DNA from: Peribacillus frigoritolerans
GTDB taxonomy: Bacteria; Bacillota; Bacilli; Bacillales; DSM-1321
DNA length: 64,000 nucleotides
Direction of reading: 5' to 3'
Assembly: GCF_040250305.1 (NCBI RefSeq)
Contig: NZ_CP158190.1
Span: 2,636,001-2,700,000 of the forward strand
The notes beneath the pieces were generated by a model that was not told the origin of the DNA, did not search any database, and saw only the letters and a list, made by a program, of their open reading frames with translations. The position numbers and the translations under genes are program-made. Below are positions 1 through 64,000 of the stretch, in pieces; position 1 is the first letter of the stretch; each line of letters starts with the position of its first letter.

Positions 1-23
1 TTTTAATGTAGGAGGGAAGATTC

Positions 24-2207
24 ATGATAGAAAACCAACATTTAAACAATTCCCATGAAACTCTTGAGCCGTTATTCAATCCAAGATCCATCGCAATCCT
101 AGGTGCCTCCAAGAGTGAATACAAAATCGGGAATTTACAGGTCAAAGCTCTTTTGGAGGGTCATTTTAAGGGAGAGATTTACCCGATCAATCGCAATGCA
201 AAAGAGATTGAAGGGATAAAGTGCTATGAATCATTGTCAGATGTTCCGTATGAAATTGATTTAGCCATTTTTTGCCTTGGGGCGGAGCAAGTGCAGCAAG
301 GTTTAGAGGAATGTGCTCAAAAGAAAGTGAAGGCAGCCATCATTTTTGCTGCTGGTTTTTCGGAAACAGGAAAAGAAGGCATTAAGCAACAGGAATTGCT
401 AACCGATATTGCAAGAAAGAATGGAATACGGATAGTGGGCCCCAACTGTGTTGGATTAGTGAATTTGTCGAATGGTTTGATTGGCACTTTTTCCCCTGCC
501 ATTCTATCAGTGCCCTTTAATGACCAAAGAGGGGTAGGATATGTCTCCCAAAGCGGTGCATTTGGTGTTTTGACCTATATGGCAGCAGCTCAGAATGGAT
601 TGAGCTTCAACTACTTCGTGAGTGTAGGAAATGAAATGGAAACTGAATTCTCGGATGTAATTGAATATATGATCCATGATTCCAAAACAAGTGTGATAAG
701 CGGCTACTTGGAAGGAGCAAAAAATCCGGATAAATTACGAAGCCTGGCAAAAGAGGCATTGGATAGTAATAAACCCATAATTGTAATGAAAACCGGGAGG
801 AGTTTGGCCGGAAGCAGAGCTGCTGCTTCTCATACAGGATCACTTGCGGGATCGGATAAAGTATATGATGCCTTTTTTAAACAAGCTGGCATCGTAAGGG
901 CCGACGATTATGAGGATATCATATCTTTTTCAAAGCTATTCCTATCAAAGAAGCTTCCAAATGGACGCAATACGGTAATCATCACTAGTTCTGGCGGGAG
1001 GGGGATAAATGAAGCGGATCGCTGTGAATCATACGGACTTACCATCAACCCACTCAGCTTAAAGACAACAACAGAAATCAAACGTAATATACCTGCATAT
1101 GCAAGCGCTTCCAACCCTGTGGATTTAACAGCGGCCGCCTCTGTTTCCAATCCTGAGTTATTCCTTGCGCCATTGCGGGCACTTGTGGAAGATCCGGATG
1201 TCGATAACATCATTTTTACGGAATTTCCTTTTAATTGGACTGCCGAGCACCCTTTGCTTCAAGAGTTTATTGAAATTTGCAGAAGCTCAGATAAATTTGT
1301 ATTCATTACAACTTTTCCATTAGATGGCATGACACTCCCGCCTGCTACCGCTGAGCTCGTGAAAAATGGCATACCAGTCATTCCAGGAAACCTTAATCCG
1401 ATAAGAGGGTTGGCGAAACTAGTTGAATACAGTGAATTTTATCGAAAAAATCTTGAATCTCAAGTTTCTGATAGTACAAAGAAAATAGAGAAACAAAGCT
1501 TACAGGACATGCTGAAGCCCGGTGCTACATTAAGTGAATCAGAAGCCAGTCTGGTTTTGGAACGATACGGGATTGCTGCCACGAAGCGTTTTATAACTGA
1601 AAATGAAAACGATGCAGTACAATTCGCTAACAGTATCGGTTATCCGGTTGTGTTAAAGGTCGATTCGCCGGATATCCCACATAAGACGGAAGCGGATGCG
1701 ATTCGATTGAATGTAAGGACTGAACTTGAGGTCAGGAAAGCTTTCACAGATATTAAGCGCAATGCACTAAATTATAAACCTGAGGCTACAATAAACGGCG
1801 TTTCCGTTCAGGAAATGTTACCTGATGGAGTGGAAATCATTGTTGGAGCAAGTGATGATCCCGTATTTGGACCGGTTATCATGTTTGGTCTTGGGGGAAT
1901 ATTTGTTGAGATTTACAAAGATATTTCGTTTAGAATTGCTCCGCTGTCAAGACAAGATGCACTTGAAATGATTGAAGAAATCAAGGGGAAGGACATTTTA
2001 ACGGGAGCACGCGGGAAAGCACCAGTTGATATCGAAGCCATCATTGATGTGTTATTAAAGGTTTCCGCGCTAGTTACAGATTATAAAGATTCCATCGACG
2101 AATTGGATATTAATCCTTTGCTGGTATATGAAAACGGTATCAAGGCAGCTGATGCCATGATTGTTGTAAAAAATAATGTGAAAGATAATACCGTTATTAG
2201 GGGGTAG
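24..2207 (+). CDS. Acyl-CoA synthetase (ADP-forming), acetate--CoA ligase family
   Basis: This protein activates a carboxylic acid to its CoA thioester with ATP, releasing ADP and phosphate. The 727-residue chain has the single-chain layout of the family: an N-terminal CoA-binding Rossmann domain (NPRSIAILGAS from about residue 20), two succinyl-CoA-ligase-like domains in the middle, and a C-terminal ATP-grasp domain from about residue 505 (GYPVVLKVDSPDIPHKTE, MFGLGGIFVEI, ELDINPLLV). The phospho-carrier histidine is probably H270 in AASHTGSLAGSD. The ATG is preceded by AGGAGGGA. It is the first gene of a nine-gene plus-strand run and sits 6 bp before a MaoC gene, so it most likely makes the CoA ester that the following genes oxidise. 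The substrate cannot be read from the sequence. Confidence 0.9.
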   Translation: MIENQHLNNSHETLEPLFNPRSIAILGASKSEYKIGNLQVKALLEGHFKGEIYPINRNAKEIEGIKCYESLSDVPYEIDLAIFCLGAEQVQQGLEECAQKKVKAAIIFAAGFSETGKEGIKQQELLTDIARKNGIRIVGPNCVGLVNLSNGLIGTFSPAILSVPFNDQRGVGYVSQSGAFGVLTYMAAAQNGLSFNYFVSVGNEMETEFSDVIEYMIHDSKTSVISGYLEGAKNPDKLRSLAKEALDSNKPIIVMKTGRSLAGSRAAASHTGSLAGSDKVYDAFFKQAGIVRADDYEDIISFSKLFLSKKLPNGRNTVIITSSGGRGINEADRCESYGLTINPLSLKTTTEIKRNIPAYASASNPVDLTAAASVSNPELFLAPLRALVEDPDVDNIIFTEFPFNWTAEHPLLQEFIEICRSSDKFVFITTFPLDGMTLPPATAELVKNGIPVIPGNLNPIRGLAKLVEYSEFYRKNLESQVSDSTKKIEKQSLQDMLKPGATLSESEASLVLERYGIAATKRFITENENDAVQFANSIGYPVVLKVDSPDIPHKTEADAIRLNVRTELEVRKAFTDIKRNALNYKPEATINGVSVQEMLPDGVEIIVGASDDPVFGPVIMFGLGGIFVEIYKDISFRIAPLSRQDALEMIEEIKGKDILTGARGKAPVDIEAIIDVLLKVSALVTDYKDSIDELDINPLLVYENGIKAADAMIVVKNNVKDNTVIRG

Positions 2208-2213
2208 AGAGCA

Positions 2214-2672
2214 ATGGAACTCGATCATTTGAATGGTTTAACTGGAGCTGAATTTATATTTGAAGTCGAAAAGAGGCATATCCGTCAATTTGCTGAGGCG
2301 ATTGGTGATTTTAATCCCTTATATATGGATGAAGAATTTGCTGCGAAAACTTCATATGGTGGCATTATAGCACCGCCAACCTTCCCGATTGCCATTGGTC
2401 AGGATAGCGGCGAAAGCCTTGACTTGGGCCTGGAACAAAGGAGAATGCTGCATGGTGAACAGGAGTTTATTTATTCCCGCCCCATTAGACCAGGGGATAG
2501 GTTGTACTGTCAGATGAAAGTTGCAAATGTATACGAACGGGAAGGAAGAAAAGGAACGATGCAGTTCTTGGTACTTGATACAGAAATGAAAGATGAGTCA
2601 GGTGAAATGGTGGTCATAAGCCGAACAAATATCATTTATCGGCCCATCAAGAGTGATCATGCTCCTGTTTGA
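2214..2672 (+). CDS. MaoC-like hot-dog protein, FAS1-type N-terminal dehydratase domain
   Basis: A 152-residue single hot-dog fold protein of the MaoC N-terminal (FAS1_DH-like) type. The segment GDFNPLYMD (31-39) corresponds to the hydratase-2 motif GDxNPxH, but the catalytic His position is Tyr37, so on its own it is probably not a competent enoyl-CoA hydratase. The next gene codes for a second, motif-complete MaoC protein. In actinobacterial steroid degradation such pairs form a heteromeric hydratase in which only one chain is catalytic; I infer the same here. The start lies 6 bp after the ligase stop, with GGGGTAGAGAGC acting as ribosome site. Confidence 0.85.
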   Translation: MELDHLNGLTGAEFIFEVEKRHIRQFAEAIGDFNPLYMDEEFAAKTSYGGIIAPPTFPIAIGQDSGESLDLGLEQRRMLHGEQEFIYSRPIRPGDRLYCQMKVANVYEREGRKGTMQFLVLDTEMKDESGEMVVISRTNIIYRPIKSDHAPV

Positions 2673-2748
2673 AAAAACATGCTCATAGTTCATGGCATTA
2701 AAGTATCAATATCAAATTCTAGCAAACTGCAAACAGGAGGAATCAGGG

Positions 2749-3165
2749 ATGTTGAAATATGAAAATTTACATGAAGGGCAAAGACTTGAATCTTTCATCA
2801 AGCCACCTGTAACCAAGGTTCAACTTGTTAAATACGCCGGTGCTTCAGGAGATTTCAATCCATTGCATACAGATGATGCATTTGCACAAGAAATTGGCAT
2901 GAATGGTGTGATTGCTCATGGAATGCTGGTAATGGGGTTTCTTGGTGAATATGTAATGAAACTGGCTGGTGATCATGCTGTACCAGCAAACTTTAAAATG
3001 AGATTTGGTGCTGTAACCGTACCAGGAGATCGACTCACGTGTTCTGCTTTTGTGAAAAGTTTATATGAAGAAAGAGGTCAACGCTTTGTAAGGCTGGACC
3101 TTATTGCTGAAAAGGAACCAGAGCAAATTGTGGGTTCAGGTGAAGTCGTTTTACAGATTAAATAA
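2749..3165 (+). CDS. MaoC family enoyl-CoA hydratase (catalytic-type subunit)
   Basis: A 138-residue MaoC hot-dog protein with the full hydratase-2 signature YAGASGDFNPLHTDDA (29-44). D35 and H40 are the expected catalytic pair, so it should hydrate a trans-2-enoyl-CoA to the 3-hydroxyacyl-CoA. An ATG at 2692 in the same frame would add 19 residues, but AGGAGG at 2735-2740 lies 8 bases before the ATG at 2749, and nothing similar precedes 2692, so I use 2749. It follows the His-less MaoC homologue and precedes the thiolase-fold gene; the two MaoC proteins likely form one complex. Confidence 0.88.
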   Translation: MLKYENLHEGQRLESFIKPPVTKVQLVKYAGASGDFNPLHTDDAFAQEIGMNGVIAHGMLVMGFLGEYVMKLAGDHAVPANFKMRFGAVTVPGDRLTCSAFVKSLYEERGQRFVRLDLIAEKEPEQIVGSGEVVLQIK

Positions 3166-3197
3166 AGTTATCAAGTTATCAAATAGGAGGGTTTATT

Positions 3198-4361
3198 ATG
3201 GAAAGCATTAAAAATCGCTATGCCATTGTCGGTGTAGGGGAAAGTGAGCGTTCTAAGAATTCCGGTACAACCCCGTTACATTTGGCGTTGGACGCTGCTC
3301 GAGCTGCATTGAATGATGCTGGGCTTCAAGCGAAAGAAATTGATGGGTTCATGAGCTATTCGGAAAACGATTCTTGTACATCTCATCAATTAGCAACATA
3401 TTTAGGGGTCCGTCCCAAATATGTTAAGGATATTTTGGGCGGGGGAAGCAGTACCGAAATGCTGATAGCTGACGCTGTTGGATTAATCGAATCAGGTCAA
3501 TTGAATACGGTGTTGATTTATCGTTCCATGAATGGACGCTCAGGGGTAAGGATGGGTGGAGGCGGATGGGATGTGAATATGCTTCAAACAGCCATAGAAG
3601 GCGGAAGCTTCATCATTCCTTACGGTGCTGGCAGTCCTGCTCAGTGGTTCGGACTTTTTGCGACGCGACATATGCATGAAACCGGGCTGACAGAGGAACA
3701 TCTAGGGCATGTCTGTTTAGCTTTTTACGAACATGCTCAAAGGAATCCTAAAGCTTACTTTTATGGTAAACCACTAACGATGGAGGAATATCTTAAAACG
3801 CCCTATTTAAGCTATCCATTTAAAAAACATGATTTCTGCCTGGAGTCCGATGAAGCAAATGCAATCATTGTCACTTCAGCAGAACGAGCTGAAGGATGCA
3901 AGTCCAGACCGGTATACATCATGGGTTTATCTGCTAGGCAGTGTGTGTCCCATGCACATTATTGGAATGATTTAACCGAAGTGGCTGCTGACTATGTCGC
4001 GCCTGAGGTATATAAAATGGCTGGAGTAAAACCTGAAGATATTGACGTTGCATCCATATATGACTGTTATAGCTGGGTTGTACTTCGGCAGCTGGAGGCT
4101 TATGGATTTGCTCCGCGTGGAGAGGTCGGTAACTTTGTAGCCGAAGGAAACTTGCGGATCGGTGGGAAATTACCTTCGAATACCGCAGGAGGAATGTTAT
4201 CGGAAGGATATACACATGGAATGAATAACGTATTGGAAATCGTTCGTCAAGTTCGCCATGAATACAAAGGAACCGTTCGTCAAGTTGAAAATTGTGAAAT
4301 TGGAATCTGTACTGGCTGGGCTGGACCTGATATGGCCGGTGCCATGATTTTAAGAAATTAG
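3198..4361 (+). CDS. Thiolase-fold protein, lipid-transfer/Ltp2-like, probable acyl-CoA retro-aldolase
   Basis: A 387-residue thiolase-superfamily protein of the SCP-2 thiolase / lipid-transfer subgroup. The N-terminal half starts YAIVGVGESERSK. Where true thiolases carry the nucleophilic Cys (GGCASG-type motif) this one reads GGGSSTEM (81-88), with no Cys. The C-terminal half keeps an Asn/Gly-rich loop (SNTAGGMLSEGYTHGMN) and an ICTGWAG segment. Loss of the Cys together with an adjacent DUF35 gene is the arrangement of Ltp2-type aldolases, which cleave a 3-hydroxyacyl-CoA to a carbonyl compound plus a short acyl-CoA. That reaction is inferred; a non-catalytic thiolase-like role is the alternative. 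The ribosome site is AGGAGGGTTT before ATG. Confidence 0.85.
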   Translation: MESIKNRYAIVGVGESERSKNSGTTPLHLALDAARAALNDAGLQAKEIDGFMSYSENDSCTSHQLATYLGVRPKYVKDILGGGSSTEMLIADAVGLIESGQLNTVLIYRSMNGRSGVRMGGGGWDVNMLQTAIEGGSFIIPYGAGSPAQWFGLFATRHMHETGLTEEHLGHVCLAFYEHAQRNPKAYFYGKPLTMEEYLKTPYLSYPFKKHDFCLESDEANAIIVTSAERAEGCKSRPVYIMGLSARQCVSHAHYWNDLTEVAADYVAPEVYKMAGVKPEDIDVASIYDCYSWVVLRQLEAYGFAPRGEVGNFVAEGNLRIGGKLPSNTAGGMLSEGYTHGMNNVLEIVRQVRHEYKGTVRQVENCEIGICTGWAGPDMAGAMILRN

Positions 4362-4372
4362 GAGGGGACAAA

Positions 4373-4789
4373 ATGGGATACCAAAAACCTATTCCGCTAA
4401 AAACACAGGATAATAGACCATATTGGGATGGCGCAGATCGTCATGAACTGATTCTTCAAAAATGCAATAGCTGTCATCAATATTCCCACCCTCCCGGTCC
4501 GAGCTGTGCAAAATGTGGCAGTTCTGAACTTAGCTGGGAAAGCCAAGGCAGCGATATTAACGGTAAAGTCTATTCATATATCGTTTCCTATCGACCCTTT
4601 TTACCTGGATTCCAGGATGATTTACCGCTCGTAATTGCCATAGTCGAATTAGAAATGTTGCCCCAGGTCAAGTTAATCGGAAATATTTTGCAATGTTCAC
4701 CAGAGGATATTGAAGTGGGTATGCCAGTAAAGATGGTTTGGATGGAAATTGCGGATGAACGGTCACTGCCGCAATGGATTCAGTTATAG
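4373..4789 (+). CDS. DUF35 OB-fold protein with N-terminal zinc ribbon, thiolase partner
   Basis: A 138-residue protein with the rubredoxin-like zinc ribbon plus OB-fold layout of the DUF35 family. The zinc ligands are C31, C34, C45 and C48 (CNSCHQ and CAKCGS). The OB-fold region follows (GKVYSYIVSYRPF, PLVIAIVELE). DUF35 proteins typically bind thiolase-fold partners and are needed for their activity; here the gene begins 11 bp after the thiolase stop, with AGGAGGGG before its ATG. I infer that it forms a complex with the preceding gene product. Confidence 0.9.
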   Translation: MGYQKPIPLKTQDNRPYWDGADRHELILQKCNSCHQYSHPPGPSCAKCGSSELSWESQGSDINGKVYSYIVSYRPFLPGFQDDLPLVIAIVELEMLPQVKLIGNILQCSPEDIEVGMPVKMVWMEIADERSLPQWIQL

Positions 4790-4826
4790 AAGTGTAATTT
4801 GCAAGCATTAAAGGAGGAAAGTATCT

Positions 4827-6023
4827 ATGGATTTTTCGTTTACAACCAAGGAAGAAGAATTCCGTCTTGAATTGAGGGCGTGGCTTGAAGGAAATTTACC
4901 TGAAGGTTGGCTTGAAGGAATCAGTAATGTTTCAAAAGATGAAGGTGAGTATGCCGTTTCCCTCAGGAATTGGCAAAGGAAATTATATGAAGGTGGCTGG
5001 GCAGCGATTGCCTGGCCCAAAAAATACGGCGGACGAGAAGCGACGTTGATGGAGGAAATAGTTTATCAACAGGAAATGGTTAGAGTAAAGGCTCCGGCGC
5101 TTGTGAATTATGTAGGCATCCATATGGTGGGACCCACTCTAATGCAGATTGGAACGGACGAACAAAAAGCAAAATATATCCAAAAAATTCTCACAGGAGA
5201 GGAAGTATGGTGTCAAGGATATTCCGAACCGAATGCTGGATCTGATTTATCCGCCATTCAAACAAGTGCCGTAAAGGATGGAGATCGGTGGATCATTAAT
5301 GGTCAGAAGGTTTGGACAAGCTTTGGACACTTAGCTGATCGATGCTTTTTACTGGCTCGGACGAATCGTTTTGATAAAAAGCATAAAGGGATAACGGTTT
5401 TCCTATTGGATATGAATCAGCCGGGGGTGGAAACAAGGCCCATCATTCAAATGGATGGTCAGCATGATTTTAATGAAGTCTATCTGAATGATGCGATTGC
5501 ATACGATGCTGAAATAGTTGGGGAGGTAGATGAAGGCTGGAAAGTTACGATTGCATTGCTTATGCATGAAAGAACGGGAATCGGAGCGCAAGTTTTTACA
5601 TTGGAGCAACAATTTAATGAACTTGTAGGGTTAGCTAAAGAATTGAAAGAAGATGATAAGCCATTGTTGGGCAATCCGCTTGTTCGTCATACAATGGTAG
5701 ATTTATATACTCGCTCCCGGGGTTCACTTTTGAACTATTATCGTAATCTAACTAAGACATTAAAAAACGGTCATCCTGGTGCAGAAGGTTCAATGGATAA
5801 ATTGATGGTAAGTGAACTTACCAAGGAGCTGTTGTCCCAATCTATTTCATTACAAGGACATAAGGGCGTTCTATGGAAAGAAGATGCAATCTCCTCCAAC
5901 TCATATTGGCAGGATAATTATCTTTATTCTTTTGGACAAACAATTGGAGGTGGAACGAGCGAAATTCAAAAGAACACTATTGGGGAAAGAATTCTAGGTT
6001 TACCAAAAGATATGGGACGTTAA
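4827..6023 (+). CDS. Acyl-CoA dehydrogenase, catalytic-type subunit
   Basis: A 398-residue acyl-CoA dehydrogenase (FAD). It shows the flavin-binding segment WCQGYSEPNAGSDLSAIQTS, followed by INGQKVWTS, and the C-terminal GGGTSEIQKNTIGERILGLP. The MCAD-type catalytic Glu site in the C-terminal motif is Gly here. Instead E248 in LLMHERTGIG falls where isovaleryl-CoA-dehydrogenase-type enzymes keep their base, so this chain can be catalytic. The next gene, 21 bp downstream, is a second acyl-CoA dehydrogenase lacking that Glu; the two probably assemble as an alpha/beta heteromer. The ATG follows AAAGGAGGAAAG. Confidence 0.92.
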   Translation: MDFSFTTKEEEFRLELRAWLEGNLPEGWLEGISNVSKDEGEYAVSLRNWQRKLYEGGWAAIAWPKKYGGREATLMEEIVYQQEMVRVKAPALVNYVGIHMVGPTLMQIGTDEQKAKYIQKILTGEEVWCQGYSEPNAGSDLSAIQTSAVKDGDRWIINGQKVWTSFGHLADRCFLLARTNRFDKKHKGITVFLLDMNQPGVETRPIIQMDGQHDFNEVYLNDAIAYDAEIVGEVDEGWKVTIALLMHERTGIGAQVFTLEQQFNELVGLAKELKEDDKPLLGNPLVRHTMVDLYTRSRGSLLNYYRNLTKTLKNGHPGAEGSMDKLMVSELTKELLSQSISLQGHKGVLWKEDAISSNSYWQDNYLYSFGQTIGGGTSEIQKNTIGERILGLPKDMGR

Positions 6024-6044
6024 GATGAAACGGGGGGAATAAAG

Positions 6045-7181
6045 GTGGATTTTTCTTTAAATCAAGAACAAGAAATGTTTCGCGGATATGTCCGGAAATA
6101 TTTAGATGGTGCCGGGCAAACAAAAACGGCCCGTGCATACATAGAGGGTGAAACTGGATCTCTAAGGGCCTTATTATCGGGGCTTGCCGAATTAGGATGT
6201 ACAAGCATCAATATATCGGAAGACTACGGGGGAATGGGCTTGGGTCCCCTTGATTTAATACCTGTACTTGAAGAAACCGGCCGTTCTTTATTGCCGGGTT
6301 TATACTTAGAAACGAATGCACTAGCTGTGCCATTATTAGAGAAATTCGGTACGGAAGAACAAAAAGGTAGGTATTTAGCAGAAATTGCGGCCGGTACAAA
6401 AACATTCTCACTAGCTTGGTTAGAACCAGGTGGAAGTTACGGTCCTTTTGGGATTAACTTGGAGGCAAGATCCCTAAACGGTCAGTTGATATTAAGTGGA
6501 GTGAAAACAATGGTTCCCGATGCTGAGTTGGCTGATCATTATATAGTGTTAGTCCGCACAGGCAAAGGTAACCGAAATGAAGGGATTACATTAGTTATCG
6601 TCGATCGAAATGAAACGAATTTGACGCTTGAAAGCCAGAAAAACATTGATGAAACCCGACAATTGTCAGCATTGGCTTTCAATGATGTTGAAATTCCCAT
6701 GGGTCAGGTACTTGGGGCAATGCATCAAGGATGGGATGCCCTCCAAGAAGGATTACTCTCTTTCAATGCAGCTCTCTCCGCAGTAATTGTCGGGTGTATG
6801 GAGAAAGTGGTAGAAATGGCAGCAGAGTATGCGAAGATTCGTGAACAATTTGGTCAGCCCATAGGAAGATTCCAAGCGATTAAACATAGAATCGTCGATA
6901 TGAAAATGGATCTCGAAACAGCTAGATCTTTAGCTTATTATGCTAACTGGGCTTTGGAAAGCGGGGCAGAAGATCGTGTTCAAGCCATTTCCTGCGCACG
7001 AATATTTGCCACGAAAGCATTCGTACGAATTTCGTCAGACAATATTCAGATTCATGGTGGAATTGGGTTTACAGAAGAAATTGATTGTCACCTTTTTGTT
7101 AAGCGTGCAAGGTTCTATGAGAATTATTTGGGAAGTACTGAACAATATTACAAACAGGCCGCTACGGCATTAGGTTGGTAG
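6045..7181 (+). CDS. Acyl-CoA dehydrogenase-like protein, probable non-catalytic partner
   Basis: A 378-residue acyl-CoA dehydrogenase homologue with the typical C-terminal half (EYAKIREQFGQPIGRFQAIKH and IQIHGGIGFTEEIDCH). The position matching E248 of the preceding protein is N241 (LLSFNAALSA), and the C-terminal region has no Glu substitute that I can recognise. The flavin/substrate segment is also weak (LAWLEPGGSYG). Heteromeric acyl-CoA dehydrogenases of steroid catabolism show this one-active, one-inactive pattern, so I infer a structural beta subunit. The start is GTG at 6045 after GGGGGGAATAAAG. Confidence 0.88.
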   Translation: MDFSLNQEQEMFRGYVRKYLDGAGQTKTARAYIEGETGSLRALLSGLAELGCTSINISEDYGGMGLGPLDLIPVLEETGRSLLPGLYLETNALAVPLLEKFGTEEQKGRYLAEIAAGTKTFSLAWLEPGGSYGPFGINLEARSLNGQLILSGVKTMVPDAELADHYIVLVRTGKGNRNEGITLVIVDRNETNLTLESQKNIDETRQLSALAFNDVEIPMGQVLGAMHQGWDALQEGLLSFNAALSAVIVGCMEKVVEMAAEYAKIREQFGQPIGRFQAIKHRIVDMKMDLETARSLAYYANWALESGAEDRVQAISCARIFATKAFVRISSDNIQIHGGIGFTEEIDCHLFVKRARFYENYLGSTEQYYKQAATALGW

Positions 7182-7236
7182 AAAAGCAGAAAGGGCTACT
7201 CTCATGTATTACTAATCCGAAGGGTGGAGATGAACG

Positions 7237-8712
7237 TTGGAAATTTCATATAAAGTGAAAGAGTACCAGAATATGATTAATGGCGATCTGGTTCCAGCTT
7301 CTTCCGGGAAGCGGATTGAGAGCCACGATCCGTCAACAGGCAGGGTTTGGGCAACCATTCCTTGCAGTATGGCCCAGGATGCCGAAGCGGCGGTAGAAGC
7401 AGCCCGAAGTGCTTTTGCCGATTGGTCCTCGAGGCCAGCTATGGATCGGGCAGCTTACCTGAGGAAAATAGGTGACTTAGTCATAAAGCATGGTAAAGAG
7501 CTAGCTGAGTTGGAATCAAGAGACAATGGTTGGGTGATCAGGGAAACGAGCCACGGCCTCATTCCCAGCTTAGCAAGCCTTTGGTATGATGCAGCAGGTG
7601 CAACAATTATTGGAAGTAAGGGTGATACTGTCCAATTGGGACCTTCAAGTGTAGGTTATTCATTGAGGGAACCTTTAGGGGTAGTAGTAGGAATCCTTCC
7701 ATGGAACTCACCGCTTTTCACTTTTACCATTAAAGCGGCTTATGCGATTGCAGCAGGAAATGCTGTCATTATCAAACCATCTGAATTGGCTTCTATCGCT
7801 TCACTACGATATGGAGACCTGATTAATGAAATCCTCCCGCCAGGAATCCTGAATGTCGTATCAGGAACTGGAGCGGAAGTGGGGGATACTCTAGTAAGCC
7901 ATCCAGATGTGAACAAAATCAGCCTGACCGGTTCTGGAGGAACGGCAAGGGCGATAGCACAATCGACCGCACGAAACCCTAAGCCCATGATTTTGGAGCT
8001 TGGCGGGAAATCGCCAAACATAGTCTTTGCGGATGCAAACCTTGAAAAAGCAGCACAAGGAGTGACAAACTATGGGATATTTAGCGGCAACGCAGGCCAA
8101 CTATGTGTAGGCGGATCGAGGATTCTAATTCAAAGGTCCATATTCGATGAAATGATCATTAGGATGAAAGAAGTGATAGAACAACAAATTCAACTGGGTG
8201 ATCCAATGAATCCAGCCACTTCAATGGGACCGATCGCTAACGCTGTTCAATATGAAAAAGTCCTCTCATATATAGAATTAGGCCAAAAGGAAGGAGGGGA
8301 AATCATCATCGGTGGCCGTCATGGAGGTGTTAGCCTATTACCTGATGAACCCAATTTAGCTGATGGCTATTGGGTTGAGCCAACACTGATCAAGGTCAAT
8401 AGTAATTCTCTCCGTATCTGTCAAGAAGAAATCTTCGGTCCGGTAGCGACCGTTATCCCCTTTGATACGGAAGAGGAAGCCCTCACCATAGCTAATGACA
8501 GTGATTTTGGTTTAGGAGCTGGAATATGGACCTCGAATTTGGATCGGGCACACCGGATGGTCCGTAAACTGGAATCGGGTAATGTGTGGGTGAACTTGTT
8601 TCGCAGGGTGGGACCTGAACTCCCATTCGGAGGCCAAAAAAGCAGTGGATTTGGAACGGATACCATTCTTGAATATACCCGTGAAAAGACCGTTTATATG
8701 GAAATAGGATGA
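7237..8712 (+). CDS. NAD(P)-dependent aldehyde dehydrogenase
   Basis: A 491-residue class I/II aldehyde dehydrogenase that oxidises an aldehyde to the acid. Visible motifs are the Rossmann segment (KISLTGSGGTA), the general base E254 in LELGGKSP, the nucleophile C290 in GNAGQLCVGGS, and QEEIFGPV near the C-terminus. The start is TTG at 7237 behind AAGGGTGGAG; no better start lies downstream. In an operon with a predicted retro-aldolase this enzyme would dispose of the aldehyde product, and the ADP-forming ligase could reactivate the acid for another round. That link is inference. Confidence 0.92.
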   Translation: MEISYKVKEYQNMINGDLVPASSGKRIESHDPSTGRVWATIPCSMAQDAEAAVEAARSAFADWSSRPAMDRAAYLRKIGDLVIKHGKELAELESRDNGWVIRETSHGLIPSLASLWYDAAGATIIGSKGDTVQLGPSSVGYSLREPLGVVVGILPWNSPLFTFTIKAAYAIAAGNAVIIKPSELASIASLRYGDLINEILPPGILNVVSGTGAEVGDTLVSHPDVNKISLTGSGGTARAIAQSTARNPKPMILELGGKSPNIVFADANLEKAAQGVTNYGIFSGNAGQLCVGGSRILIQRSIFDEMIIRMKEVIEQQIQLGDPMNPATSMGPIANAVQYEKVLSYIELGQKEGGEIIIGGRHGGVSLLPDEPNLADGYWVEPTLIKVNSNSLRICQEEIFGPVATVIPFDTEEEALTIANDSDFGLGAGIWTSNLDRAHRMVRKLESGNVWVNLFRRVGPELPFGGQKSSGFGTDTILEYTREKTVYMEIG

Positions 8713-8768
8713 GTTCTTATGAGATTAGCAGGGAATTCACTGTAAATAGTGGACTGGGGGTTCTGTAA

Positions 8769-10046
8769 ATGGCACAAGATTCTAAAGGCATTTTTTATGG
8801 ATGGTATGTTGTGTTGTGTGGCTTTTTCATAATGTTCGCAGGTTTCTCGATAATAAATTCCCTGCATAGTTTGTTCATGGTCCCGGTTACAGAGGATTTA
8901 GGAATAAGCAGAACCACTTTTTCCATTGCACTTTCCATTGCTGGCCTTGGAGTGGCTGTTGCTTCTCCGATCATGGGTAAATTACTCGCTAAAGGGAATA
9001 TGAAATTGATCATGTCAATTTGCGTAGTAATTGCCGGAGCAGGATTCATGTCATACTCGCTTGCCAACTCAGCTGTATATTTTAGTATCATAGGCTTTGT
9101 AATTGGCATCTGTGTTGCAGGCTTTTCCAATATTCCCATATCAATCATGTTAACCAATTGGTTTTATGAGAAAAAAGGAAAGGCCATGGGTTTGGCATTT
9201 GCGGGATCGGGAATTGGGGCAGCAGTACTCAGTCCGATCATTACAAATTTAATCTCAAATTATGGTTGGAGAACGGCCTACGTAATAGCAGGGATACTGA
9301 TAATTGTCTTAACATTACCCTTGGTTCTTCTATTTGCAAAGAAAAGTCCCGCAGAAAAGGGCCTTGTTCCATTGGGCTCTGACAAAATGGAAATGGCCGA
9401 AACTAATGTGGAATCTGAACAGAATGGCTTAACGATGGGGGAAGCAAAGAAGACAGCGATGTTTTGGATTTTCGTACTTGGAATCGTTTGTTTTGCATTA
9501 GTCGCTGGCGGGGTGCAAATGCATATCCCGGCATACTTGATCGATATAGGGCATCCAGCCATTTTTGCTGGCACCATTTTTGGAATACTATCTTTGGCAA
9601 ATACGGTTGGAAAATTGATTTTAGGAGCTGTTTTGGATAAGTACGGTACGGCAGGAGGCGCCATTTATGTAGGCGCTTGCATGACGATTGCTATGGCAGC
9701 GCTATTGTTAGCTAAGACACAGGCATTCGCATTCTTATTCGCCATCGCCTTTGGCTTTAGCATTGTGATATCCACTCTAGGGCCTCCCTTCATGACAAAT
9801 GATATCTTTGGAAAGAAGGACTTCGGCTCCATCTTTGGCATAGTGCAAGTTTTTTTTGTGGCGGCAGGCTCATTGGGTGTGATCGTTTCGGGTGTAATCT
9901 ATGATTTGACAGAAAGCTATCGTGCAGCTTGGATCTTCTTTCTTTGCTTATTCATCTTCAGCATGGTTTGTGTACTAGCGGCAAATGGCATGAAAAAAAA
10001 GACGATCAGAAGAATCAAAAATATTTCCGACCAAAAAATTGGATAG
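8769..10046 (+). CDS. MFS transporter, oxalate/formate antiporter-like (OFA) type
   Basis: A 425-residue major facilitator with about 12 hydrophobic segments. The N-terminus GWYVVLCGFFIMFAGFSI resembles monocarboxylate/OFA-type carriers. The motif-A-like loop (SPIMGKLLAKGNMK) lies between the second and third helices, and a long hydrophilic loop follows helix 6. It is the last gene of the catabolic run, 56 bp after the aldehyde dehydrogenase, and is followed by a strong bidirectional terminator, so it probably imports the acid that the operon degrades. The substrate is unknown. Confidence 0.88.
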   Translation: MAQDSKGIFYGWYVVLCGFFIMFAGFSIINSLHSLFMVPVTEDLGISRTTFSIALSIAGLGVAVASPIMGKLLAKGNMKLIMSICVVIAGAGFMSYSLANSAVYFSIIGFVIGICVAGFSNIPISIMLTNWFYEKKGKAMGLAFAGSGIGAAVLSPIITNLISNYGWRTAYVIAGILIIVLTLPLVLLFAKKSPAEKGLVPLGSDKMEMAETNVESEQNGLTMGEAKKTAMFWIFVLGIVCFALVAGGVQMHIPAYLIDIGHPAIFAGTIFGILSLANTVGKLILGAVLDKYGTAGGAIYVGACMTIAMAALLLAKTQAFAFLFAIAFGFSIVISTLGPPFMTNDIFGKKDFGSIFGIVQVFFVAAGSLGVIVSGVIYDLTESYRAAWIFFLCLFIFSMVCVLAANGMKKKTIRRIKNISDQKIG

Positions 10047-10099
10047 TTTGCCAGAGATAAAAAACAAATGGAAGGGGGTATTTTCCGTAAATAAAACCG

Positions 10100-10140
10100 G
10101 GTAAAGAGCGGCAGTCTAGATTGCTGCTCTTTACCTTATT
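10100..10140. terminator. Bidirectional intrinsic terminator
   Basis: Arms at 10100-10113 and 10122-10135 form a 14-bp stem with one G-T wobble and an 8-nt loop. T-rich ends flank it weakly on both strands. It sits between two convergent genes and can serve both. Confidence 0.75.
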
Positions 10141-10141
10141 G

Positions 10142-10873
10142 TTAAAATTTTTCATTCCATTCTTCATCTTCAAGTGGCACACCATTGGTACTAATATATT
10201 CTACAATCATATTTCCATGTTTAAGAACTCTATCTTTTTTTAGTGAATTGATAATTTCGGTAAAGCGGTCTTCATCTGCGTCCTGTTTCTTACGTGAAAG
10301 GGTAATCCGTATGGTTGGGGAAACATCGTAATCTTTATAGCTGGCTGGTTTATTCGGATCAATTTTCAATTCTTTCCCGACACCCTCATCAAACACCAAG
10401 AGTAATTGATTATAATCGCCTATTTCTTCTTGAATCTCCTCCCAATCTTCCTTCTCTGTAATATCTCCCAGTTCCTTTGATATCAACACGTCACCCAGTT
10501 CCTTTTCAACATAAGGCCTGATTTCTTTTTCTGCATCATCTTGCCATTTATCAGATAGGAATGTATCCTCCATTTCCCCTGTTTCATCATTAAAGAAAAC
10601 TAGAAAATGAGTCCCATATTTTTCATGTTTCACTTTAGCTGCGTATTCAAAATAGCCCCAATTCCCCATGTTATCGTATAAGACATCATATATTTCGGTT
10701 TCTTCATCAAAAGTTTTCTCTAAATATCGTTCAGCTTGATCCCGGACTTTCTTTTCTTCATCAGGATCTGCTTTCATACTCTGTGTGAATGAAAACATAA
10801 GGATCATCACACCGGCCAAGATGATTAAAAAAACACCTAGTAAAGTCAGTAAAACCTTTTTTGTTTTGCTCAA
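10142..10873 (-). CDS. Membrane-anchored protein of unknown function
   Basis: A 243-residue protein that I do not recognise. A basic N-terminus (MSKTKKVL) is followed by one hydrophobic segment (about residues 7-31) and then a soluble, Glu/Asp/Lys-rich domain; no Cys lipobox is visible, so it is probably an N-terminal membrane anchor with the rest outside the cell. The start follows GGAGGGTGTTACTTG on the minus strand. It is convergent with the MFS gene and stands alone. Confidence 0.7.
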   Translation of the reverse strand: MSKTKKVLLTLLGVFLIILAGVMILMFSFTQSMKADPDEEKKVRDQAERYLEKTFDEETEIYDVLYDNMGNWGYFEYAAKVKHEKYGTHFLVFFNDETGEMEDTFLSDKWQDDAEKEIRPYVEKELGDVLISKELGDITEKEDWEEIQEEIGDYNQLLLVFDEGVGKELKIDPNKPASYKDYDVSPTIRITLSRKKQDADEDRFTEIINSLKKDRVLKHGNMIVEYISTNGVPLEDEEWNEKF

Positions 10874-11038
10874 GTAACACCCTCCTGTTATCTCTTTTAC
10901 ATCTCAATAATTACCATATTATTCTAACATTTTTATCGCTTATTTTACTATGCGAAATCTAAATTACCTGACCTCCAAAATAGCGGGATACTTTGTTACA
11001 ATATATAAATGGTTAGTACCCTAAAGGGAGAGATCAAC

Positions 11039-11923
11039 TTGGAAACCTATCAAAGAAAAATGAATCATAATCGGGATGAATACAGAAAGTTGCGATGGAA
11101 ACAGCATCGTCTACAAGTTACAGGGTTATTCGATGCCGTTTTTTCGAAAAAAGCGTTCGTTGATAAAGTGGCTATCGTTGGTGCAGGCAATTGCGATGAT
11201 TTGGATTTAGAATATTTGGCAACTAAATGCAACTTCATATATTTATTTGATATTGATATGGAAAGTATGGAAAAGGGTACGGCGAATTTGCCTGAATGGA
11301 CCCGGGAGAAAATTCAACTTGTTGCAATCGATGTAACAGGCCTCGATAAAGTGGATTTTGATCACCACCTATCTTCCATGCTGAATCGTGGTGAAACGGC
11401 AAAGGGAATTATCCAATATTTAAAGGAAACCGAAAATCGGTTAGGTCAGCTTTCTGAAAGGGTTTTTGCTAATTATTATAATGATTTTGATATCATGGCA
11501 ACTTCCGCCATTTATACGCAACTATTTTATAATTGGGCCAAGGAACTGCTTTCTGATCATGCAAACCTCTATCAGAAAAAAGACGCAGAAGAGCTGAAAA
11601 ATGGAATTTTAGATCTAAGGGATGAAATCGTTCGTACAATGAATCACTCTATATCTAAATGTACCAAGCAGAATGGATTCTGTATTACATGGTCTGATAT
11701 CTTAAAAATCGAACCTGAGTATATGGATACCATTAATGAAGGGCTGAATGCCATCTTTGCCTTGGCCTCGAACGTGGGATATGGGGCTGCATTGATAGGG
11801 ATGAAAACGTTTATTGAAAAAGTGGATAAAAGCGAATTAAGCCTTCGCTACTGGACATGGGATTTTAATGCAAACAAACAGTATTTGACCATTGGTATTA
11901 TCGGGAGATTGAATGGGTTGTAA
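11039..11923 (+). CDS. Conserved protein with Rossmann/methyltransferase-like motif
   Basis: About 294 residues, not firmly recognised. VAIVGAGNCDDLDLEYL followed by FIYLFDIDMESMEKG looks like motifs I and II of a SAM-dependent methyltransferase fold, but the typical catalytic motif is not visible. An in-frame ATG at 11009 overlaps a -10-like TACAAT/TATATA stretch (10997-11006) and has no ribosome site. TTG at 11039 lies 7 bases after AAGGGAGAGA, so I start there. Monocistronic, with its own terminator. Confidence 0.65.
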   Translation: METYQRKMNHNRDEYRKLRWKQHRLQVTGLFDAVFSKKAFVDKVAIVGAGNCDDLDLEYLATKCNFIYLFDIDMESMEKGTANLPEWTREKIQLVAIDVTGLDKVDFDHHLSSMLNRGETAKGIIQYLKETENRLGQLSERVFANYYNDFDIMATSAIYTQLFYNWAKELLSDHANLYQKKDAEELKNGILDLRDEIVRTMNHSISKCTKQNGFCITWSDILKIEPEYMDTINEGLNAIFALASNVGYGAALIGMKTFIEKVDKSELSLRYWTWDFNANKQYLTIGIIGRLNGL

Positions 11924-11937
11924 ATTGAAAAATGGAA

Positions 11938-11976
11938 GGATAGATAAGCATATCAGCAGCTATCTATCCTTTTTTT
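11938..11976 (+). terminator. Intrinsic terminator
   Basis: A perfect 9-bp stem, 11938-11946 with 11961-11969, is followed directly by seven T residues, 15 bases after the preceding stop codon. Confidence 0.85.
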
Positions 11977-12230
11977 GATCGGTTATAGTCCCTTATCCTT
12001 TAGGCGTGATAAAAAGGGGGCTTGGCCAGGAAACCATAGGAAATAAGACATAATTATATAAAAGGTATAAAAAAACGATGAAATTTTTGACTATTTGTCT
12101 AATGATTTCACTAACTGGTGTGGATATAATGAATCTGTTAAAAACAGAATATTCCGATTAGTAGAAGCGGGGAAAGCAAAGGTAGAGGAAGGTGTAATGA
12201 GGGTGACCAATAAAGAAAGGGGTGTTTTGT

Positions 12231-13850
12231 TTGAAAGCAGATATTGTGTTCATAAACGGCGAGGTCATAACCGTAAATCAAAAAAGTGAAGTCGCAGAAG
12301 CCCTGGCAATTAAAGGTGATCGTATTTCGGCAGTCGGAACGAATCAGGAAATCAAGGTATTTATCGGAGAGGAAACAAATGTGATTGATTTGCAGGGAAA
12401 GTCATTACTTCCTGGGTTTATAGATTCTCATATTCATCTAATATTGTACGGTGTCAATCAATTGGCAGTAAGTTGTAAAGCTGAACATATCAAATCTGTA
12501 GAAGATTTGTTAATCGATCTGAAGGAGAAAGCTTTGACGATCCCTAAAGGTGAATGGATTCGTGCCTGGGGCTTCAATGAGACTGCTGTGAAAGAAAAAC
12601 GTTATCCTACAATAGCAGAATTGGATGCTATTTCAACAGACCATCCCATTATCGTAACCCGTACATGCAGCCATATTAGTGTGGTGAATAGCAGGGCCTT
12701 AGAGATTGCCGGAATAGATGAGAACTCAGAGAATCCAACTGGAGGGATCATTGAAAAGGATAGGGAGGGGAGAATTACAGGCAAACTCATTGAAACGGCA
12801 AATATGATAATGGCCGATAGAGCAAGTTATTCTGAGAGTGAACTGTTGAAAGCAGTGAAAATAGCATCTGAGCATTTCATCGCAGCAGGAATAACAAGCA
12901 TTCATGAAGCAGGTGCTCATGGTCCTGAAAGTTTCCGTTTAATGCAGCAGGCCATAAAAAATAAGGATATTCGTGTCCGTATCTATGCGATGGTCGGTTC
13001 ATTGAATAATTCTCATGAATTTGTAAATAAAATGATGGATTCGGGAATGATAACCGGAACTGGGGACGAAAGATTCAAAATCGGACCAGCCAAATTGTTT
13101 ACGGATGGCAGCAGTACCGGTCCGACAATTGCTACCCGTGAGCCCTATTCGAGTGATCCAGGTTATTCCGGAATTCTTTATTATAAAGAAGAGGAAATCT
13201 ATCAAGTATTAGGTCAAGCACATAAAAAAGGCTATCAGATCACAGTCCATGCCCAAGGGGACAAAGCGATAGAGATGTATTTAAATTGCGTGGAAAAGGC
13301 TTTGAACGAATCGCCAAGAAAAGATCATAGACATAGGATCGAGCATGCCGGAATATCTTCTCCAGATTTACAAATGAGGATGAAAGAACTTGAAATCATC
13401 CCAATCCCCAACCCCCCATTTCCTTATGAATTCGGTGATATATATATTGAACATTACGGCAATAGGGTCAACCACATGTACGCCGCCCGTGATTTTATTG
13501 ATAATGGGATCTTGGCCGCAGGCGGTTCCGATGCTCCGGTTACTGATCACGACCCTTTATTAGGCATACACGTTGCTGTTAATAGAACAAGCAGGTCAGG
13601 TACGAAAATAGGTACGGTTCAATCTATTAGCGTTTTGGAAGCCATTAAACTATACACATGGAATGGCGCGTTTGCGAGTTTCGATGAAGATGTCAAAGGC
13701 AGCCTGGAGGCTGGTAAGCTGGCCGATCTAGTAGTTTTGAATGATAGTATATTGAAAGTGGATTCCCAAAATATCAAGGATTTGAAAGTTGAATCAACGA
13801 TTCTGAATGGGGAGATTCTTTATCATAGGGAAACATTGGTAGAAATATAA
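12231..13850 (+). CDS. Amidohydrolase family 3 (YtcJ-like) metal-dependent hydrolase
   Basis: A roughly 540-residue amidohydrolase with the metal-ligand set of the urease-fold superfamily: HxH in GFIDSHIHLILYG, His in ITVHAQGDKA, His in RHRIEHAGIS and Asp in GGSDAPVTDHDPLLG. Members hydrolyse cyclic or linear amides, ureides and formamides; the substrate is not evident. GTG at 12222 overlaps the ribosome site AAAGGGG (12216-12222), so TTG at 12231, eight bases after it, is the more likely start. It heads a group with an N-carbamoylase, a transporter pair and a nitrilase. Confidence 0.88.
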   Translation: MKADIVFINGEVITVNQKSEVAEALAIKGDRISAVGTNQEIKVFIGEETNVIDLQGKSLLPGFIDSHIHLILYGVNQLAVSCKAEHIKSVEDLLIDLKEKALTIPKGEWIRAWGFNETAVKEKRYPTIAELDAISTDHPIIVTRTCSHISVVNSRALEIAGIDENSENPTGGIIEKDREGRITGKLIETANMIMADRASYSESELLKAVKIASEHFIAAGITSIHEAGAHGPESFRLMQQAIKNKDIRVRIYAMVGSLNNSHEFVNKMMDSGMITGTGDERFKIGPAKLFTDGSSTGPTIATREPYSSDPGYSGILYYKEEEIYQVLGQAHKKGYQITVHAQGDKAIEMYLNCVEKALNESPRKDHRHRIEHAGISSPDLQMRMKELEIIPIPNPPFPYEFGDIYIEHYGNRVNHMYAARDFIDNGILAAGGSDAPVTDHDPLLGIHVAVNRTSRSGTKIGTVQSISVLEAIKLYTWNGAFASFDEDVKGSLEAGKLADLVVLNDSILKVDSQNIKDLKVESTILNGEILYHRETLVEI

Positions 13851-13955
13851 TCTAGTGTAACTACTCTAAAACATCAAGAACTTCACTTTCATTTTTTTGG
13901 CTTAAGCGAACGTAATTGGGATTTAGCAAGTTATTAAAAAAGGGGGATATTCGCT

Positions 13956-15188
13956 ATGAAAAAGCAAAAATTATTAATTAATGGTGAGAGGCTGAGTCGT
14001 ACGCTAGAGAAATTTGCTGATTTTGGACGAACAGAAAACAACGGAGTCACACGGCTATCCCTTTCCGAAGAAGATCGATTAGTCCGTGATTACTTTTGCG
14101 CTTGCTGTAAAGAATTGGGTATGACCATTAAGGTTGATGATATGGGGAATATTTACGCTACTTTGGCGGGACTTGAAAATAAACCTCCTATTGTAATGGG
14201 ATCACATATGGATACCGTAAAAAAGGGCGGTCGGTTTGATGGTATCTTGGGTGTAGCTGCAGGCTTGGAAGTCGTGCGGACTCTGGTGGAAAATAATATC
14301 CAACCTAAAATTCCGGTAATGATCGTCAATTTTACGAACGAAGAGGGAGCCAGGTTTGAACCTTCCATGATGTCGTCGGGAGTTCTTTCAGGTAAATTCG
14401 AAAAATCCATCATGCTGCAAAAGACGGATAGTGAAGGAACCACTTTCAAGAGTGCTTTGAATGCCATTGGATATGCAGGGGATAAAGAGTCTCGTTTAAA
14501 AGAAGCGACTGCATTTCTAGAGTTGCATATTGAACAAGGGCCCATTCTTGAACGTGAATCACTCACGATCGGTGTCGTTGAATGTGTCCTTGGTATGGTG
14601 TGCTATGAGATAGAAGTTACAGGCGAATCCGATCATGCAGGAACCACTCCGATGAATATGAGAAAAGATGCTTTCTTCACTGCGAATAGCTTGATTATGG
14701 AGGCTCGTCAGAAGCTAGGCATGCTTGATGACGATTTGGTTTTTACGATGGGAAGGGTAAATGTGTTTCCTAATATCCATACGGTGATCCCTAATAAAGT
14801 GGTATTTTCGCTAGAAGCGAGACATAAGGATTCCAAAGTCATCGAAAAGGTGGAGGAAGTCATTAAAAGCCTTATAACTACAGGTTCAGAAGACGGCTGC
14901 GACATCCAAGCGAAAAAATTGTGGGACAGGGATACCGTTTGGTTCGACAAATCCATTTGCAATTTGATTGAGCAATCGACCAATTATCTAGGCCTACCTT
15001 ATAAAAGAATGGTAAGCGGTGCAGGACATGATGCACAGTTTATTGCTAGTTATATACCTACTGCCATGGTTTTCGTCCCAAGCATCAACGGTAAAAGCCA
15101 TTGTGAAGAGGAACTTACTAGTTGGGAAGATTGTGAAAAAGGCGTCAATGTAATACTGGAAACGGTCCTTGCCATCCAGTCATCTTAA
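13956..15188 (+). CDS. M20-family N-carbamoyl-L-amino acid / allantoate amidohydrolase
   Basis: A 410-residue Zn-dependent amidase of the M20/HyuC-AllC family. Metal and substrate residues are in GSHMDTVKKGGRFDG, NEEGARF, FLELHIEQGP, GESDHAGTTPM and SGAGHDAQF, and the C-terminal VPSINGKSHCEEE is family-typical. It would release ammonia, CO2 and an amino acid (or ureidoglycolate) from an N-carbamoyl compound. Neighbouring amidohydrolase, SSS transporter and nitrilase genes fit uptake and stepwise hydrolysis of a ureide. The ATG follows AAAGGGGGATATTCGCT. Confidence 0.92.
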   Translation: MKKQKLLINGERLSRTLEKFADFGRTENNGVTRLSLSEEDRLVRDYFCACCKELGMTIKVDDMGNIYATLAGLENKPPIVMGSHMDTVKKGGRFDGILGVAAGLEVVRTLVENNIQPKIPVMIVNFTNEEGARFEPSMMSSGVLSGKFEKSIMLQKTDSEGTTFKSALNAIGYAGDKESRLKEATAFLELHIEQGPILERESLTIGVVECVLGMVCYEIEVTGESDHAGTTPMNMRKDAFFTANSLIMEARQKLGMLDDDLVFTMGRVNVFPNIHTVIPNKVVFSLEARHKDSKVIEKVEEVIKSLITTGSEDGCDIQAKKLWDRDTVWFDKSICNLIEQSTNYLGLPYKRMVSGAGHDAQFIASYIPTAMVFVPSINGKSHCEEELTSWEDCEKGVNVILETVLAIQSS

Positions 15189-15324
15189 GACAAATATATG
15201 GTTGGTTGAAAGCAGGTAATGAAAGTAAACAAAGGGTGCTATCAAACCATCAGTTTAGTATGAAAGTCAGCTTGACTGATGGTGATGCATCCGTGTAAGG
15301 AACCTAAAAGGGGGAGGGTATAAT

Positions 15325-15525
15325 TTGGATGCTATTAAGCTATTACTTTTTGTTCCATTTATAGGGTTTTTAGGTTTTTTGCCATACGCAAATAAAATAG
15401 AACCGTACATATTGGGGATGCCTTTTTTGTTATTTTGGGTTGCATTTTGGATGGTGATGGCATCGATTATCTTAATGATTGTCTATAAGTTCGATCCTGA
15501 TAATAAAGGGAGCGATTCTGAATGA
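15325..15525 (+). CDS. DUF3311 small membrane protein, SSS transporter partner
   Basis: A 66-residue protein with two hydrophobic segments (KLLLFVPFIGFLGFLPYA and a second one around residues 30-54) matching the DUF3311 family. Such proteins are encoded directly ahead of SSS-family solute symporters. Here the stop overlaps the ATG of the symporter by 4 bp (ATGA), which implies translational coupling and probably a two-subunit carrier. The start is TTG at 15325 behind GGGGGAGGGTATAAT. Confidence 0.85.
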   Translation: MDAIKLLLFVPFIGFLGFLPYANKIEPYILGMPFLLFWVAFWMVMASIILMIVYKFDPDNKGSDSE

Positions 15526-17006
15526 ATATCTCATTACTCATCATTTCCATCTTCTTGGTTCTAGCACTTTATTTAGGGATAAAAGCAAGAAAAGGGAAGG
15601 ATATGGATATGGAGCAATTCGCCGTAGGGGGCAGGGGCTTCGGTACATTCTTCATTTTTCTCTTAATAGCAGGTGAAATTTATACAACTTTTACATTCCT
15701 GGGCGGAAGTGGGTGGGCTTACTCGAAAGGTGCCGCTGCTTATTATGTTCCCGCCTATATTTTCTTAGCTTACGTCCTATCATATTGGCTCGTCCCTAAA
15801 ATATGGAGATATTCAAAACGTCATTCCATTATCTCTCAGCCAGAGTATTTTGCGTCTAAATATAAAAGCAGGTCAATGGGAATGATCGTTGCTGTATTGG
15901 GAAGCTTAGCCCTCGTGCCGTACATAGTCATTCAGCTCAAAGGATTAGGTATCATTGTTTCCGAAGCATCTTACGGAGCCATTTCACCAGTTGCTGCAAG
16001 TGTGATCGGTGCTGTGGTTGTAACTACCTATGTGATGATTTCAGGCATTCATGGTTCGGCATGGACAGCCATACTGAAAGATTTCATGATTTTGGTGGTT
16101 GTTATCTTTTTAGGGATTTACATTCCAGTTCATTACTTCGGAGGCATACAGCCAATGTTCGAGACCGTGCAGGCTGCTAAACCGGAAATGTTGGTTTTAG
16201 CAGATCAGGGATTGAGTCAGTCCTGGTTTGTGTCCACCGTTTTGCTCAATGCCCTAGGATTTTATTTGCTGCCACAAACATTCATGGTCGTTTTATCGTC
16301 CAATGGGGAAAGGACCCTTCGCAAAAATGCGATTGCGTTACCGTTATACACATTGTTATTGCTTTTCGTTTTTTTCATTGGGTTTACAGCCATCATGGGA
16401 ATCCCGGGTTTGCAAGGAGCTGATGGGGATCTCTCACTTTTAAGGCTGGCGATTCAAACATTCGATCCATGGGTGATAGGGGTTATCGGAGCTGCAGGTT
16501 TATTGACGGCGCTTGTACCGGCTTCAGTCATGCTAATGGCTGCATCGGTAGGTCTGACAAATAGCTTTTTTAAAGTTTTGGTCCCTGCTGCGACTGAAAC
16601 ACATCAATTGATTGTCTCAAGGATCATTATTATTGGTATCTCAATCATTGCTTTAATTGTAACTGTTACAGGCGGCGAGGCTTTAGCCATCTTGAATATC
16701 ATGTCATACAGTTTAATTACGCAACTGGCACCTTCCTTGTTTTGCAGTTTGCCAAAAACCAATATTATCAATAAGTATGGTGCGATGGCAGGTATATTGG
16801 CAGGTGTCCTGATTGTTTTATATTCGACAATTGCAGATGTGAAGGTTGCTACATTCCTGCCAAATACCCCGCATGTAATTAATGATATCAGTACAGGCGT
16901 CATAGCTTTGTTGATTAATATACTAGTAACATTCATTGTAAGTGCACTGACTAAACATATCTCCATGCAACAGACCGAAATGAATGATCTGGATAAGATA
17001 TCCTGA
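15522..17006 (+). CDS. Sodium:solute symporter family (SSSF) permease
   Basis: A 494-residue polytopic protein with about 13 hydrophobic helices. It has the SSS-family N-terminus (short helix, then AVGGRGFGTFFIFLLIAGEIYTTF split over the first helices) and the conserved SQPEYFASKYKSR loop. It is paired by a 4-bp overlap with the DUF3311 gene. Context suggests that it imports the ureide, hydantoin-like or amide compound attacked by the adjacent hydrolases; the substrate is an inference. Confidence 0.9.
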   Translation: MNISLLIISIFLVLALYLGIKARKGKDMDMEQFAVGGRGFGTFFIFLLIAGEIYTTFTFLGGSGWAYSKGAAAYYVPAYIFLAYVLSYWLVPKIWRYSKRHSIISQPEYFASKYKSRSMGMIVAVLGSLALVPYIVIQLKGLGIIVSEASYGAISPVAASVIGAVVVTTYVMISGIHGSAWTAILKDFMILVVVIFLGIYIPVHYFGGIQPMFETVQAAKPEMLVLADQGLSQSWFVSTVLLNALGFYLLPQTFMVVLSSNGERTLRKNAIALPLYTLLLLFVFFIGFTAIMGIPGLQGADGDLSLLRLAIQTFDPWVIGVIGAAGLLTALVPASVMLMAASVGLTNSFFKVLVPAATETHQLIVSRIIIIGISIIALIVTVTGGEALAILNIMSYSLITQLAPSLFCSLPKTNIINKYGAMAGILAGVLIVLYSTIADVKVATFLPNTPHVINDISTGVIALLINILVTFIVSALTKHISMQQTEMNDLDKIS

Positions 17007-17076
17007 TTTCTTTAAAACAAGGCTTATGGAAGTACTGACTGGAAGAACAGATAAAGCATGATTTGGGAGGGCTTTT

Positions 17077-17943
17077 GTGAAAATTAAAATAACGGCTTGT
17101 CAATTTCGTGTAGAAAAGGTGTCAACTTTCAATGAATTTCAGGAACAAGTAGAAGACTTGATCAGCCAAGTTCCCGAAGACTCGGATTATATCATTTTTC
17201 CTGAACTGTTGACCATCGGGTTATCAGCGGCCTTTGGAGAACAGGATGCTTCGTCCGTTACCAGGATTGATGAATATACCAATCAATACAAAGATCTTTT
17301 CAAGTCACTTTCAAGAAAAAGAAAACAGGTCATCATTGCCGGCACGCATCTGGAACGACGCGGAAAAGAATACTTCAATATTGCATATATTTTTGATAAA
17401 GACGGATCAGTCGTAGAGCATAAAAAAACTCATATCTTTCCTGCTGAAGCGAATTGGCATACTTCTGAAGGTGATGAACTGAAAGTTTATTCCATCGGTC
17501 CGGTTAAGATAGGAATAGCGGTATGTTATGAAGCGGAGATACCTGAAATTTCAAGGATATTATCAGTGAACGGGGCCGATATCATTTTTTGCCCATCATA
17601 CACATTTACAGAGGCTGGTTTTTGGCGAGTTCGCCATTGCGCTCATGCGCGTGCAATCGAGAATCAGGTATATTTTGTTCATTGCCCCACTGTTGGTGAA
17701 CCAGGGTCACCCCTGCCGAACGGGTATGGGAGCGCCAGTATTCTTAGCCCCTGTGACAGCGCTTGGCCAGCAAATGGAATAATAGCCGAGGCGGTAATGA
17801 ATGAACATACAATCATAACCGGTACAGTCGATATGGACGAGCTTTATGAGAATCGAAAAAGTGGTGCAGCAACCACTTTCAAGGATCGCAATCGCCGAAA
17901 AGAGTTGTATGCGAAATATAAGCCGTATGAAGGGCTGAAATGA
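17077..17943 (+). CDS. Carbon-nitrogen hydrolase (nitrilase superfamily)
   Basis: A 288-residue nitrilase-superfamily amidase with the Glu-Lys-Cys triad in place: Glu in IIFPELLT, Lys in HKKTHIFP and Cys in GIAVCYEAEIPE. The length and the CYEAEIPE motif fit aliphatic amidase or N-carbamoyl amidase branches. The start is GTG after GGGAGGGCTTTT. It closes the amidohydrolase / N-carbamoylase / transporter group. No terminator is obvious; the tandem repeat array starts 26 bp after the stop. Confidence 0.9.
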   Translation: MKIKITACQFRVEKVSTFNEFQEQVEDLISQVPEDSDYIIFPELLTIGLSAAFGEQDASSVTRIDEYTNQYKDLFKSLSRKRKQVIIAGTHLERRGKEYFNIAYIFDKDGSVVEHKKTHIFPAEANWHTSEGDELKVYSIGPVKIGIAVCYEAEIPEISRILSVNGADIIFCPSYTFTEAGFWRVRHCAHARAIENQVYFVHCPTVGEPGSPLPNGYGSASILSPCDSAWPANGIIAEAVMNEHTIITGTVDMDELYENRKSGAATTFKDRNRRKELYAKYKPYEGLK

Positions 17944-17968
17944 TCTGTTGGATCCCGAACCATAGTCC

Positions 17969-18438
17969 GAATAAAGTGCGAGGTAGGTCGAATAAATTCG
18001 TGAACGGCCGAATAAAGTGCGGGATAGGTCGAATAAATTCGTCAACGGTCGAATAAAGTGCGAGGTAGGTCGAATAAATTCATGACGGCCGAATAAAGTG
18101 CGGGGTAGGTCGAATTAATTCATGACGGCCGAATAAAGTGCGAGGTAGGTCGAATTAATTCATGACGGCCGAATAAAGTGCGGGGTAGGTCGAATAAATT
18201 CGTGAACGGCCGAATAAAGTGCGGGGTAGGTCGAATAAATTCATGAACGGCCGAATAAAGTGCGGGATAGGTCGAATTAATTCATGAACGGCCGAATAAA
18301 GTGCGGGGTAGGTCGAATTAATTCATGACGGCCGAATAAAGTGCGAGGTAGGTCGAATTAATTCATGAACGGCCGAATAAAGTGCGGGGTAGGTCGAATA
18401 AATTCATGAACGGTCGAATAAAGTGCGGGGTAGGTCGA
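17969..18438. repeat. Tandem repeat array, 12 copies of a 40/41-bp unit
   Basis: The core GAATAAAGTGCG recurs at 17969, 18010, 18051, 18091, 18131, 18171, 18212, 18253, 18294, 18334, 18375 and 18416, so the spacing is always 40 or 41. Each unit also carries GGTAGGTCGAATwAATTC, where GAATTAATTC is a perfect palindrome. Units differ by single bases (GAGG/GGGG/GGAT, TCATG/TCGTG) and by one A in GACGG/GAACGG. No long frame runs through it. There is no spacer variability, so it is not a CRISPR. Confidence 0.95.
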
Positions 18439-18687
18439 AAAAGGACCCCTGAACATTAACAATACCTAGTATCTTTCGTGATTTTTCCCGTTAGATGGGC
18501 GTATTAGTTATAGAACTTATCTATTCTCTTGCCGAAGGAATCGAGAATTGACTTAATATACGAAATATATTGTCAAATGCTTGCTGTATATATTAAAATA
18601 TATTTAACCATTTCATATTGTAATAATATAGATGTCACCCTATTTATACCTGTTATGATGTCTGTAATGGCAGGAGGCACAACAATC

Positions 18688-19005
18688 ATGTTTGAACAGA
18701 ATACAGTATATATAGTTGGCGAATCGAAGGCACCGTCCAATAATCCAATTACACAGCAATTCAACTGCTTTTTTATCGGGTTCGTCATTAATCGTGATAC
18801 ACATGAAATAGTGGATGCGGAATGCTCGACCACGATATCGATTACATCACGCTTCATTCAATCCATGTTAGTTGGTAAATCCATTCTTCGGCCCGATGAA
18901 TTGGAGACAGAAATTGAGCAACGGTATTTTGGTTCATCTCAGAAAGCACTGACCGTCGCCCTAAGAAATGCCAGCATCAAATATCAGCAACTTTATAAGT
19001 TATAG
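18688..19005 (+). CDS. DUF3870 domain protein
   Basis: A 105-residue protein recognised as DUF3870 (VYIVGESKAPSNNPITQQF, FVINRDTHEIVDAECSTT, SRFIQSMLVGKSI). The molecular function is not known. An upstream in-frame extension to 18529 lacks a ribosome site and reads through unlikely residues. AGGAGG at 18672-18677 points to ATG 18688. It precedes the DUF819 permease and epimerase genes but is separated from them by a terminator. Confidence 0.8.
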   Translation: MFEQNTVYIVGESKAPSNNPITQQFNCFFIGFVINRDTHEIVDAECSTTISITSRFIQSMLVGKSILRPDELETEIEQRYFGSSQKALTVALRNASIKYQQLYKL

Positions 19006-19030
19006 CTGCTTCTTTTGTCAGTCGCAATTG

Positions 19031-19083
19031 AAATCCAGCTGTTAAAGAGTGTGTACGTGCTCTTTGGCAGCTGGATTTTTCTA
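19031..19083 (+). terminator. Intrinsic terminator
   Basis: An 11-bp stem (19031-19041 with 19068-19078) continues after a 2+2 internal loop into a 6-bp stem (19044-19049 with 19060-19065). A short T tract follows. Confidence 0.82.
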
Positions 19084-19166
19084 TTTAGCTCCATGCAATA
19101 GTTAATAGATGAGTGTGAATAAAATGGAAATTACCTTTTGTTATAAAATTTAAGGAGGTATGGAAT

Positions 19167-20327
19167 ATGATTCAAGATGGTGTGATGTTTGTCTGTTTTT
19201 TATTGGCATTTACTGCAGTGATTGCCGTAGCGGAAAAAAAGATAGGAGGAAAGTTCTTCAAGTATGTTCCTGGGATTGTCCTTATTTATATTGGAGCGGC
19301 TCTGATGAAAACATTCGGGGTCTTTTCAGATAGTGAGTCAGTTGAAAGTGCATATACCACCATACGGGGGCTCCTGCTGCCTGCCATGTTGATGCTTATG
19401 CTTTTGCAATGCGATATGCGGAAAATCATCAGGCTTGGACCAAAGATGCTGTTAACTTTTTTTGCGGCTTCATTCAGCATTATTGGAGGGTTCACTCTTA
19501 CTTACGTTTTAATGAATGGCTTCTATGCGGAAGGAACTTGGAAGGCATTCTCGGCTTTAAGCGCAAGCTGGACAGGGGGCTCTGCCAATATGGTGATCTT
19601 GCAAGGCATACTCGATGTGCCGGAAAATATTTTTGGTTATGCGTTGATCATGGATACAGTCAATTATTCCATTTGGGTCATGTTCTTGTTTTGGCTGGTG
19701 CCTCTTGCTGGAAAATTCAATATTTGGACTAAAGCGGATACATCTTACATTGATCAAATGACTTCCGAGCTTGAAGCGGGGGAAACCGCCAAGACGGAAT
19801 TTGGATTTGTGGAATTGATTGGTTTCTTGGCGCTGGCTTTAATTATTTCAGTAGGGGCAACCAAAATTGGGGAGAGACTGCCGGTACTCGGTGCCGCTGT
19901 GAATGGAACCACTTGGACGATCATCATCGCTTCGACCGTAGGATTAATTCTGGCTGTCACGAAGGTTGGACGTATTGCCGGTTCCATGGAAATTTCCAAA
20001 GTCATGCTTTATATCGTCATTGGTTTAATTGCTTCCCATGCCGATTTTTCACAGCTGTTTCAAGCACCTGTGTATATTATTTCCGGCTTTATGATTCTAT
20101 TCTTTCATGGATTGATCATGGTCATTTTGGCCAAAATCTTTAAGTTGGATCTATTTACAATGGGAGTTGCTTCTTTGGCCAACATAGGGGGCGTGGCATC
20201 AGCCCCTATATTGGCAGGTGCATTCAACCGGGCGCTAATACCGGTCGGGATATTGATGGCAGTACTTGGCAGTCTTCTGGGCACCTATTTTGGAATTCTT
20301 ACATCATATATACTCTCAAGCTTTTAA
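19167..20327 (+). CDS. DUF819 family membrane permease (YjcL-like)
   Basis: A 386-residue protein with about ten hydrophobic segments and the DUF819 family pattern (SASWTGGSANMVILQG and LANIGGVASAPILAGAF). The function is not established. The gene is followed at 15 bp by a dipeptide epimerase and then an NlpC/P60 peptidase, so uptake of a muropeptide-derived peptide is a reasonable inference. The ATG follows AAGGAGGTATGGAAT. Confidence 0.85.
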   Translation: MIQDGVMFVCFLLAFTAVIAVAEKKIGGKFFKYVPGIVLIYIGAALMKTFGVFSDSESVESAYTTIRGLLLPAMLMLMLLQCDMRKIIRLGPKMLLTFFAASFSIIGGFTLTYVLMNGFYAEGTWKAFSALSASWTGGSANMVILQGILDVPENIFGYALIMDTVNYSIWVMFLFWLVPLAGKFNIWTKADTSYIDQMTSELEAGETAKTEFGFVELIGFLALALIISVGATKIGERLPVLGAAVNGTTWTIIIASTVGLILAVTKVGRIAGSMEISKVMLYIVIGLIASHADFSQLFQAPVYIISGFMILFFHGLIMVILAKIFKLDLFTMGVASLANIGGVASAPILAGAFNRALIPVGILMAVLGSLLGTYFGILTSYILSSF

Positions 20328-20342
20328 GGAAGGGTTGTTAAT

Positions 20343-21425
20343 ATGAAGATTGAAAGTTTACAAGTATCAGTGGATACCTTGCCACTTATCAAGCCATTCA
20401 AGACTGCATTACGCACCGCAATGGAAATTGAAAACATCATGGTTTCCGTAAAGTTGGAGGATGGAACGGAAGGCTTGGGGGCTGCAGCCCCTACGGTTGC
20501 CATCACAGGTGACTCTACAAAAGGAATCATGACGGTCATTGAGGAAGTGATCACACCACATCTAATTGGCCGTGACATCGAGAATATAAATGCATTGTCT
20601 CAACTGATCCAACAATCCTGTGTAGGTAACACAAGTGCAAAAGCTGCTGTTGAAATCGCTTTGTACGACGCAGTCAGCAAACGATGGCAGCTCCCTTTAT
20701 ATCAATATCTTGGCGGTAAATCGAATGTCCTTAAAAATGATATGACAATCAGCGTTGGTGAACCCGAAGAAATGGCAAAGGCGGCATTGTCTCTCATTGA
20801 TTGCGGATTTACTACGATGAAGATAAAACTGGGGAAAGATTGGGAGAGTGATGTGGAGCGGGTTGCCTGCATTCGTGCTGCTGTTGGCAACCAGGTTATG
20901 ATCAGGATTGATGCAAATCAAGGGTGGACAACAAAACAAGCGATTTCCATCATTCATGAACTCGAGGAAAGAAAGCTGAATGTTGATTTGGTGGAACAGC
21001 CCGTCAAAGCCCATGATATCGAAGGATTGAAAGAAATAAAGAGGTCTGTCCAAGTGCCGATCATGGCCGATGAAAGTTTGTTTTCCCCTCGTGACGCCAT
21101 GAAACTCCTGAATGAACATGCTGTCGATCTCCTTAATATTAAATTAATGAAAACAGGTGGAATTAGACGTGCTCTCCAAATTGCCGATATGGCAGAAGCA
21201 GCCGGGGTGGAATGCATGATTGGGAGTATGATGGAATCATCCGTGAGTGTAGCGGCCGCGGCTCATCTGGCAACCGCCCATCCAAATATAACGAAGATTG
21301 ATTTAGATGCCCCATTATGGATTAAGAATGAGCCATTTGAAGGTATTCAATTTATGAAAGATCAACTGCTAATTTCCGATAAACCTGGACTGGGAGTCAA
21401 GAGGAAATCCTCTTATACTCAATAA
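20343..21425 (+). CDS. ykfB: L-Ala-D/L-Glu (dipeptide) epimerase, enolase superfamily
   Basis: A 360-residue muconate-lactonizing subgroup enzyme. The catalytic Lys pair is at TTMKIKLGK and, further on, NIKLMKTGG. Metal ligands lie in RIDANQGW, VEQPVK and MADESLFS. B. subtilis YkfB epimerises L-Ala-D-Glu to L-Ala-L-Glu during peptidoglycan recycling, and the following gene here is YkfC-like, which supports the same role. Substrate specificity in this superfamily varies among dipeptides, so the exact dipeptide is an inference. Confidence 0.9.
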   Translation: MKIESLQVSVDTLPLIKPFKTALRTAMEIENIMVSVKLEDGTEGLGAAAPTVAITGDSTKGIMTVIEEVITPHLIGRDIENINALSQLIQQSCVGNTSAKAAVEIALYDAVSKRWQLPLYQYLGGKSNVLKNDMTISVGEPEEMAKAALSLIDCGFTTMKIKLGKDWESDVERVACIRAAVGNQVMIRIDANQGWTTKQAISIIHELEERKLNVDLVEQPVKAHDIEGLKEIKRSVQVPIMADESLFSPRDAMKLLNEHAVDLLNIKLMKTGGIRRALQIADMAEAAGVECMIGSMMESSVSVAAAAHLATAHPNITKIDLDAPLWIKNEPFEGIQFMKDQLLISDKPGLGVKRKSSYTQ

Positions 21426-21450
21426 AAACAAATTTGAAAGGGTGATTATT

Positions 21451-22452
21451 TTGAAAAGGTTAACCGTTTTTGTGCTATCTTTATTTGCTATTGGTATTTT
21501 AGTATTCAGTCCCAATGAAGCTAGTTCAAGAGAGAAGCAGAGAAATGCCTATGTTGATGTAAGCGTGGCCACTCTTTGGACTGAGCCGGGATTATTAAGG
21601 GAAATCGATGCTCCTTCTGCATCGAATCCCGTTGATTTGAATGCATGGATCGGCTCGATGAAATATGAAGACAAGCTGTGGCTTGTAGGTAACCTGGAAA
21701 CACAAGCTTTATATGGTTCTAAAGTGACGATTCTTGAAGGTCGGGGTGAATGGGTGAAAGTAGCCGTTGCCAATCAACCGACGCCCCGCAATGATATTGG
21801 TTATCCAGGATGGATGCCAAAGGCACAATTAAAAGACGGAAATTCTTTTGAGAAGCAATTTAAACGAGGATTCGCCCTTGTAAATGCCCCAAAGACTTGG
21901 CTTTATTCGGATTCGAAACTTCGGTCCGAATTCATGGAGGTCAGCTTCGATACCCGCCTCCCGTTATTGCAGGTGAAAAAAGATAAAGTGAAGGTGATGA
22001 CACCGAGTAATGGAGCGAAATGGATAGAAAAGCAGGACGTATCAGTCTATCAAAATGACAATCAAATACCTGCTCCAACCGGAAAGGACATCGTTGAAAC
22101 AGGAAAAGGATTTTTAGGGCTACCTTACCTATGGGCTGGAATGTCCGGTTTTGGATTTGACTGTTCTGGATTTACGTATACCATGTATCATGCTAATGGA
22201 ATAACGATCCCAAGGGACTCTTCCGTTCAGGCGCAACATGGAAAAAAGGTGGAACAAGAAAATCTTCAACCAGGTGACTTACTATTTTTTGCCTATGATA
22301 AAGGGAAAGGAAGGGTCCATCATGTCGGAATGTATATTGGTGACGGCAAAATGATCCATTCGCCTAACAGCTCAACACATGTAAGGATAGATGAAATAAA
22401 AACATCGGGATACGGAGAGGAATATGCCGGAGCAAGAAGATATATCGATTGA
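21451..22452 (+). CDS. ykfC: NlpC/P60 peptidase, YkfC-like gamma-D-Glu dipeptidyl peptidase
   Basis: About 333 residues: an N-terminal signal or anchor segment (KRLTVFVLSLFAIGILVF), two bacterial SH3-like regions (about 30-200) and a C-terminal NlpC/P60 domain. The catalytic Cys is C238 in FDCSGF, with His in HHVGMYIG and a following HSPNSS. It releases L-Ala-gamma-D-Glu from cell-wall peptides, supplying the epimerase encoded just upstream. GTG at 21442 overlaps the ribosome site GAAAGGGTG, so TTG at 21451 is preferred. Confidence 0.9.
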   Translation: MKRLTVFVLSLFAIGILVFSPNEASSREKQRNAYVDVSVATLWTEPGLLREIDAPSASNPVDLNAWIGSMKYEDKLWLVGNLETQALYGSKVTILEGRGEWVKVAVANQPTPRNDIGYPGWMPKAQLKDGNSFEKQFKRGFALVNAPKTWLYSDSKLRSEFMEVSFDTRLPLLQVKKDKVKVMTPSNGAKWIEKQDVSVYQNDNQIPAPTGKDIVETGKGFLGLPYLWAGMSGFGFDCSGFTYTMYHANGITIPRDSSVQAQHGKKVEQENLQPGDLLFFAYDKGKGRVHHVGMYIGDGKMIHSPNSSTHVRIDEIKTSGYGEEYAGARRYID

Positions 22453-22709
22453 TGCTCAATAATATAAACTCCGATAAAAATAGTATCTGGTGGGTTATGG
22501 AAATAGATTATTGTTTTGATAGTAAAAGTTACAGGAGAATCCGAGGTGATGATTCTGACAATAATCGAAAAAAAGGAATTTTATTGATATAATAATTTTG
22601 GGGATTTAATTTGAAAAGGAGATTATTCAACCGCTTTTATTTATTTTCTAGCAGGTGGTTTAATTGGAGAATGTTTGATGATAAAGGTGGTTAAAAGAAA
22701 AGTTAACCA
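22453..22709. other. Intergenic region, no supported gene
   Basis: An AT-rich stretch after the NlpC/P60 gene. Only very short frames are present (for example a 27-codon TTG frame near 22611), without homology that I can recognise. Confidence 0.5.
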
Positions 22710-22756
22710 TAAAAAACATCAGTAGGGGAAAATAATGATTGTCCCCACTGATGTTT
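22710..22756 (-). terminator. Intrinsic terminator of the DUF2294 gene
   Basis: Arms at 22714-22728 and 22743-22756 form a 14-bp stem with one bulged A. Read on the minus strand it is followed by a run of T, so it fits the minus-strand gene above it. Confidence 0.8.
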
Positions 22757-22818
22757 CTAAATATAAGTTTTACTAAAAACTATTTTAATATAATATTTAA
22801 GTGGAAGAATTGTAACTT

Positions 22819-23193
22819 TTATTTGATGGTTTCAAAAAGACGTTCCAAATCCTTATCCATAATGAAAACTTCGATTCTTTCGCCTGTTTTAGTGCTAATA
22901 TCACTGTGGGATGAAAGTACTTTACAACCGGTAAGATCTTCAACTATTTTTTCATAATCCTTAGTGTACATTTCACGAAGTAGTGAACGCATTTTTTTGA
23001 CAAGTTTTTTGCCTGAATTGTGACTCACAAGGTGCTTTTCCTCTACAGTAAGGACACCCTTGAAACGGGTTATCAACATATCATTGATTATATATGTTTT
23101 AGTTTCCTGAGGTCCTCTTCCAATCAATTCACGCTGGAATTTAATGAATGCTTCGCTTATTTCAGCTTCGATCCTTTTCTTTGTAATTGACAT
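22819..23193 (-). CDS. DUF2294 family protein
   Basis: A 124-residue protein of the DUF2294 family (EISEAFIKFQRELIGRGP, TYIINDMLITRFKGVLT, GCKVLSSHSDISTKTGE). The biochemical role is unknown. A longer frame to 23259 exists, but GGAGG six bases before the ATG at 23193 sets the start. It is transcribed divergently from the kdp leader. Confidence 0.85.
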   Translation of the reverse strand: MSITKKRIEAEISEAFIKFQRELIGRGPQETKTYIINDMLITRFKGVLTVEEKHLVSHNSGKKLVKKMRSLLREMYTKDYEKIVEDLTGCKVLSSHSDISTKTGERIEVFIMDKDLERLFETIK

Positions 23194-23390
23194 AATGCCT
23201 CCAGTTAATCTGATGAATTTATGGGATTTATCATAATGCCACGTCGAAGTTCCTGTCAATAACTGTTTGTAAAACTTTAGAAAAAAGTGAAAAAGTTAGT
23301 AAATTGAAGAAATATAATATTCTTGCTGATAAATTGGGTGAATATCGTCTTAATTAATCAAATATGGAGGTTTTTAATGGTTTTTATTAG

Positions 23391-23420
23391 TTTACAAACC
23401 TTGAATGAGGAGCGTACAAT
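23391..23420 (+). promoter_or_regulatory. Probable sigma-A promoter of the kdp operon
   Basis: TTTACA (23391-23396), an 18-bp spacer, then TACAAT (23415-23420). Transcription would begin near 23427, just ahead of the riboswitch. Confidence 0.55.
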
Positions 23421-23439
23421 AATCCTCATGAAAAACAAT

Positions 23440-23611
23440 TAGATACCGGCCAAATCTCAAGTGATTGAGAACGGAGGACCCACTATTTTTGGGGTTAATT
23501 CTGCATTTGCAGAAGGGATGAGATACTCTTTCGCCATCCTACCCGTCAGCTAACTTCGTCGGCTAAAGCGAAGGAGGTCATAAGACCACCTTGATTCAGG
23601 AGGCTTTTTTG
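23440..23611 (+). ncRNA. ydaO/yuaA-type c-di-AMP riboswitch with terminator
   Basis: The leader matches the ydaO-yuaA aptamer as I know it: CAAATCTCAAGTGATTGAG, CGGAGGACCCA, TTTGGGGTTAATTCTGC, an internal helix, then CCCGTCAGCTAACTTCGTC and GGCTAAAGCGAAGGAGG. A short stem (CCACCT / AGGAGG, one mismatch) followed by TTTTTT at about 23606-23611 is the likely expression platform. In this class c-di-AMP binding favours termination, so high c-di-AMP would turn off potassium uptake. The kdp genes follow. Confidence 0.85.
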
Positions 23612-23731
23612 TTATGCTATAGCAAAATGGCAATCTGACATTTCCGTAGGTCTTTTTATTATGCCTATAATTGAAAAGGTTTCTTGGAAGACGGATCGTG
23701 GAGTAGGCGCTAATGCTTGCTGGGCGTTAAG

Positions 23732-23882
23732 TAGACCAATGATTACTTTTTCTCCAACAAAATGTTTGTTTCTGTATATCTTTCTTTTTCTGATGCGTCA
23801 TGGTTCATGACGCTGTAGGAAGGAGATTGCATTTGTGCAGCGCTGCAAACTGGGGGAAAAGTAACATTGGTCTATTTTTTTT
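23732..23882 (+). terminator. Second leader terminator closed by a long-range stem
   Basis: TAGACCAATG at 23732-23741 pairs with CATTGGTCTA at 23865-23874, which is followed by eight T residues (23875-23882). The pairing continues inward over a C/T-rich versus G/A-rich segment. Enclosed are the hairpin GCGTCATGGTTCATGACGC and the palindrome TGCAGCGCTGCA. It lies between the riboswitch and the first kdp reading frame, so it must be read through for expression. Confidence 0.6.
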
Positions 23883-23997
23883 ATGCCTTAAAGCACGTCT
23901 TTCTGAACAAAAAGAACAGTTTAATGAAACGTATCTTAAAGGAGGTGAAGGAGAAGGAGAAAATAGGCTTTATTATGCGGGAGGAGAGAAGAAAAAA

Positions 23998-24093
23998 ATG
24001 GATAGTATAGCAATTTCATTAATGGCTATACCGTTAGTATTCTTTTTAGGATTCATTCATTTTTGTAATAAAGTCATTGCAAAGGGAGCGTAG
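23998..24093 (+). CDS. 31-residue membrane peptide upstream of kdpF
   Basis: A short frame coding for MDSIAISLMAIPLVFFLGF and then IHFCNKVIAKGA: one hydrophobic helix with a basic tail. AGGAGAG lies nine bases before its ATG. It ends 4 bp before KdpF, inside the kdp transcript. I do not recognise a family. It could be a second KdpF-like accessory peptide or a leader that couples translation. Confidence 0.55.
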   Translation: MDSIAISLMAIPLVFFLGFIHFCNKVIAKGA

Positions 24094-24097
24094 GGAG

Positions 24098-24172
24098 ATG
24101 TTCTTATTGATAATCGTCGGGGCGGTAACGTTGTATTTAATACATGCCCTCATATATCCGGAAAAATACTAA
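24098..24172 (+). CDS. kdpF: KdpF, small subunit of the Kdp potassium ATPase
   Basis: A 24-residue peptide (MFLLIIVGAVTLYLIHALIY then PEKY) with the KdpF pattern of one helix ending in YLxxALxxPE. It stabilises the KdpABC complex in other bacteria. The ATG follows TAGGGAG; kdpA begins 24 bp later. Confidence 0.85.
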   Translation: MFLLIIVGAVTLYLIHALIYPEKY

Positions 24173-24196
24173 GGGTGACTTACGGAGGAGAAGTAA

Positions 24197-25870
24197 ATGG
24201 AGCTATTGCAAATCGTTGTGGTATTGGCAATTGCGGTTGTATTGGCGATACCAATGGCTAAATATTTAACGGATGTTTATTCCCTTGAATTAACGAAACA
24301 AGATCGCGTGTTTGGAAGGATGGAAAGGTTTATCTTTAAGCTATCCGGCATTAAAACGGGAGATATGAAATGGCAGCAGTACGCCAAGGCACTGCTGATA
24401 AGTAATTTAGTGATGTTCATAATCTCTTATATTATCATTCGCTTCCAAGGGGAGTTACCTGGCAACCCCAGTAAGATTGACAACATGGAGCCATTGTTGG
24501 CACTGAATACAGCTGCAAGCTTTCTTACGAATACCAATTTACAGCATTATAGTGGAGAATCGGGACTTTCTTATTTATCTCAAATGGCAGTGATCATATT
24601 CTTGATGTTCACTACCCCGGCCACCGGCATTGCTTTATGTATGGCTTTTTTTAGGGGCTTAACAAGCCACCGGAGTCTAGGAAACTTCTATGTGGATGTA
24701 ATCCGAACGATTACCCGGGTTCTGCTTCCCTTATCGATATTGATTGGTTTAGTCCTAGTATCCCAAGGCGTACCGCAAACATTTAGCCCAACGACAGTTG
24801 CGACAACATTGGAAGGAGACACCCAAAATATAGCAAGGGGACCTGTAGCGGCACTAGAATCCATAAAGCACATAGGCACAAATGGGGGAGGGTTCTTTGG
24901 GGTCAACTCAGCCCATCCATTTGAAAATCCTAATGGTTTCACGAATGTCTTGGAAATATTATCCATGTTTCTTATACCTTCTGCCCTTCCGTTGACTTTT
25001 GGATATATGGCGAGGAATAAGAAGCTAGGCTGGATCCTATTTTCGGCGATGGCATTCATGTTATTACTCTTCTTAAGCATTACGTATATTAATGAGAAAA
25101 ATGGTAATCCAGCTTTGGAGCAAATTGGCCTCTCACAAACGGAGGGGAGCATGGAGGGGAAAGAGGTGCGCTTCGGGGTGGCTCAGAGTGCATTATTCAC
25201 CAGTATAACTACAGCTGCAACTACAGGATCGGTAAATAATATGCATGATACCTTAACACCGCTGGGAAGTATAGCTCCACTTGCAATGATGATGGTGAAC
25301 TGTGTATTTGGCGGCGATGGTGTGGGTACGGTCAATATTCTCATGTACTCAATATTGGCTGTATTTCTTGCCGGACTTATGGTGGGACGTACACCTGAGT
25401 TTTTGGGTAAGAAAATTGAAGGCCGGGAGATGAAGTTAATAGCTATAGCGATTCTGATCCACCCATTGATCATATTAGTTCCATCTGCCATCGCTTTAGC
25501 GACACAAATGGGTTCAGCAGCTATATCAAACCCGGGCTTTCATGGTATTACTCAAGTAGTTTATGAGTTTACCTCTTCAGCAGCAAATAATGGTTCGGGT
25601 TTTGAAGGATTAGGAGACAATACCCCTTTTTGGAATGTTTCCACTGGTTTAGTCATGTTATTCGGACGTTATTTTTCAATGATTGCCATGATTGCAGTCG
25701 CAGGATCATTACTGGTAAAGAAGCGTGTTCCTGAGACTATCGGAACATTCAAAACGGATAATGGTACGTTCTTTGTCATTCTTTTAGCTTCAGTTTTGAT
25801 TATTGGAGCTTTGACTTTCTTTCCAATAATTGCACTTGGACCAGTTGCTGAGTGGCTTACGATAAGATAA
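24197..25870 (+). CDS. kdpA: Potassium-transporting ATPase subunit A
   Basis: A 557-residue channel-like subunit of the high-affinity K+ pump. The four selectivity-filter loops are visible: LTNTNLQ, GTNGGGFFGVNSAHPFENPN, GGDGVGTVN and AANNGSGFEG. About ten membrane helices are spread between them. The length agrees with the family, and the ribosome site is GGAGGAGAAGTAA. KdpA selects K+ and passes it to the KdpB pump in the plasma membrane. Confidence 0.97.
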   Translation: MELLQIVVVLAIAVVLAIPMAKYLTDVYSLELTKQDRVFGRMERFIFKLSGIKTGDMKWQQYAKALLISNLVMFIISYIIIRFQGELPGNPSKIDNMEPLLALNTAASFLTNTNLQHYSGESGLSYLSQMAVIIFLMFTTPATGIALCMAFFRGLTSHRSLGNFYVDVIRTITRVLLPLSILIGLVLVSQGVPQTFSPTTVATTLEGDTQNIARGPVAALESIKHIGTNGGGFFGVNSAHPFENPNGFTNVLEILSMFLIPSALPLTFGYMARNKKLGWILFSAMAFMLLLFLSITYINEKNGNPALEQIGLSQTEGSMEGKEVRFGVAQSALFTSITTAATTGSVNNMHDTLTPLGSIAPLAMMMVNCVFGGDGVGTVNILMYSILAVFLAGLMVGRTPEFLGKKIEGREMKLIAIAILIHPLIILVPSAIALATQMGSAAISNPGFHGITQVVYEFTSSAANNGSGFEGLGDNTPFWNVSTGLVMLFGRYFSMIAMIAVAGSLLVKKRVPETIGTFKTDNGTFFVILLASVLIIGALTFFPIIALGPVAEWLTIR

Positions 25871-25892
25871 ATGTTGAAAAGGGGCATTTCAA

Positions 25893-27932
25893 ATGAGCAT
25901 AGAGCGAATAGCGAATGTAAATAAGAATATTGTTTACGAGGCTGGTAAAGATGCACTCAAAAAAATGAATCCAAGAGTTATGTCACGCAATCCAGTCATG
26001 TTTGTAGTGGAAGTGGGGTTTGCCATTACGCTTCTTCTATCAATATTTCCTGCGCTTCTTGGCGGAGTGTCTGATAGGGGGTATAACGTTGCAGTAACCA
26101 TCATTTTATTCGTAACGATCATTTTTTCTAATTTCGCCGAAGCTCTAGCAGAGGGACGTGGAAAAGCACAAGCCAATAGTCTCAAAAAGACAAAGCAGGA
26201 TGCTAAAGCTAGGTTGATTCAAAAAGATGGTTCCGTAATGATAGTCGATGCCTTGCAATTACGCAAAGGCGATATGGTTTTAGTGAAGGCAAACGATATA
26301 ATACCGTCGGATGGAGAAATCATTGAAGGAGTGGCCGCTATCGATGAATCAGCGATCACGGGTGAATCGGCATCCGTAATAAAAGAACCTGGGGGAGATT
26401 TCAGTTCGGTAACAGGAGGTACAAAAGTCATCAGTGATTTTATCAAAGTTAAAGTCGGTGCAGACCCTGGTGAATCCTTCCTTGATCGCATGATCAATTT
26501 GGTCGAAGGAGCAAAAAGGCAAAAAACACCGAATGAAATCGCACTTGGTACATTACTGATTAGCTTAACCATCATCTTTTTACTTGTATGTACCACTCTG
26601 GTACCGATTGCGTCATATATTCAAGTTACCCTTCCAACCGCTACCCTGGTAGCTTTGCTGGTTTGCCTGATCCCCACAACAATCGGGGGCTTACTCTCGG
26701 CGATAGGAATAGCAGGTATGGATAGGGTAACTCAATTCAATGTAATTGCAAAGTCTGGAAAATCGGTGGAAGCCGCAGGTGATATCAATACGATCATCCT
26801 TGATAAAACAGGAACAATAACACATGGTAACCGGATGGCATCTGCCTTAATACCGGCTATCGGCATTAGTCAGGAAGAGCTTAACCAATATGCCGTATAC
26901 GCATCTTTACATGATGAAACCCCTGAGGGCCGGTCTGTTTTGGAATTAGCCCAAAAAAATGGATTACCTGAAAAATGGCTGGATAAAAACGGTACGGAAG
27001 GTATTGAATTTACGGCGGAAACCAGAATGAGCGGAACGGACTTTCCTGACGGAAAAAGGATCAGAAAAGGTGCAGTTGATACGATAATGAAATATATAGT
27101 GCATCAGGGAGGGGAAGTGCCTTTCGGTTTGAAAGACACTTGTGATGAAGTGGCCAAAAAAGGCGGCACTCCATTGGTTGTCACAGAGGGAAGCCGTCTA
27201 CTCGGCACAATATATTTGAAAGATACAGTGAAACCAGGCATGAAGGAACGTTTTGACGAATTAAGAAAAATGGGTATTAAAACCATAATGTGCACAGGAG
27301 ATAACCCGTTAACAGCTGAAACAATCGCCAAAGAAGCAGGTGTCGATGATTTTATCGCCGAGGCTAAGCCAGAAGATAAAATCTCTGTCATCAAGCGGGA
27401 ACAAGAGGATGGCAAGCTTGTTGCCATGACTGGAGACGGTACAAACGATGCGCCAGCATTGGCGCAGGCAGATGTGGGATTGGCGATGAATACAGGGACA
27501 AACGCGGCGAAGGAAGCCGCTAATATGGTGGATTTAGATTCAGATCCCACCAAAATCATTGAAGTGGTAGCCATTGGCAAACAGCTGCTCATGACCCGGG
27601 GGGCATTGACAACCTTTAGCATCGCTAATGATGTAGCTAAATATTTTGCGATAATCCCAGCCATGTTCATGCTGGCGATACCTCAAATGAAAGCCCTGAA
27701 CATTATGGGATTGGCGACACCCCAAAGTTCCATATTATCAGCTTTAATATTTAACGCCATCATCATTCCATTGCTTATCCCTTTGGCAATGAAAGGTGTT
27801 AAATATCTTCCTATGAGCGCAACAAGATTATTGACCAGGAATTTGTTCTTGTATGGATTAGGAGGAGTGTTAGTCCCCTTCTTGGGAATTAAATTAATTG
27901 ATTTGCTTCTTGTTGTCTTAAAAGTGGCTTGA
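25893..27932 (+). CDS. kdpB: Potassium-transporting ATPase subunit B (P-type ATPase)
   Basis: A 679-residue P-type ATPase. D304 in [12 protein letters not shown] is the phosphorylated Asp; TGES in [11 protein letters not shown] is the actuator loop, and [10 protein letters not shown] is the hinge motif. The membrane part includes the [18 protein letters not shown] segment typical of KdpB. The gene follows kdpA by 22 bp and is complete. Confidence 0.97.
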
Positions 27933-27961
27933 AAATATAAATTATGGGTGGGTGGAAATCC

Positions 27962-28519
27962 ATGTTGAAAAATATCAGATTGGTTTTGGTGCTTCTAATC
28001 ATTTGTGGGATGGCATATCCGATTTTGATGACGGGAATGGCACAGTTGATGATGCCCGCAAAAGCAGAGGGCAGTTTAATTAAAAATGAATCTGGTGAAT
28101 GGATCGGTTCGGAAATGATCGGTCAATCTTTTGAAGATCCTGGGTATTTTCATGGCCGTGTTTCTTCTATTGAGTATGATGCGGCTGGTTCAGGTACGCC
28201 GAACTTTGCTTCTTCAAATGAGGAATTCATAAATCGGACAAAAAAAGACATTTCAAAGTTTTTAAAAGAAAACCCTGCTATCGATAAGGCGGATATACCA
28301 TCTGACTTAATGACGAATTCGGGTTCAGGACTTGATCCCAATATTTCCCCTAATGGTGCGAAGGTACAGGTTCCTCGTATTGCTCTCGAAAGGGGATTAT
28401 CTGAAAAAACAGTATACCTTCTAGTGGAAAAACATACGAGCAGCCGATCACTCGGAATTTTTGGTGAACCCCGAATTAATGTTTTGGAGTTGAATATCGC
28501 ATTGGATGAATTGAAATAA
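27962..28519 (+). CDS. kdpC: Potassium-transporting ATPase subunit C
   Basis: A 185-residue KdpC with one N-terminal membrane helix (LVLVLLIICGMAYPILMTG) and the conserved GSxMIGQSF, FHGRVSS and SGSGLDPNISP segments. ATG 27944 lacks a ribosome site; ATG 27962 follows GGGTGGGTGGAAATCC, so I start there. It caps the KdpA-KdpB complex. Confidence 0.95.
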   Translation: MLKNIRLVLVLLIICGMAYPILMTGMAQLMMPAKAEGSLIKNESGEWIGSEMIGQSFEDPGYFHGRVSSIEYDAAGSGTPNFASSNEEFINRTKKDISKFLKENPAIDKADIPSDLMTNSGSGLDPNISPNGAKVQVPRIALERGLSEKTVYLLVEKHTSSRSLGIFGEPRINVLELNIALDELK

Positions 28520-28528
28520 CTATGTTCT

Positions 28529-28553
28529 GGAGAGTTTAGTAGACTCTCCTTTT
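28529..28553 (+). terminator. Short terminator or attenuator between kdpC and the KdpD-like gene
   Basis: GGAGAGT (28529-28535) pairs with ACTCTCC (28543-28549), followed by TTTT. It probably lowers, rather than stops, transcription into the next gene. Confidence 0.65.
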
Positions 28554-28576
28554 AATATAATAATTGGAGGGCTAAT

Positions 28577-30892
28577 ATGTCGGAACAATTTCGAAGGAAA
28601 ACACCAGATGAAATTCTAGAGTCGATTTCCAATATCAAAAGGGGAAGGCTCAAAATTATACTTGGTGCGGTAAGCGGTTCAGGCAAGACCTACCATATGC
28701 TGCTTGAAGGAAATGAATTAAAGAAACGTGGGATTGATGTAGTTGTCGGTGTGGTCAACAAGTTCTGTAGTCCTGGAACACTTAAACAATTAGGCAGTCT
28801 TGAACTTATTCCCACTATAGAATGGGAGCAAAATGGACACATAGAACAGGATATTGATTTAGATAAGATTTATAAACGGAATCCCGAAGTTGTTTTAATT
28901 GATCGATTGGCACATGAAAACCATATAAATGCAAAAAACGCCACCCGTTTGGATGATGTTAAGGAACTGATTAATCATGAAATCAGTGTCATTACGACCA
29001 TAAATATTTATGAGTTGAAAGGAGTGAAGAAAGTCGCAGAGCAATTACTGAATCTTTCACTTCACGTAGAGTTTACGCTTCCAGAAGATACATTGACAAA
29101 TGCTGATGAAGTACGTTTATTGGACGTCACACCTGAAGCCATATTAAAACGTCTGCAAAAAGGGGAAATAAGTGAAAAAGACGAAGGTCCATTACAGTTT
29201 TACAACAATGGTAATCTAGCCACTCTTAGGGAATTGTCACTTCGGTTTTTAGCGGAAGAAGTGAAAGAGGACCTGATTGAACAAAGGGAACAAGAAGGGC
29301 TATTGGGGCCTTCTGGTGCTACGGAACGAATATTGGTCTGTGTACAATATCATTGGAATGGCTCCATATTAATAAGAAGAGGAGATCAAATTGCCAAGCG
29401 GTTGGGCGGTGAATTTTTAATCGCCAGCTTTATCCCACTATCAAAAAAACTATCAAAAGAGGAAGAAATCTTTAAAAGCTCCATGCAAAAACTGGTCAAT
29501 AAATTAAATGGGAGTTTTTTTGAGATTACAATGACTGGAGACGAAATAGCAGAAGAAATAGTCGGATTTTCCATGCAGCATCAAATAACACGAATTATCT
29601 TGGGTCAATCAAAAAAGCCAGTGTGGGAAGAAGTGGTCAACGGTTCAATAGTCAATAAAATAATGAGAAAGTCAAAAAGCATCGATGTATATATTATGGC
29701 AGACCGTGTAAAAGCATTTGGCGAGAGGATCATCCCCGCAATCAAGACGGAAAAAAAGAAGAAAAATCCTTATCGCAGACTCTCCCCTAATGAAATGCAC
29801 GATAAAGTGGAACGGGTGAAAAAAGGGACATTTAAGATTTATCTCGGAGCTGCTCCTGGTGTTGGTAAAACCTATACAATGCTAAGGGAAGCAAATCAAT
29901 TGAAGGAAAACGAAATTGATGTAGTGATTGGACTATTGGAGACCCACGGTCGAAAAGAGACAATTGCCCAAGTGGGAAATTTGGAAATCCTGCCTAAAAA
30001 ACTAAGTCGATATAAAAACGTATTATTGGAGGAAATGGATCTAGATACCATTATCATTCGGAATCCTGAAGTGGTCTTAATAGATGAATTAGCACATACG
30101 AACGTACCGGGTAACAAAAATCAAAAAAGATATCAAGATGTAATGACCATTTTGGACGCTGGAATATCGGTTATTTCCACGATGAATATTCAACATATAG
30201 AAAGCTTGAAAGATAGTGTAAAGCAAATTACAGGTGTTTCTGTAAGAGAAACAGTACCTGACAACATTCTCCAATTATCGGATGAACTTGAGTTGATCGA
30301 TATTTCACCAAATGCGCTTAGAAAAAGGATGGAGGAAGGTAATATATATGCCATGGATAAAGTGGAACAGTCCCTTGGCCATTTCTTCAAGACAAAGAAT
30401 CTTATAGCGTTGAGAGAACTTGCGCTCCGTGAATTGGCGGATGATGTGGATGACAGATTAGAATCAATGAAACGTAAGGAAGGAGTAAGGGGGCCATGGA
30501 GAAAAGATGAAGTGATATTTGTCTGTGTCAATCTTAGAGAGGATTCTGATCGTTTAATCAGAAGGGGGTTCCGTATAGCCTACCGACTTAAAGCGGAGTG
30601 GTATGTTATTTTCGTCAAACATCAATATGAAATGCAATCTGATGAAAAGTTGATACTTGATAAACTGGTAAGCCTTACACATCGCTTAGGAGGCATTTTT
30701 GAAATATATACAACCAGGGATAGACGATCTGTGTTCAAGGAGATCAAGAAACAATTACAGACAAAAAAAGCAACACAAGTCATTTTAGGACAATCAGCAA
30801 GAACGAGATGGCAAGAAATTATGGGTGGATCTATTGTAGCTCGTCTTCTACGAGAAGTCAGACATCTTGATGTTTTGATCGTAGCTGATTAA
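28577..30892 (+). CDS. kdpD: Kinase-less KdpD-like protein, two tandem KdpD-sensor/USP modules
   Basis: A 771-residue protein built from two copies of the KdpD N-terminal half (KdpD ATP-binding domain plus universal-stress-like domain). There are no membrane helices, HAMP/GAF, histidine-kinase H box or ATPase domain, all of which a full KdpD has. Copy 1 (about 1-375) has Walker A GAVSGSGKT at 30-38. Copy 2 (about 400-771) has Walker A GAAPGVGKT at 424-432 and the better-kept LIDELAHTN. Copy 1 is diverged (LIDRLAHEN). Both USP parts end in ILGQS...W.E..GSI. It is the last gene of the kdp operon; no kdpE is in the window. It may regulate the pump directly by nucleotide binding. Confidence 0.85.
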   Translation: MSEQFRRKTPDEILESISNIKRGRLKIILGAVSGSGKTYHMLLEGNELKKRGIDVVVGVVNKFCSPGTLKQLGSLELIPTIEWEQNGHIEQDIDLDKIYKRNPEVVLIDRLAHENHINAKNATRLDDVKELINHEISVITTINIYELKGVKKVAEQLLNLSLHVEFTLPEDTLTNADEVRLLDVTPEAILKRLQKGEISEKDEGPLQFYNNGNLATLRELSLRFLAEEVKEDLIEQREQEGLLGPSGATERILVCVQYHWNGSILIRRGDQIAKRLGGEFLIASFIPLSKKLSKEEEIFKSSMQKLVNKLNGSFFEITMTGDEIAEEIVGFSMQHQITRIILGQSKKPVWEEVVNGSIVNKIMRKSKSIDVYIMADRVKAFGERIIPAIKTEKKKKNPYRRLSPNEMHDKVERVKKGTFKIYLGAAPGVGKTYTMLREANQLKENEIDVVIGLLETHGRKETIAQVGNLEILPKKLSRYKNVLLEEMDLDTIIIRNPEVVLIDELAHTNVPGNKNQKRYQDVMTILDAGISVISTMNIQHIESLKDSVKQITGVSVRETVPDNILQLSDELELIDISPNALRKRMEEGNIYAMDKVEQSLGHFFKTKNLIALRELALRELADDVDDRLESMKRKEGVRGPWRKDEVIFVCVNLREDSDRLIRRGFRIAYRLKAEWYVIFVKHQYEMQSDEKLILDKLVSLTHRLGGIFEIYTTRDRRSVFKEIKKQLQTKKATQVILGQSARTRWQEIMGGSIVARLLREVRHLDVLIVAD

Positions 30893-30954
30893 TTCATTTA
30901 TCAGGCAGCAATTTTTTGCGGGAGTTTATTTACCTGTAGTTACAAGGAAAAATA

Positions 30955-30963
30955 TGGTATAAT
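30955..30963 (+). promoter_or_regulatory. Extended -10 promoter of the S9 peptidase gene
   Basis: TGGTATAAT is an extended -10 (TGnTATAAT) 45 bp upstream of the start. The -35 element is weak (TGTAGT at 30935). Confidence 0.5.
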
Positions 30964-31007
30964 TATTTACGGATATTTCTTAATATTATAAAAGTAAGGG
31001 GTTGCCA

Positions 31008-32810
31008 ATGATGATCACTTTTCCAAAACCTGATGTTGAGCAATTTTTACGAACTTTTTCCATTGCTGATTTTGCCGTAAGTCCAGATGAAAAACATCTG
31101 GTTTTCAGCACCAATTTGAGCGGCAAGTATAATTTATGGGGAATGGATTTGCCAAACTCCTTTCCTTATCCGCTTACAACCATTGATCAAAGCTGCCAAG
31201 CACTGATATATGATAAGAAAAGCCGGTTCATAATTGCTGGATTCGACCAAGACGGTAATGAAAATACCCAGTTTTACGGTGTTCCTTTGAATGGCGGGAC
31301 AATGAAGGAAATCGTTCATCATGAAAATACACGTAATTTCATGCCGAAATTATCCAATGACAGTAAAAAGCTTTATTACACGACATCCAGAGGAAATGCT
31401 TCCTTTCTAAATGCCTATTGTTTAGATTTAGAATCAGGACAGGAAAAGCTGGTATTGGAGGGGAAGGATGCAGCGACCTATTTATTTGGCTTCAGCCCTG
31501 ATGAAGAAACCTTACTTTACTATAAACACTTTTCCAATACAAATACGCTTCTATATGCAAAACAAGGGAACGAAGATATCCTGCTCACTCCGCCCACTGA
31601 GAAACAGCATACAGTGAATGATGGTGTTTTTGTTTCGGATTCGATGATATATTTATTGACTGATTATGATTCGGACTTTACCTATTTGGCTTCATACAAC
31701 CTTGAAACAAACAAATTCTGTAAAGTTAAAGAATTGGAGAATGAGAGTTTTACTGCCATTAATTATAGTAAAGAGAATCAACTTTTATATATAACCAGTC
31801 AAAAGGGTGTAGAGGATCAATTATATGAATTCAATCTGCAAAATGAAAATTGGAGAAACATCCCCGTACCATGCAGCGTCATTAATAAGCTTGAGGTTGC
31901 TGCATCAGGCACGCTTTACTTATTTGGCATGGGCGCAACAAAGCCTCATAATATCTATAAAAATACAGGTGATGAGTGGGTATCATTAACTAAATATACT
32001 GTTCCTGGCGTCGATTCTGATGAATTGGTTGAACCCGACATCATTACATACACTTCCTTTGATGGCCTGGAGATCGAGTCGTTATTTTTCAGGGCAAAAA
32101 AGGAAAATGACAATGGTGAAGTCATTTTTTGGCCTCATGGAGGACCTCAAGCGGCAGAACGGAAGTCCTTCAGAGCTTCATTTCAATTTTTCCTGAATCA
32201 CGGTTACAGTATTTTTGCGCCAAACTTCCGCGGTTCTACTGGTTATGGCTTGGAATTCACGAAAATGGTAGAGGGAGATTGGGGAAATGGGCCACGACTT
32301 GATAATGTAGCCGGCCTTGATTGGCTAATAGACCAAGGATATGCACAAAAAGGTAATATCTTATTGATGGGCGGAAGCTTCGGAGGGTATATGGCACTTC
32401 TGCTGCACGGACGACATGCAGATTATTTTAAGGCAGTTGTCGATATTTTCGGTCCATCCAACCTCTTCTCATTTATCAATTCCGTTCCAGAAGACTGGAA
32501 GCCAATCATGGATCAGTGGGTAGGAAATCCGGAAAAAGATAAAGAAAAACTAATCGAGTATTCACCTATCACCTATTTAGAATCGATGATAAAGCCAATG
32601 CTTGTCATTCAAGGAGCAAACGATCCCCGTGTCGTCAAAGAGGAATCAGATCAAATCGTTCAAGCCTTGAAGGATAAAGGAAGAGATGTCGATTATATGC
32701 TTCTAGAAGATGAAGGACATGGATTTTCCAAAAAAGAAAATGAAATTGCCGTCTACCAAAAAATACTTTCATTCTTAAAGCGATTCACAGCAGTAACAGA
32801 GAAGGTATAA
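31008..32810 (+). CDS. S9 family prolyl oligopeptidase / acylaminoacyl peptidase
   Basis: About 600 residues: an N-terminal beta-propeller-like half (repeats such as SPDEKHLVFS and SPDEETLLYY) and a C-terminal alpha/beta-hydrolase domain. The catalytic Ser is S457 in GGSFGGYM, the Asp is in GANDPRV and the His is in EDEGHGF. It would cleave short peptides in the cytoplasm (no signal peptide). TTG at 31002 is closer to the ribosome site AAGGGG than is usual; ATG 31008 (or 31011) is preferred. Confidence 0.92.
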   Translation: MMITFPKPDVEQFLRTFSIADFAVSPDEKHLVFSTNLSGKYNLWGMDLPNSFPYPLTTIDQSCQALIYDKKSRFIIAGFDQDGNENTQFYGVPLNGGTMKEIVHHENTRNFMPKLSNDSKKLYYTTSRGNASFLNAYCLDLESGQEKLVLEGKDAATYLFGFSPDEETLLYYKHFSNTNTLLYAKQGNEDILLTPPTEKQHTVNDGVFVSDSMIYLLTDYDSDFTYLASYNLETNKFCKVKELENESFTAINYSKENQLLYITSQKGVEDQLYEFNLQNENWRNIPVPCSVINKLEVAASGTLYLFGMGATKPHNIYKNTGDEWVSLTKYTVPGVDSDELVEPDIITYTSFDGLEIESLFFRAKKENDNGEVIFWPHGGPQAAERKSFRASFQFFLNHGYSIFAPNFRGSTGYGLEFTKMVEGDWGNGPRLDNVAGLDWLIDQGYAQKGNILLMGGSFGGYMALLLHGRHADYFKAVVDIFGPSNLFSFINSVPEDWKPIMDQWVGNPEKDKEKLIEYSPITYLESMIKPMLVIQGANDPRVVKEESDQIVQALKDKGRDVDYMLLEDEGHGFSKKENEIAVYQKILSFLKRFTAVTEKV

Positions 32811-32844
32811 TCAAGCATCTATATACTTCATTTATTTAAATTAG

Positions 32845-32889
32845 AAACCCTGCAACTCACGTTCAAAGTGATGAAGCAGGGTTTTTCTT
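32845..32889 (+). terminator. Intrinsic terminator
   Basis: AAACCCTGC (32845-32853) pairs with GCAGGGTTT (32876-32884), followed by TTTC. It lies 35 bp after the S9 peptidase stop. Confidence 0.85.
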
Positions 32890-32954
32890 GTTGTAAAACT
32901 GGATGTTTATTTTGTTCAGCGGTTTGGGGTGTATGTAAATAGGGGATTTAAAAT

Positions 32955-33257
32955 TCAGAATTCCCCATTTTTAGAATAACACTCTCCCAGTCCAGCTTTC
33001 TGTGAAAGTAGATTACAAAAAGAAATTGCATCATTCCAAGAAATATTCACAACAGGTTTTAGATTCCGATCAAAAAAATTAGGTGATTTATTTGTAATGG
33101 CATAGTAGAAATCCACAGTAACAGGATAACGGGCAAGTAGGAACGGTCTTATTTCAGCTTTCCATTCGCTTTTAATTCTATCGTCCCTTAATTCTATTTC
33201 TCCTCCTGGAATTTTCTCCATTGGATAGTCAATGTAACTTATTAATTCTTTTGACAA
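32955..33257 (-). pseudogene. Truncated SUMF1/FGE-type (formylglycine-generating-like) protein
   Basis: The 100-residue frame matches the N-terminal part of SUMF1/EgtB/PvdO-type nonheme iron proteins: IPGGEIEL, LLARYPVTVDFYYA, KPVVNISWNDAISFCNLLS. It then stops at KNGEF, where intact members continue with the catalytic C-terminal region. Nothing resembling the missing part follows in the downstream sequence. The TTG start keeps a good ribosome site (AGGAGGCAGG), so a short product could still be made, but it cannot be an active enzyme. Confidence 0.7.
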
Positions 33258-33513
33258 TCTACCTGCCTCCTACCGACTTTAATTTGAAAATTTCACTACT
33301 TTCAGAACGATTAAATCAATATAAATATAAGGTTGGTTTAAATTTGTATTAAGCAACTCCAATACCACATTAATTTGTTGGTGTGAGAGCAATCTGCTGG
33401 TATAGGATCAAGTTAAGGCTTCATTACTCCTTATATAATTTATATTAATATGTTTGTAGGTTTAGGAATATTATAAGTGAGTTTCTTATACTTTAAATTA
33501 TGGGGGAGAGAAA

Positions 33514-34311
33514 ATGAACGAGTTTTTGGAGAAAACAGCAAGATTCGAGCATCGGTTTTGGCTGCAAATCTTAGGAGACCATGCGAGGTTCATCCATGAG
33601 TCTTTAGCTCCAGTTGAAGTGGAAAACATTGAAATTGCCTCTGAATTCATTCAAGTTTTTGATGCTCTCCTTGGTAAAGCCAATTCGGAAGAGATTTCGC
33701 AACTTACTGCCATCGCAGAAGAAGAGACATTAAGATTTAGGGAGTTTAAGTTAAGCCTGATTAAAGAACATCTGGTAGGTAAAATAAAAATACATCTTTC
33801 ACCCTCATTCCTTAATCATATGGTGAACGAATTAGAAGAATATTTAAGATTATTGAAATACTTCAATTCAGATCAAATGCCGCCGGTTTTTCATGAACTT
33901 CATCATCATTTAGTTTGGCTGTTAGATGCAGCAGGACATGCAGGTGCAATATCATCCAATATGGATGAAGTTGAAAAAAGATTAAAAGAGAAAAGTGACC
34001 AATATAAAAAACATTTTAATGATTTTTATTTTAAAGCTGTTGAAATGGCTGGATTTTTACGAACCAATCTGTCAACATTCCCAGCATTGGAAAAAATGAA
34101 TGCGGACGTCACATTGGAAATTAAATTCTTCCAGCACTTCCTGCTTGAATTGGAGGAGCTTGACCTTAGTGCGCAGGCTCTTGGAACGCTTTCGCCATTA
34201 ATGGCAGATCATATGTGGCGTGAAGAATGTTATTATTTAACGAAACTCGCTGAATCGACAGACACGGAAAAGCCAAACTGCGATCCAGCGAAACCGAGGC
34301 TAGTTGATTAG
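33514..34311 (+). CDS. DUF2935 family protein
   Basis: A 265-residue, all-helical, His/Glu-rich protein of the DUF2935 family. It has two repeat-like halves, each beginning with a helix around FEHRFWLQILGDHARFIHES and EIKFFQHFLLELEEL. Conserved His and Glu (HELHHHLVWLLDAAGHAG, EEETLRFREF) suggest a metal-binding four-helix bundle; the function is unknown. The ATG follows GGGGGAGAGAAA. Single gene. Confidence 0.85.
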   Translation: MNEFLEKTARFEHRFWLQILGDHARFIHESLAPVEVENIEIASEFIQVFDALLGKANSEEISQLTAIAEEETLRFREFKLSLIKEHLVGKIKIHLSPSFLNHMVNELEEYLRLLKYFNSDQMPPVFHELHHHLVWLLDAAGHAGAISSNMDEVEKRLKEKSDQYKKHFNDFYFKAVEMAGFLRTNLSTFPALEKMNADVTLEIKFFQHFLLELEELDLSAQALGTLSPLMADHMWREECYYLTKLAESTDTEKPNCDPAKPRLVD

Positions 34312-34323
34312 AAAGTACACATG

Positions 34324-34347
34324 GAGCCCTTTATATTAAAGGGGCTC
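34324..34347 (+). terminator. Weak terminator hairpin
   Basis: GAGCCCTTTA and TAAAGGGGCTC pair with a bulged G. No real T tract follows, so termination is uncertain. Confidence 0.4.
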
Positions 34348-34566
34348 TAGATCTGTTGCATTTTAACCCTAAAATCAGTAGGTTATGTATAACTCTTCGA
34401 ACCAAGCGATTGGACATTAAGTCTTTTTGAGCTTTTCCATATAGGAAAATATGTTTTTCTTGGCTGGTTAGCATTAAGGATGTAATTTTTAAAGGAAGTT
34501 AATTCCTATCCTTATGTTATACTAAAACAACCACAATTAATTATAGAAGTATAGGAGTGCTGAAAG

Positions 34567-35217
34567 ATGTTTGGAAATACTTCCAATTTAACAGATGGCA
34601 TTTATTTTGGAGAATCGTTACCACAACAAATCGCTAAACATATTTTAAAAAAAATCATTGAAGGTGAAATAGAAGCTGGAGAGAAAATCGTCGAAGAAGA
34701 CATTTCCAAAGAATTGAATACTAGCCGTGCACCAGTACGCGAAGCCCTTTATCTACTGCAGGTTGACGGTATTGTTGAGAGAATTCCGAGGCGGGGAACG
34801 ATCGTCAAGCCATTTTCACAAAGGGAAATCATTGAATATAATGATGCTACGATCGGACTGATCCAGATGGGCATTGAATTTTCCCAAGGGAATTGGCACG
34901 CAGAAAATAAGCAATCATTACGAAAGCATTTGGAAAGCGCAACAGATGAGTGTGAAAAAGGTAATGTTATCGAGTATCAAAAAAGGGCTACACAGATATT
35001 TCGATATATTTTTTCAATCGCAAATAATAAAGCATTATCAAGATTTTTTGAAGAAGCCAGTCATATCCTCATGGTTTTTGCCCAAAGTCAATGGAATACA
35101 GAAACGATGGAAAGCTTCCATTTTAAATTAAAGATGTCCATTGAGGCCATTCTAGAAGATGATTTAGTTAAAGCAAAAAATGAAATTCATGAAGCCCTGA
35201 ATCGTGGAGTGATGTAG
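34567..35217 (+). CDS. GntR family transcriptional regulator, FCD (FadR) type
   Basis: A 216-residue regulator: winged helix at about 20-85 (QIAKHILKKIIEGEIEAGEKI, SRAPVREALYLLQVDGIVERIPRRGTIV) and a helical FCD ligand-binding domain behind it. It lies directly upstream of three SDR dehydrogenase genes, and a palindrome sits in the 113-bp gap, so it is probably their local repressor. The inducer is unknown. Confidence 0.9.
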   Translation: MFGNTSNLTDGIYFGESLPQQIAKHILKKIIEGEIEAGEKIVEEDISKELNTSRAPVREALYLLQVDGIVERIPRRGTIVKPFSQREIIEYNDATIGLIQMGIEFSQGNWHAENKQSLRKHLESATDECEKGNVIEYQKRATQIFRYIFSIANNKALSRFFEEASHILMVFAQSQWNTETMESFHFKLKMSIEAILEDDLVKAKNEIHEALNRGVM

Positions 35218-35239
35218 AGTCTTTGACTCTAAAACCAAA

Positions 35240-35256
35240 TTGTCGACAATCGACAA
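35240..35256. promoter_or_regulatory. Palindromic operator candidate for the GntR regulator
   Basis: TTGTCG-ACAAT-CGACAA is a perfect 6-bp inverted repeat with a 5-bp spacer. It contains the shorter palindrome TTGTCGACAA. It lies 75 bp before the first SDR start, overlapping a -35-like TCGACA. Confidence 0.55.
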
Positions 35257-35330
35257 AAAGAATGTTATTATGTAATCGTATTCAAGCAAGAATATTATCA
35301 CCAAGATCAATGGGAGAAAGGGAGAATAAT

Positions 35331-36119
35331 ATGCAAGCATTTGATTTTACAGAAAAAGTAGCAATTGTTACCGGCGGCGGCGGGGGTATCGGTCGGGCAG
35401 CGTCTATTACACTTTCAGAAAATGGTGCCAAAGTGGTTGTTGTAGACCTTTCCGAAGAGGCTGGCATGCTAACGGTAAATAAAATCAAAGAAAAAGGCGG
35501 CGAAGCGAAATTCGTTAAAGCTGATGTTACAAAGGAAGACGATATAAAAAATTATGTTCAAAAAACGATAGATTTCTATGGGAAAATCGATATTTTCTTG
35601 AATAATGCAGGTTGGGAAGGCAAAATAATGCCGCTTATCGACTATCCTGCTGAGGTTTTCGATCAATTAATGTCAATAAATGTACGCGGTGTTTTCTTGG
35701 GCATGAAACATGTATTGCCCCATATGATTGAACAAAAAAGCGGGGCGGTCGTGAATACAGCTTCTGGAGCTGGTTTACTGGCAACGCCAAACATGGTGGC
35801 GTATGGCGCTAGTAAACATGCGGTTCTAGGAATGACGAAAACAGCTGGTGTCGAAGTTGCTCCACATGGTGTCCGGGTGAATGCCGTCTGTCCAGGTGTC
35901 GTCAACACGGCTATGATGCGGTCGATTGAAAGCGGATTTGGTCAAGGAGATTCCGCGGCAGCTGAAACGGCTAGAAAACAGTTGGAAGCAACGACTCCGG
36001 ATGGCAGGTATGCTGAGCCGCAGGAAATTGCAAATCTAATGATGTACTTAGTATCCGAACTTTCCAGCCACATTACGGGTCAAGAACTTGTAATCGACGG
36101 AGGGGCCATTTTAATCTAA
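35331..36119 (+). CDS. Short-chain dehydrogenase/reductase (SDR) 1
   Basis: A 262-residue classical SDR. It has the NAD(P)-binding TGGGGGIGR, the NNAG motif (FLNNAGWEG), Ser of NTASGAG and the active-site YGASK, plus PGVVNT. Asp in VVVDLS after the second strand favours NAD. The frame is open to 35223, but AAAGGGAG ahead of ATG 35331 sets the start. It is first of three SDRs in a row, likely controlled by the GntR protein upstream; the substrate is unknown. Confidence 0.92.
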   Translation: MQAFDFTEKVAIVTGGGGGIGRAASITLSENGAKVVVVDLSEEAGMLTVNKIKEKGGEAKFVKADVTKEDDIKNYVQKTIDFYGKIDIFLNNAGWEGKIMPLIDYPAEVFDQLMSINVRGVFLGMKHVLPHMIEQKSGAVVNTASGAGLLATPNMVAYGASKHAVLGMTKTAGVEVAPHGVRVNAVCPGVVNTAMMRSIESGFGQGDSAAAETARKQLEATTPDGRYAEPQEIANLMMYLVSELSSHITGQELVIDGGAILI

Positions 36120-36153
36120 TAAGCAACGAACTTTGTTATAGGGGGACGAATAC

Positions 36154-36906
36154 ATGAGTTTACTAGGAAAGGTCATAATAATTACAGGAGCGGGCAGCGG
36201 AATTGGGAAGGAAACGGCATATAAATTAGCTGACCAGGGAGCTATCGTCGTAGCTGCAGATTATAATGATATTGCCGCTAAAGAAACGGCAGAATCTATT
36301 CAACAAAAGGGAGGCACGGCATCTTTTGTGAAAGTGGATGTAGCTAAAGCGGAAGAAGTGGAAGCGATGGTCGAAGCTGCAATTGCCAAACATGGCACCA
36401 TCAATGGCATTTTCAACAACGCTGGAATTGGACTAGTAAAACCATTTTTGGAGATGGATCCAGAATCATACCACAGAGTAGTTGATGTTGATCAACACGG
36501 TGTTTATTATGGCATGTATTATGCAGCAAGGAAGATGGTCGAGCTTGGTGTAACAGGCGCAACGATTGTTAATACAGCCTCAATATATGGGACGATGGTT
36601 TCTATTGGCAGCTTTAATTACCATGCTGCAAAAGCAGCAGTCATCGCGATGACTAAATCCGGTGCAATTGAACTTGCGCAATATGGGATTCGCGTTGTCG
36701 GTGTTGCACCAGGTTTTATCGAAACGCCGATCATTGGTGAAGATCCAGAGTTCCTGGACAGTTTGGCACAACTTCATATGAGGAAAAAATTGATTCAGCC
36801 AGAAAAAGTTGCTGAAGTTGTAACGTTCTTGTTCTCTGAAAAAGCGGATGCCATTAATGGACAAGTCATTCCTGTTGATGATGGATTCTTAAGCTTTAAG
36901 GGCTAA
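36154..36906 (+). CDS. Short-chain dehydrogenase/reductase (SDR) 2
   Basis: A 250-residue classical SDR with TGAGSGIGK, NNAGIG, NTASIYG and active-site YHAAK; Asp in VAADYN suggests NAD. GGGGGAC precedes the ATG. It is 35 bp after SDR 1 and shares its direction, so it is co-transcribed. The closest function is a 3-oxoacyl reductase or alcohol dehydrogenase-like oxidoreductase, and the substrate is not readable. Confidence 0.92.
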   Translation: MSLLGKVIIITGAGSGIGKETAYKLADQGAIVVAADYNDIAAKETAESIQQKGGTASFVKVDVAKAEEVEAMVEAAIAKHGTINGIFNNAGIGLVKPFLEMDPESYHRVVDVDQHGVYYGMYYAARKMVELGVTGATIVNTASIYGTMVSIGSFNYHAAKAAVIAMTKSGAIELAQYGIRVVGVAPGFIETPIIGEDPEFLDSLAQLHMRKKLIQPEKVAEVVTFLFSEKADAINGQVIPVDDGFLSFKG

Positions 36907-36958
36907 TCAATATAATCAAATACAATTTCGAGATAACTTAAAAAGGGAGTTTTGACAT

Positions 36959-37744
36959 ATGAGCAAACGATTCGATGGCAAAGTTGTAATCATTACTGGG
37001 GCAGGGTCAGGTTTAGGACAAGCAGCCGCATTGGAAATGGCTAAAGAAGGGGCAAAACTTGCATTAGTTGATTTAAACGATACATCTTTGGAATCGACAA
37101 AAAAATTAATCTTGGAAATTGCACCACAATCGGAAGTGCTCCTCGTCACTGCAGATGTATCGGATGAAGAAGCAGTAAAGAACTATGTAGACCAAACAGT
37201 CAGCAAATATGGCAGAGTCGATGGATTCTATAATAATGCGGGTATCGAAGGTAAACAGGCCCCTATGGCTGAATACGATAGCAACGTTTTCAACAAAGTA
37301 ACGGACATCAATATCAATGGTGTATTCTATGGTATGAAATACATTCTGCCAATCATGAAAGAACAAGGCTCAGGGGCAGTCGTGAACGTGGCTTCTGTAG
37401 GCGGGATTCGTGCTGTGCTTAACCAAGCTGCATACGTTGCAAGTAAACATGCTGTAGCAGGCTTAACAAAGACTGCTGCCATAGAATATGGTCAATATGG
37501 TATCAGCATAAATGCCATTGCACCAGGAGTAATCTTAACAGCGATGGTAGAGGGATCATTCAGGCAAATAGGCGGAGAGAATTGGGAAGAAGCAATGGCG
37601 GATTTCGTCAGTGTGAATCCTAAGAAACGCTTCGGTAAACCTGAAGAAGTCGGCCGTTTAGTTGCCTTCCTATTATCAGGGGAATCAGAGTTCATCAACG
37701 GTGTAGTCATTCCGATTGATGGCGGACAATCTTCACAATACTAA
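36959..37744 (+). CDS. Short-chain dehydrogenase/reductase (SDR) 3
   Basis: A 261-residue classical SDR with TGAGSGLGQ, NNAGIEG, NVASVGG and active-site YVASK; Asp in ALVDLN suggests NAD. It ends the SDR cluster and is followed by a strong terminator. SDRs 1 and 3 share NNAGxEG and a GMKxxLPxM segment, so they look like closer paralogues of each other than of SDR 2. Confidence 0.92.
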   Translation: MSKRFDGKVVIITGAGSGLGQAAALEMAKEGAKLALVDLNDTSLESTKKLILEIAPQSEVLLVTADVSDEEAVKNYVDQTVSKYGRVDGFYNNAGIEGKQAPMAEYDSNVFNKVTDININGVFYGMKYILPIMKEQGSGAVVNVASVGGIRAVLNQAAYVASKHAVAGLTKTAAIEYGQYGISINAIAPGVILTAMVEGSFRQIGGENWEEAMADFVSVNPKKRFGKPEEVGRLVAFLLSGESEFINGVVIPIDGGQSSQY

Positions 37745-37750
37745 TTGAGC

Positions 37751-37779
37751 AAGGGAGTGACAGTAGGTCACTCCCTTTT
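37751..37779 (+). terminator. Intrinsic terminator of the SDR operon
   Basis: An 11-bp perfect stem, AAGGGAGTGAC with GTCACTCCCTT, has a 5-nt loop and ends in TTTT. Confidence 0.88.
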
Positions 37780-37823
37780 AATCGTATCCTTTTAGTTAAT
37801 GACCAAATGAGTTTAATTTGGAC

Positions 37824-37855
37824 AAAACGAAGTCTTTCTCGGTTTTCGTTTTTTT
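37824..37855. terminator. Second terminator hairpin
   Basis: AAAACGAA (37824-37831) pairs with TTCGTTTT (37845-37852), followed by TTT. The A run on the other side lets it also serve the minus-strand gene. Confidence 0.6.
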
Positions 37856-37962
37856 GCATATTCAAAAATCAGTTCATATGAAACTATATACGAACTTTTA
37901 GAATATGAACACATAGAAAAACGCCATATAAAGCGATTTACAAATTTTCAAGAAACCCATCG

Positions 37963-38118
37963 TTACTTTTCTTTATCGTGTAGCTTATCTTCATATTCAG
38001 TTTCCAGCATACCATACAGACCATTCATTTCTTGTTCATCTGGATCTGCCCCAAACTCGTTTCTATATTTTTTCGTTTTATCATCAAGGATTTCTTCTTT
38101 TTCATTCTTCTTGTCCAT
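37963..38118 (-). CDS. Small acidic/charged protein of unknown function
   Basis: A 51-residue highly charged protein (MDKKNEKEEILDDKTKKYRN and onward). Not recognised. A longer frame to 38169 exists, but GGAGGTGAT just before ATG 38118 fixes the start. The strong ribosome site argues that it is a real gene. Confidence 0.6.
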   Translation of the reverse strand: MDKKNEKEEILDDKTKKYRNEFGADPDEQEMNGLYGMLETEYEDKLHDKEK

Positions 38119-38348
38119 ACATATCACCTCCAACCAGTAGGGTGTCTCATAGTCAGATAAAATATGCACTGTGTGACTTTGTTCCTTTTAAGATTTTTGC
38201 GGTTAAGTTTAGAATTGAAGAAAATATATTAATTTCAATTACTGATAATCTCATTTGCAGAACATTTAATTGGGTATTCTAAATAGTTATTAGTCTTCCT
38301 ATTTGTTAAGATATAAATATATTAACTTATAGATATCGGAGAGAGAAT

Positions 38349-38999
38349 GTGAAGAAGAAGAAACGTAAGAAATCAAAGAAAGTTTTTACCATTTTTATCC
38401 TGGTTTTTGCATTTTTGCTCATTAAGGAGATTATGCAAACCCCCTATTCCGAAAATGTTACCACATCAGTAAATACGCTTGATTCTTTTGCGAACGTGAA
38501 AAAGTATAGTTCACTTCTGCGAGACGAGTTGGCTAAATACGGACTTGAGGAGCATACTTCGACATTGATTGCTTTGATGCAGCAGGAAAGCCGAGGACGG
38601 GGCGGTGACCCAATGCAGGCATCTGAGTCAGCGGGCCTTGATCCAAATACAATCACAGATCCAACGGAAAGCATTAAGTATGGAGTGAAACATTTTAAAA
38701 GGATCAATGAATATGGCAATGAAAAAGGCGTGGATTTTGCCACGATCCTTCAAGCATATAACATGGGAATTGGTTATATTGATTTCGTTGCGAATGAAGG
38801 GGGTAAGCATAATGAAGAGCTTGCAAAGAAGTTCTCCATGCTTCAGGTCGAAAAAAACCCCACGCTCTATGATTGCGGCGGTGACAAAGATAATTTTCGA
38901 TACCCATATTGCTACGGTGACTACTCATACAGTGCGAAGGTATCCAAGAACATTGAGGATCTTGCCGACAGTATATCGGCTCAAGCTGATGGTGAGTGA
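38349..38999 (+). CDS. Lysozyme-like / lytic transglycosylase-type cell-wall protein
   Basis: A 216-residue protein with a very basic N-terminus, one membrane helix (about 12-26) and an extracellular lysozyme-like domain: LIALMQQESRG holds the likely catalytic Glu, then QASESAG, QAYNMGIGYIDF and YSYSAKVSKNI. It resembles the N-terminal domain of CwlT-type enzymes without the peptidase half. The start is GTG behind GGAGAGAAT. Monocistronic, with a terminator. Confidence 0.88.
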   Translation: MKKKKRKKSKKVFTIFILVFAFLLIKEIMQTPYSENVTTSVNTLDSFANVKKYSSLLRDELAKYGLEEHTSTLIALMQQESRGRGGDPMQASESAGLDPNTITDPTESIKYGVKHFKRINEYGNEKGVDFATILQAYNMGIGYIDFVANEGGKHNEELAKKFSMLQVEKNPTLYDCGGDKDNFRYPYCYGDYSYSAKVSKNIEDLADSISAQADGE

Positions 39000-39007
39000 G
39001 GGAGAAC

Positions 39008-39039
39008 AAAAAGCCTACTGAATGAAGTAGGCTTTTTTT
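39008..39039 (+). terminator. Intrinsic terminator
   Basis: AAAAAGCCTACT pairs with AGTAGGCTTTTT around a 6-nt loop. The T run continues; it is possibly active in both directions. Confidence 0.88.
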
Positions 39040-39072
39040 CATGTTGTCGAGTTTAAAGAATCAAAGCCAATG

Positions 39073-39624
39073 TCATTTGTTGTTCAGCAATGAAAGGAGG
39101 TCTTTATGTTTAAAGAGCTTCTCGGATTCTGAAATGGTTTGTGAAAGAAGAATATCAATGGAATCAAGTAAAGAGATTAGAACTTGTTTAACATAACCAC
39201 TCTCAAATTGCTCTAATGGCACAGGTAACTCTTCCTCGTCTAAAATAAAATGTGCCCCACCCGGAAGCACCAAGATATCAATGATCAAATCCTCAAAGGA
39301 TACCAAATTATCCGCCATATATGTATTTCTTACAATATTAAAATAGGATCCTAAATAGTTTCCGTCGTTATCTCTCCAAATGTATAAATTATAAGGACGA
39401 TCTTTCCAATAATAAGCAATCGTATAACTGCCTATAGGAATGGTTAATTTTATAGGACCCGCTTTCATCGTGAACGAATCCATGATTTCATGAAAAAGCA
39501 CGACATGTTTATTTTTTGCTTTTAACAGCAAACAGTTATGTTCTACAACTATGGAGTCGTAGCGGATTTTTCTTTCTATGATTTCATCGCCATGTTGTAG
39601 TGCTGTTATAAATATATTGTCCAT
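39073..39624 (-). CDS. DUF402 family protein
   Basis: A 183-residue protein with the DUF402 core: YYWKDRPYNLYIWRDNDGNYLGSYFN is split here as YWKDRPYNLYIW and GNYLGSYFNI, followed by SFEDLIIDILVLPGG. Related proteins are nucleoside phosphatases (Ntdp-type) or RNA-binding; which one applies is not clear. Single gene, minus strand. Confidence 0.82.
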   Translation of the reverse strand: MDNIFITALQHGDEIIERKIRYDSIVVEHNCLLLKAKNKHVVLFHEIMDSFTMKAGPIKLTIPIGSYTIAYYWKDRPYNLYIWRDNDGNYLGSYFNIVRNTYMADNLVSFEDLIIDILVLPGGAHFILDEEELPVPLEQFESGYVKQVLISLLDSIDILLSQTISESEKLFKHKDLLSLLNNK

Positions 39625-39846
39625 TGTTTCTATTTCTCCCTTAAAACCATCTAGATCATTTATGATATTATACTTAAGAAAGTTTATCCTTTCTAATAGG
39701 GGCCATCGCCAGAAAAATCCGGATTTAAACTTTTAGGAAATTCAAATATCAAAACCTATTTTCACAGCTGTGAATACCGAGAAACTAGGCTTTAGTTACT
39801 TCAAAAGGAATGAATACAACTTACTAGTTAGATGTTTCTTAGGGAC

Positions 39847-40347
39847 CTATCCTATATACGCCTGCTTTAAAGTTTTAATGTCGATTTTCTTCATTTGGAG
39901 CAGCGCTTTCATTACTCTTTCCGATTTTTCAGGGGCGGAGTCATTTACCATCTCGGTTAGATTTTCAGGGACAATTTGCCATGACACACCAAATCGATCT
40001 TTCAGCCAACCGCACACTTGCGCCTTTTCATCTCCGCCTTCGGATAGTTTTTCCCAATAATAATCCACATCTTCTTGGTCCTCGCAATTGATGATAAATG
40101 ATATTGCCTCGGTGAATTTGAATTGCGGACCGCCATTTAATGCTACGAATGCTTGTCCGTCCAGTTTAAATTCCACGGTCATCACTGATCCCTCTGGCTT
40201 CCCGTGGATTTGATTTCCTGCATTTCCATAGCGAGTGATTCTTCCGATCTTAGAATTTTCGAATATGGAAGTGTAGAAATTCGCCGCCTCTTCAGCTTGT
40301 GTATCAAACCACAAGTTGGTCGTGATTTTTTGAATTTTATTTTTCAT
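39847..40347 (-). CDS. VOC superfamily protein, PhnB / 3-demethylubiquinone methyltransferase-like domain
   Basis: A 166-residue protein of the PhnB-like VOC group: NLWFDTQAEEAANFYTSIF, MTVEFKLDGQAFVALNGGP, CGWLKDRFGVSWQIVP. Despite the family name these small proteins are not methyltransferases; the role is unknown. The start has AGGAGAAAAATC before ATG. The next minus-strand gene upstream is a related VOC protein. Confidence 0.88.
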   Translation of the reverse strand: MKNKIQKITTNLWFDTQAEEAANFYTSIFENSKIGRITRYGNAGNQIHGKPEGSVMTVEFKLDGQAFVALNGGPQFKFTEAISFIINCEDQEDVDYYWEKLSEGGDEKAQVCGWLKDRFGVSWQIVPENLTEMVNDSAPEKSERVMKALLQMKKIDIKTLKQAYIG

Positions 40348-40543
40348 GATTTTTCTCCTTTATTGTTTTTCATGTTAGCCAGGAAAACGGTACCCTATTA
40401 CTATATACCATTTATCATGACCCAAGAAAATTAAGTAAGGGTTAGTGTAACGTTTTGTGTATTCTAACCCATCATTTAACTAATCCCCTTAATCCTATGC
40501 GAGTTACAATATCCTTGCCTCACGGTGATTGAAACACACAAAA

Positions 40544-40582
40544 GGATATAGAAACTTCTCACCAGTGAAAAGTCCTATATCC
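40544..40582 (-). terminator. Terminator of the second VOC gene
   Basis: GGATATAG (40544-40551) pairs with CTATATCC (40575-40582), with an inner ACTTCTCAC/GTGAAAAGT stem. On the minus strand it is followed by TTTTGTG. Confidence 0.72.
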
Positions 40583-40594
40583 AAATTTCGTTTC

Positions 40595-41008
40595 TCAGCT
40601 CTCGAAGTTAAATTGCCATTGGATCCCGAATTTATCGGTTAACTGACCGTAAATTTTACTCCAGAATGTTTCTTGGAGCTCTAGCCCAACCTTGCCGCCT
40701 TCACTTAATTTGTTAAAAATCGATTTAATTTCATCTAAATCATTACTGACATATGCCAGGCTGATATTGTTTCCTTCTACAAAAGGCATACCAGGAAAAG
40801 TATCTGAAAACATGATATTGCTTCCACTAATATTTAGCCTTGTATGCATGACTAGATCTTTCGCTTCTTCTGGAAGGGGAAATTCCGGATTAGGCGGTGT
40901 TTCCCCAAAGGTCATGATATTTGGTTGTTCCGTTCCAAAAACCTCTGCGTAGAACTCTACTGCTTGTCGACAATTCCCATTAAAATTAAGATATGCATCA
41001 ACTGACAT
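40595..41008 (-). CDS. VOC superfamily protein (PhnB-like)
   Basis: A 137-residue PhnB-type glyoxalase-fold protein (AYLNFNGNCRQAVEFYAEVF, LNISGSNIMFSDTFPG, YGQLTDKFGIQWQFNF). No catalytic function can be assigned. It has a good ribosome site (AGGAGTGAGATAA) and its own terminator. Confidence 0.88.
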   Translation of the reverse strand: MSVDAYLNFNGNCRQAVEFYAEVFGTEQPNIMTFGETPPNPEFPLPEEAKDLVMHTRLNISGSNIMFSDTFPGMPFVEGNNISLAYVSNDLDEIKSIFNKLSEGGKVGLELQETFWSKIYGQLTDKFGIQWQFNFES

Positions 41009-41070
41009 TTATCTCACTCCTATTTTCTTATTTCTTATTCATTGCTCCAAATTTATTACATGATGAATTA

Positions 41071-41538
41071 TTACCTTACGAAAAATTCCGGTGGTTCAAT
41101 TCCGAGTGTTCTGAGATAGATATACCCCTGTCCCCTATGGTGGATCTCATTTTCCAAGGCATATTGAAGTCTATCAAAGTGGCTTTGTGAGGGACCGAAA
41201 AAAGGATCCTTTTCAACCACTCCAAGCGTTTCCTCGGTCATTTCCTCCCAGAGTTTCCTTGTATCATCCCTTACTGCTTCGCATGCTGATACAAGTTCTT
41301 CTTTGGTAGAAATTCCGGCAAACGAATCTGGAAACTCCCAAACACCCAGTGCAATTCCACGCATATATGCAGTCTCAATGTTCATGATTTCTTTAACCAT
41401 CTCTGCGAAAGGGCGAAGCTTCCCGGCCGGTGTATAATGAAACAATTCTTCTTCAGGGAAAGCTTCAACCACCCGCAACGTCAAGCTCCTGTTGCCTTCC
41501 AATATATTTAAGAAACCCTCTTTCGATAGAACCACCAT
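41071..41538 (-). CDS. DinB family four-helix protein
   Basis: A 155-residue DinB-like four-helix bundle protein (metal-dependent, thiol-transferase-like superfamily). The expected His pattern is partly visible: a conserved IHHRGQ segment near the C-terminus (ENEIHHRGQGYIYLRTLGI) and a central helix with MNIETAYMRGI, where the usual His is not evident. The ATG follows AAGGAGAGTGAA. Confidence 0.85.
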   Translation of the reverse strand: MVVLSKEGFLNILEGNRSLTLRVVEAFPEEELFHYTPAGKLRPFAEMVKEIMNIETAYMRGIALGVWEFPDSFAGISTKEELVSACEAVRDDTRKLWEEMTEETLGVVEKDPFFGPSQSHFDRLQYALENEIHHRGQGYIYLRTLGIEPPEFFVR

Positions 41539-41681
41539 TTCACTCTCCTTTGAGAAATACTCTGTATAGAAGTTCTGTGAAAAATCGAAAAGTCCTGCAA
41601 ATTTCTGTATATAAAGATTGCATAGCTTTTTATATCTTCCGGTGTAGACTTATAATTAACACTTCCTTAAATAGAACAAAA

Positions 41682-42142
41682 TTGATTAAAAATGATTTAA
41701 AAGGCATTGCGAAACTAATGTATCAGGATGTTTCAAAAGATACTTGGGATCAAGAGAACCTAACAAAGAGAAATTTAGATTTCACTATTGAAAGAATTCG
41801 CTATATAGATGCCTATACGAAAAGATTATGTACTACCCAAAGGGGCAGTGAACTTTTAAAGAATCATTTTGATAATTTTGTGATAAGAATAGGTGCCTAT
41901 ATTGGAGAATTTATAAAAAGGAATATAAATCAAGATTTTAAATGGTATGAATATGATTCTGTATATCATTTTTCTGCACTTGATGGGTGAATAGGGGCAT
42001 TAAAACAGAAACGGTTCTTTCCTCCAAAAAGAGAGATAAAGTTATGGTTCCATTAACTGTGGTAGCGCAATATCTGGAAGAGAAGTCGACATATACAGAT
42101 TTTTTGGAATATGTAGAAGAAACAACTAAGCAAAATTCGTAA
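41682..42142 (+). pseudogene. Frameshifted gene of unknown family
   Basis: Two frames join into one plausible protein. Frame one runs from about 41682 (TTG) to a stop at 41988-41990 and ends YEYDSVYHFSALDG. A second frame enters at once (WVNRGIKTETVLSSKKRDK then VMVPLTVVAQYLEEKS) and ends at 42142. A one-base change near 41985 would fuse them. No family recognised. Confidence 0.5.
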
Positions 42143-42329
42143 GAGATAACAGCTTTTCTAAGCAATTGTATAGGTTTCAAAAACCTCCCTAAAAATTCAA
42201 TTTTGGTAAATATTGATTAAATCTTGCATTTATAATACGATTTAATCAGCTATATATTTCCAACCAACAGGATGCTTATACATAAATGATTCAATTAAAA
42301 ACAAAATCATCAGAAAGGGAGAGAAGCAA

Positions 42330-42710
42330 ATGATTAATAAAGTCGGTCAAATTATGTTATATGTAAATAACCAAGACGAGTCATTGAAATTTTGGACGGA
42401 AAAATTCGGTTTTAGCGTAATTTCTGAAGAAGATAATGGCCAAGGGCTAAGATGGATTGAAATAGCCCCAACAAAGGAAGCAGAAACGAGTATCATCCTG
42501 CATAATAAGGAATTCATTGCTAAAATGCAGCCTGAATTAAATCTTAATACACCTTCGTTAATGTTTTACTCGGATAATCTTGATGAATTATATAAAGACT
42601 TTTCAGAGAAGAATATCAAAGTGGGAGAGCTTGTAAATATGCCATCTGGAAGAGTTTTCAATTTTGCTGATAATGAAGATAATTACTTTGCGGTCATGGA
42701 AAAGAAGTAA
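42330..42710 (+). CDS. VOC / glyoxalase family protein
   Basis: A 126-residue single-chain VOC protein: QIMLYVNNQDESLKFWTEKF, RWIEIAPTKEAETSIILHN, FADNEDNYFAVMEK. Likely metal ligands include the C-terminal Glu-type position. It is typical of small bleomycin-resistance or glyoxalase-like proteins of unknown substrate. The ribosome site is AAAGGGAGAGAAGCAA. A bidirectional terminator follows. Confidence 0.88.
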   Translation: MINKVGQIMLYVNNQDESLKFWTEKFGFSVISEEDNGQGLRWIEIAPTKEAETSIILHNKEFIAKMQPELNLNTPSLMFYSDNLDELYKDFSEKNIKVGELVNMPSGRVFNFADNEDNYFAVMEKK

Positions 42711-42728
42711 TTCTTTTGGCTAAAGATT

Positions 42729-42763
42729 AAAAAAACATCAAAACAATTGTTTTGATGTTTTTT
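42729..42763. terminator. Bidirectional intrinsic terminator
   Basis: A perfect palindrome centred on ACAATTGT with A6 on the left and T6 on the right. It lies between convergent genes. Confidence 0.9.
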
Positions 42764-42791
42764 GATTAAACTGCGACACTTATGAAACTAT

Positions 42792-43112
42792 TCAGTCAGC
42801 AGGCCTTGGCCCAGCAGGAATTCCAGAGTTTTCTACCGTCTTGATCGGCCGAACGGTAATGTCTCCATTCACGTAAATTTGACAAGATAAACGTAAATGA
42901 TCTTCCATTCCTTTTTCCTCAAAGATTTTTTTTTCTTTATGTGTCACCTCCAAAAAATCACCTGCCAATATTTCAACTCTGCAAGTTGTACATTTAGCCT
43001 TCCCACCGCATCGGTGGAGAATATTTATACCGTTATCTTCCAATGCCAATACTAATTTTTTTCCCATTTCTACTTCAAACGTTCCTTGGTCAAATACTGT
43101 TACATTAGGCAT
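42792..43112 (-). CDS. 2Fe-2S ferredoxin (plant/adrenodoxin type)
   Basis: A 106-residue electron carrier with the cluster ligands C35, C41, C44 and C77 (RCGGKAKCTTC, then RLSCQ): CX5CX2C...C, as in adrenodoxin/plant-type ferredoxins. The TVRP near the C-terminus is common in this group. The partner is unknown. The ATG follows AGGTGGTATTAG on the minus strand. Confidence 0.92.
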   Translation of the reverse strand: MPNVTVFDQGTFEVEMGKKLVLALEDNGINILHRCGGKAKCTTCRVEILAGDFLEVTHKEKKIFEEKGMEDHLRLSCQIYVNGDITVRPIKTVENSGIPAGPRPAD

Positions 43113-43380
43113 CTAATACCACCTCTTATTATAGGATATCTATCAACAGGTCATTAATATATCTATTCTCTTACCTTGTCCATATGACATAAAAAAATGT
43201 GAAGTCACTACTGATTTCATAGTAAAGATGAATAATTAATTATCGTGAAGACAAACTTTAAGTACATTCATAATTATAAATTTAACAAAGCATATATAGA
43301 GCTAGGAAAAATAAGAAGGGTCTTTTAGAGGTAAATTAAGATTTATTGAAAAAAGAGAGTGAATAATAAAGGGGAGGTGC

Positions 43381-44007
43381 ATGCCTGTGAATAATGGCAA
43401 TTGTGATTTTTCACCAATGAAACAAATGTTAAAAGAGGATTTACGACAAGTAATATCAGCATTACAGGATAACTTAGAAGCAATGGGGGATGAAAATTAT
43501 TGTCTTCTTGGGAATTTCGAGAAAATAAAAGATAAATTTATATACATCGATATGAAAGCAGCTACATTTTATTTGAACTGTTATTTGTCACCGTTTACGG
43601 ACAAATATCCCGAGTTATCAACTTGCGTACAAAATTTGTCGAATTTGAGACATGGCGGCTTGATTGTGATTCAACGGGGAGACCCTATTGATTCATTGAT
43701 TCAACCCGGTATTTCAATAGGAGCGGAGTTAACCCATTCTTTATTGGAATCAATTTTTTTCCCTGGAAATCCACTGCATGATGGTGCCGTTTTGGTTAAT
43801 AAAAATCAGATTGTTTCCGCAGCAAATGTCCTTCCGCTTTCAGACAGATCAACAGGGGGAAAAAAACTTGGAACACGCCACCGCTCTGCATTAGGTTTAT
43901 CTGAACGAAGTGATGCCCTGGTATTGGTAGTATCAGAAGAAACAGGAAGAGTTTCATTTGCGTTAGATGGAAATCTGTACCCGATTAATACACATGGACC
44001 TATATAA
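43381..44007 (+). CDS. cdaS: Sporulation-type diadenylate cyclase CdaS
   Basis: A 208-residue DAC-domain protein that condenses two ATP into c-di-AMP. Two N-terminal helices (about 10-40) precede the DisA_N domain with the motifs GNPLHDGAVLV and GTRHRSALGLS. This length and domain order match CdaS (YojJ) of B. subtilis, a forespore-expressed enzyme whose N-terminal helices inhibit it. ATG 43381 is only three bases after GGAGG; GTG 43387 has better spacing and may be the true start. A sigma-G-like pair (TTCATAA, 17 bp, CATATAT) lies near 43268-43298, unproven. Confidence 0.9.
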   Translation: MPVNNGNCDFSPMKQMLKEDLRQVISALQDNLEAMGDENYCLLGNFEKIKDKFIYIDMKAATFYLNCYLSPFTDKYPELSTCVQNLSNLRHGGLIVIQRGDPIDSLIQPGISIGAELTHSLLESIFFPGNPLHDGAVLVNKNQIVSAANVLPLSDRSTGGKKLGTRHRSALGLSERSDALVLVVSEETGRVSFALDGNLYPINTHGPI

Positions 44008-44154
44008 AATTTTTGAGACAATTAAGTCCAATCGTGATTATAAATACCAGGTAATTCTCACCTGGTATATTCAATTGTGTAAAAAACGTAAACGCTGGCT
44101 TCCATTTTTTATTTTTCTCGGAATTACAGGTACAAAAAAGGTCATGAATTAATT

Positions 44155-44180
44155 AACCCGGTGATTTTTACCGGGTTTTT
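44155..44180 (+). terminator. Intrinsic terminator after cdaS
   Basis: AACCCGGT (44155-44162) pairs with ACCGGGTT (44170-44177), then TTT. A second perfect 9-bp hairpin (44044-44052 with 44060-44068) lies upstream without a T tract. Confidence 0.78.
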
Positions 44181-44261
44181 GGTTGCTTTTTATATAAAAA
44201 AAGGCATATGATAAATAAGGAGTCTCAATCAGAAAAGTTATAAAACGAAAGAGGATTTTAA

Positions 44262-45008
44262 ATGATAACCATTAAAAGTGAACGAGAAATAAATTTGATG
44301 CATGAAGCGGGCAAACTTCTTGCTGCGACGCATAGAGAAATTGCAAAAATGATAAAACCGGGCATCACGACTTGGGAAATCGAAGAATTTGTCGATAAGT
44401 ACTTGGCTGAGCATGGTGCTACACCTGAACAAAAGGGCTATAACGGCTACAAATATGCAACGTGTGCGTCAGTGAATGATGTAATTTGTCACGGCTTTCC
44501 GCAAAAGAAAGCCCTAAAAGAGGGAGACATCGTAACGATTGATATGGTGGTGAACCTTAACGGCGGTTTGGCGGATTCCGCTTGGACATATGCGGTCGGT
44601 GAAGTTTCCGATGAGGCTCAGCGTTTAATGGATGTAACCAAGAATGCTTTATACAGGGGCATCGAAGTTGCACGTGCAGGAAATCGTCTCGGGGATATCG
44701 GGCATGCAATCCAGTCATATGCAGAAGGTGAGAAGTTTTCTGTAGTCCGCGATTTTACAGGTCACGGAATCGGTAAAACCATGCACGAGGACCCAACCGT
44801 CCTACATTATGGTAAGCCAGGTAAAGGTGCCCGTCTAAAAGAAGGTATGGTCATCACGATCGAGCCAATGCTGAATGCAGGAACATGGCATATGAAAATG
44901 GACCAAGACGGCTGGACGGCGAGAACGGCAGATGGAAAGCTTTCCGCGCAATATGAACATACCCTTGTCATTACAAAAGGTGAACCGATCATTTTAACGG
45001 AACAGTAA
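44262..45008 (+). CDS. map: Methionine aminopeptidase, type I
   Basis: A 248-residue MAP type Ia. The five metal ligands fall in IDMVVNLNGGLADSAW (two Asp), GHGIGKTMHE (His), ITIEPML (Glu) and QYEHTLVIT (Glu). It removes the initiator Met from new proteins. As a stand-alone gene, not next to secY/adk, it is probably the second copy (YflG/MapB type of B. subtilis). Confidence 0.93.
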   Translation: MITIKSEREINLMHEAGKLLAATHREIAKMIKPGITTWEIEEFVDKYLAEHGATPEQKGYNGYKYATCASVNDVICHGFPQKKALKEGDIVTIDMVVNLNGGLADSAWTYAVGEVSDEAQRLMDVTKNALYRGIEVARAGNRLGDIGHAIQSYAEGEKFSVVRDFTGHGIGKTMHEDPTVLHYGKPGKGARLKEGMVITIEPMLNAGTWHMKMDQDGWTARTADGKLSAQYEHTLVITKGEPIILTEQ

Positions 45009-45011
45009 ACC

Positions 45012-45052
45012 AAAAGAAGAAACGGCCTTATCATGGGCCGTTTCTTCTTTTT
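45012..45052 (+). terminator. Intrinsic terminator
   Basis: A 16-bp stem (AAAAGAAGAAACGGCC with GGCCGTTTCTTCTTTT), an 8-nt loop, and T at the end. Confidence 0.9.
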
Positions 45053-45251
45053 ATTTTCAAACTATTTCATAATAAACCTCGACAGAATATTCAGAATCCA
45101 ATCCATCCCACAATAGATCGAATCCGAAAATTAGCACTAGGCAGTTAGGCATTAAAAACTTTACTATTATGTGGCAGCACAGGATAATAAGGGGAAGGAA
45201 GAAATATTTAATGATGTGTTATATAAACAGTATATTAAGGGGGTTTTGACA

Positions 45252-46004
45252 GTGAAGAAAGGGGAGAAACTGTCTGCAACGGTTGAAACTGTTGGTTTGA
45301 GCCAGCGGGAATTTTTAACGATTTTCTTACTTCACTCTTTGAGGTTAAAAGCGAATTATCCAAGGGCGATTCATCAGGACCTGAAAAATACGTTCACTGG
45401 AAAAGTGCATAGCTATGACTATTTATGTAAAATATCCAATACGCTAGTCGAATCCAATCATTTATCCTTATATACGAATAAGGGAAGAAATTATTATCAA
45501 ATAACGGAAAAAGGCAAAGAGCTTTACATATGGTACCAAGAAAATTTCCTGGAACGGTTTTCCGAAGTGAAAAAGGTCATTGATCGCTTCATGTTCGATT
45601 TAAGGGGATCTGGTGAAAACCCACCGGTTGTTAATGAGCTTCCTGAAGAATACAGGTCGTATTTCTCGAAAATAATATCGGTGAAGGATCTTGTCCGTTA
45701 TGTAACCTTAAAAGCCGCTTTCACTAAGAAGCCCATATACATGGGGGAAATTGGCGATCTGCTTAAAAATCAGTTCGGTTGGATCGCTTCTAACGGTTAT
45801 TTATACGATTTATCTCATGAAATGGAAGAGAACGGGCTACTTGTCGGCAGGTGGGAAAGTGAAAAACGAACTAAACGCTATTTACGAATCACCGACGAAG
45901 GACAGCATCATTACAAACAGATTGCGGATTCTGCCGCCTTTCAAGTCCAGGAAGTCCAAAAATACATGGCCAGTGTCATTATGTTCTTAAAAGAAAAGAG
46001 TTAA
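45252..46004 (+). CDS. Tandem winged-helix DNA-binding protein (PadR/RTP-like)
   Basis: About 250 residues with two winged-helix-like units. The first (FLTIFLLHSLRLKANYP to the ITEKGKELYIWYQENF wing and helix) resembles PadR/replication-terminator-protein folds. The second (LKAAFTKKPIYMGEIGDLL to RYLRITDEGQHHYKQI) repeats the pattern and ends in a long helix. The frame opens at 45171 without a ribosome site; AAGGGGG eight bases before GTG 45252 favours that start. The gene is followed 116 bp later by a GTPase gene. Confidence 0.65.
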   Translation: MKKGEKLSATVETVGLSQREFLTIFLLHSLRLKANYPRAIHQDLKNTFTGKVHSYDYLCKISNTLVESNHLSLYTNKGRNYYQITEKGKELYIWYQENFLERFSEVKKVIDRFMFDLRGSGENPPVVNELPEEYRSYFSKIISVKDLVRYVTLKAAFTKKPIYMGEIGDLLKNQFGWIASNGYLYDLSHEMEENGLLVGRWESEKRTKRYLRITDEGQHHYKQIADSAAFQVQEVQKYMASVIMFLKEKS

Positions 46005-46120
46005 ATGAATAAAAGAAATGGGCCCCTTAATTTTGCAAGGAGAATGAAGTTACATGCTTAAATTGAATCGTTCAAGGGTAAATGTTACTTAAAACACTTC
46101 TTAACAAGGGGGAATGAGTG

Positions 46121-47368
46121 ATGGTGGAAAAACACGATGAAATGGGAAGCATATTCAGTTTCATTAAAGGCCAGGTAGATAAGCTGCCCATTTCACAATC
46201 GAAAAAGAACAAAATGCTCGACCAGCTCTTAAAGCTTAAAACGATGACAGTTGATGCAAGGGAACCGCGAATTGCTCTTGTCGGTAGGCGTGGTTCCGGA
46301 AAATCATCACTGATCAATGCGATGTTTGGTCAGGAACGGCAATATGTCAGTTCCGTTAAGTCCGGAACGGGAAAGGGAAAATGGCTATGGTACCCGAGTG
46401 ATGCCGAGCCCAAAATTCGTTTGCTGGACTCCCGCGGGCTTGGTGAGAGTGAAGCTCCTACGGAACAGTTCGAAGAAGAAACACCATTGGATGAATTGAT
46501 AAAAGCGGTAACAGAAGAACAGCCTGATGTGTTTCTTTTCTTGATTAAAGCAAAAGAAACGGATTCACGGATTGAAGAAGATTTACAAGAATTGAATAAG
46601 CTGCGCAAGATCGTTAAAGAGAATCACCATTATGATGTACCAGTCATATGTGTGGTCACCCAAGTGGATGAATTAGATCCGCCACATTATAAACAAACGC
46701 CTTTTGATGCCAATCCTAAGAAAAAACAGAATATTGATGAAGCCATCGCTTTGATGTCAAAAAGATTTAAAGAGAGTGAAATACCACTTTTGAACATCAT
46801 TCCTACTTGTTCATATATTGATTTTGATGATAGTGGAAATATTGAATATGATATGCGTTGGAACATAGATTTGCTGTCTGATTACTTAATTGAGGCCTTA
46901 CCCAGTGAAGCGAAGCTGAAGACAGCCAAAGCGATGCAGAGCCAATTCGTAAAGAAGAAATTCGCGCGGACGATAGTGGGAACGTTTACGGCAATCGCAA
47001 GTTTAATCGGTGCAGAGCCAATACCTTTTGCCGATTTTCCCATTTTGACCGGCATTCAAGGTTTGATGATTGTGGTGATTGGTTTTATCGCGGATAAAGA
47101 AATCAATACAAAAACGGCAAGTGAATTCATTGCAGCATTAGGGATCAATGTCGGAATCGGTCTCCTTGTCAGGGAAGGTGTCAGGGCTGCAGTCCGTTTC
47201 ATCCCAGGAGCCGGCCTAGTCGTTTCGGGTGCGGTAGCGGGCGCAGTCACATATGGAATCGGGCAAGCAGCCATAGCTTACTTTCTCGAAAACAAAAATA
47301 TTGATCAGGCTAAGGAAGCTTACAAGAACGCGAACAAAGAATATAAAAATGAAGACATCGACTCTTAA
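46121..47368 (+). CDS. Era/YcjF-type GTPase with C-terminal DUF697 membrane domain
   Basis: A 415-residue protein. The P-loop GTPase domain has G1 GRRGSGKS (55-62), G3 DSRGLGES and G4 TQVDELD. The C-terminal half is hydrophobic, DUF697-like (FARTIVGTFTAIASLIGA, GIGLLVREGVRAAVRF, AGAVTYGIGQAAIAYF), suggesting membrane association. The exact role is unknown; related proteins act in stress or membrane trafficking-like functions. ATG 46121 lies eight bases after AAGGGGG. Confidence 0.82.
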   Translation: MVEKHDEMGSIFSFIKGQVDKLPISQSKKNKMLDQLLKLKTMTVDAREPRIALVGRRGSGKSSLINAMFGQERQYVSSVKSGTGKGKWLWYPSDAEPKIRLLDSRGLGESEAPTEQFEEETPLDELIKAVTEEQPDVFLFLIKAKETDSRIEEDLQELNKLRKIVKENHHYDVPVICVVTQVDELDPPHYKQTPFDANPKKKQNIDEAIALMSKRFKESEIPLLNIIPTCSYIDFDDSGNIEYDMRWNIDLLSDYLIEALPSEAKLKTAKAMQSQFVKKKFARTIVGTFTAIASLIGAEPIPFADFPILTGIQGLMIVVIGFIADKEINTKTASEFIAALGINVGIGLLVREGVRAAVRFIPGAGLVVSGAVAGAVTYGIGQAAIAYFLENKNIDQAKEAYKNANKEYKNEDIDS

Positions 47369-47485
47369 TGGGCAGTTTCGAACCATAAACTACACTATGG
47401 TGATATGATAAAGTGGAGTTAGCAGTTCTGTTTCTGCTGCTGGATGGTTCAGGATTTTTGTTTACTACAGGGAGGGATGATCTTC

Positions 47486-48628
47486 ATGTCGTTTTTTCAA
47501 TCACAGAAGCAAAAAGAATATATCCAAAAATTAGAGGAAGCGATTCAGTCCTTTTCCGGCCGATCTGAGGCACTTGATGATTCTAAGGGATTTCCTTTTG
47601 AAAACATTCAGGAGTTAAAGGAATTCGGATATCCCCAATTAACGTTAGCAAAAGAGGATGGGGGGTACGGCGGTTCCTTATATGATTTTCTTCTATGCCA
47701 AGAAAAAATAGCTCAATATTGCGGCCCAACAGCCTTAGGAATAGGCTGGCATGTCGGAACCGTCCTCTCCTTAACGGAGAAGAGACCGTGGGAAAAAGAT
47801 GTCATGAAAGAGTTGTTTGATGAAGTGTCTAAAGGTGCTCTAATCAATACGGCTGCATCTGAGGCTGGAACGGGGAGCCCGACGCGCGGAGGCCGACCGG
47901 AAACGATCGCTATCAAAAAGGGTAAACAATGGAATTTGAATGGCAGAAAGACTTTTACTACACTCTCTCCCATCCTTGATATTTTTCTTGTAACGGCATG
48001 GGTACCCGAGGATGAGTGTTTAGGCACTTTTTTAGTTCATCGTGATGTAACGGGTGTAAGTATAGAAGAAACTTGGGATATGATCTCCATGCAGGGGACA
48101 GGAAGTCATGATTTGGTGTTAACTGATGTCAGCCTGCCTGAAAAGTATTATGTCATGAAAAGCAATCCTGGTGAAAAAAGAAAACCTGAAGCGTGGCTAT
48201 TACATATACCGGCTTGCTACTTGGGAATTGCAGTGGCTGCCAGAAATTATGCAGTCGAATTTGCGAAAACCTATTCTCCCAATAGCTTACCAGGACCAAT
48301 CAGGGACCTTCCGAATGTTCAACGTACAATTGGGGAGATGGAACTGGAATTGGGGGAAGCACACCATTTCCTCTACTCTGTCGCAGAAAAATGGGTGCGG
48401 CAGCCTGAAGATCATGATGAATTATCGAAGCAATTGGGTGCTGTTAAGTTATCGGTCGTCAACAAATCGATTTCAATCGTCGATAAAGCGATGAGAGTCG
48501 TCGGGGCCAAAAGTTTACAACGAAACAATCCCCTGCAACGCTACTATAGGGATGTACGCGCAGGTCTCCATAATCCTCCGATGGATGATGCGACTATAAC
48601 GATGCTCGCAAAATCCGCTCTTTATTAA
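47486..48628 (+). CDS. Acyl-CoA dehydrogenase family protein (stand-alone)
   Basis: About 380 residues of the acyl-CoA dehydrogenase fold: KEDGGYGGSLYDFLLCQEKI, a FAD segment with TAASEAGTGSPTRGG, LNGRKTFTT, and MRVVGAKSLQRNNPLQRYYRD in the C-terminal half. The C-terminal MCAD catalytic Glu site is not conserved. It resembles the DszC/flavin monooxygenase-leaning or atypical ACAD branch, so dehydrogenase activity is not certain. The start is ATG 47486, ten bases after AGGGAGG. Not part of the operon at 0-10 kb. Confidence 0.85.
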   Translation: MSFFQSQKQKEYIQKLEEAIQSFSGRSEALDDSKGFPFENIQELKEFGYPQLTLAKEDGGYGGSLYDFLLCQEKIAQYCGPTALGIGWHVGTVLSLTEKRPWEKDVMKELFDEVSKGALINTAASEAGTGSPTRGGRPETIAIKKGKQWNLNGRKTFTTLSPILDIFLVTAWVPEDECLGTFLVHRDVTGVSIEETWDMISMQGTGSHDLVLTDVSLPEKYYVMKSNPGEKRKPEAWLLHIPACYLGIAVAARNYAVEFAKTYSPNSLPGPIRDLPNVQRTIGEMELELGEAHHFLYSVAEKWVRQPEDHDELSKQLGAVKLSVVNKSISIVDKAMRVVGAKSLQRNNPLQRYYRDVRAGLHNPPMDDATITMLAKSALY

Positions 48629-48646
48629 GTTCGTATTCGAATATGG

Positions 48647-48681
48647 CACTGAAATGACTTCGTCGTTTTCAGTGTTTTTTT
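48647..48681 (+). terminator. Intrinsic terminator
   Basis: CACTGAAA (48647-48654) pairs with TTTCAGTG (48667-48674), followed by seven T residues. Confidence 0.88.
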
Positions 48682-49249
48682 CTGTTCTTATTCTAACGTT
48701 ATTTTGTATTTGCGTTTCAAGTTGATTTTTTTAGGAGGGGGCTAGTAGCTATTAGGTGTAGTCTTTTTTTTCGTACACATGTACGACTTCTAGAGTGTAG
48801 GGGAAATTAGAACTAAGCATTTATAAAGTAAGGGAGGAAAATCCAGGTATTCACAAACTTAAGAACAAACATCTGAACGAGTTAAATGGATACAAAAGCA
48901 AAATAAAAAGAGTCAGGAAAAATCAATGGGTAGGTGCCCTGCCACCCAAATATTGGTTAAAAGTAACCATAGGATAATTTTAAATATAATGTCCAGTATA
49001 TTTGTTGGAGATATTCAAATTGCTTATTGTATGGATTATTTTCATAAGATATCCACAAATTTAAAGTTCTGTAATTAATTTTTAAATTTACTATAGACAT
49101 ATCAATTTCCGGAATATGTTTGGGGTATTATAGATATTTTGTAACTTCTGCACTAATCCTGCATAATTTTGTAATGATAATGTAAAATAAGGTGTCACTT
49201 AAGGATGATAAAATTATAAAAAAGAGATTTTATCGGGGGAATATAGTAA
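48682..49249. other. Long AT-rich intergenic region
   Basis: No supported gene. It holds the 12-bp palindrome GTACACATGTAC near 48775 and an open frame without a start codon (48801-48977; it reads KHLNELNGYKSKIKRVRKNQ in part) that may be a remnant. The promoter of the NlpC/P60 gene must lie in the last 100 bp. Confidence 0.4.
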
Positions 49250-49924
49250 ATGAAAAAAATTATAGCTTCAGTTGTAGTGACTGGATTGTTACTTTCAAAT
49301 CCTTTGGTTAGTAATGCTGCATTAGGAGATCGTACGTTAAAAAGTGGAATGACTCATACAGAAGTAAAACAATTACAAGGGGTTTTAAAGAATAAAGGGT
49401 ACTTCACTAATAAAAACACTACTACATATTTTGGAACAATCACTAAAAGTTCGGTAGTGAAATTTCAAAAAAGTAAGGGCTTGAAAGCTGACGGTATTGT
49501 AGGTCCGAATACATATAAGGCTTTGGGGGTTAGGAAAAACACTGCTCAAAAGTCAAACGGTAATTCATCTACTAATCTGGTAAATAACGCTAAAAAATAT
49601 TTGGGTGTATCCTATGTATGGGGAGGGAGTACACCAAAAGGTTTTGATTGCAGCGGATTTTTAAAATATGTTTTCGAAAAAAGTACTGATGTGAATTTGC
49701 CTAGAACTGTTGCGGAAATATATAAGAAGGGGAATAAGGTTTCTTCGCCAAAAGTTGGGGATCTTGTTTTTTTTGAAACCTATAAAACTGGCGCCTCTCA
49801 TGCGGGCATTTATATTGGAGGGAACCAATTCATTCATAGTTCCTCCTCAAAAGGTGTAAGTATTACTTCGATGAATAATAGCTATTGGTCAGAAAGATAT
49901 TTAGGTGCAAAATCATATAATTGA
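49250..49924 (+). CDS. Secreted NlpC/P60 endopeptidase with peptidoglycan-binding domain
   Basis: A 224-residue exported hydrolase: a signal peptide (KKIIASVVVTGLLLSNPLV, cut near SNA-A), a PG_binding_1 domain (about 32-92, ending DGIVGPNTYKALG), a short Ser/Asn linker and a C-terminal NlpC/P60 domain. The catalytic Cys is C134 in FDCSGF, with His in SHAGIYIGG and another in QFIHSSS. It cleaves peptide stems of the cell wall outside the cell. The ribosome site is GGGGGAATATAGTAA. A terminator follows. Confidence 0.93.
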   Translation: MKKIIASVVVTGLLLSNPLVSNAALGDRTLKSGMTHTEVKQLQGVLKNKGYFTNKNTTTYFGTITKSSVVKFQKSKGLKADGIVGPNTYKALGVRKNTAQKSNGNSSTNLVNNAKKYLGVSYVWGGSTPKGFDCSGFLKYVFEKSTDVNLPRTVAEIYKKGNKVSSPKVGDLVFFETYKTGASHAGIYIGGNQFIHSSSSKGVSITSMNNSYWSERYLGAKSYN

Positions 49925-49956
49925 TAGAGTGACTTTTAACTTTTAAGACATTAAAT

Positions 49957-49987
49957 CCAGTTCTTTTTCAAAGGACTGGCTTTTTTT
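49957..49987 (+). terminator. Intrinsic terminator
   Basis: The stem CCAGTTCTTT / AAAGGACTGG has one T-G pair, with a short loop and a run of seven T after one C. Confidence 0.85.
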
Positions 49988-50107
49988 CATTAATCTACAA
50001 ATAGGTTATTATATCGAGAAAGTCCTATGATGATGATAACCACCAACCCATGCAACTAAAATAACTCCTATTAATAGAAAGTCTCTGAATCGGTGCTTGG
50101 CTTTTTT

Positions 50108-50242
50108 ATGTCTAGTGGGCATTGCATTAAAGCGATTAAAGGTAGAGTAGAGAAATTACCTGGAGTTAACGCTGTGAAAGCAAACTTGGATTGAGGGACC
50201 GTTGAAGTGGAATTTAAACCAGATATGTACAATAACATTTAA
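50108..50242 (+). pseudogene. Decayed copper chaperone (CopZ-like, HMA domain)
   Basis: The frame reads MSSGHCIKAIKGRVEKLPGV and then NAVKANLD, an in-frame TGA (50192-50194), and GTVEVEFKPDMYNNI, which is a heavy-metal-associated domain. The first metal Cys of MSCGHC is replaced by Ser, the N-terminal strand has no matching start, and the stop splits the fold. It has therefore lost function. It lies just upstream of another broken gene. Confidence 0.8.
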
Positions 50243-50358
50243 TAAAGAACGTGCGAATTGAAGCACGATTTCTTTTAGAACAACATATACTTTACCAGGG
50301 TATGGTTTATCATAACCGTGGTCGTTAATTCTTTCCTAACATCCTTTGGAAAAATGAA

Positions 50359-50657
50359 AATACAATTGAATTAAACTACAAATCTGGGAAAAACAAAGAT
50401 AGAACGTTAAGTTGTGATACGAAAGGGGTTACTCCAGTTCCTTATCTGGGTGCTTAAGCCATGTTGTTATTTTGGATGATAAGGGTGAGAAATTTGTTCA
50501 TGTGCACCCTACATCAGAAGAAAAGACTCTATTTGAAACAAAATTTGATAAACCAGGCATATACAAAGTGTGGGGAGAATTTAAATTTCATGATAAAGTC
50601 AATAGCTATCCATTTGTTATAGAGGTCAAAAAAAAGAAAAAAGGGGAATTTATATGA
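50359..50657 (+). pseudogene. Frameshifted small metal-related protein gene
   Basis: The first frame ends TKGVTPVPYLGA at a stop (50455-50457). Coding continues in another frame from 50460: HVVILDDKGEKFVHVHPTSE, then ETKFDKPGIYKVWGEFKFH and YPFVIEVKK. The joined product looks like a secreted/cupredoxin-like HxH domain often found near copper or mercury genes; the exact family is uncertain. Its stop overlaps the ATG of the ferredoxin gene by 4 bp, a relic of coupling. Confidence 0.6.
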
Positions 50658-50986
50658 GCTTAGATGGGGTTAGCAAACATCTATTAATTTGCAACGGGAA
50701 AACATGCACGAAAAATGGAGCAGAAGAAGTAACAGAGACTATTAGGGCGGAATTGAAAAACCTAGAACTACAAAAGGAGATTCACACAACAAAAACATTA
50801 TGCAACGGCCAATGCAAGCATGGGCCGATCGCTGTTCTATATCCACAAGGAACCTGGTATAAAGAAATGAATAAAACAAAAAGTAAAGAACTTATTCGTC
50901 AATTGAAAGAAAATGACAATGTTCATCTAGGCTCTGAACTTTATTACCATGATGGGAAAACATTCAAGAACCATGAGAGTGGATGA
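50654..50986 (+). CDS. Thioredoxin-like (2Fe-2S) ferredoxin
   Basis: A 110-residue thioredoxin-fold 2Fe-2S ferredoxin. The cluster ligands are C13, C18, C50 and C54 (CNGKTCTKNGAEEV, then TLCNGQCKHGP), as in the Shethna-type/NuoE-like fold; HGPIAVLYPQGTWY is family-typical. It is often found with cobalamin or metal genes in bacilli, but here the upstream neighbours are broken. ATG overlaps the previous stop (ATGA); AAAAGGGGAA precedes it. Confidence 0.85.
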   Translation: MSLDGVSKHLLICNGKTCTKNGAEEVTETIRAELKNLELQKEIHTTKTLCNGQCKHGPIAVLYPQGTWYKEMNKTKSKELIRQLKENDNVHLGSELYYHDGKTFKNHESG

Positions 50987-51063
50987 ACTGTAACATCTTA
51001 CTTCTATATCTAAAAAGGGTTTCTATACAGGGTCTTTCTGGAAGAAAAAAATTGCGATATTCA

Positions 51064-51094
51064 ATGGACTGATCATTTTTACCAATCAGTCCAT
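51064..51094. terminator. Perfect 10-bp hairpin in intergenic region
   Basis: ATGGACTGAT pairs with ATCAGTCCAT around an 11-nt loop, about 75 bp after the ferredoxin stop. No proper T tract, so termination is only possible. The rest of 50987-51353 shows no gene. Confidence 0.45.
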
Positions 51095-51353
51095 ATTTCC
51101 AAAATAGGGTTTACTTCTCCCCATTAATACTAATTGAAAATTGTTCTCTTAGAAAAAATTGAAGTTTTGAAAGGGCATTAACGTCTATGTCGAAAATTCA
51201 ATAAGGGGGAACAATACCTCAAATTCTTACCTGGATGGCGGAAGAGAAACTTTTAATCCCTCATGTTAATTACACTAGCTTATCATTCTCTATCTTGTTA
51301 TGATTGATATACCTGTCTAAATCTTCGAAAAATATCGAAAGTTCGGTGTAAAA

Positions 51354-52625
51354 ATGAATCTTATGACAAAAGATTTACTGATTAACTTTTTAATTATCCT
51401 TTTTCCGATCTTTTTATTGCAAATGAGCTATCTAGTGAAGTACGTATACCGTTTAGATGCATTAAAAAGATCCTTCCTATCGATTTTCCCTATTCTTTCA
51501 CTTGTTCTATGCATGTTATTTCCCGTTGTTATAGAAGAGGATTTTGTTTGGGACCTTAGATGGATCCCTTTTCTATTAGGCGGTTTATATGGAGGCTACC
51601 GGTTAGGAATCATATTGATAGTCATCACTCTTGTTATCCGCTATTTATCAGGGGGTGATAATGGATTTTATATATCATGCATCACATTTCCACTAATGGG
51701 AATTTCCCTGTTTTTTATATCTAAGTACTACCTAAAAATGTCTGTCAGTAAAAAAATCCTTATTGGTATATCATTAATATTCATTGTCCATATTCTCACG
51801 CAGTTTATTTCAACAGTCGTATTTGAACTTACTATCGGCATAAGTCTATGGAAACAATACTTCACGATCCAAGTCATTGGAATCGTTGTTGTAATCTTAC
51901 TATGGGAGGTCATCCTCACTAATTTTCAGGTTCTCGAAAAATTAGTGAAAGCGGAAAAATTGCAGATCGTTAGTCATCTTGCTGCAAGCATATCTCATGA
52001 AGTCAGAAATCCCCTTACAGTTACCAGGGGATATATTCAAATGTTAAGCGAAGACGTGTCTTCCCATACAAAGGTCAAATATGCAAATATTGCACTGAAG
52101 GAATTGGATCGGGCCACGGATGTCATTAATGATTATTTGACGTTTGCTGCCATAAGCCCTGAAAACACGGAGAGATTAAGGGTATCCGAAGAAATTCAGC
52201 ATGTCGTGAACAGCATAAAACCCTTGGCTAGCAATAATGGAACAGAATTGAAATTATCCTTATTCGAAGATGGAGCTTATTATATCATGGGGGAAAGGAA
52301 GAAATTCCAGCAGTGCTTGTTCAATATCTTAAAGAATGGGATAGAATCGATGGACCATGCTGGCGAAATTTACATAGATTTACTTCGTGCTGCCTCCACC
52401 ATCCAAATTAAGATCCAAGATCAGGGAATTGGAATGACACAGGAACAGATATACCGTTTAGGTGAGCCTTACTTCACGACAAAAAATAAAGGGACGGGAT
52501 TAGGCATGATGGTTTCATATAGCGTTATCAAAAGCATGGAAGGAACGGTACATGTGTCAAGTGTACAAGGGAAAGGGACATGTTTCTCTATTAACCTGCC
52601 CATACATAAATACGAGCCTATTTAG
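51354..52625 (+). CDS. Membrane sensor histidine kinase, KinB-like (5TM-LYT type)
   Basis: A 423-residue kinase: six hydrophobic helices in residues 8-195 of the 5TMR-LYT type, HisKA with the phospho-acceptor H215 in ASISHEVRNPL, and HATPase_c with N box (NILKNGIESM), G1 (DQGIGM), F box (EPYFTTK) and G2 (GTGLGMMVSYSV). The layout matches phosphorelay kinases such as KinB that feed Spo0F/Spo0A. No response regulator is adjacent, as expected for such orphan kinases. Confidence 0.9.
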   Translation: MNLMTKDLLINFLIILFPIFLLQMSYLVKYVYRLDALKRSFLSIFPILSLVLCMLFPVVIEEDFVWDLRWIPFLLGGLYGGYRLGIILIVITLVIRYLSGGDNGFYISCITFPLMGISLFFISKYYLKMSVSKKILIGISLIFIVHILTQFISTVVFELTIGISLWKQYFTIQVIGIVVVILLWEVILTNFQVLEKLVKAEKLQIVSHLAASISHEVRNPLTVTRGYIQMLSEDVSSHTKVKYANIALKELDRATDVINDYLTFAAISPENTERLRVSEEIQHVVNSIKPLASNNGTELKLSLFEDGAYYIMGERKKFQQCLFNILKNGIESMDHAGEIYIDLLRAASTIQIKIQDQGIGMTQEQIYRLGEPYFTTKNKGTGLGMMVSYSVIKSMEGTVHVSSVQGKGTCFSINLPIHKYEPI

Positions 52626-52629
52626 TTTA

Positions 52630-52665
52630 GTGTAAATTGACGGTTTTACACTCATAGATTACAAT
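52630..52665 (+). promoter_or_regulatory. Sigma-A promoter overlapped by a palindrome, upstream of acetoacetyl-CoA synthetase
   Basis: TTGACG (52637-52642), a 17-bp spacer, then TACAAT (52660-52665). The inverted repeat GTGTAAA-N8-TTTACAC (52630-52651) encloses the -35 box, which suggests a repressor site; the regulator is not identified. Confidence 0.65.
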
Positions 52666-52731
52666 TTAAGTAAACTACCAATATTATGAAATGATTCAAT
52701 GACGCATTTGATACCTAAGGGAGATGATTGT

Positions 52732-54720
52732 ATGAAATCGCTTACAGATGGACAAATCATTTGGGAACCGACAAAGGAACAAATCGAGCAAACGGTATTG
52801 ACTCAATATGTGAAATGGTTAAAAGAAAAGAAAGGTATAACATTTCATGATTATCATGAATTATGGAAATGGTCGGTAGATGAACTGGAGGAATTTTGGG
52901 CTTCAATTTGGGATTATTGTGATGTAAAAGCAGCCAGGAAATATGACAGGGTTTTAGCGGAGCAATCAATGCCAGGTGCGAAATGGTTCGAGGGGGCAAG
53001 GCTTAATTATGCTGAAAATGCATTATGGAATGAGCAAGAAGAGAAAACTGCGATTTTTTTTCGTTCCGAACACATCAGGCAGCAGGAAGTCAGCTGGAAA
53101 GAGCTGAAAGAAAAAGTAGCTTCTGTCGCCCATTCATTAAGGAAACTTGGTGTGAAATCCGGTGACCGTGTTGTTGCCTATATGCCAAACATACCTGAAG
53201 CTGTCATAGCTTTCCTGGCAACAGCAAGCATAGGTGCCATTTGGTCCAGTTGTTCACCTGACTTTGGGGCAAGAAGCGTCATAGATCGTTTCAAACAGAT
53301 TGAACCAGTTGTATTACTGGCGGTTGATGGATATCAGTACAATGGAAATGTATATGATAAAACATCAGTCGTCTCCCAGCTTAAACAGGAATTGGTCACT
53401 GTAAAGCATACCGTGCTGGTTCCTTACATAGAAAAAAAGATTTTGGATATGAATCTGGCAGATACGGTTCCTTGGGATGACCTTTTAAAAGAAAAGGCAG
53501 AATTATCTTTTGAAAATGTTCCGTTCGATCATCCGCTTTGGATTCTCTATTCATCCGGTACAACCGGAATGCCAAAACCAATTGTACAAGGGCATGGCGG
53601 TATATTATTGGAGCATTTAAAATCAACAAGAATCCATCAAGGCATGACTTCCGAGGATACTGTATTCTGGTTTACGACTACAGGCTGGATGATGTGGAAT
53701 CTCCTTATGGGCGGTTTGCTTAATGAAGGGACCATCGTCCTTTATGACGGCAGTCCTTCTTTTCCGAATATGGATGCCCTTTGGGAATTGGCTGAAGATA
53801 CAGGCATGACCTTCTTTGGAACAAGTGCACCATTCCTTACGAATTCCATGAAGTTAGGAAACAAGCCAATGGGAAAATATGATTTATCAAAATTGAAGGC
53901 TCTTTTTTCAACTGGGGCTCCATTGTCTGGCGACGGTTATAAATGGGTGTATGAGAATGTCAAGAAGGATATCTGGCTCAGTTCATCCAGTGGCGGAACC
54001 GATGTTTGTGCCGGGTTTGTAGGTGGCGTTCCAACATTGCCCGTAAGAATCGGAGAGATACAAGGAAGGGCATTGGGTGTTTGTGCAGAAGCTTTTGATG
54101 AGCATGGTCAAACATTGATTAATGTAGTCGGTGAATTGGTCATTACCAAACCGATGCCATCCATGCCGCTATACTTCTGGAATGATCATGATGGGACAAG
54201 ATACTACGAGAGTTATTTCGATACGTATCCTGGCATATGGAAACATGGTGATTGGATAAAGATTGACGACAAGGGCAGCTGTATCATTTATGGTCGTTCC
54301 GACTCGACGATCAACCGTTCTGGTGTACGGATGGGAACTAGCGATATCTACCGGGTCGTCGAAGCGATCGACGAGGTGATGGAAAGCCTTGTCATTGATA
54401 GGGAAGTGCTTGGCCGCGGTTCCTCACTGCTGCTGTTTCTTGTCCTTAAGCCCGGTAATAGCCTGGATACAGCATTGACGGCAAAAATCAAGGAACAAAT
54501 CAGAGGGCAAGTGTCCCCTCGCTTTATCCCTGACCAAATCCATGTCGTTGAACAAATTCCTAAAACGTTGAACGGAAAGAAAATGGAAGTCCCGATACGT
54601 AAAGTGTTATTAGGTTTCGAGTTTGATAAAGTAGTCAATGCAGACTCCATGGGAAATCCAGAATCGCTACAGTTCTTTAAAGAATTAGCTCTCGAGTTGA
54701 ATGAGAAAAAAATATTCTAG
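52732..54720 (+). CDS. Acetoacetate--CoA ligase (acetoacetyl-CoA synthetase)
   Basis: About 662 residues, AMP-forming adenylating enzyme of the acetoacetyl-CoA synthetase branch: the N-terminal ACAS domain (WEFWASIWDYCDV-like DELEEFWASIWDYCDVKA, AKWFEGARLNYAEN), the P-loop ILYSSGTTGMPKPIVQ, and FTTTGWMMWNLLMGG. It activates acetoacetate, so it serves ketone-body or leucine/PHB metabolism. The frame opens at 52699, but AAGGGAG eight bases before ATG 52732 sets the start. It has its own promoter and terminator. Confidence 0.92.
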   Translation: MKSLTDGQIIWEPTKEQIEQTVLTQYVKWLKEKKGITFHDYHELWKWSVDELEEFWASIWDYCDVKAARKYDRVLAEQSMPGAKWFEGARLNYAENALWNEQEEKTAIFFRSEHIRQQEVSWKELKEKVASVAHSLRKLGVKSGDRVVAYMPNIPEAVIAFLATASIGAIWSSCSPDFGARSVIDRFKQIEPVVLLAVDGYQYNGNVYDKTSVVSQLKQELVTVKHTVLVPYIEKKILDMNLADTVPWDDLLKEKAELSFENVPFDHPLWILYSSGTTGMPKPIVQGHGGILLEHLKSTRIHQGMTSEDTVFWFTTTGWMMWNLLMGGLLNEGTIVLYDGSPSFPNMDALWELAEDTGMTFFGTSAPFLTNSMKLGNKPMGKYDLSKLKALFSTGAPLSGDGYKWVYENVKKDIWLSSSSGGTDVCAGFVGGVPTLPVRIGEIQGRALGVCAEAFDEHGQTLINVVGELVITKPMPSMPLYFWNDHDGTRYYESYFDTYPGIWKHGDWIKIDDKGSCIIYGRSDSTINRSGVRMGTSDIYRVVEAIDEVMESLVIDREVLGRGSSLLLFLVLKPGNSLDTALTAKIKEQIRGQVSPRFIPDQIHVVEQIPKTLNGKKMEVPIRKVLLGFEFDKVVNADSMGNPESLQFFKELALELNEKKIF

Positions 54721-54726
54721 CAATCA

Positions 54727-54754
54727 GGCGGAGCAAAATGCTCCGTCTTTTTTT
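54727..54754 (+). terminator. Intrinsic terminator
   Basis: GGCGGAGC (54727-54734) pairs with GCTCCGTC (54740-54747), then seven T residues. Confidence 0.9.
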
Positions 54755-54835
54755 AGACTGTTTAGTTTAGATTGTTATTTTTTTCACCTACTAACTGAAC
54801 ATTGATATAATCCGTTTTATAGGAGGCGTTTAGTG

Positions 54836-55815
54836 ATGTGGGAAAATGTATACGAAGGTTTCAGCGAACTGCTAAGTCACAGCAAATGGCTTTATTTGAG
54901 GCCATAAAACAAGCTTTGTTTCCAGAGAATCTGATAGAATTGAAAAATTGTTCAGATCTATACGTGAAGCTCGATTGCTTCAAGTATAGGTTGCGTTCAT
55001 TTTGGAAGTACACTGTAAAACGCAATGGGAGATTTCGTACAAGGCAACGCTATTTATGTAAGGACTGCAATAAATCCTTCAATAATATGCTAATACTACA
55101 TTTTCAGTCTCTAAATATCCAGAAAAATGGGTCAAAAATATTGAGTTTATGATTGAGGGTGTTACTTTACGCAAGATAGCTAAAAATACATATCTCCACT
55201 GCATTCTATTGGAGACATAAAATCTTGAAAGCAATCTTCAAACAATTCGAAGGTATTGTCGAGAGTGATTAAACATTTTTTCGTGAGTCTTTAAAAGGCC
55301 GCCGCATGATCAATCATAGAAAAATGAAAAAAAGAAGAGAAAAGGATAAAAAAAGAGGAATTTCTAATCTAAAGATTGCCGTAGTAGTAGCTCAAGACCG
55401 CAATGGAAATATGGTTGCACGTAAAGCCTGTACTGGGCGGGTTAAAGCTGAAGAAATTGAAGCAGTTATAGGTGATTTTATTCACCCACCTGCTTTGTAT
55501 GCACTGGTACCGCAACAAACTATAAAAAATTTGCTTAGGTAAAAGGCTTGCTGCACGAGACGATTAATGAACGTGAGAAGCAACGTGTAAAAAAAGCTTT
55601 ATTTCATATACAGCACGTTAATAACTTTCACAACAGACTAGAGGGTTGGATGGAGCGTTTTTAAGGAGTCGGAACATATTATCTTAATTACCTTTACTGG
55701 TTTTCGCTGTCTAGAAATAGGGGAAAATATGGCAAATGATAAACGAGTTGAACAAATGCTTATTTCAGCTTGTCCTAAATCTAAATATTATACTGTTGAG
55801 ACGTTCAGAAGTTAA
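54836..55815 (+). mobile_element. Dead IS1595-family transposase copy
   Basis: About 980 bp, nearly full transposase length but with many lesions. It starts MWENVYEGFSEL at 54836 and shifts frame to AKSQQMALFEAIKQALFPEN. Then come a zinc-ribbon half (RQRYLCKDCNKSFN), IEFMIEGVTLRKIAKN in another frame, and IVESD followed by a stop where DETFFRES is expected. KKRGISNLKIAVVVAQDRNG, then HNRLEGWMERF and KSKYYTVETFRS at the end complete it. The DDE region is ISXO2-like. Terminal inverted repeats were not found. Confidence 0.85.
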
Positions 55816-55930
55816 CCAGCTTTGGGGGTTCGGTGCACTAAAAAACGCTCAGAGTATTTTTCCTCTAAGCGTGATAATACAAGTGATCCGGTTACTCCAT
55901 TAAAGCCCTCATTTTTTGAAAAGCTAATAT

Positions 55931-56965
55931 TTAAAAATAAGCATTGTAGACTTTACCAATAATACCTTTTAATTGATGAACACCTAGATCGGTATTTATC
56001 ATAATGACTATTCCCGTTTCTAAATAAGGATAAGCTACCATCATACATTGAAAACCAACGCCCCAACCAAGAGATGAAATCTCAATTCCCTTTTCGTTTT
56101 TATCTAGGAAAATTCCTAGCCCAGTCCACTCTTTACAACCTTGGGAATTTATAACTTCAATTGCTTTACTTACTGAAAGCTTAAGCTTACTTTCACCATT
56201 TAAAGAATTCATTAATTCAATGACCAAAAGAGCTAAATCTGTAGGCGTTGTCCATAACCCAGAAGCTGCTGGATATGGATATATTGGATATTTTCCATTT
56301 ACTAATTCTCCACTTTTGTTATGACCGCAAGAGAAATATTTTTTGGTTGCTTCTGATGTTGGAAATTCAAATGTGCTATTTTCCATATTTAATGGTTGAA
56401 AAATATGTTCAATCATTACTTCCTTAAAAAGTTTTCCAGTAACGTCTTCTATCAAAAGCTGTATAATGCAAAAACCTGCGTCTGAATATTGAAAGGTGCT
56501 CCCAGGCTCATACTTAATTTCAATAGGAGCTTTACAATAGGGTGTTCTTCCTTCTAAAAGCTCGACCATTGTGGGGTTACCTAACCTCGAATCGAATTCA
56601 ATAAAACTTCCTTCGGGGTCAATAACACCAGATTGGTGACTAAGTAAATTTCTTAATGTAACTTTTTTATTTTTATTTAGTTCATTATGAGGAACCTTCC
56701 ACGATGAAAGTTTTTCATTTACATTCTCATCTAAATCAAGAATACTTTGTTCCGTCAATTTCATCACTAGAATTGAGGTTAAAAATTTACTGATTGAACA
56801 AGCATTAAATATAGAATTACTTTCCACTCTTTTATCTGTTTCTGCTTCAAGAAAACCATAGCATTCTGTACTTCTTATGTAACCACCATCAATTTCTGCA
56901 ATGCTTAATCCAGAAACATTATAATCTTCCATGAGCTTTTGAATGTTGATATTTTGTGTTTTCAT
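55931..56965 (-). CDS. Serine hydrolase, class C beta-lactamase family
   Basis: A 344-residue penicillin-binding-protein-like hydrolase without a signal peptide. The nucleophile is S57 in the SxxK motif (SISK, 57-60) and the Tyr motif is YSD in FQYSDAGF; LLSHQSGV and WTTPTDLALLV are typical of the family. It is likely an esterase/peptidase-type member rather than a resistance enzyme. The frame runs to 57049, but GGGGG seven bases before ATG 56965 sets the start. Confidence 0.88.
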   Translation of the reverse strand: MKTQNINIQKLMEDYNVSGLSIAEIDGGYIRSTECYGFLEAETDKRVESNSIFNACSISKFLTSILVMKLTEQSILDLDENVNEKLSSWKVPHNELNKNKKVTLRNLLSHQSGVIDPEGSFIEFDSRLGNPTMVELLEGRTPYCKAPIEIKYEPGSTFQYSDAGFCIIQLLIEDVTGKLFKEVMIEHIFQPLNMENSTFEFPTSEATKKYFSCGHNKSGELVNGKYPIYPYPAASGLWTTPTDLALLVIELMNSLNGESKLKLSVSKAIEVINSQGCKEWTGLGIFLDKNEKGIEISSLGWGVGFQCMMVAYPYLETGIVIMINTDLGVHQLKGIIGKVYNAYF

Positions 56966-57105
56966 ACTAACAACCCCCAAATTAACTCCTATGTACAAAC
57001 GTTTAAAATAAAACTCATTTAAACTGCCCGTTTGTTGAATAAGAACCACTTATATTTTACCATAAAATTCAAGTGGTTAGTTTTTATCCTGAGAGCAACA
57101 ATCTT

Positions 57106-57294
57106 TTAGAAAACAGCCTTTTTTATATAATTCTCTTGAATAATCTTGGTGATAATTCTAAAAGCGAGCAACTTGTCCATTTCTGGATATTGGTCTGGAT
57201 TTTCGAACGTGATGCCAATCGGTCTCCCGTTATAATGGCCATCTATGACATGAAAGGCAACTCCTATGTTTGTGTAGGTAACTCTCGTATACAA
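57106..57294 (-). other. Possible gene remnant, minus strand
   Basis: A 62-codon frame reading TNIGVAFHVIDGHYNGRPIG then ITFENPDQYPEMDKLL. Its composition looks protein-like, but there is no ribosome site and no recognised family. The overlapping plus-strand 118-codon frame looks less like a protein. It may be the C-terminal end of a lost gene. Confidence 0.25.
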
Positions 57295-57442
57295 GCAAGA
57301 AAATTGCTAACTGATAAAGCAATAAATGGTTGCCCCTTTTCCCGTTCTATCATTGGATCGGCCCACCATCTTAAAAAGAATATGTATTTCTGGAAATATT
57401 TTCTTGACATTTTTAAAACAGCTGAATAGAATAAAATACATG

Positions 57443-57458
57443 GTCAGTAAGTACTGAC
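57443..57458. promoter_or_regulatory. TetR operator candidate 1
   Basis: GTCAGTA-AG-TACTGAC is a perfect 7-bp inverted repeat 25 bp before the TetR-type gene, well placed for autorepression. Confidence 0.65.
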
Positions 57459-57482
57459 AGTCCATTCAGAGGAAGTGAGAGC

Positions 57483-58076
57483 ATGAGCAGCAGTAATAAG
57501 CTAAGTACCGATGATAAGCTGCTGTTAGCGGCAATCGATCTAATCGCAGAGAAGGGGTACAATGGTGTTACTACTCAGGAAATTGCTGGTGCCGCAGGTT
57601 TGAGTGAAAAAACACTGTTTCGTCGGTTTGGAAGCAAGCTAAATCTTCTAGAAACAGCATTTGATCGATATCATTATGCCGAAGAGATGACAAGACTTTT
57701 TAATGAAGAGCAAATCGTGTGGGATTTACATTCAGACTTACAACTGATCAGTCGAACGTATCATGAAATCATGAATCGTAACCGGAAAATGATTATGATA
57801 AGTATCAAGGAGGAAGGCAATTTACCTGGGTTTCGAGAAAAAACACAAAAGCACCCTCGACAGTTACTGGAAATTTTGACAAACTATTTTAACACGATGT
57901 ATGAAAAAGGAAAGCTTATCCACACAGACCCAGAGCTTCAGGCGTTGTCGTTCATGATGATGAATTTTGGTGCCTTTATGAACAATCTGGATGGTGATGG
58001 AAACTATCCAACCGTGTCCCTGGAGGCATTTATAATGGGGAGTGTACAAACATTTACTAGGGCTTTAACTCCCTAG
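57483..58076 (+). CDS. TetR/AcrR family transcriptional regulator
   Basis: A 197-residue repressor with an N-terminal TetR helix-turn-helix (about 15-60: LLLAAIDLIAEKGYNGVTTQ, then EIAGAAGLSEKTLFRRFGSK) and a helical ligand-binding domain. Upstream is a perfect GTCAGTA/TACTGAC palindrome, and a related GTCAG/CTGAC palindrome precedes the next gene, so it likely controls itself and the monooxygenase-reductase pair. The ATG follows AGAGGAAGTGAGAGC. Confidence 0.9.
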   Translation: MSSSNKLSTDDKLLLAAIDLIAEKGYNGVTTQEIAGAAGLSEKTLFRRFGSKLNLLETAFDRYHYAEEMTRLFNEEQIVWDLHSDLQLISRTYHEIMNRNRKMIMISIKEEGNLPGFREKTQKHPRQLLEILTNYFNTMYEKGKLIHTDPELQALSFMMMNFGAFMNNLDGDGNYPTVSLEAFIMGSVQTFTRALTP

Positions 58077-58097
58077 TTTTTCATTGAAAAAATGACA

Positions 58098-58109
58098 GTC
58101 AGCACTGAC
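58098..58109. promoter_or_regulatory. TetR operator candidate 2
   Basis: GTCAG-CA-CTGAC, a 5-bp inverted repeat sharing its half-site with operator 1, 77 bp before the monooxygenase gene. The spacing differs from operator 1. Confidence 0.45.
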
Positions 58110-58185
58110 GTACTTTGAGAATAAAAGGAAATGGCGATTATTAATTAATTGAAAAAAATATGTTAAATGACAGGAGATTATGAAT

Positions 58186-58509
58186 ATGAAATCAAGTAAT
58201 ACAATAGTATGGATTAATGTATTTACAGCTAAACCAGGCAAACTAGATGAATTGGTTGCTATCCAAGCTGAAGAACTACTCAATTTTAAGAAGGGATCAC
58301 AAGGTGTTCCTGGTTGGATCAGTAGCCGTTGGCATCGTTCTGTGGATAATAATAAGGCAATTATGGTAACTACCTTTGAGAGTATTGATTTTCATGAAAA
58401 TTGGTTAGAAAAAAGTGAATTTAGAGAACATCTTAACAAAATAAACCATCTCATTGAAGATACAGAAGGTGGGTACTACACGTTAGTGGAAGAGATTGAA
58501 AATATGTAA
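58186..58509 (+). CDS. Antibiotic biosynthesis monooxygenase (ABM) domain protein
   Basis: A 107-residue dimeric alpha+beta barrel protein of the ABM type (IVWINVFTAKPGKLDELVAI, VPGWISSRWHRSVDNNKAIM, FESIDFHENWLEKSEFREHL). Such proteins act as cofactor-free oxygenases on quinone- or heme-like substrates. ATG 58180 lies only three bases after AGGAG; ATG 58186 has nine-base spacing and is preferred. Next to a flavin reductase, it suggests quinone/redox detoxification under TetR control. Confidence 0.85.
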   Translation: MKSSNTIVWINVFTAKPGKLDELVAIQAEELLNFKKGSQGVPGWISSRWHRSVDNNKAIMVTTFESIDFHENWLEKSEFREHLNKINHLIEDTEGGYYTLVEEIENM

Positions 58510-58581
58510 ATCCATCAAATCATGAGGTTATATTCTTAAACAAATAATTTGCCAGTCAGTTATTACGAGGGGGAGAAAACA

Positions 58582-59124
58582 TTGGAAAAATTAAAGATGG
58601 GAATTATCTTAGGAAGCACACGAATAGGACGCGTAAGTCCACAAGTGGGAAATTGGGTTAAAGAAATAGCTGATGAACGAGAAGATGCAAATTATGAAAT
58701 CGTCGATATCGCAGATTTTAACTTGCCATTTGTTGGAGAAGGCACTGGTAAAGAACGTGGATTATTAGCTTGGTCAGAAAAACTTTCTAGCTTGGATGGT
58801 TTTGTGTTTATCGTACAAGAATACAATCACAGTATTACAGGGGCATTAAAAAACGCACTTGATTCCGCACGTGATGAATGGAACAACAAAGCTGCGGGCA
58901 TCGTGAGCTATGGTTCAACTGGCGGAGCCCGAGCAGCCGAACATTTGCGCGGCATCTTAGGGGAATTACTAGTTGCGGACGTTCGGGTAAATCCAACATT
59001 ATCGCTTTTTACAGACTTTGAAAACTTCAAAACGTTTAAACCAGCTGATTTACACCGTGGTAATGTCCATGCAATGTTAGATCAAACGATTGCATGGAGC
59101 GGTGCCTTAAAAAGATTACGATAA
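58582..59124 (+). CDS. NADPH-dependent FMN reductase
   Basis: A 180-residue flavodoxin-like reductase: GIILGSTRIGRVSPQVGNWV binds the FMN phosphate, FVFIVQEYNHSITGALKNAL is the flavin loop, and KAAGIVSYGSTGGARAAEHL is family-typical. It probably reduces quinones, azo compounds or metal ions with FMN as cofactor. The frame opens at 58549; GAGGGGGAG seven bases before TTG 58582 sets the start. Confidence 0.9.
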   Translation: MEKLKMGIILGSTRIGRVSPQVGNWVKEIADEREDANYEIVDIADFNLPFVGEGTGKERGLLAWSEKLSSLDGFVFIVQEYNHSITGALKNALDSARDEWNNKAAGIVSYGSTGGARAAEHLRGILGELLVADVRVNPTLSLFTDFENFKTFKPADLHRGNVHAMLDQTIAWSGALKRLR

Positions 59125-59300
59125 GCTTGATAGTTTACTAGCTATGTCCTTCCCCTCCAACTTTTTAACAATATTCATGTTAGCAAGCACTAACACCTAA
59201 GCAAATGGTGCATAAAGAGCATATTCCTTAGACAGGCTGCATTCACATTCAAACCATCCTTTCACTTCAGTGATAAGTGATATGAATAGTATAGTTTAAA

Positions 59301-59350
59301 AAAACGAGACAAAACGAGACAACAATCTCATTTTGTCTCGTTTTGTTTCG
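59301..59350. promoter_or_regulatory. Long palindrome: terminator and probable enhancer site for the aco promoter
   Basis: Arms 59301-59319 and 59326-59344 form a 19-bp stem with one mismatch, and TGTTTC follows. Within it CGAGACAAAA and its complement recur. As a terminator it would end the FMN reductase transcript. Its centre lies about 95 bp before the predicted start of the aco transcript, the usual distance for an AcoR-like activator. Confidence 0.6.
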
Positions 59351-59390
59351 GCTGAAAATAGATACATTCCCAATTTTACCGCCCCACATT

Positions 59391-59406
59391 TTGGCACGGC
59401 AATTGC
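59391..59406 (+). promoter_or_regulatory. Sigma-54 (SigL) -24/-12 promoter of the aco operon
   Basis: TTGGCAC-GGCAA-TTGC matches the sigma-54 consensus TTGGCAC-N5-TTGC exactly, 44 bp before acoA. aco operons of bacilli are known to depend on SigL and AcoR. Confidence 0.92.
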
Positions 59407-59449
59407 AATATATAAAATTGACTCATTATTAATGATTGGGGGCTGAAAA

Positions 59450-60442
59450 ATGGAAACGGTACAATCGAATGAAATAAAGTTATCTCAGGACAAGGCTTAT
59501 TGGATGTACAAAAAAATGCTGGAGATCAGAAAATTCGAAGACCAGGTTCATGAATCTTTTGCAAAGGGGATTTTACCAGGGTTTGTCCATTTGTATGCAG
59601 GGGAAGAAGCGGTTGCTGTCGGAGTATGTGCTCACCTATCCGAAAAGGACAGCATCACAAGCACCCACAGGGGGCATGGCCATTGTATTGCAAAAGAATG
59701 CGACCTTAACGGGATGATGGCTGAAATCTATGGGAAGGTGACAGGGCTTTGCAAAGGGAAAGGCGGTTCCATGCATATTGCCGATTTGGATAAAGGGATG
59801 TTAGGTGCGAACGGAATAGTCGGTGGTGGCTTTCCGCTCGCATGTGGGGCAGCATTAACTGCCAAATATAAAAAGACCGATCATGTTAGTGTTTGTTTTT
59901 TTGGTGATGGTGCCAACAATCATGGAACATTCCATGAAGGGGTAAATCTGGCGGCAATCTGGAAGCTGCCCGTTATATTCATCGCTGAAAATAATGGGTA
60001 TGGGGAAGCCACGCCTTTCAACTATGCTTCAAGCTGTAAAACGATAGCCGATCGGGCGATAAGCTACAATATCCCGGGTGTCCGGGTTGATGGGAAAGAT
60101 GTATTGGCTGTGTATAAGGCTGCTGAAGAAGCCGTTCAGAGGGCTCGCAGGGGAGAAGGCCCATCATTGATCGAATGCGTTACTTATCGTAATTATGGCC
60201 ACTTCGAGGGAGATGCACAGAAGTACAAAAAAGAACAAGACAAAAAGGAGCATAAACAAGAGAAAGATGCGATTGCCCTATTTAGGAATTACTTGCTGAA
60301 TCAGAATCTGCTGGCGGAAAAAGAACTGATTTCTCTTGAGAATGCCGTTGAGGAATCTATTAAACAAGCAGTCAAGTTCAGTGAAGATAGCTCGTATCCA
60401 GAGGCATCCGATTTATTAAACGATGTTTATGTATCCTATTAA
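59450..60442 (+). CDS. acoA: Acetoin dehydrogenase E1 component, alpha subunit
   Basis: A 330-residue TPP-dependent E1 alpha. The TPP motif is GDGANNHGTFHEGVNLAAIW (GDG...N), with THRGHGHCIAK and KGGSMHIAD as in acetoin/pyruvate E1 alpha. With AcoB it cleaves acetoin to acetaldehyde and an acetyl group for the E2 lipoyl. It is first in acoABCL, behind the sigma-54 promoter. The ATG follows GGGGGCTGAAAA. Confidence 0.94.
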   Translation: METVQSNEIKLSQDKAYWMYKKMLEIRKFEDQVHESFAKGILPGFVHLYAGEEAVAVGVCAHLSEKDSITSTHRGHGHCIAKECDLNGMMAEIYGKVTGLCKGKGGSMHIADLDKGMLGANGIVGGGFPLACGAALTAKYKKTDHVSVCFFGDGANNHGTFHEGVNLAAIWKLPVIFIAENNGYGEATPFNYASSCKTIADRAISYNIPGVRVDGKDVLAVYKAAEEAVQRARRGEGPSLIECVTYRNYGHFEGDAQKYKKEQDKKEHKQEKDAIALFRNYLLNQNLLAEKELISLENAVEESIKQAVKFSEDSSYPEASDLLNDVYVSY

Positions 60443-60463
60443 ACTATAAAAGGAGGAATTGAG

Positions 60464-61498
60464 ATGAGTAGAAAAATCAGTATGTCACAAGCAATAAATG
60501 AAGCAATGGCCATGGCAATGAGAAAAGACGAAAATGTCATCCTTATGGGAGAAGATGTAGCCGGCGGTGCAGAAGTCGATCATTTGCAGGATGACGAAGC
60601 ATGGGGTGGTGTTTTAGGTGTCACAAAAGGATTGGTTCAAGAGTTTGGCCGGGATAGAATCCTCGATACACCCATTGCGGAAGCAGGATATATGGGAGCG
60701 GCCATGGCAGCCGCTTCGACAGGCTTACGACCGATTGCCGAGTTAATGTTCAACGATTTCATTGGCAGCTGTTTGGATGAAGTATTGAATCAAGGTGCGA
60801 AGTTCCGCTATATGTTTGGCGGAAAAGCACAGGTTCCCGTGACGATCCGTACGATGCATGGTGCAGGGTTCAGGGCTGCAGCTCAGCATTCACAAAGCCT
60901 CTATGCTTTGTTCACCAGCATTCCTGGATTGAAGGTCGTCGTTCCCTCATCCCCCTATGACGCAAAAGGGCTCTTACTTTCAGCCATTGAAGATAATGAC
61001 CCTGTCATCTTTTTTGAAGATAAAACGCTATACAACATGGTAGGGGAGGTTCCGGAAGGCTACTATACAATCCCAATCGGCAAAGCTGAAATTAAAAGGA
61101 AAGGCTCGGATTTGACGGTCGTTGCCATCGGTAAACAAGTTCACACCGCGATGGAGGCTGCTGAAAAACTCACAGCTAAAGGCATTGAAGTTGAGATTGT
61201 CGACCCGCGGAGCTTGTCACCACTGGATGAAGAATCGATACTCTCCTCTGTGGCAAAAACAAATCGTTTGATTGTGATCGATGAAGCGAACCCAAGATGC
61301 AGCGTCGCTACGGATATTGCCGCACTGGTGGCGGATAAAGGATTTGACACGCTCGATGCACCAATTAAGAGGATTACGGCACCACATACACCTGTTCCTT
61401 TTTCTCCACCGCTAGAAGATATTTACCTTCCAACATCGGAAAAAGTGATACAAGTCGTTTCAGAATTATTGGGGGAACCTTCCATTCTTGGGGTGTAA
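60464..61498 (+). CDS. acoB: Acetoin dehydrogenase E1 component, beta subunit
   Basis: A 344-residue transketolase-like E1 beta (MGEDVAGGAEVDHLQD, GVTKGLVQEFGRDRILDTPI, AEAGYMGAAMAAASTGLRPI, ELMFNDFIGSCLDEVLNQGA). The length and GRDR..DTPIAE pattern agree with AcoB/PdhB. The ribosome site is AGGAGGAATTGAG. A hairpin lies in the 105-bp gap before acoC. Confidence 0.94.
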   Translation: MSRKISMSQAINEAMAMAMRKDENVILMGEDVAGGAEVDHLQDDEAWGGVLGVTKGLVQEFGRDRILDTPIAEAGYMGAAMAAASTGLRPIAELMFNDFIGSCLDEVLNQGAKFRYMFGGKAQVPVTIRTMHGAGFRAAAQHSQSLYALFTSIPGLKVVVPSSPYDAKGLLLSAIEDNDPVIFFEDKTLYNMVGEVPEGYYTIPIGKAEIKRKGSDLTVVAIGKQVHTAMEAAEKLTAKGIEVEIVDPRSLSPLDEESILSSVAKTNRLIVIDEANPRCSVATDIAALVADKGFDTLDAPIKRITAPHTPVPFSPPLEDIYLPTSEKVIQVVSELLGEPSILGV

Positions 61499-61517
61499 TT
61501 AAATCAATATGATGCAT

Positions 61518-61555
61518 GCTCCAGCTTTTTCGCATAGAACTGCAAAAGTTGGAGC
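61518..61555 (+). promoter_or_regulatory. Intercistronic hairpin between acoB and acoC
   Basis: GCTCCAGCTTTT (61518-61529) pairs with AAAAGTTGGAGC (61544-61555), with a G-T wobble. No T tract follows, so mRNA processing or stability control is more likely than termination. Confidence 0.5.
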
Positions 61556-61603
61556 AACAAAACCAAAGAGACACAGAAACCAATCTGAAGGGAGAAATAA
61601 GAT

Positions 61604-62827
61604 ATGGCTGTCGAAGTGGTAATGCCGAAATTGGGCATGGCAATGAAAGAAGGCACTGTTTCGTTATGGAGTAAGGCTGTTGGGGACCCAGTCGAAAAAG
61701 GTGAAGCAATTGCCAGCATCAATTCAGAGAAAATAGAAATGGAAATTGAATCTCCAGCTGAAGGTACGATTCTGAATATAGCTGTTCAAGAAGGACAAGG
61801 AGTACCTCCAGGAACCGTTATCTGTCATATCGGCAATCCGAATGAAAAAATAAAGATCGATGAACCTGTTGCAAAAGAAACACAGTCGAAAATTGCTGTA
61901 CAAGAAAAGCCGAAAACAAAAGACTCACCCATTTTGCCAATGGGAGATCGATTGATGATCACCCCGGTTGCGCGAAAAATGGCACAGGCAGCGAATCTTG
62001 ACATCGAGAAGATACAAGGTACGGGGCCAGGCGGAAGAATCACAAAAGAAGATGTACAGAAAGTAATTGAGAAAAGGGATTCCATGCCGGTAAATACAGA
62101 AAAAAGCATAGTTTCCCCACCCCAACCTGCTTTAGATAGTCCGCAGCAGATTCCTGTTACGGGCATGAGGAACATCATCGCTAAACGTATGAAGGAGAGC
62201 TTGCAAAGCAGTGCCCAATTAACTATAACGATGAAAGTGGATGTCACTGATCTAGTCATTTTGCAAAAACAGGCTGCTGAAGCACTGCAAAAACATGAAT
62301 CAACTAAATTGACTATAACGGACTTTATTGCCAAGGCTGTCGTGATTTCACTTAAAGAGCATCCTAAAATGAATAGTGCTTATATTGAAGATAACATCAT
62401 TTTGTATGAGCATATCCATCTTGGATTAGCGGTGGCCTTGGAGAATGGACTCGTTGTTCCCGTCATAAGAAATGCCGAAAATTATACCTTAAGGCAGTTA
62501 TCGAATAAGGGGAAGGAATTGGCCCGATGTGCACGTGACTCTCAATTGCCTATTGAAGACATGCAAGGGTCCACTTTTACAATCAGTAACCTCGGGGCAT
62601 TTGGAGTTGAGCACTTTACACCGATTCTCAATACACCGGAAACGGGGATACTCGGAATTGGATCTGCTTACGATACCCCGCTTTATATTGGCGAAGAACT
62701 GGAGAGGAGAACGATCCTGCCACTCAGTTTAACTTTTGATCACCGTGTACTCGACGGGGCACCCGCTGCTGCCTTTTTACAAACACTAAAACGGTATTTA
62801 GAAGAGCCGATCACCGTGATTTTATAG
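61604..62827 (+). CDS. acoC: Acetoin dehydrogenase E2 (dihydrolipoyllysine acetyltransferase)
   Basis: A 407-residue E2: one lipoyl domain with K43 in INSEKIEMEIESP, a linker rich in Lys/Pro, a peripheral-subunit-binding domain (ARKMAQAANLDIEKIQGTGP), then the catalytic domain with DHRVLDG near the C-terminus. It transfers the acetyl group to CoA. The ATG follows AAGGGAGAAATAAGAT. Only one lipoyl domain, as usual for AcoC. Confidence 0.94.
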   Translation: MAVEVVMPKLGMAMKEGTVSLWSKAVGDPVEKGEAIASINSEKIEMEIESPAEGTILNIAVQEGQGVPPGTVICHIGNPNEKIKIDEPVAKETQSKIAVQEKPKTKDSPILPMGDRLMITPVARKMAQAANLDIEKIQGTGPGGRITKEDVQKVIEKRDSMPVNTEKSIVSPPQPALDSPQQIPVTGMRNIIAKRMKESLQSSAQLTITMKVDVTDLVILQKQAAEALQKHESTKLTITDFIAKAVVISLKEHPKMNSAYIEDNIILYEHIHLGLAVALENGLVVPVIRNAENYTLRQLSNKGKELARCARDSQLPIEDMQGSTFTISNLGAFGVEHFTPILNTPETGILGIGSAYDTPLYIGEELERRTILPLSLTFDHRVLDGAPAAAFLQTLKRYLEEPITVIL

Positions 62828-62844
62828 AATAGGAGGGAAAGGTC

Positions 62845-64000
62845 TTGAATCGTATAGCTATTATAGGCGGAGGTCCTGCAGGGTATGTAGCGGCAATCAC
62901 TGCTGCCCAGCAGGATAAGGAGGTCATATTGGTAGTCGATGGGCCAATGGGGGGCACCTGTTTAAATGAAGGCTGCATGCCAACGAAGTCATTATTGAAA
63001 AGTGCCGATACGTATGACTTGGTGAAAAATGCCGGGCAAATGGGAATTCGCCTTCCCCCCAATTCGATAGAAGTCGATTGGGATACCGTACAGGAACGAA
63101 AGAGAGATGTCATATCTAAGCTAGTGAACGGCATTAGATATTTAATGAGTAAGAATAAAATAAAGGTCATTCAGGGAAGGGCTTCCATCCTTTCAAGCAA
63201 TCTACTGCGGATCGAGAACGGAAATAAAAATGAAGTAATTGAAGCAAGTAAGATTATCATTTCAACGGGGTCAGAACCGATTCCACTACCTTATGCGCCG
63301 TTTGATGGTGAATGGATCATCCACAGTGGCCATGCCATGTCACTTCCTGCCATTCCCGATTCGCTGCTAATTGTCGGAGGCGGCGTCATCGGATGTGAAT
63401 TTGCCAGTATTTATAGCAGGCTGGGCACCAAGGTCACCGTTATCGAAATGGGGGAAAAGCTGCTTCCAGGGGAAGATGATGATATCACAAGCATTCTCCA
63501 TGACGAATTGAAAAACCAAGGCGTTACAGTCCATACCTCCACATCAGTCAAAAACATCAATACAACCAGTAAGACGGTATATTTAGAGAATAGCGAAGGC
63601 AAATTGGAAGAAATGATTGCTGATTACGTACTCGTATCAATAGGAAGAAAACCAAGAGTGAACGGAATAGGCTTAGAGGGAAACGATATTGATTTTTCCC
63701 GACTTGGCATTTCGGTGGATGATCGAATGCAAACAAGCAATCCATCGATTTATGCCTGCGGTGATGTGATAGGAGGCATACAACTTGCCCATGTTGCTTT
63801 TCATGAAGGGCGAGTGGCAGCTCTGAATGCCTGCGGTCAATTTGCACAAGTGAATTACCGGGCAATACCTCGCTGCATTTATACCTCCCCGGAGATTGCC
63901 AGTGTAGGCTTGACCGAAAAAGAAGCGCGTAGAAAATATGGAGAGATTAAAGTTGGTGAATTCGCTTTTTCGGCAAACGGGAAAGCTGTCCTTTCCAATA
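62845..64000 (+). CDS. acoL: Acetoin dehydrogenase E3 (dihydrolipoamide dehydrogenase), 3' end outside window
   Basis: Partial, at least 385 residues. FAD-binding GGGPAGYVAA, the redox disulfide in GGTCLNEGCMPTKS (C-x4-C), the NAD-binding GGGVIGCEFASIY, and YACGDVIGG. The start is TTG at 62845, eight bases after AGGAGG. It reoxidises the E2 lipoyl with NAD. The C-terminal dimerisation domain with the His-Glu pair lies beyond 64000. Confidence 0.93.
   Translation, partial: MNRIAIIGGGPAGYVAAITAAQQDKEVILVVDGPMGGTCLNEGCMPTKSLLKSADTYDLVKNAGQMGIRLPPNSIEVDWDTVQERKRDVISKLVNGIRYLMSKNKIKVIQGRASILSSNLLRIENGNKNEVIEASKIIISTGSEPIPLPYAPFDGEWIIHSGHAMSLPAIPDSLLIVGGGVIGCEFASIYSRLGTKVTVIEMGEKLLPGEDDDITSILHDELKNQGVTVHTSTSVKNINTTSKTVYLENSEGKLEEMIADYVLVSIGRKPRVNGIGLEGNDIDFSRLGISVDDRMQTSNPSIYACGDVIGGIQLAHVAFHEGRVAALNACGQFAQVNYRAIPRCIYTSPEIASVGLTEKEARRKYGEIKVGEFAFSANGKAVLSN

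Follow-up and report, generated by a model that had tools for sequence, protein, structure and literature searches.

The question raised by this locus is whether a relative of Bacillus carries an operon that splits acyl-CoA by a retro-aldol reaction, since CoA-linked cleavage of this type by thiolase-fold enzymes concerns, in the papers surveyed, the side chains of steroids in Actinobacteria and Proteobacteria. The window analyzed is the whole stretch of 64,000 nucleotides from Peribacillus frigoritolerans (contig NZ_CP158190.1), and nine co-directional open reading frames on its + strand, located at 24-10046 and closed by a terminator-like hairpin, constitute the operon (Table 1). An initial annotation made from the sequence had placed these nine genes in line; all the reading frames are present, the family searches agree, and the operon is real as first described. 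The true start of MaoCb is probably the internal Met at 2749 rather than 2692, where the longest reading frame begins, because similarity begins near 2749. The family search on the DUF35 protein returned zf-ChsH2 and OB_ChsH2_C. We consider it likely that this operon serves to import a carboxylic acid and to shorten it through aldol rather than thiolytic cleavage, and that a replication-initiator-like/XRE protein, whose gene sits immediately upstream of the window, probably sets its expression.

Table 1. Genes and terminator of the operon, with positions in the window.
Feature	Position	Strand	Diagnostic features
ADP-forming acyl-CoA ligase, 727 aa	24..2207	+	CoA-binding, Succ_CoA_lig and ATP-grasp_5 domains
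MaoCa, HadA-like, presumably non-catalytic hydratase partner	2214..2672	+	Tyr37 in place of the active-site His
MaoCb, HadB-like catalytic hydratase partner	2692..3165	+	Asp54/Asn56/His59
Thiolase-fold predicted retro-aldolase	3198..4361	+	Tyr288-Asp-Cys290-Tyr and Tyr338; no nucleophilic Cys
Stand-alone DUF35 protein, predicted aldolase partner	4373..4789	+	Cys4 zinc ribbon and OB fold
ACADa, catalytic acyl-CoA dehydrogenase subunit	4827..6023	+	Glu248
ACADb, acyl-CoA dehydrogenase subunit	6045..7181	+	No Glu at either usual catalytic position
Aldehyde dehydrogenase	7237..8712	+	Catalytic Cys290 and Glu254
MFS carrier	8769..10046	+	Family search
Terminator-like hairpin, 17 pairs	10099..10136	+	Closes the operon

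The six core genes were also found in 44 further Bacillales loci from 15 named genera. These loci were collected with the thiolase-like protein alone, and all 44 hold the other five core genes, with protein identities of 44-98%, which argues that the conservation of the operon is not due to chance; a third-codon-position excess was observed in the five loci compared. The ADP-forming ligase occurs in 29 of the 44 loci and an AMP-forming ligase in 13 others, while the aldehyde dehydrogenase is linked in 31, its Cys and Glu being kept in 32 of 32. In Bacillus testis the genes for the ligase, the aldehyde dehydrogenase and the MFS carrier form one separate block with the regulator gene, an arrangement which ties these three genes to the function of the operon. 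The gene set appears to be shared by many Bacillus relatives and to be undescribed. In line with the initial annotation, which named no described example from Bacillus relatives, none turned up in a literature search that was judged by titles, term counts and abstract openings and covered subscription literature thinly.

The evidence for aldol cleavage comes mainly from the thiolase-like protein. It had been called Cys-less at first, which stands for the nucleophilic Cys: the corresponding position reads GGGSST here and GGG[SA]S in all 42 distinct operon sequences, whereas all 10 Bacillales thiolases used for comparison have Cys there. It does not stand for Cys290 of the YDCY motif, which is present and conserved. 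The same 42 sequences all combine YDC[YF], with the Cys typical of Sal, and the second Tyr of Ltp2; Tyr288 and Tyr338 (equivalents of Ltp2 Tyr294 and Tyr344) are found in every one, Cys replaces the His of the Ltp2 motif YDHF, which forms an oxyanion hole in Ltp2 (PMC12329534), and Tyr occupies the position of Sal Gln352. The predicted fold is matched best by the Ltp2-DUF35 steroid aldolase, and a ranking of solved structures puts the two characterized aldolases, 6ok1 and 9myr, in first and third place. The score against the Ltp2 family model NF005892 (336.7 bits) stays below the cut-off of 469, which a protein of B. testis (L140) exceeds with 525.3. In a tree including Cys-thiolases, in which 12 of 47 rows fell in no group, the operon sequences lie on the aldolase side and outside both steroid aldolase clades, Ltp2 and Sal. 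They form a clade of their own (100/100), with a YDAF clade as sister (100/98) and Ltp2 next out (90/86; support for the Ltp2 grouping itself, 91/87), and an earlier tree of 49 rows without Cys-thiolases gave the same neighbors. A clade made of operon, YDAF and Ltp2 rows was rejected (p-AU 0.0015), a value that speaks only of an incomplete set because the L140 row, which falls inside the Ltp2 branch, had been omitted. Judged by its sequence, the putative aldolase of the operon is neither Ltp2 nor Sal. The retro-aldol reading first proposed for this operon is supported by these residues, structural matches and tree position. The initial annotation had named two findings that would count against it, a thiolase grouping only with Cys-containing or non-catalytic families and a neighboring 3-hydroxyacyl-CoA dehydrogenase acting with these genes; neither was observed.

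A different explanation would be ordinary thiolytic beta-oxidation: the thiolase-like protein would then be a scaffold without catalytic function, and genes located elsewhere would provide a dehydrogenase and a thiolase. Seven strong matches to 3HCDH_N (PF02737) in the whole genome could provide such a dehydrogenase. However, Y288, D289 and Y338 are invariant across 23 aligned sequences of the thiolase-like protein, which is among the most constrained proteins of the operon, and we regard this explanation as barely credible. The absence of a 3-hydroxyacyl-CoA dehydrogenase, on which the first reading also relied, was confirmed for the window, where PF02737 has no match (the nearest strong one lies about 50 kb upstream), and none of the seven flanking families common to at least 6 of the 44 loci is of 3HCDH type, which also argues against the thiolytic route. 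An SDR family is found in 6 of the 44 loci, inside the operon in one of them (L026), where it could be a hydroxyacyl dehydrogenase, a point against the aldol reading.

The dehydrogenases and hydratases are consistent with aldol cleavage preceded by desaturation and hydration. A residue-by-residue check indicated that the ACAD pair and the MaoC pair each contain one catalytic and one degenerate partner. Glu248 of ACADa, which is Glu in 44 of 44 sequences, aligns with the catalytic Glu247 of ChsE4, and at the tallied positions of ACADb Glu is absent from all 45 sequences. ACADa comes closest to ChsE-type chains, 4x28_A and 6wy8_B, which belong to steroid enzymes; the best match of ACADb is an ordinary dehydrogenase (4l1f, 146.3 bits), and the ChsE-type chains 6wy8_A (91.2) and 4x28_D (78) score lower. 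At the active-site position of MaoCa, Tyr is found in 44 of 45 homologues and Phe in one, and the Asp and His of MaoCb are kept in 42 of 42. In MaoC heteromers of the ChsH1-ChsH2 type, one partner has the His/Asp and the other has Tyr in place of His (PMC11321319). The pair of this operon follows this pattern; in overall similarity it lies closest to the fatty acid synthesis proteins HadA/HadB rather than to ChsH1/ChsH2. The affinities of ACADb and of the MaoC pair, like the score of the aldolase below the Ltp2 cut-off, count against the proposed pathway.

Two known systems can be compared with this operon. With the igr system for the C3 side chain of steroids (Ltp2-ChsH2(DUF35)/ChsE1-ChsE2/ChsH1-ChsH2) it shares the aldolase fold, both Tyr equivalents, a DUF35 partner, and paired ACAD and MaoC proteins with one degenerate partner each. 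It differs from that system in the Cys for the YDHF His, the separate clade, the score below the Ltp2 cut-off, a stand-alone DUF35, a MaoC pair nearer HadA/HadB, the additional ADP-forming ligase and aldehyde dehydrogenase, and its Bacillales host. With Sal-Shy of Comamonas, acting on the C5 side chain of bile acids, it shares the YDC(Y) motif and an expected aldehyde product with a dehydrogenase to oxidize it, here predicted. Unlike Sal, the operon enzyme carries Tyr at Gln352 and belongs to a separate clade; two separate MaoC proteins replace the one fused to DUF35 in Sal-Shy, and the four zinc Cys are kept in 44 of 44 DUF35 proteins, which lack the Cys3His zinc site of the DUF35 partner of Sal (PMC12329534).

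We hypothesize that the MFS carrier imports an acid, which the ADP-forming ligase would convert to acyl-CoA. An ACADa/ACADb heteromer may then introduce the alpha,beta double bond and a MaoCa/MaoCb heteromer may hydrate it. The thiolase-fold/DUF35 aldolase would cleave the resulting 3-hydroxyacyl-CoA, releasing a carbonyl compound and a short acyl-CoA, with Tyr288 as putative base and Cys290 and/or Tyr338 as putative acid. The aldehyde dehydrogenase would oxidize the carbonyl to an acid, and it is possible that the ligase re-activates this product. Since the aldehyde dehydrogenase is not linked in every locus, the carbonyl product could in some cases be a ketone, or it could be dealt with outside the operon. 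A betaine/gamma-butyrobetaine route was considered and set aside: the best model of the aldehyde dehydrogenase is betaine-aldehyde, but it reaches only 423.3 of the 668.6 bits of the cut-off. From the kind of enzymes present, our guess for the substrate is a bulky or ring-bearing acid, such as an aryl-alkanoic, alicyclic or bile-acid-like one.

A genuine pathway for steroid or bile-acid side chains, in which Sal/Ltp2 reactions act on a C5 or C3 side chain and the rings stay intact or are excreted, would fit several of these observations. The closest characterized relatives of the thiolase-like protein, the DUF35 protein and ACADa act on steroids, and an igr-like operon is present in B. testis as well. 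Among NCBIfam models, the MFS carrier comes nearest to those of bile-salt and lactate/oxalate carriers without reaching any cut-off (212.9 of 400 bits for the bile-salt MFS model), and for an SDR beside the L032 operon the nearest model is that of 7alpha-hydroxysteroid dehydrogenase (298.6 of 450 bits). In addition, Bacillus is named among genera having steroid-degrading isolates in one report (PMC6678751). We nevertheless consider this pathway unlikely. The enzyme lies outside both steroid aldolase clades, and another study regards the 9,10-seco pathway as confined to Actinobacteria and Proteobacteria; it reports scattered matches in Firmicutes, where hsaC is missing (PMC5790920). The searches for ring markers covered 34 operon genomes out of the 45 made up by this genome and the 44 loci. 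KshA_C has no match in this genome and low-scoring ones in 8 of the 34, seven of them above the Pfam cut-off of 23.3 (best, 34.6 bits); steroid-ring catabolism is thus an unlikely context of the operon, because this genome has no KshA match, and it was set aside. Aromatic ring cleavage as a general next step was also rejected, as no marker tested is general across the 34 genomes. PobA exceeds its cut-off in one genome (weaker matches in 26, counting that one), an intradiol dioxygenase occurs in 6, and gentisate-dioxygenase-like matches at E up to 1e-10 occur in 8, none over cut-off; 22 of the 34 have no intradiol dioxygenase, no gentisate-dioxygenase-like match at that E and no PobA over cut-off. 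One match of the intradiol kind and one of the gentisate-like kind occur in this genome, each lying far away from the operon.

It has also to be asked whether the thiolase/DUF35 pair runs in reverse, or as a PhlABC-like acyltransferase, with the operon building a compound. DUF35 partners also occur in the PhlABC and HMG-CoA synthase complexes (PMC12329534), and 5m3k is among the structure matches of the thiolase-like protein; we judge such a biosynthetic role highly improbable. Retro-aldol cleavage, if true, would extend the CoA-linked reaction to a large group of Firmicutes, probably with another substrate. The active site would be a natural intermediate, with the Sal Cys and the Ltp2 Tyr in one enzyme, which would make the route proposed for the change from thiolase to aldolase directly testable by mutation, and aldolases of Ltp2/Sal type are of interest as catalysts (PMC12329534). 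We only tentatively advance, as a nearly balanced possibility, that a third aldolase lineage with this Cys and Tyr, a non-steroid aldolytic operon in Bacillales, and its control by a plasmid-derived initiator through iteron pairs 22 bp apart are all found together.

As for regulation, many carriers seem to control the operon by the protein that resembles a replication initiator. Residues about 271-599 of its predicted fold match RctB, Pi and RepE, and two direct repeats with a GTCGGGG core lie 22 bp apart between its gene and the operon. Like the iteron initiators (RctB, R6K Pi, F RepE), to which its fold is matched by prediction over these residues, it has adjoining direct repeats; unlike them, it has an extra N-terminal region and a C-terminal XRE helix-turn-helix, and accompanies a chromosomal catabolic operon with no sign of a replication role. 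A separate search for a two-repeat pattern covered this genome only. Across the operon genomes, repeat pairs were found in 28 of 33 with the protein and in 0 of 12 without it, figures that concern a motif chosen after inspecting the data and related loci that are not independent. The lag is 22 in 25 of the 33 and 21 in 3 more, any other lag of 10-60 occurring in at most 3. An initial scoring, which required 12 or more identical bases out of 14 at a lag of 22, picked out 3 of 21 loci where shuffled sequences averaged 0.055, and the GTCG/TCGNG core was selected with knowledge of those sequences. In most carriers examined, this genome included, we infer that the protein binds the repeats before the first gene and thereby probably sets the expression of the operon. 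If true, a replication-initiator fold would here have become a switch for metabolism, and its operator would be a defined one open to testing.

The fold could instead mean that protein and repeats are the remnant of an integrated plasmid origin without a part in operon regulation. Relatives of the protein occur on 27 plasmid records (24 Bacillales by name; 24-37% identity among 25 listed). Repeats were examined in two of them, L171, which has a pair of 15-base copies at a distance of 21 bp, with more related copies preceding the gene, and L170, with irregular spacing; tandem-repeat scans of both revealed nothing further. We hold such a remnant to be improbable, as the repeats stay with the operon where the gene lies downstream (L015, L016, L025) or in the genome but outside the examined flank (L017, L018, L020, L022, L023), and are also present in L011 and L012, whose first gene is MaoCa. 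Regulation of the operon by the protein remains the preferred reading. The protein-positive loci without a pair under the final rule are L019, L026, L030, L031 and L044, and among these L026 and L031 do carry GTCG pairs at 22 bp that fail the fifth-base rule.

All nine genes proposed in the initial annotation for the operon, encoding an acyl-CoA ligase, two MaoC proteins (MaoCa and MaoCb), a thiolase-like protein (the predicted retro-aldolase), a DUF35 protein, two acyl-CoA dehydrogenases (ACADa and ACADb), an aldehyde dehydrogenase and an MFS carrier, were read on one strand, and domain calls agreed with the identities assigned to them. The thiolase-like gene is present as a single copy in the 5.6 Mb single-contig genome (window, G000:C1:2636001-2700000). 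As far as sequence can tell, the chemistry suggested in that annotation is right and the system is of a known kind, aldolytic cleavage; the label "Cys-less" for the thiolase is too simple, since the enzyme joins active-site features of the steroid side-chain aldolases Sal and Ltp2. The initial annotation knew of no described example in Bacillus relatives, and none was found in the literature searched.

Coordinates of the features ("by eye" marks entries assigned by visual reading)
Feature	Position	Location or basis	Remark
Nine-gene operon	window 24-10046	+ strand	ORFs in sequence
Terminator-like hairpin, 17 pairs	window 10099-10136	after operon	
Replication-initiator-like/XRE gene with direct-repeat pair 22 bp apart	G000:C1:2633649-2635841	just upstream of window, before operon	conserved across group
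Direct-repeat copies GTCGGGGCTATC and GTCGGGGTCATC, starts 22 bp apart	G000:C1:2635808-2635841	between initiator-like gene and operon	
Second, igr-like operon	L140:5371-12010	Bacillus testis, minus strand	
Sal-like aldolase loci	L141:5019-8562; L142:5046-8562; L143:5054-8573; also L139	other Bacillales	
Three consecutive short-chain dehydrogenase-like ORFs, GntR-like regulator ahead	window 35223-37744	by eye	
Acetoacetyl-CoA-synthetase-like ORF, no adjoining aldolase	window 52699-54720	by eye	

A species-representative collection was scanned once with the thiolase-like protein, and the best 80 of 279 stretches that encode relatives of it were retained (79 loci), among them 44 Bacillales loci from 15 named genera (L002-L046 without L043). 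The nearest named relatives among the matches listed were 'Bacillus sp. BA3' (98%) and Peribacillus butanolivorans (95%). The six core genes, from MaoCa to ACADb, occur in 44/44 loci; 31 have a linked aldehyde dehydrogenase gene, and in eight the operon is followed by EtfB/EtfA genes. With one representative scanned from each of two ligase clusters, the ligase is ADP-forming in 29 loci and AMP-forming in 13 more; no ligase was assigned at the other two, Bacillus testis and a locus truncated at its contig end. In B. testis the set is split: the six core genes lie at one site (L030), and at another a ligase gene, an aldehyde dehydrogenase gene and a window-type MFS gene (64-67% identity) adjoin the gene for the initiator-like regulator. 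Third codon positions were the most variable in every gene compared across five loci (MFS outside the comparison). The operon is patchy, since its type of thiolase (at least 79% identity) occurs in 8 of 199 genomes (source genome and relatives), 4/35 of the window's genus included. In L043, a Betaproteobacteria MAG, a thiolase-like protein (59% identical) is accompanied by DUF35 and an ADP-forming ligase (36%), as well as a periplasmic-binding-type protein assigned by eye; the 13.5 kb examined contained neither an ACAD nor a MaoC matching those of the window.

Given the gene families present, the most economical reading is that an acid would be activated, dehydrogenated and hydrated, after which retro-aldol cleavage would release an aldehyde to be oxidised. 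The initial annotation saw no 3-hydroxyacyl-CoA dehydrogenase in the operon; none of the seven flanking families common to at least six of the 44 loci is of this type, and the nearest strong PF02737 match lies about 50 kb upstream. One of the seven, an SDR family of which three members were scanned, occurs in 6/44 loci and lies within the operon in L026 alone. In 22/34 operon genomes the intradiol, gentisate-type and PobA markers are all missing, and the cut acid may therefore exit the cell or enter ordinary metabolism. The source genome has both intradiol and gentisate-type markers, and a profile search of it found no KshA. PMC5790920 places 9,10-seco steroid degraders solely in two other phyla; conversely, Bacillus figures among the old steroid-degrading isolates given in PMC6678751.

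The closest matches to ACADa are 4x28 and 6wy8, which we take to be ChsE4-ChsE5 and FadE28/29-type enzymes. In the alignment its Glu248, kept in 44/44, lies opposite residue 247 of 4x28, presumably the catalytic Glu. ACADb lacks Glu at the positions tallied (45/45) and is nearest to ordinary acyl-CoA dehydrogenases, ChsE-type partners scoring lower; among NCBIfam models the pair scores best, but below cut-off, with those for the large and small subunits of pimeloyl-CoA dehydrogenase. MaoCb keeps Asp and His in 42/42, and in MaoCa Tyr replaces His in 44/45 (Phe in one), the same substitution as in non-catalytic ChsH2 (PMC11321319). In overall similarity the MaoC pair lies nearer to HadA/HadB than to ChsH1/ChsH2. 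DUF35 keeps four Cys in 44/44, whereas Shy has Cys3His, and it stands alone, unlike the MaoC-fused DUF35 of ChsH2 and Shy described in the same source.

The initiator-like protein would bind the repeat pair and thereby control the operon, as activator or repressor. Scoring operon-strand TCGNG pairs spaced 21 or 22 bp apart in 45 upstream regions (source genome and 44 loci) gave 28/33 genomes with the protein versus 0/12 without; lag 22 by itself yields 25, the next commonest lags yield 3 and the reverse strand yields at most one. In two Oceanobacillus loci (L011/L012) the repeat is present three times at 22 bp spacing, and a two-repeat pattern occurs once in the whole source genome. Repeats track the protein, not ligase type, and still precede the operon where the gene sits downstream; as predicted, the five Sporosarcina loci that have repeats and lack the gene in the retrieved flank all come from genomes that encode it. 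The protein is absent from the 12 genomes that lack repeats and have another regulator or none known. In B. testis the gene is unlinked and no repeat pair precedes the operon. Eleven loci (L009, L010, L032, L034-L040, L046; one scanned) have a GAF/PucR-type regulator instead, with AMP-forming ligases except in contig-cut L039, and no upstream repeat pair.

Other loci with aldolase-type proteins occur in Bacillales. L140 begins with an AMP-forming ligase and an ACAD; two MaoC proteins (by eye), an Ltp2-family protein, DUF35 (by eye), a further ACAD and CoA-transferases follow, with transposase-like ORFs adjoining (by eye); its Ltp2-family protein (YDAF and Tyr) scores 525.3 bits against the NF005892 cut-off of 469. 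The aldolases of L139 and L141-L143 carry YDCY and Gln and form a clade with CtSal (support 100/99). In L141-L143 the aldolase is flanked by an acetoacetate-CoA-ligase-like gene (scored in L142, 704.3 of 520.9 bits; otherwise by eye) and DUF35 (by eye), followed by a transporter-like ORF; these genes may form a short aldolytic pathway acting on a hydroxy acid.
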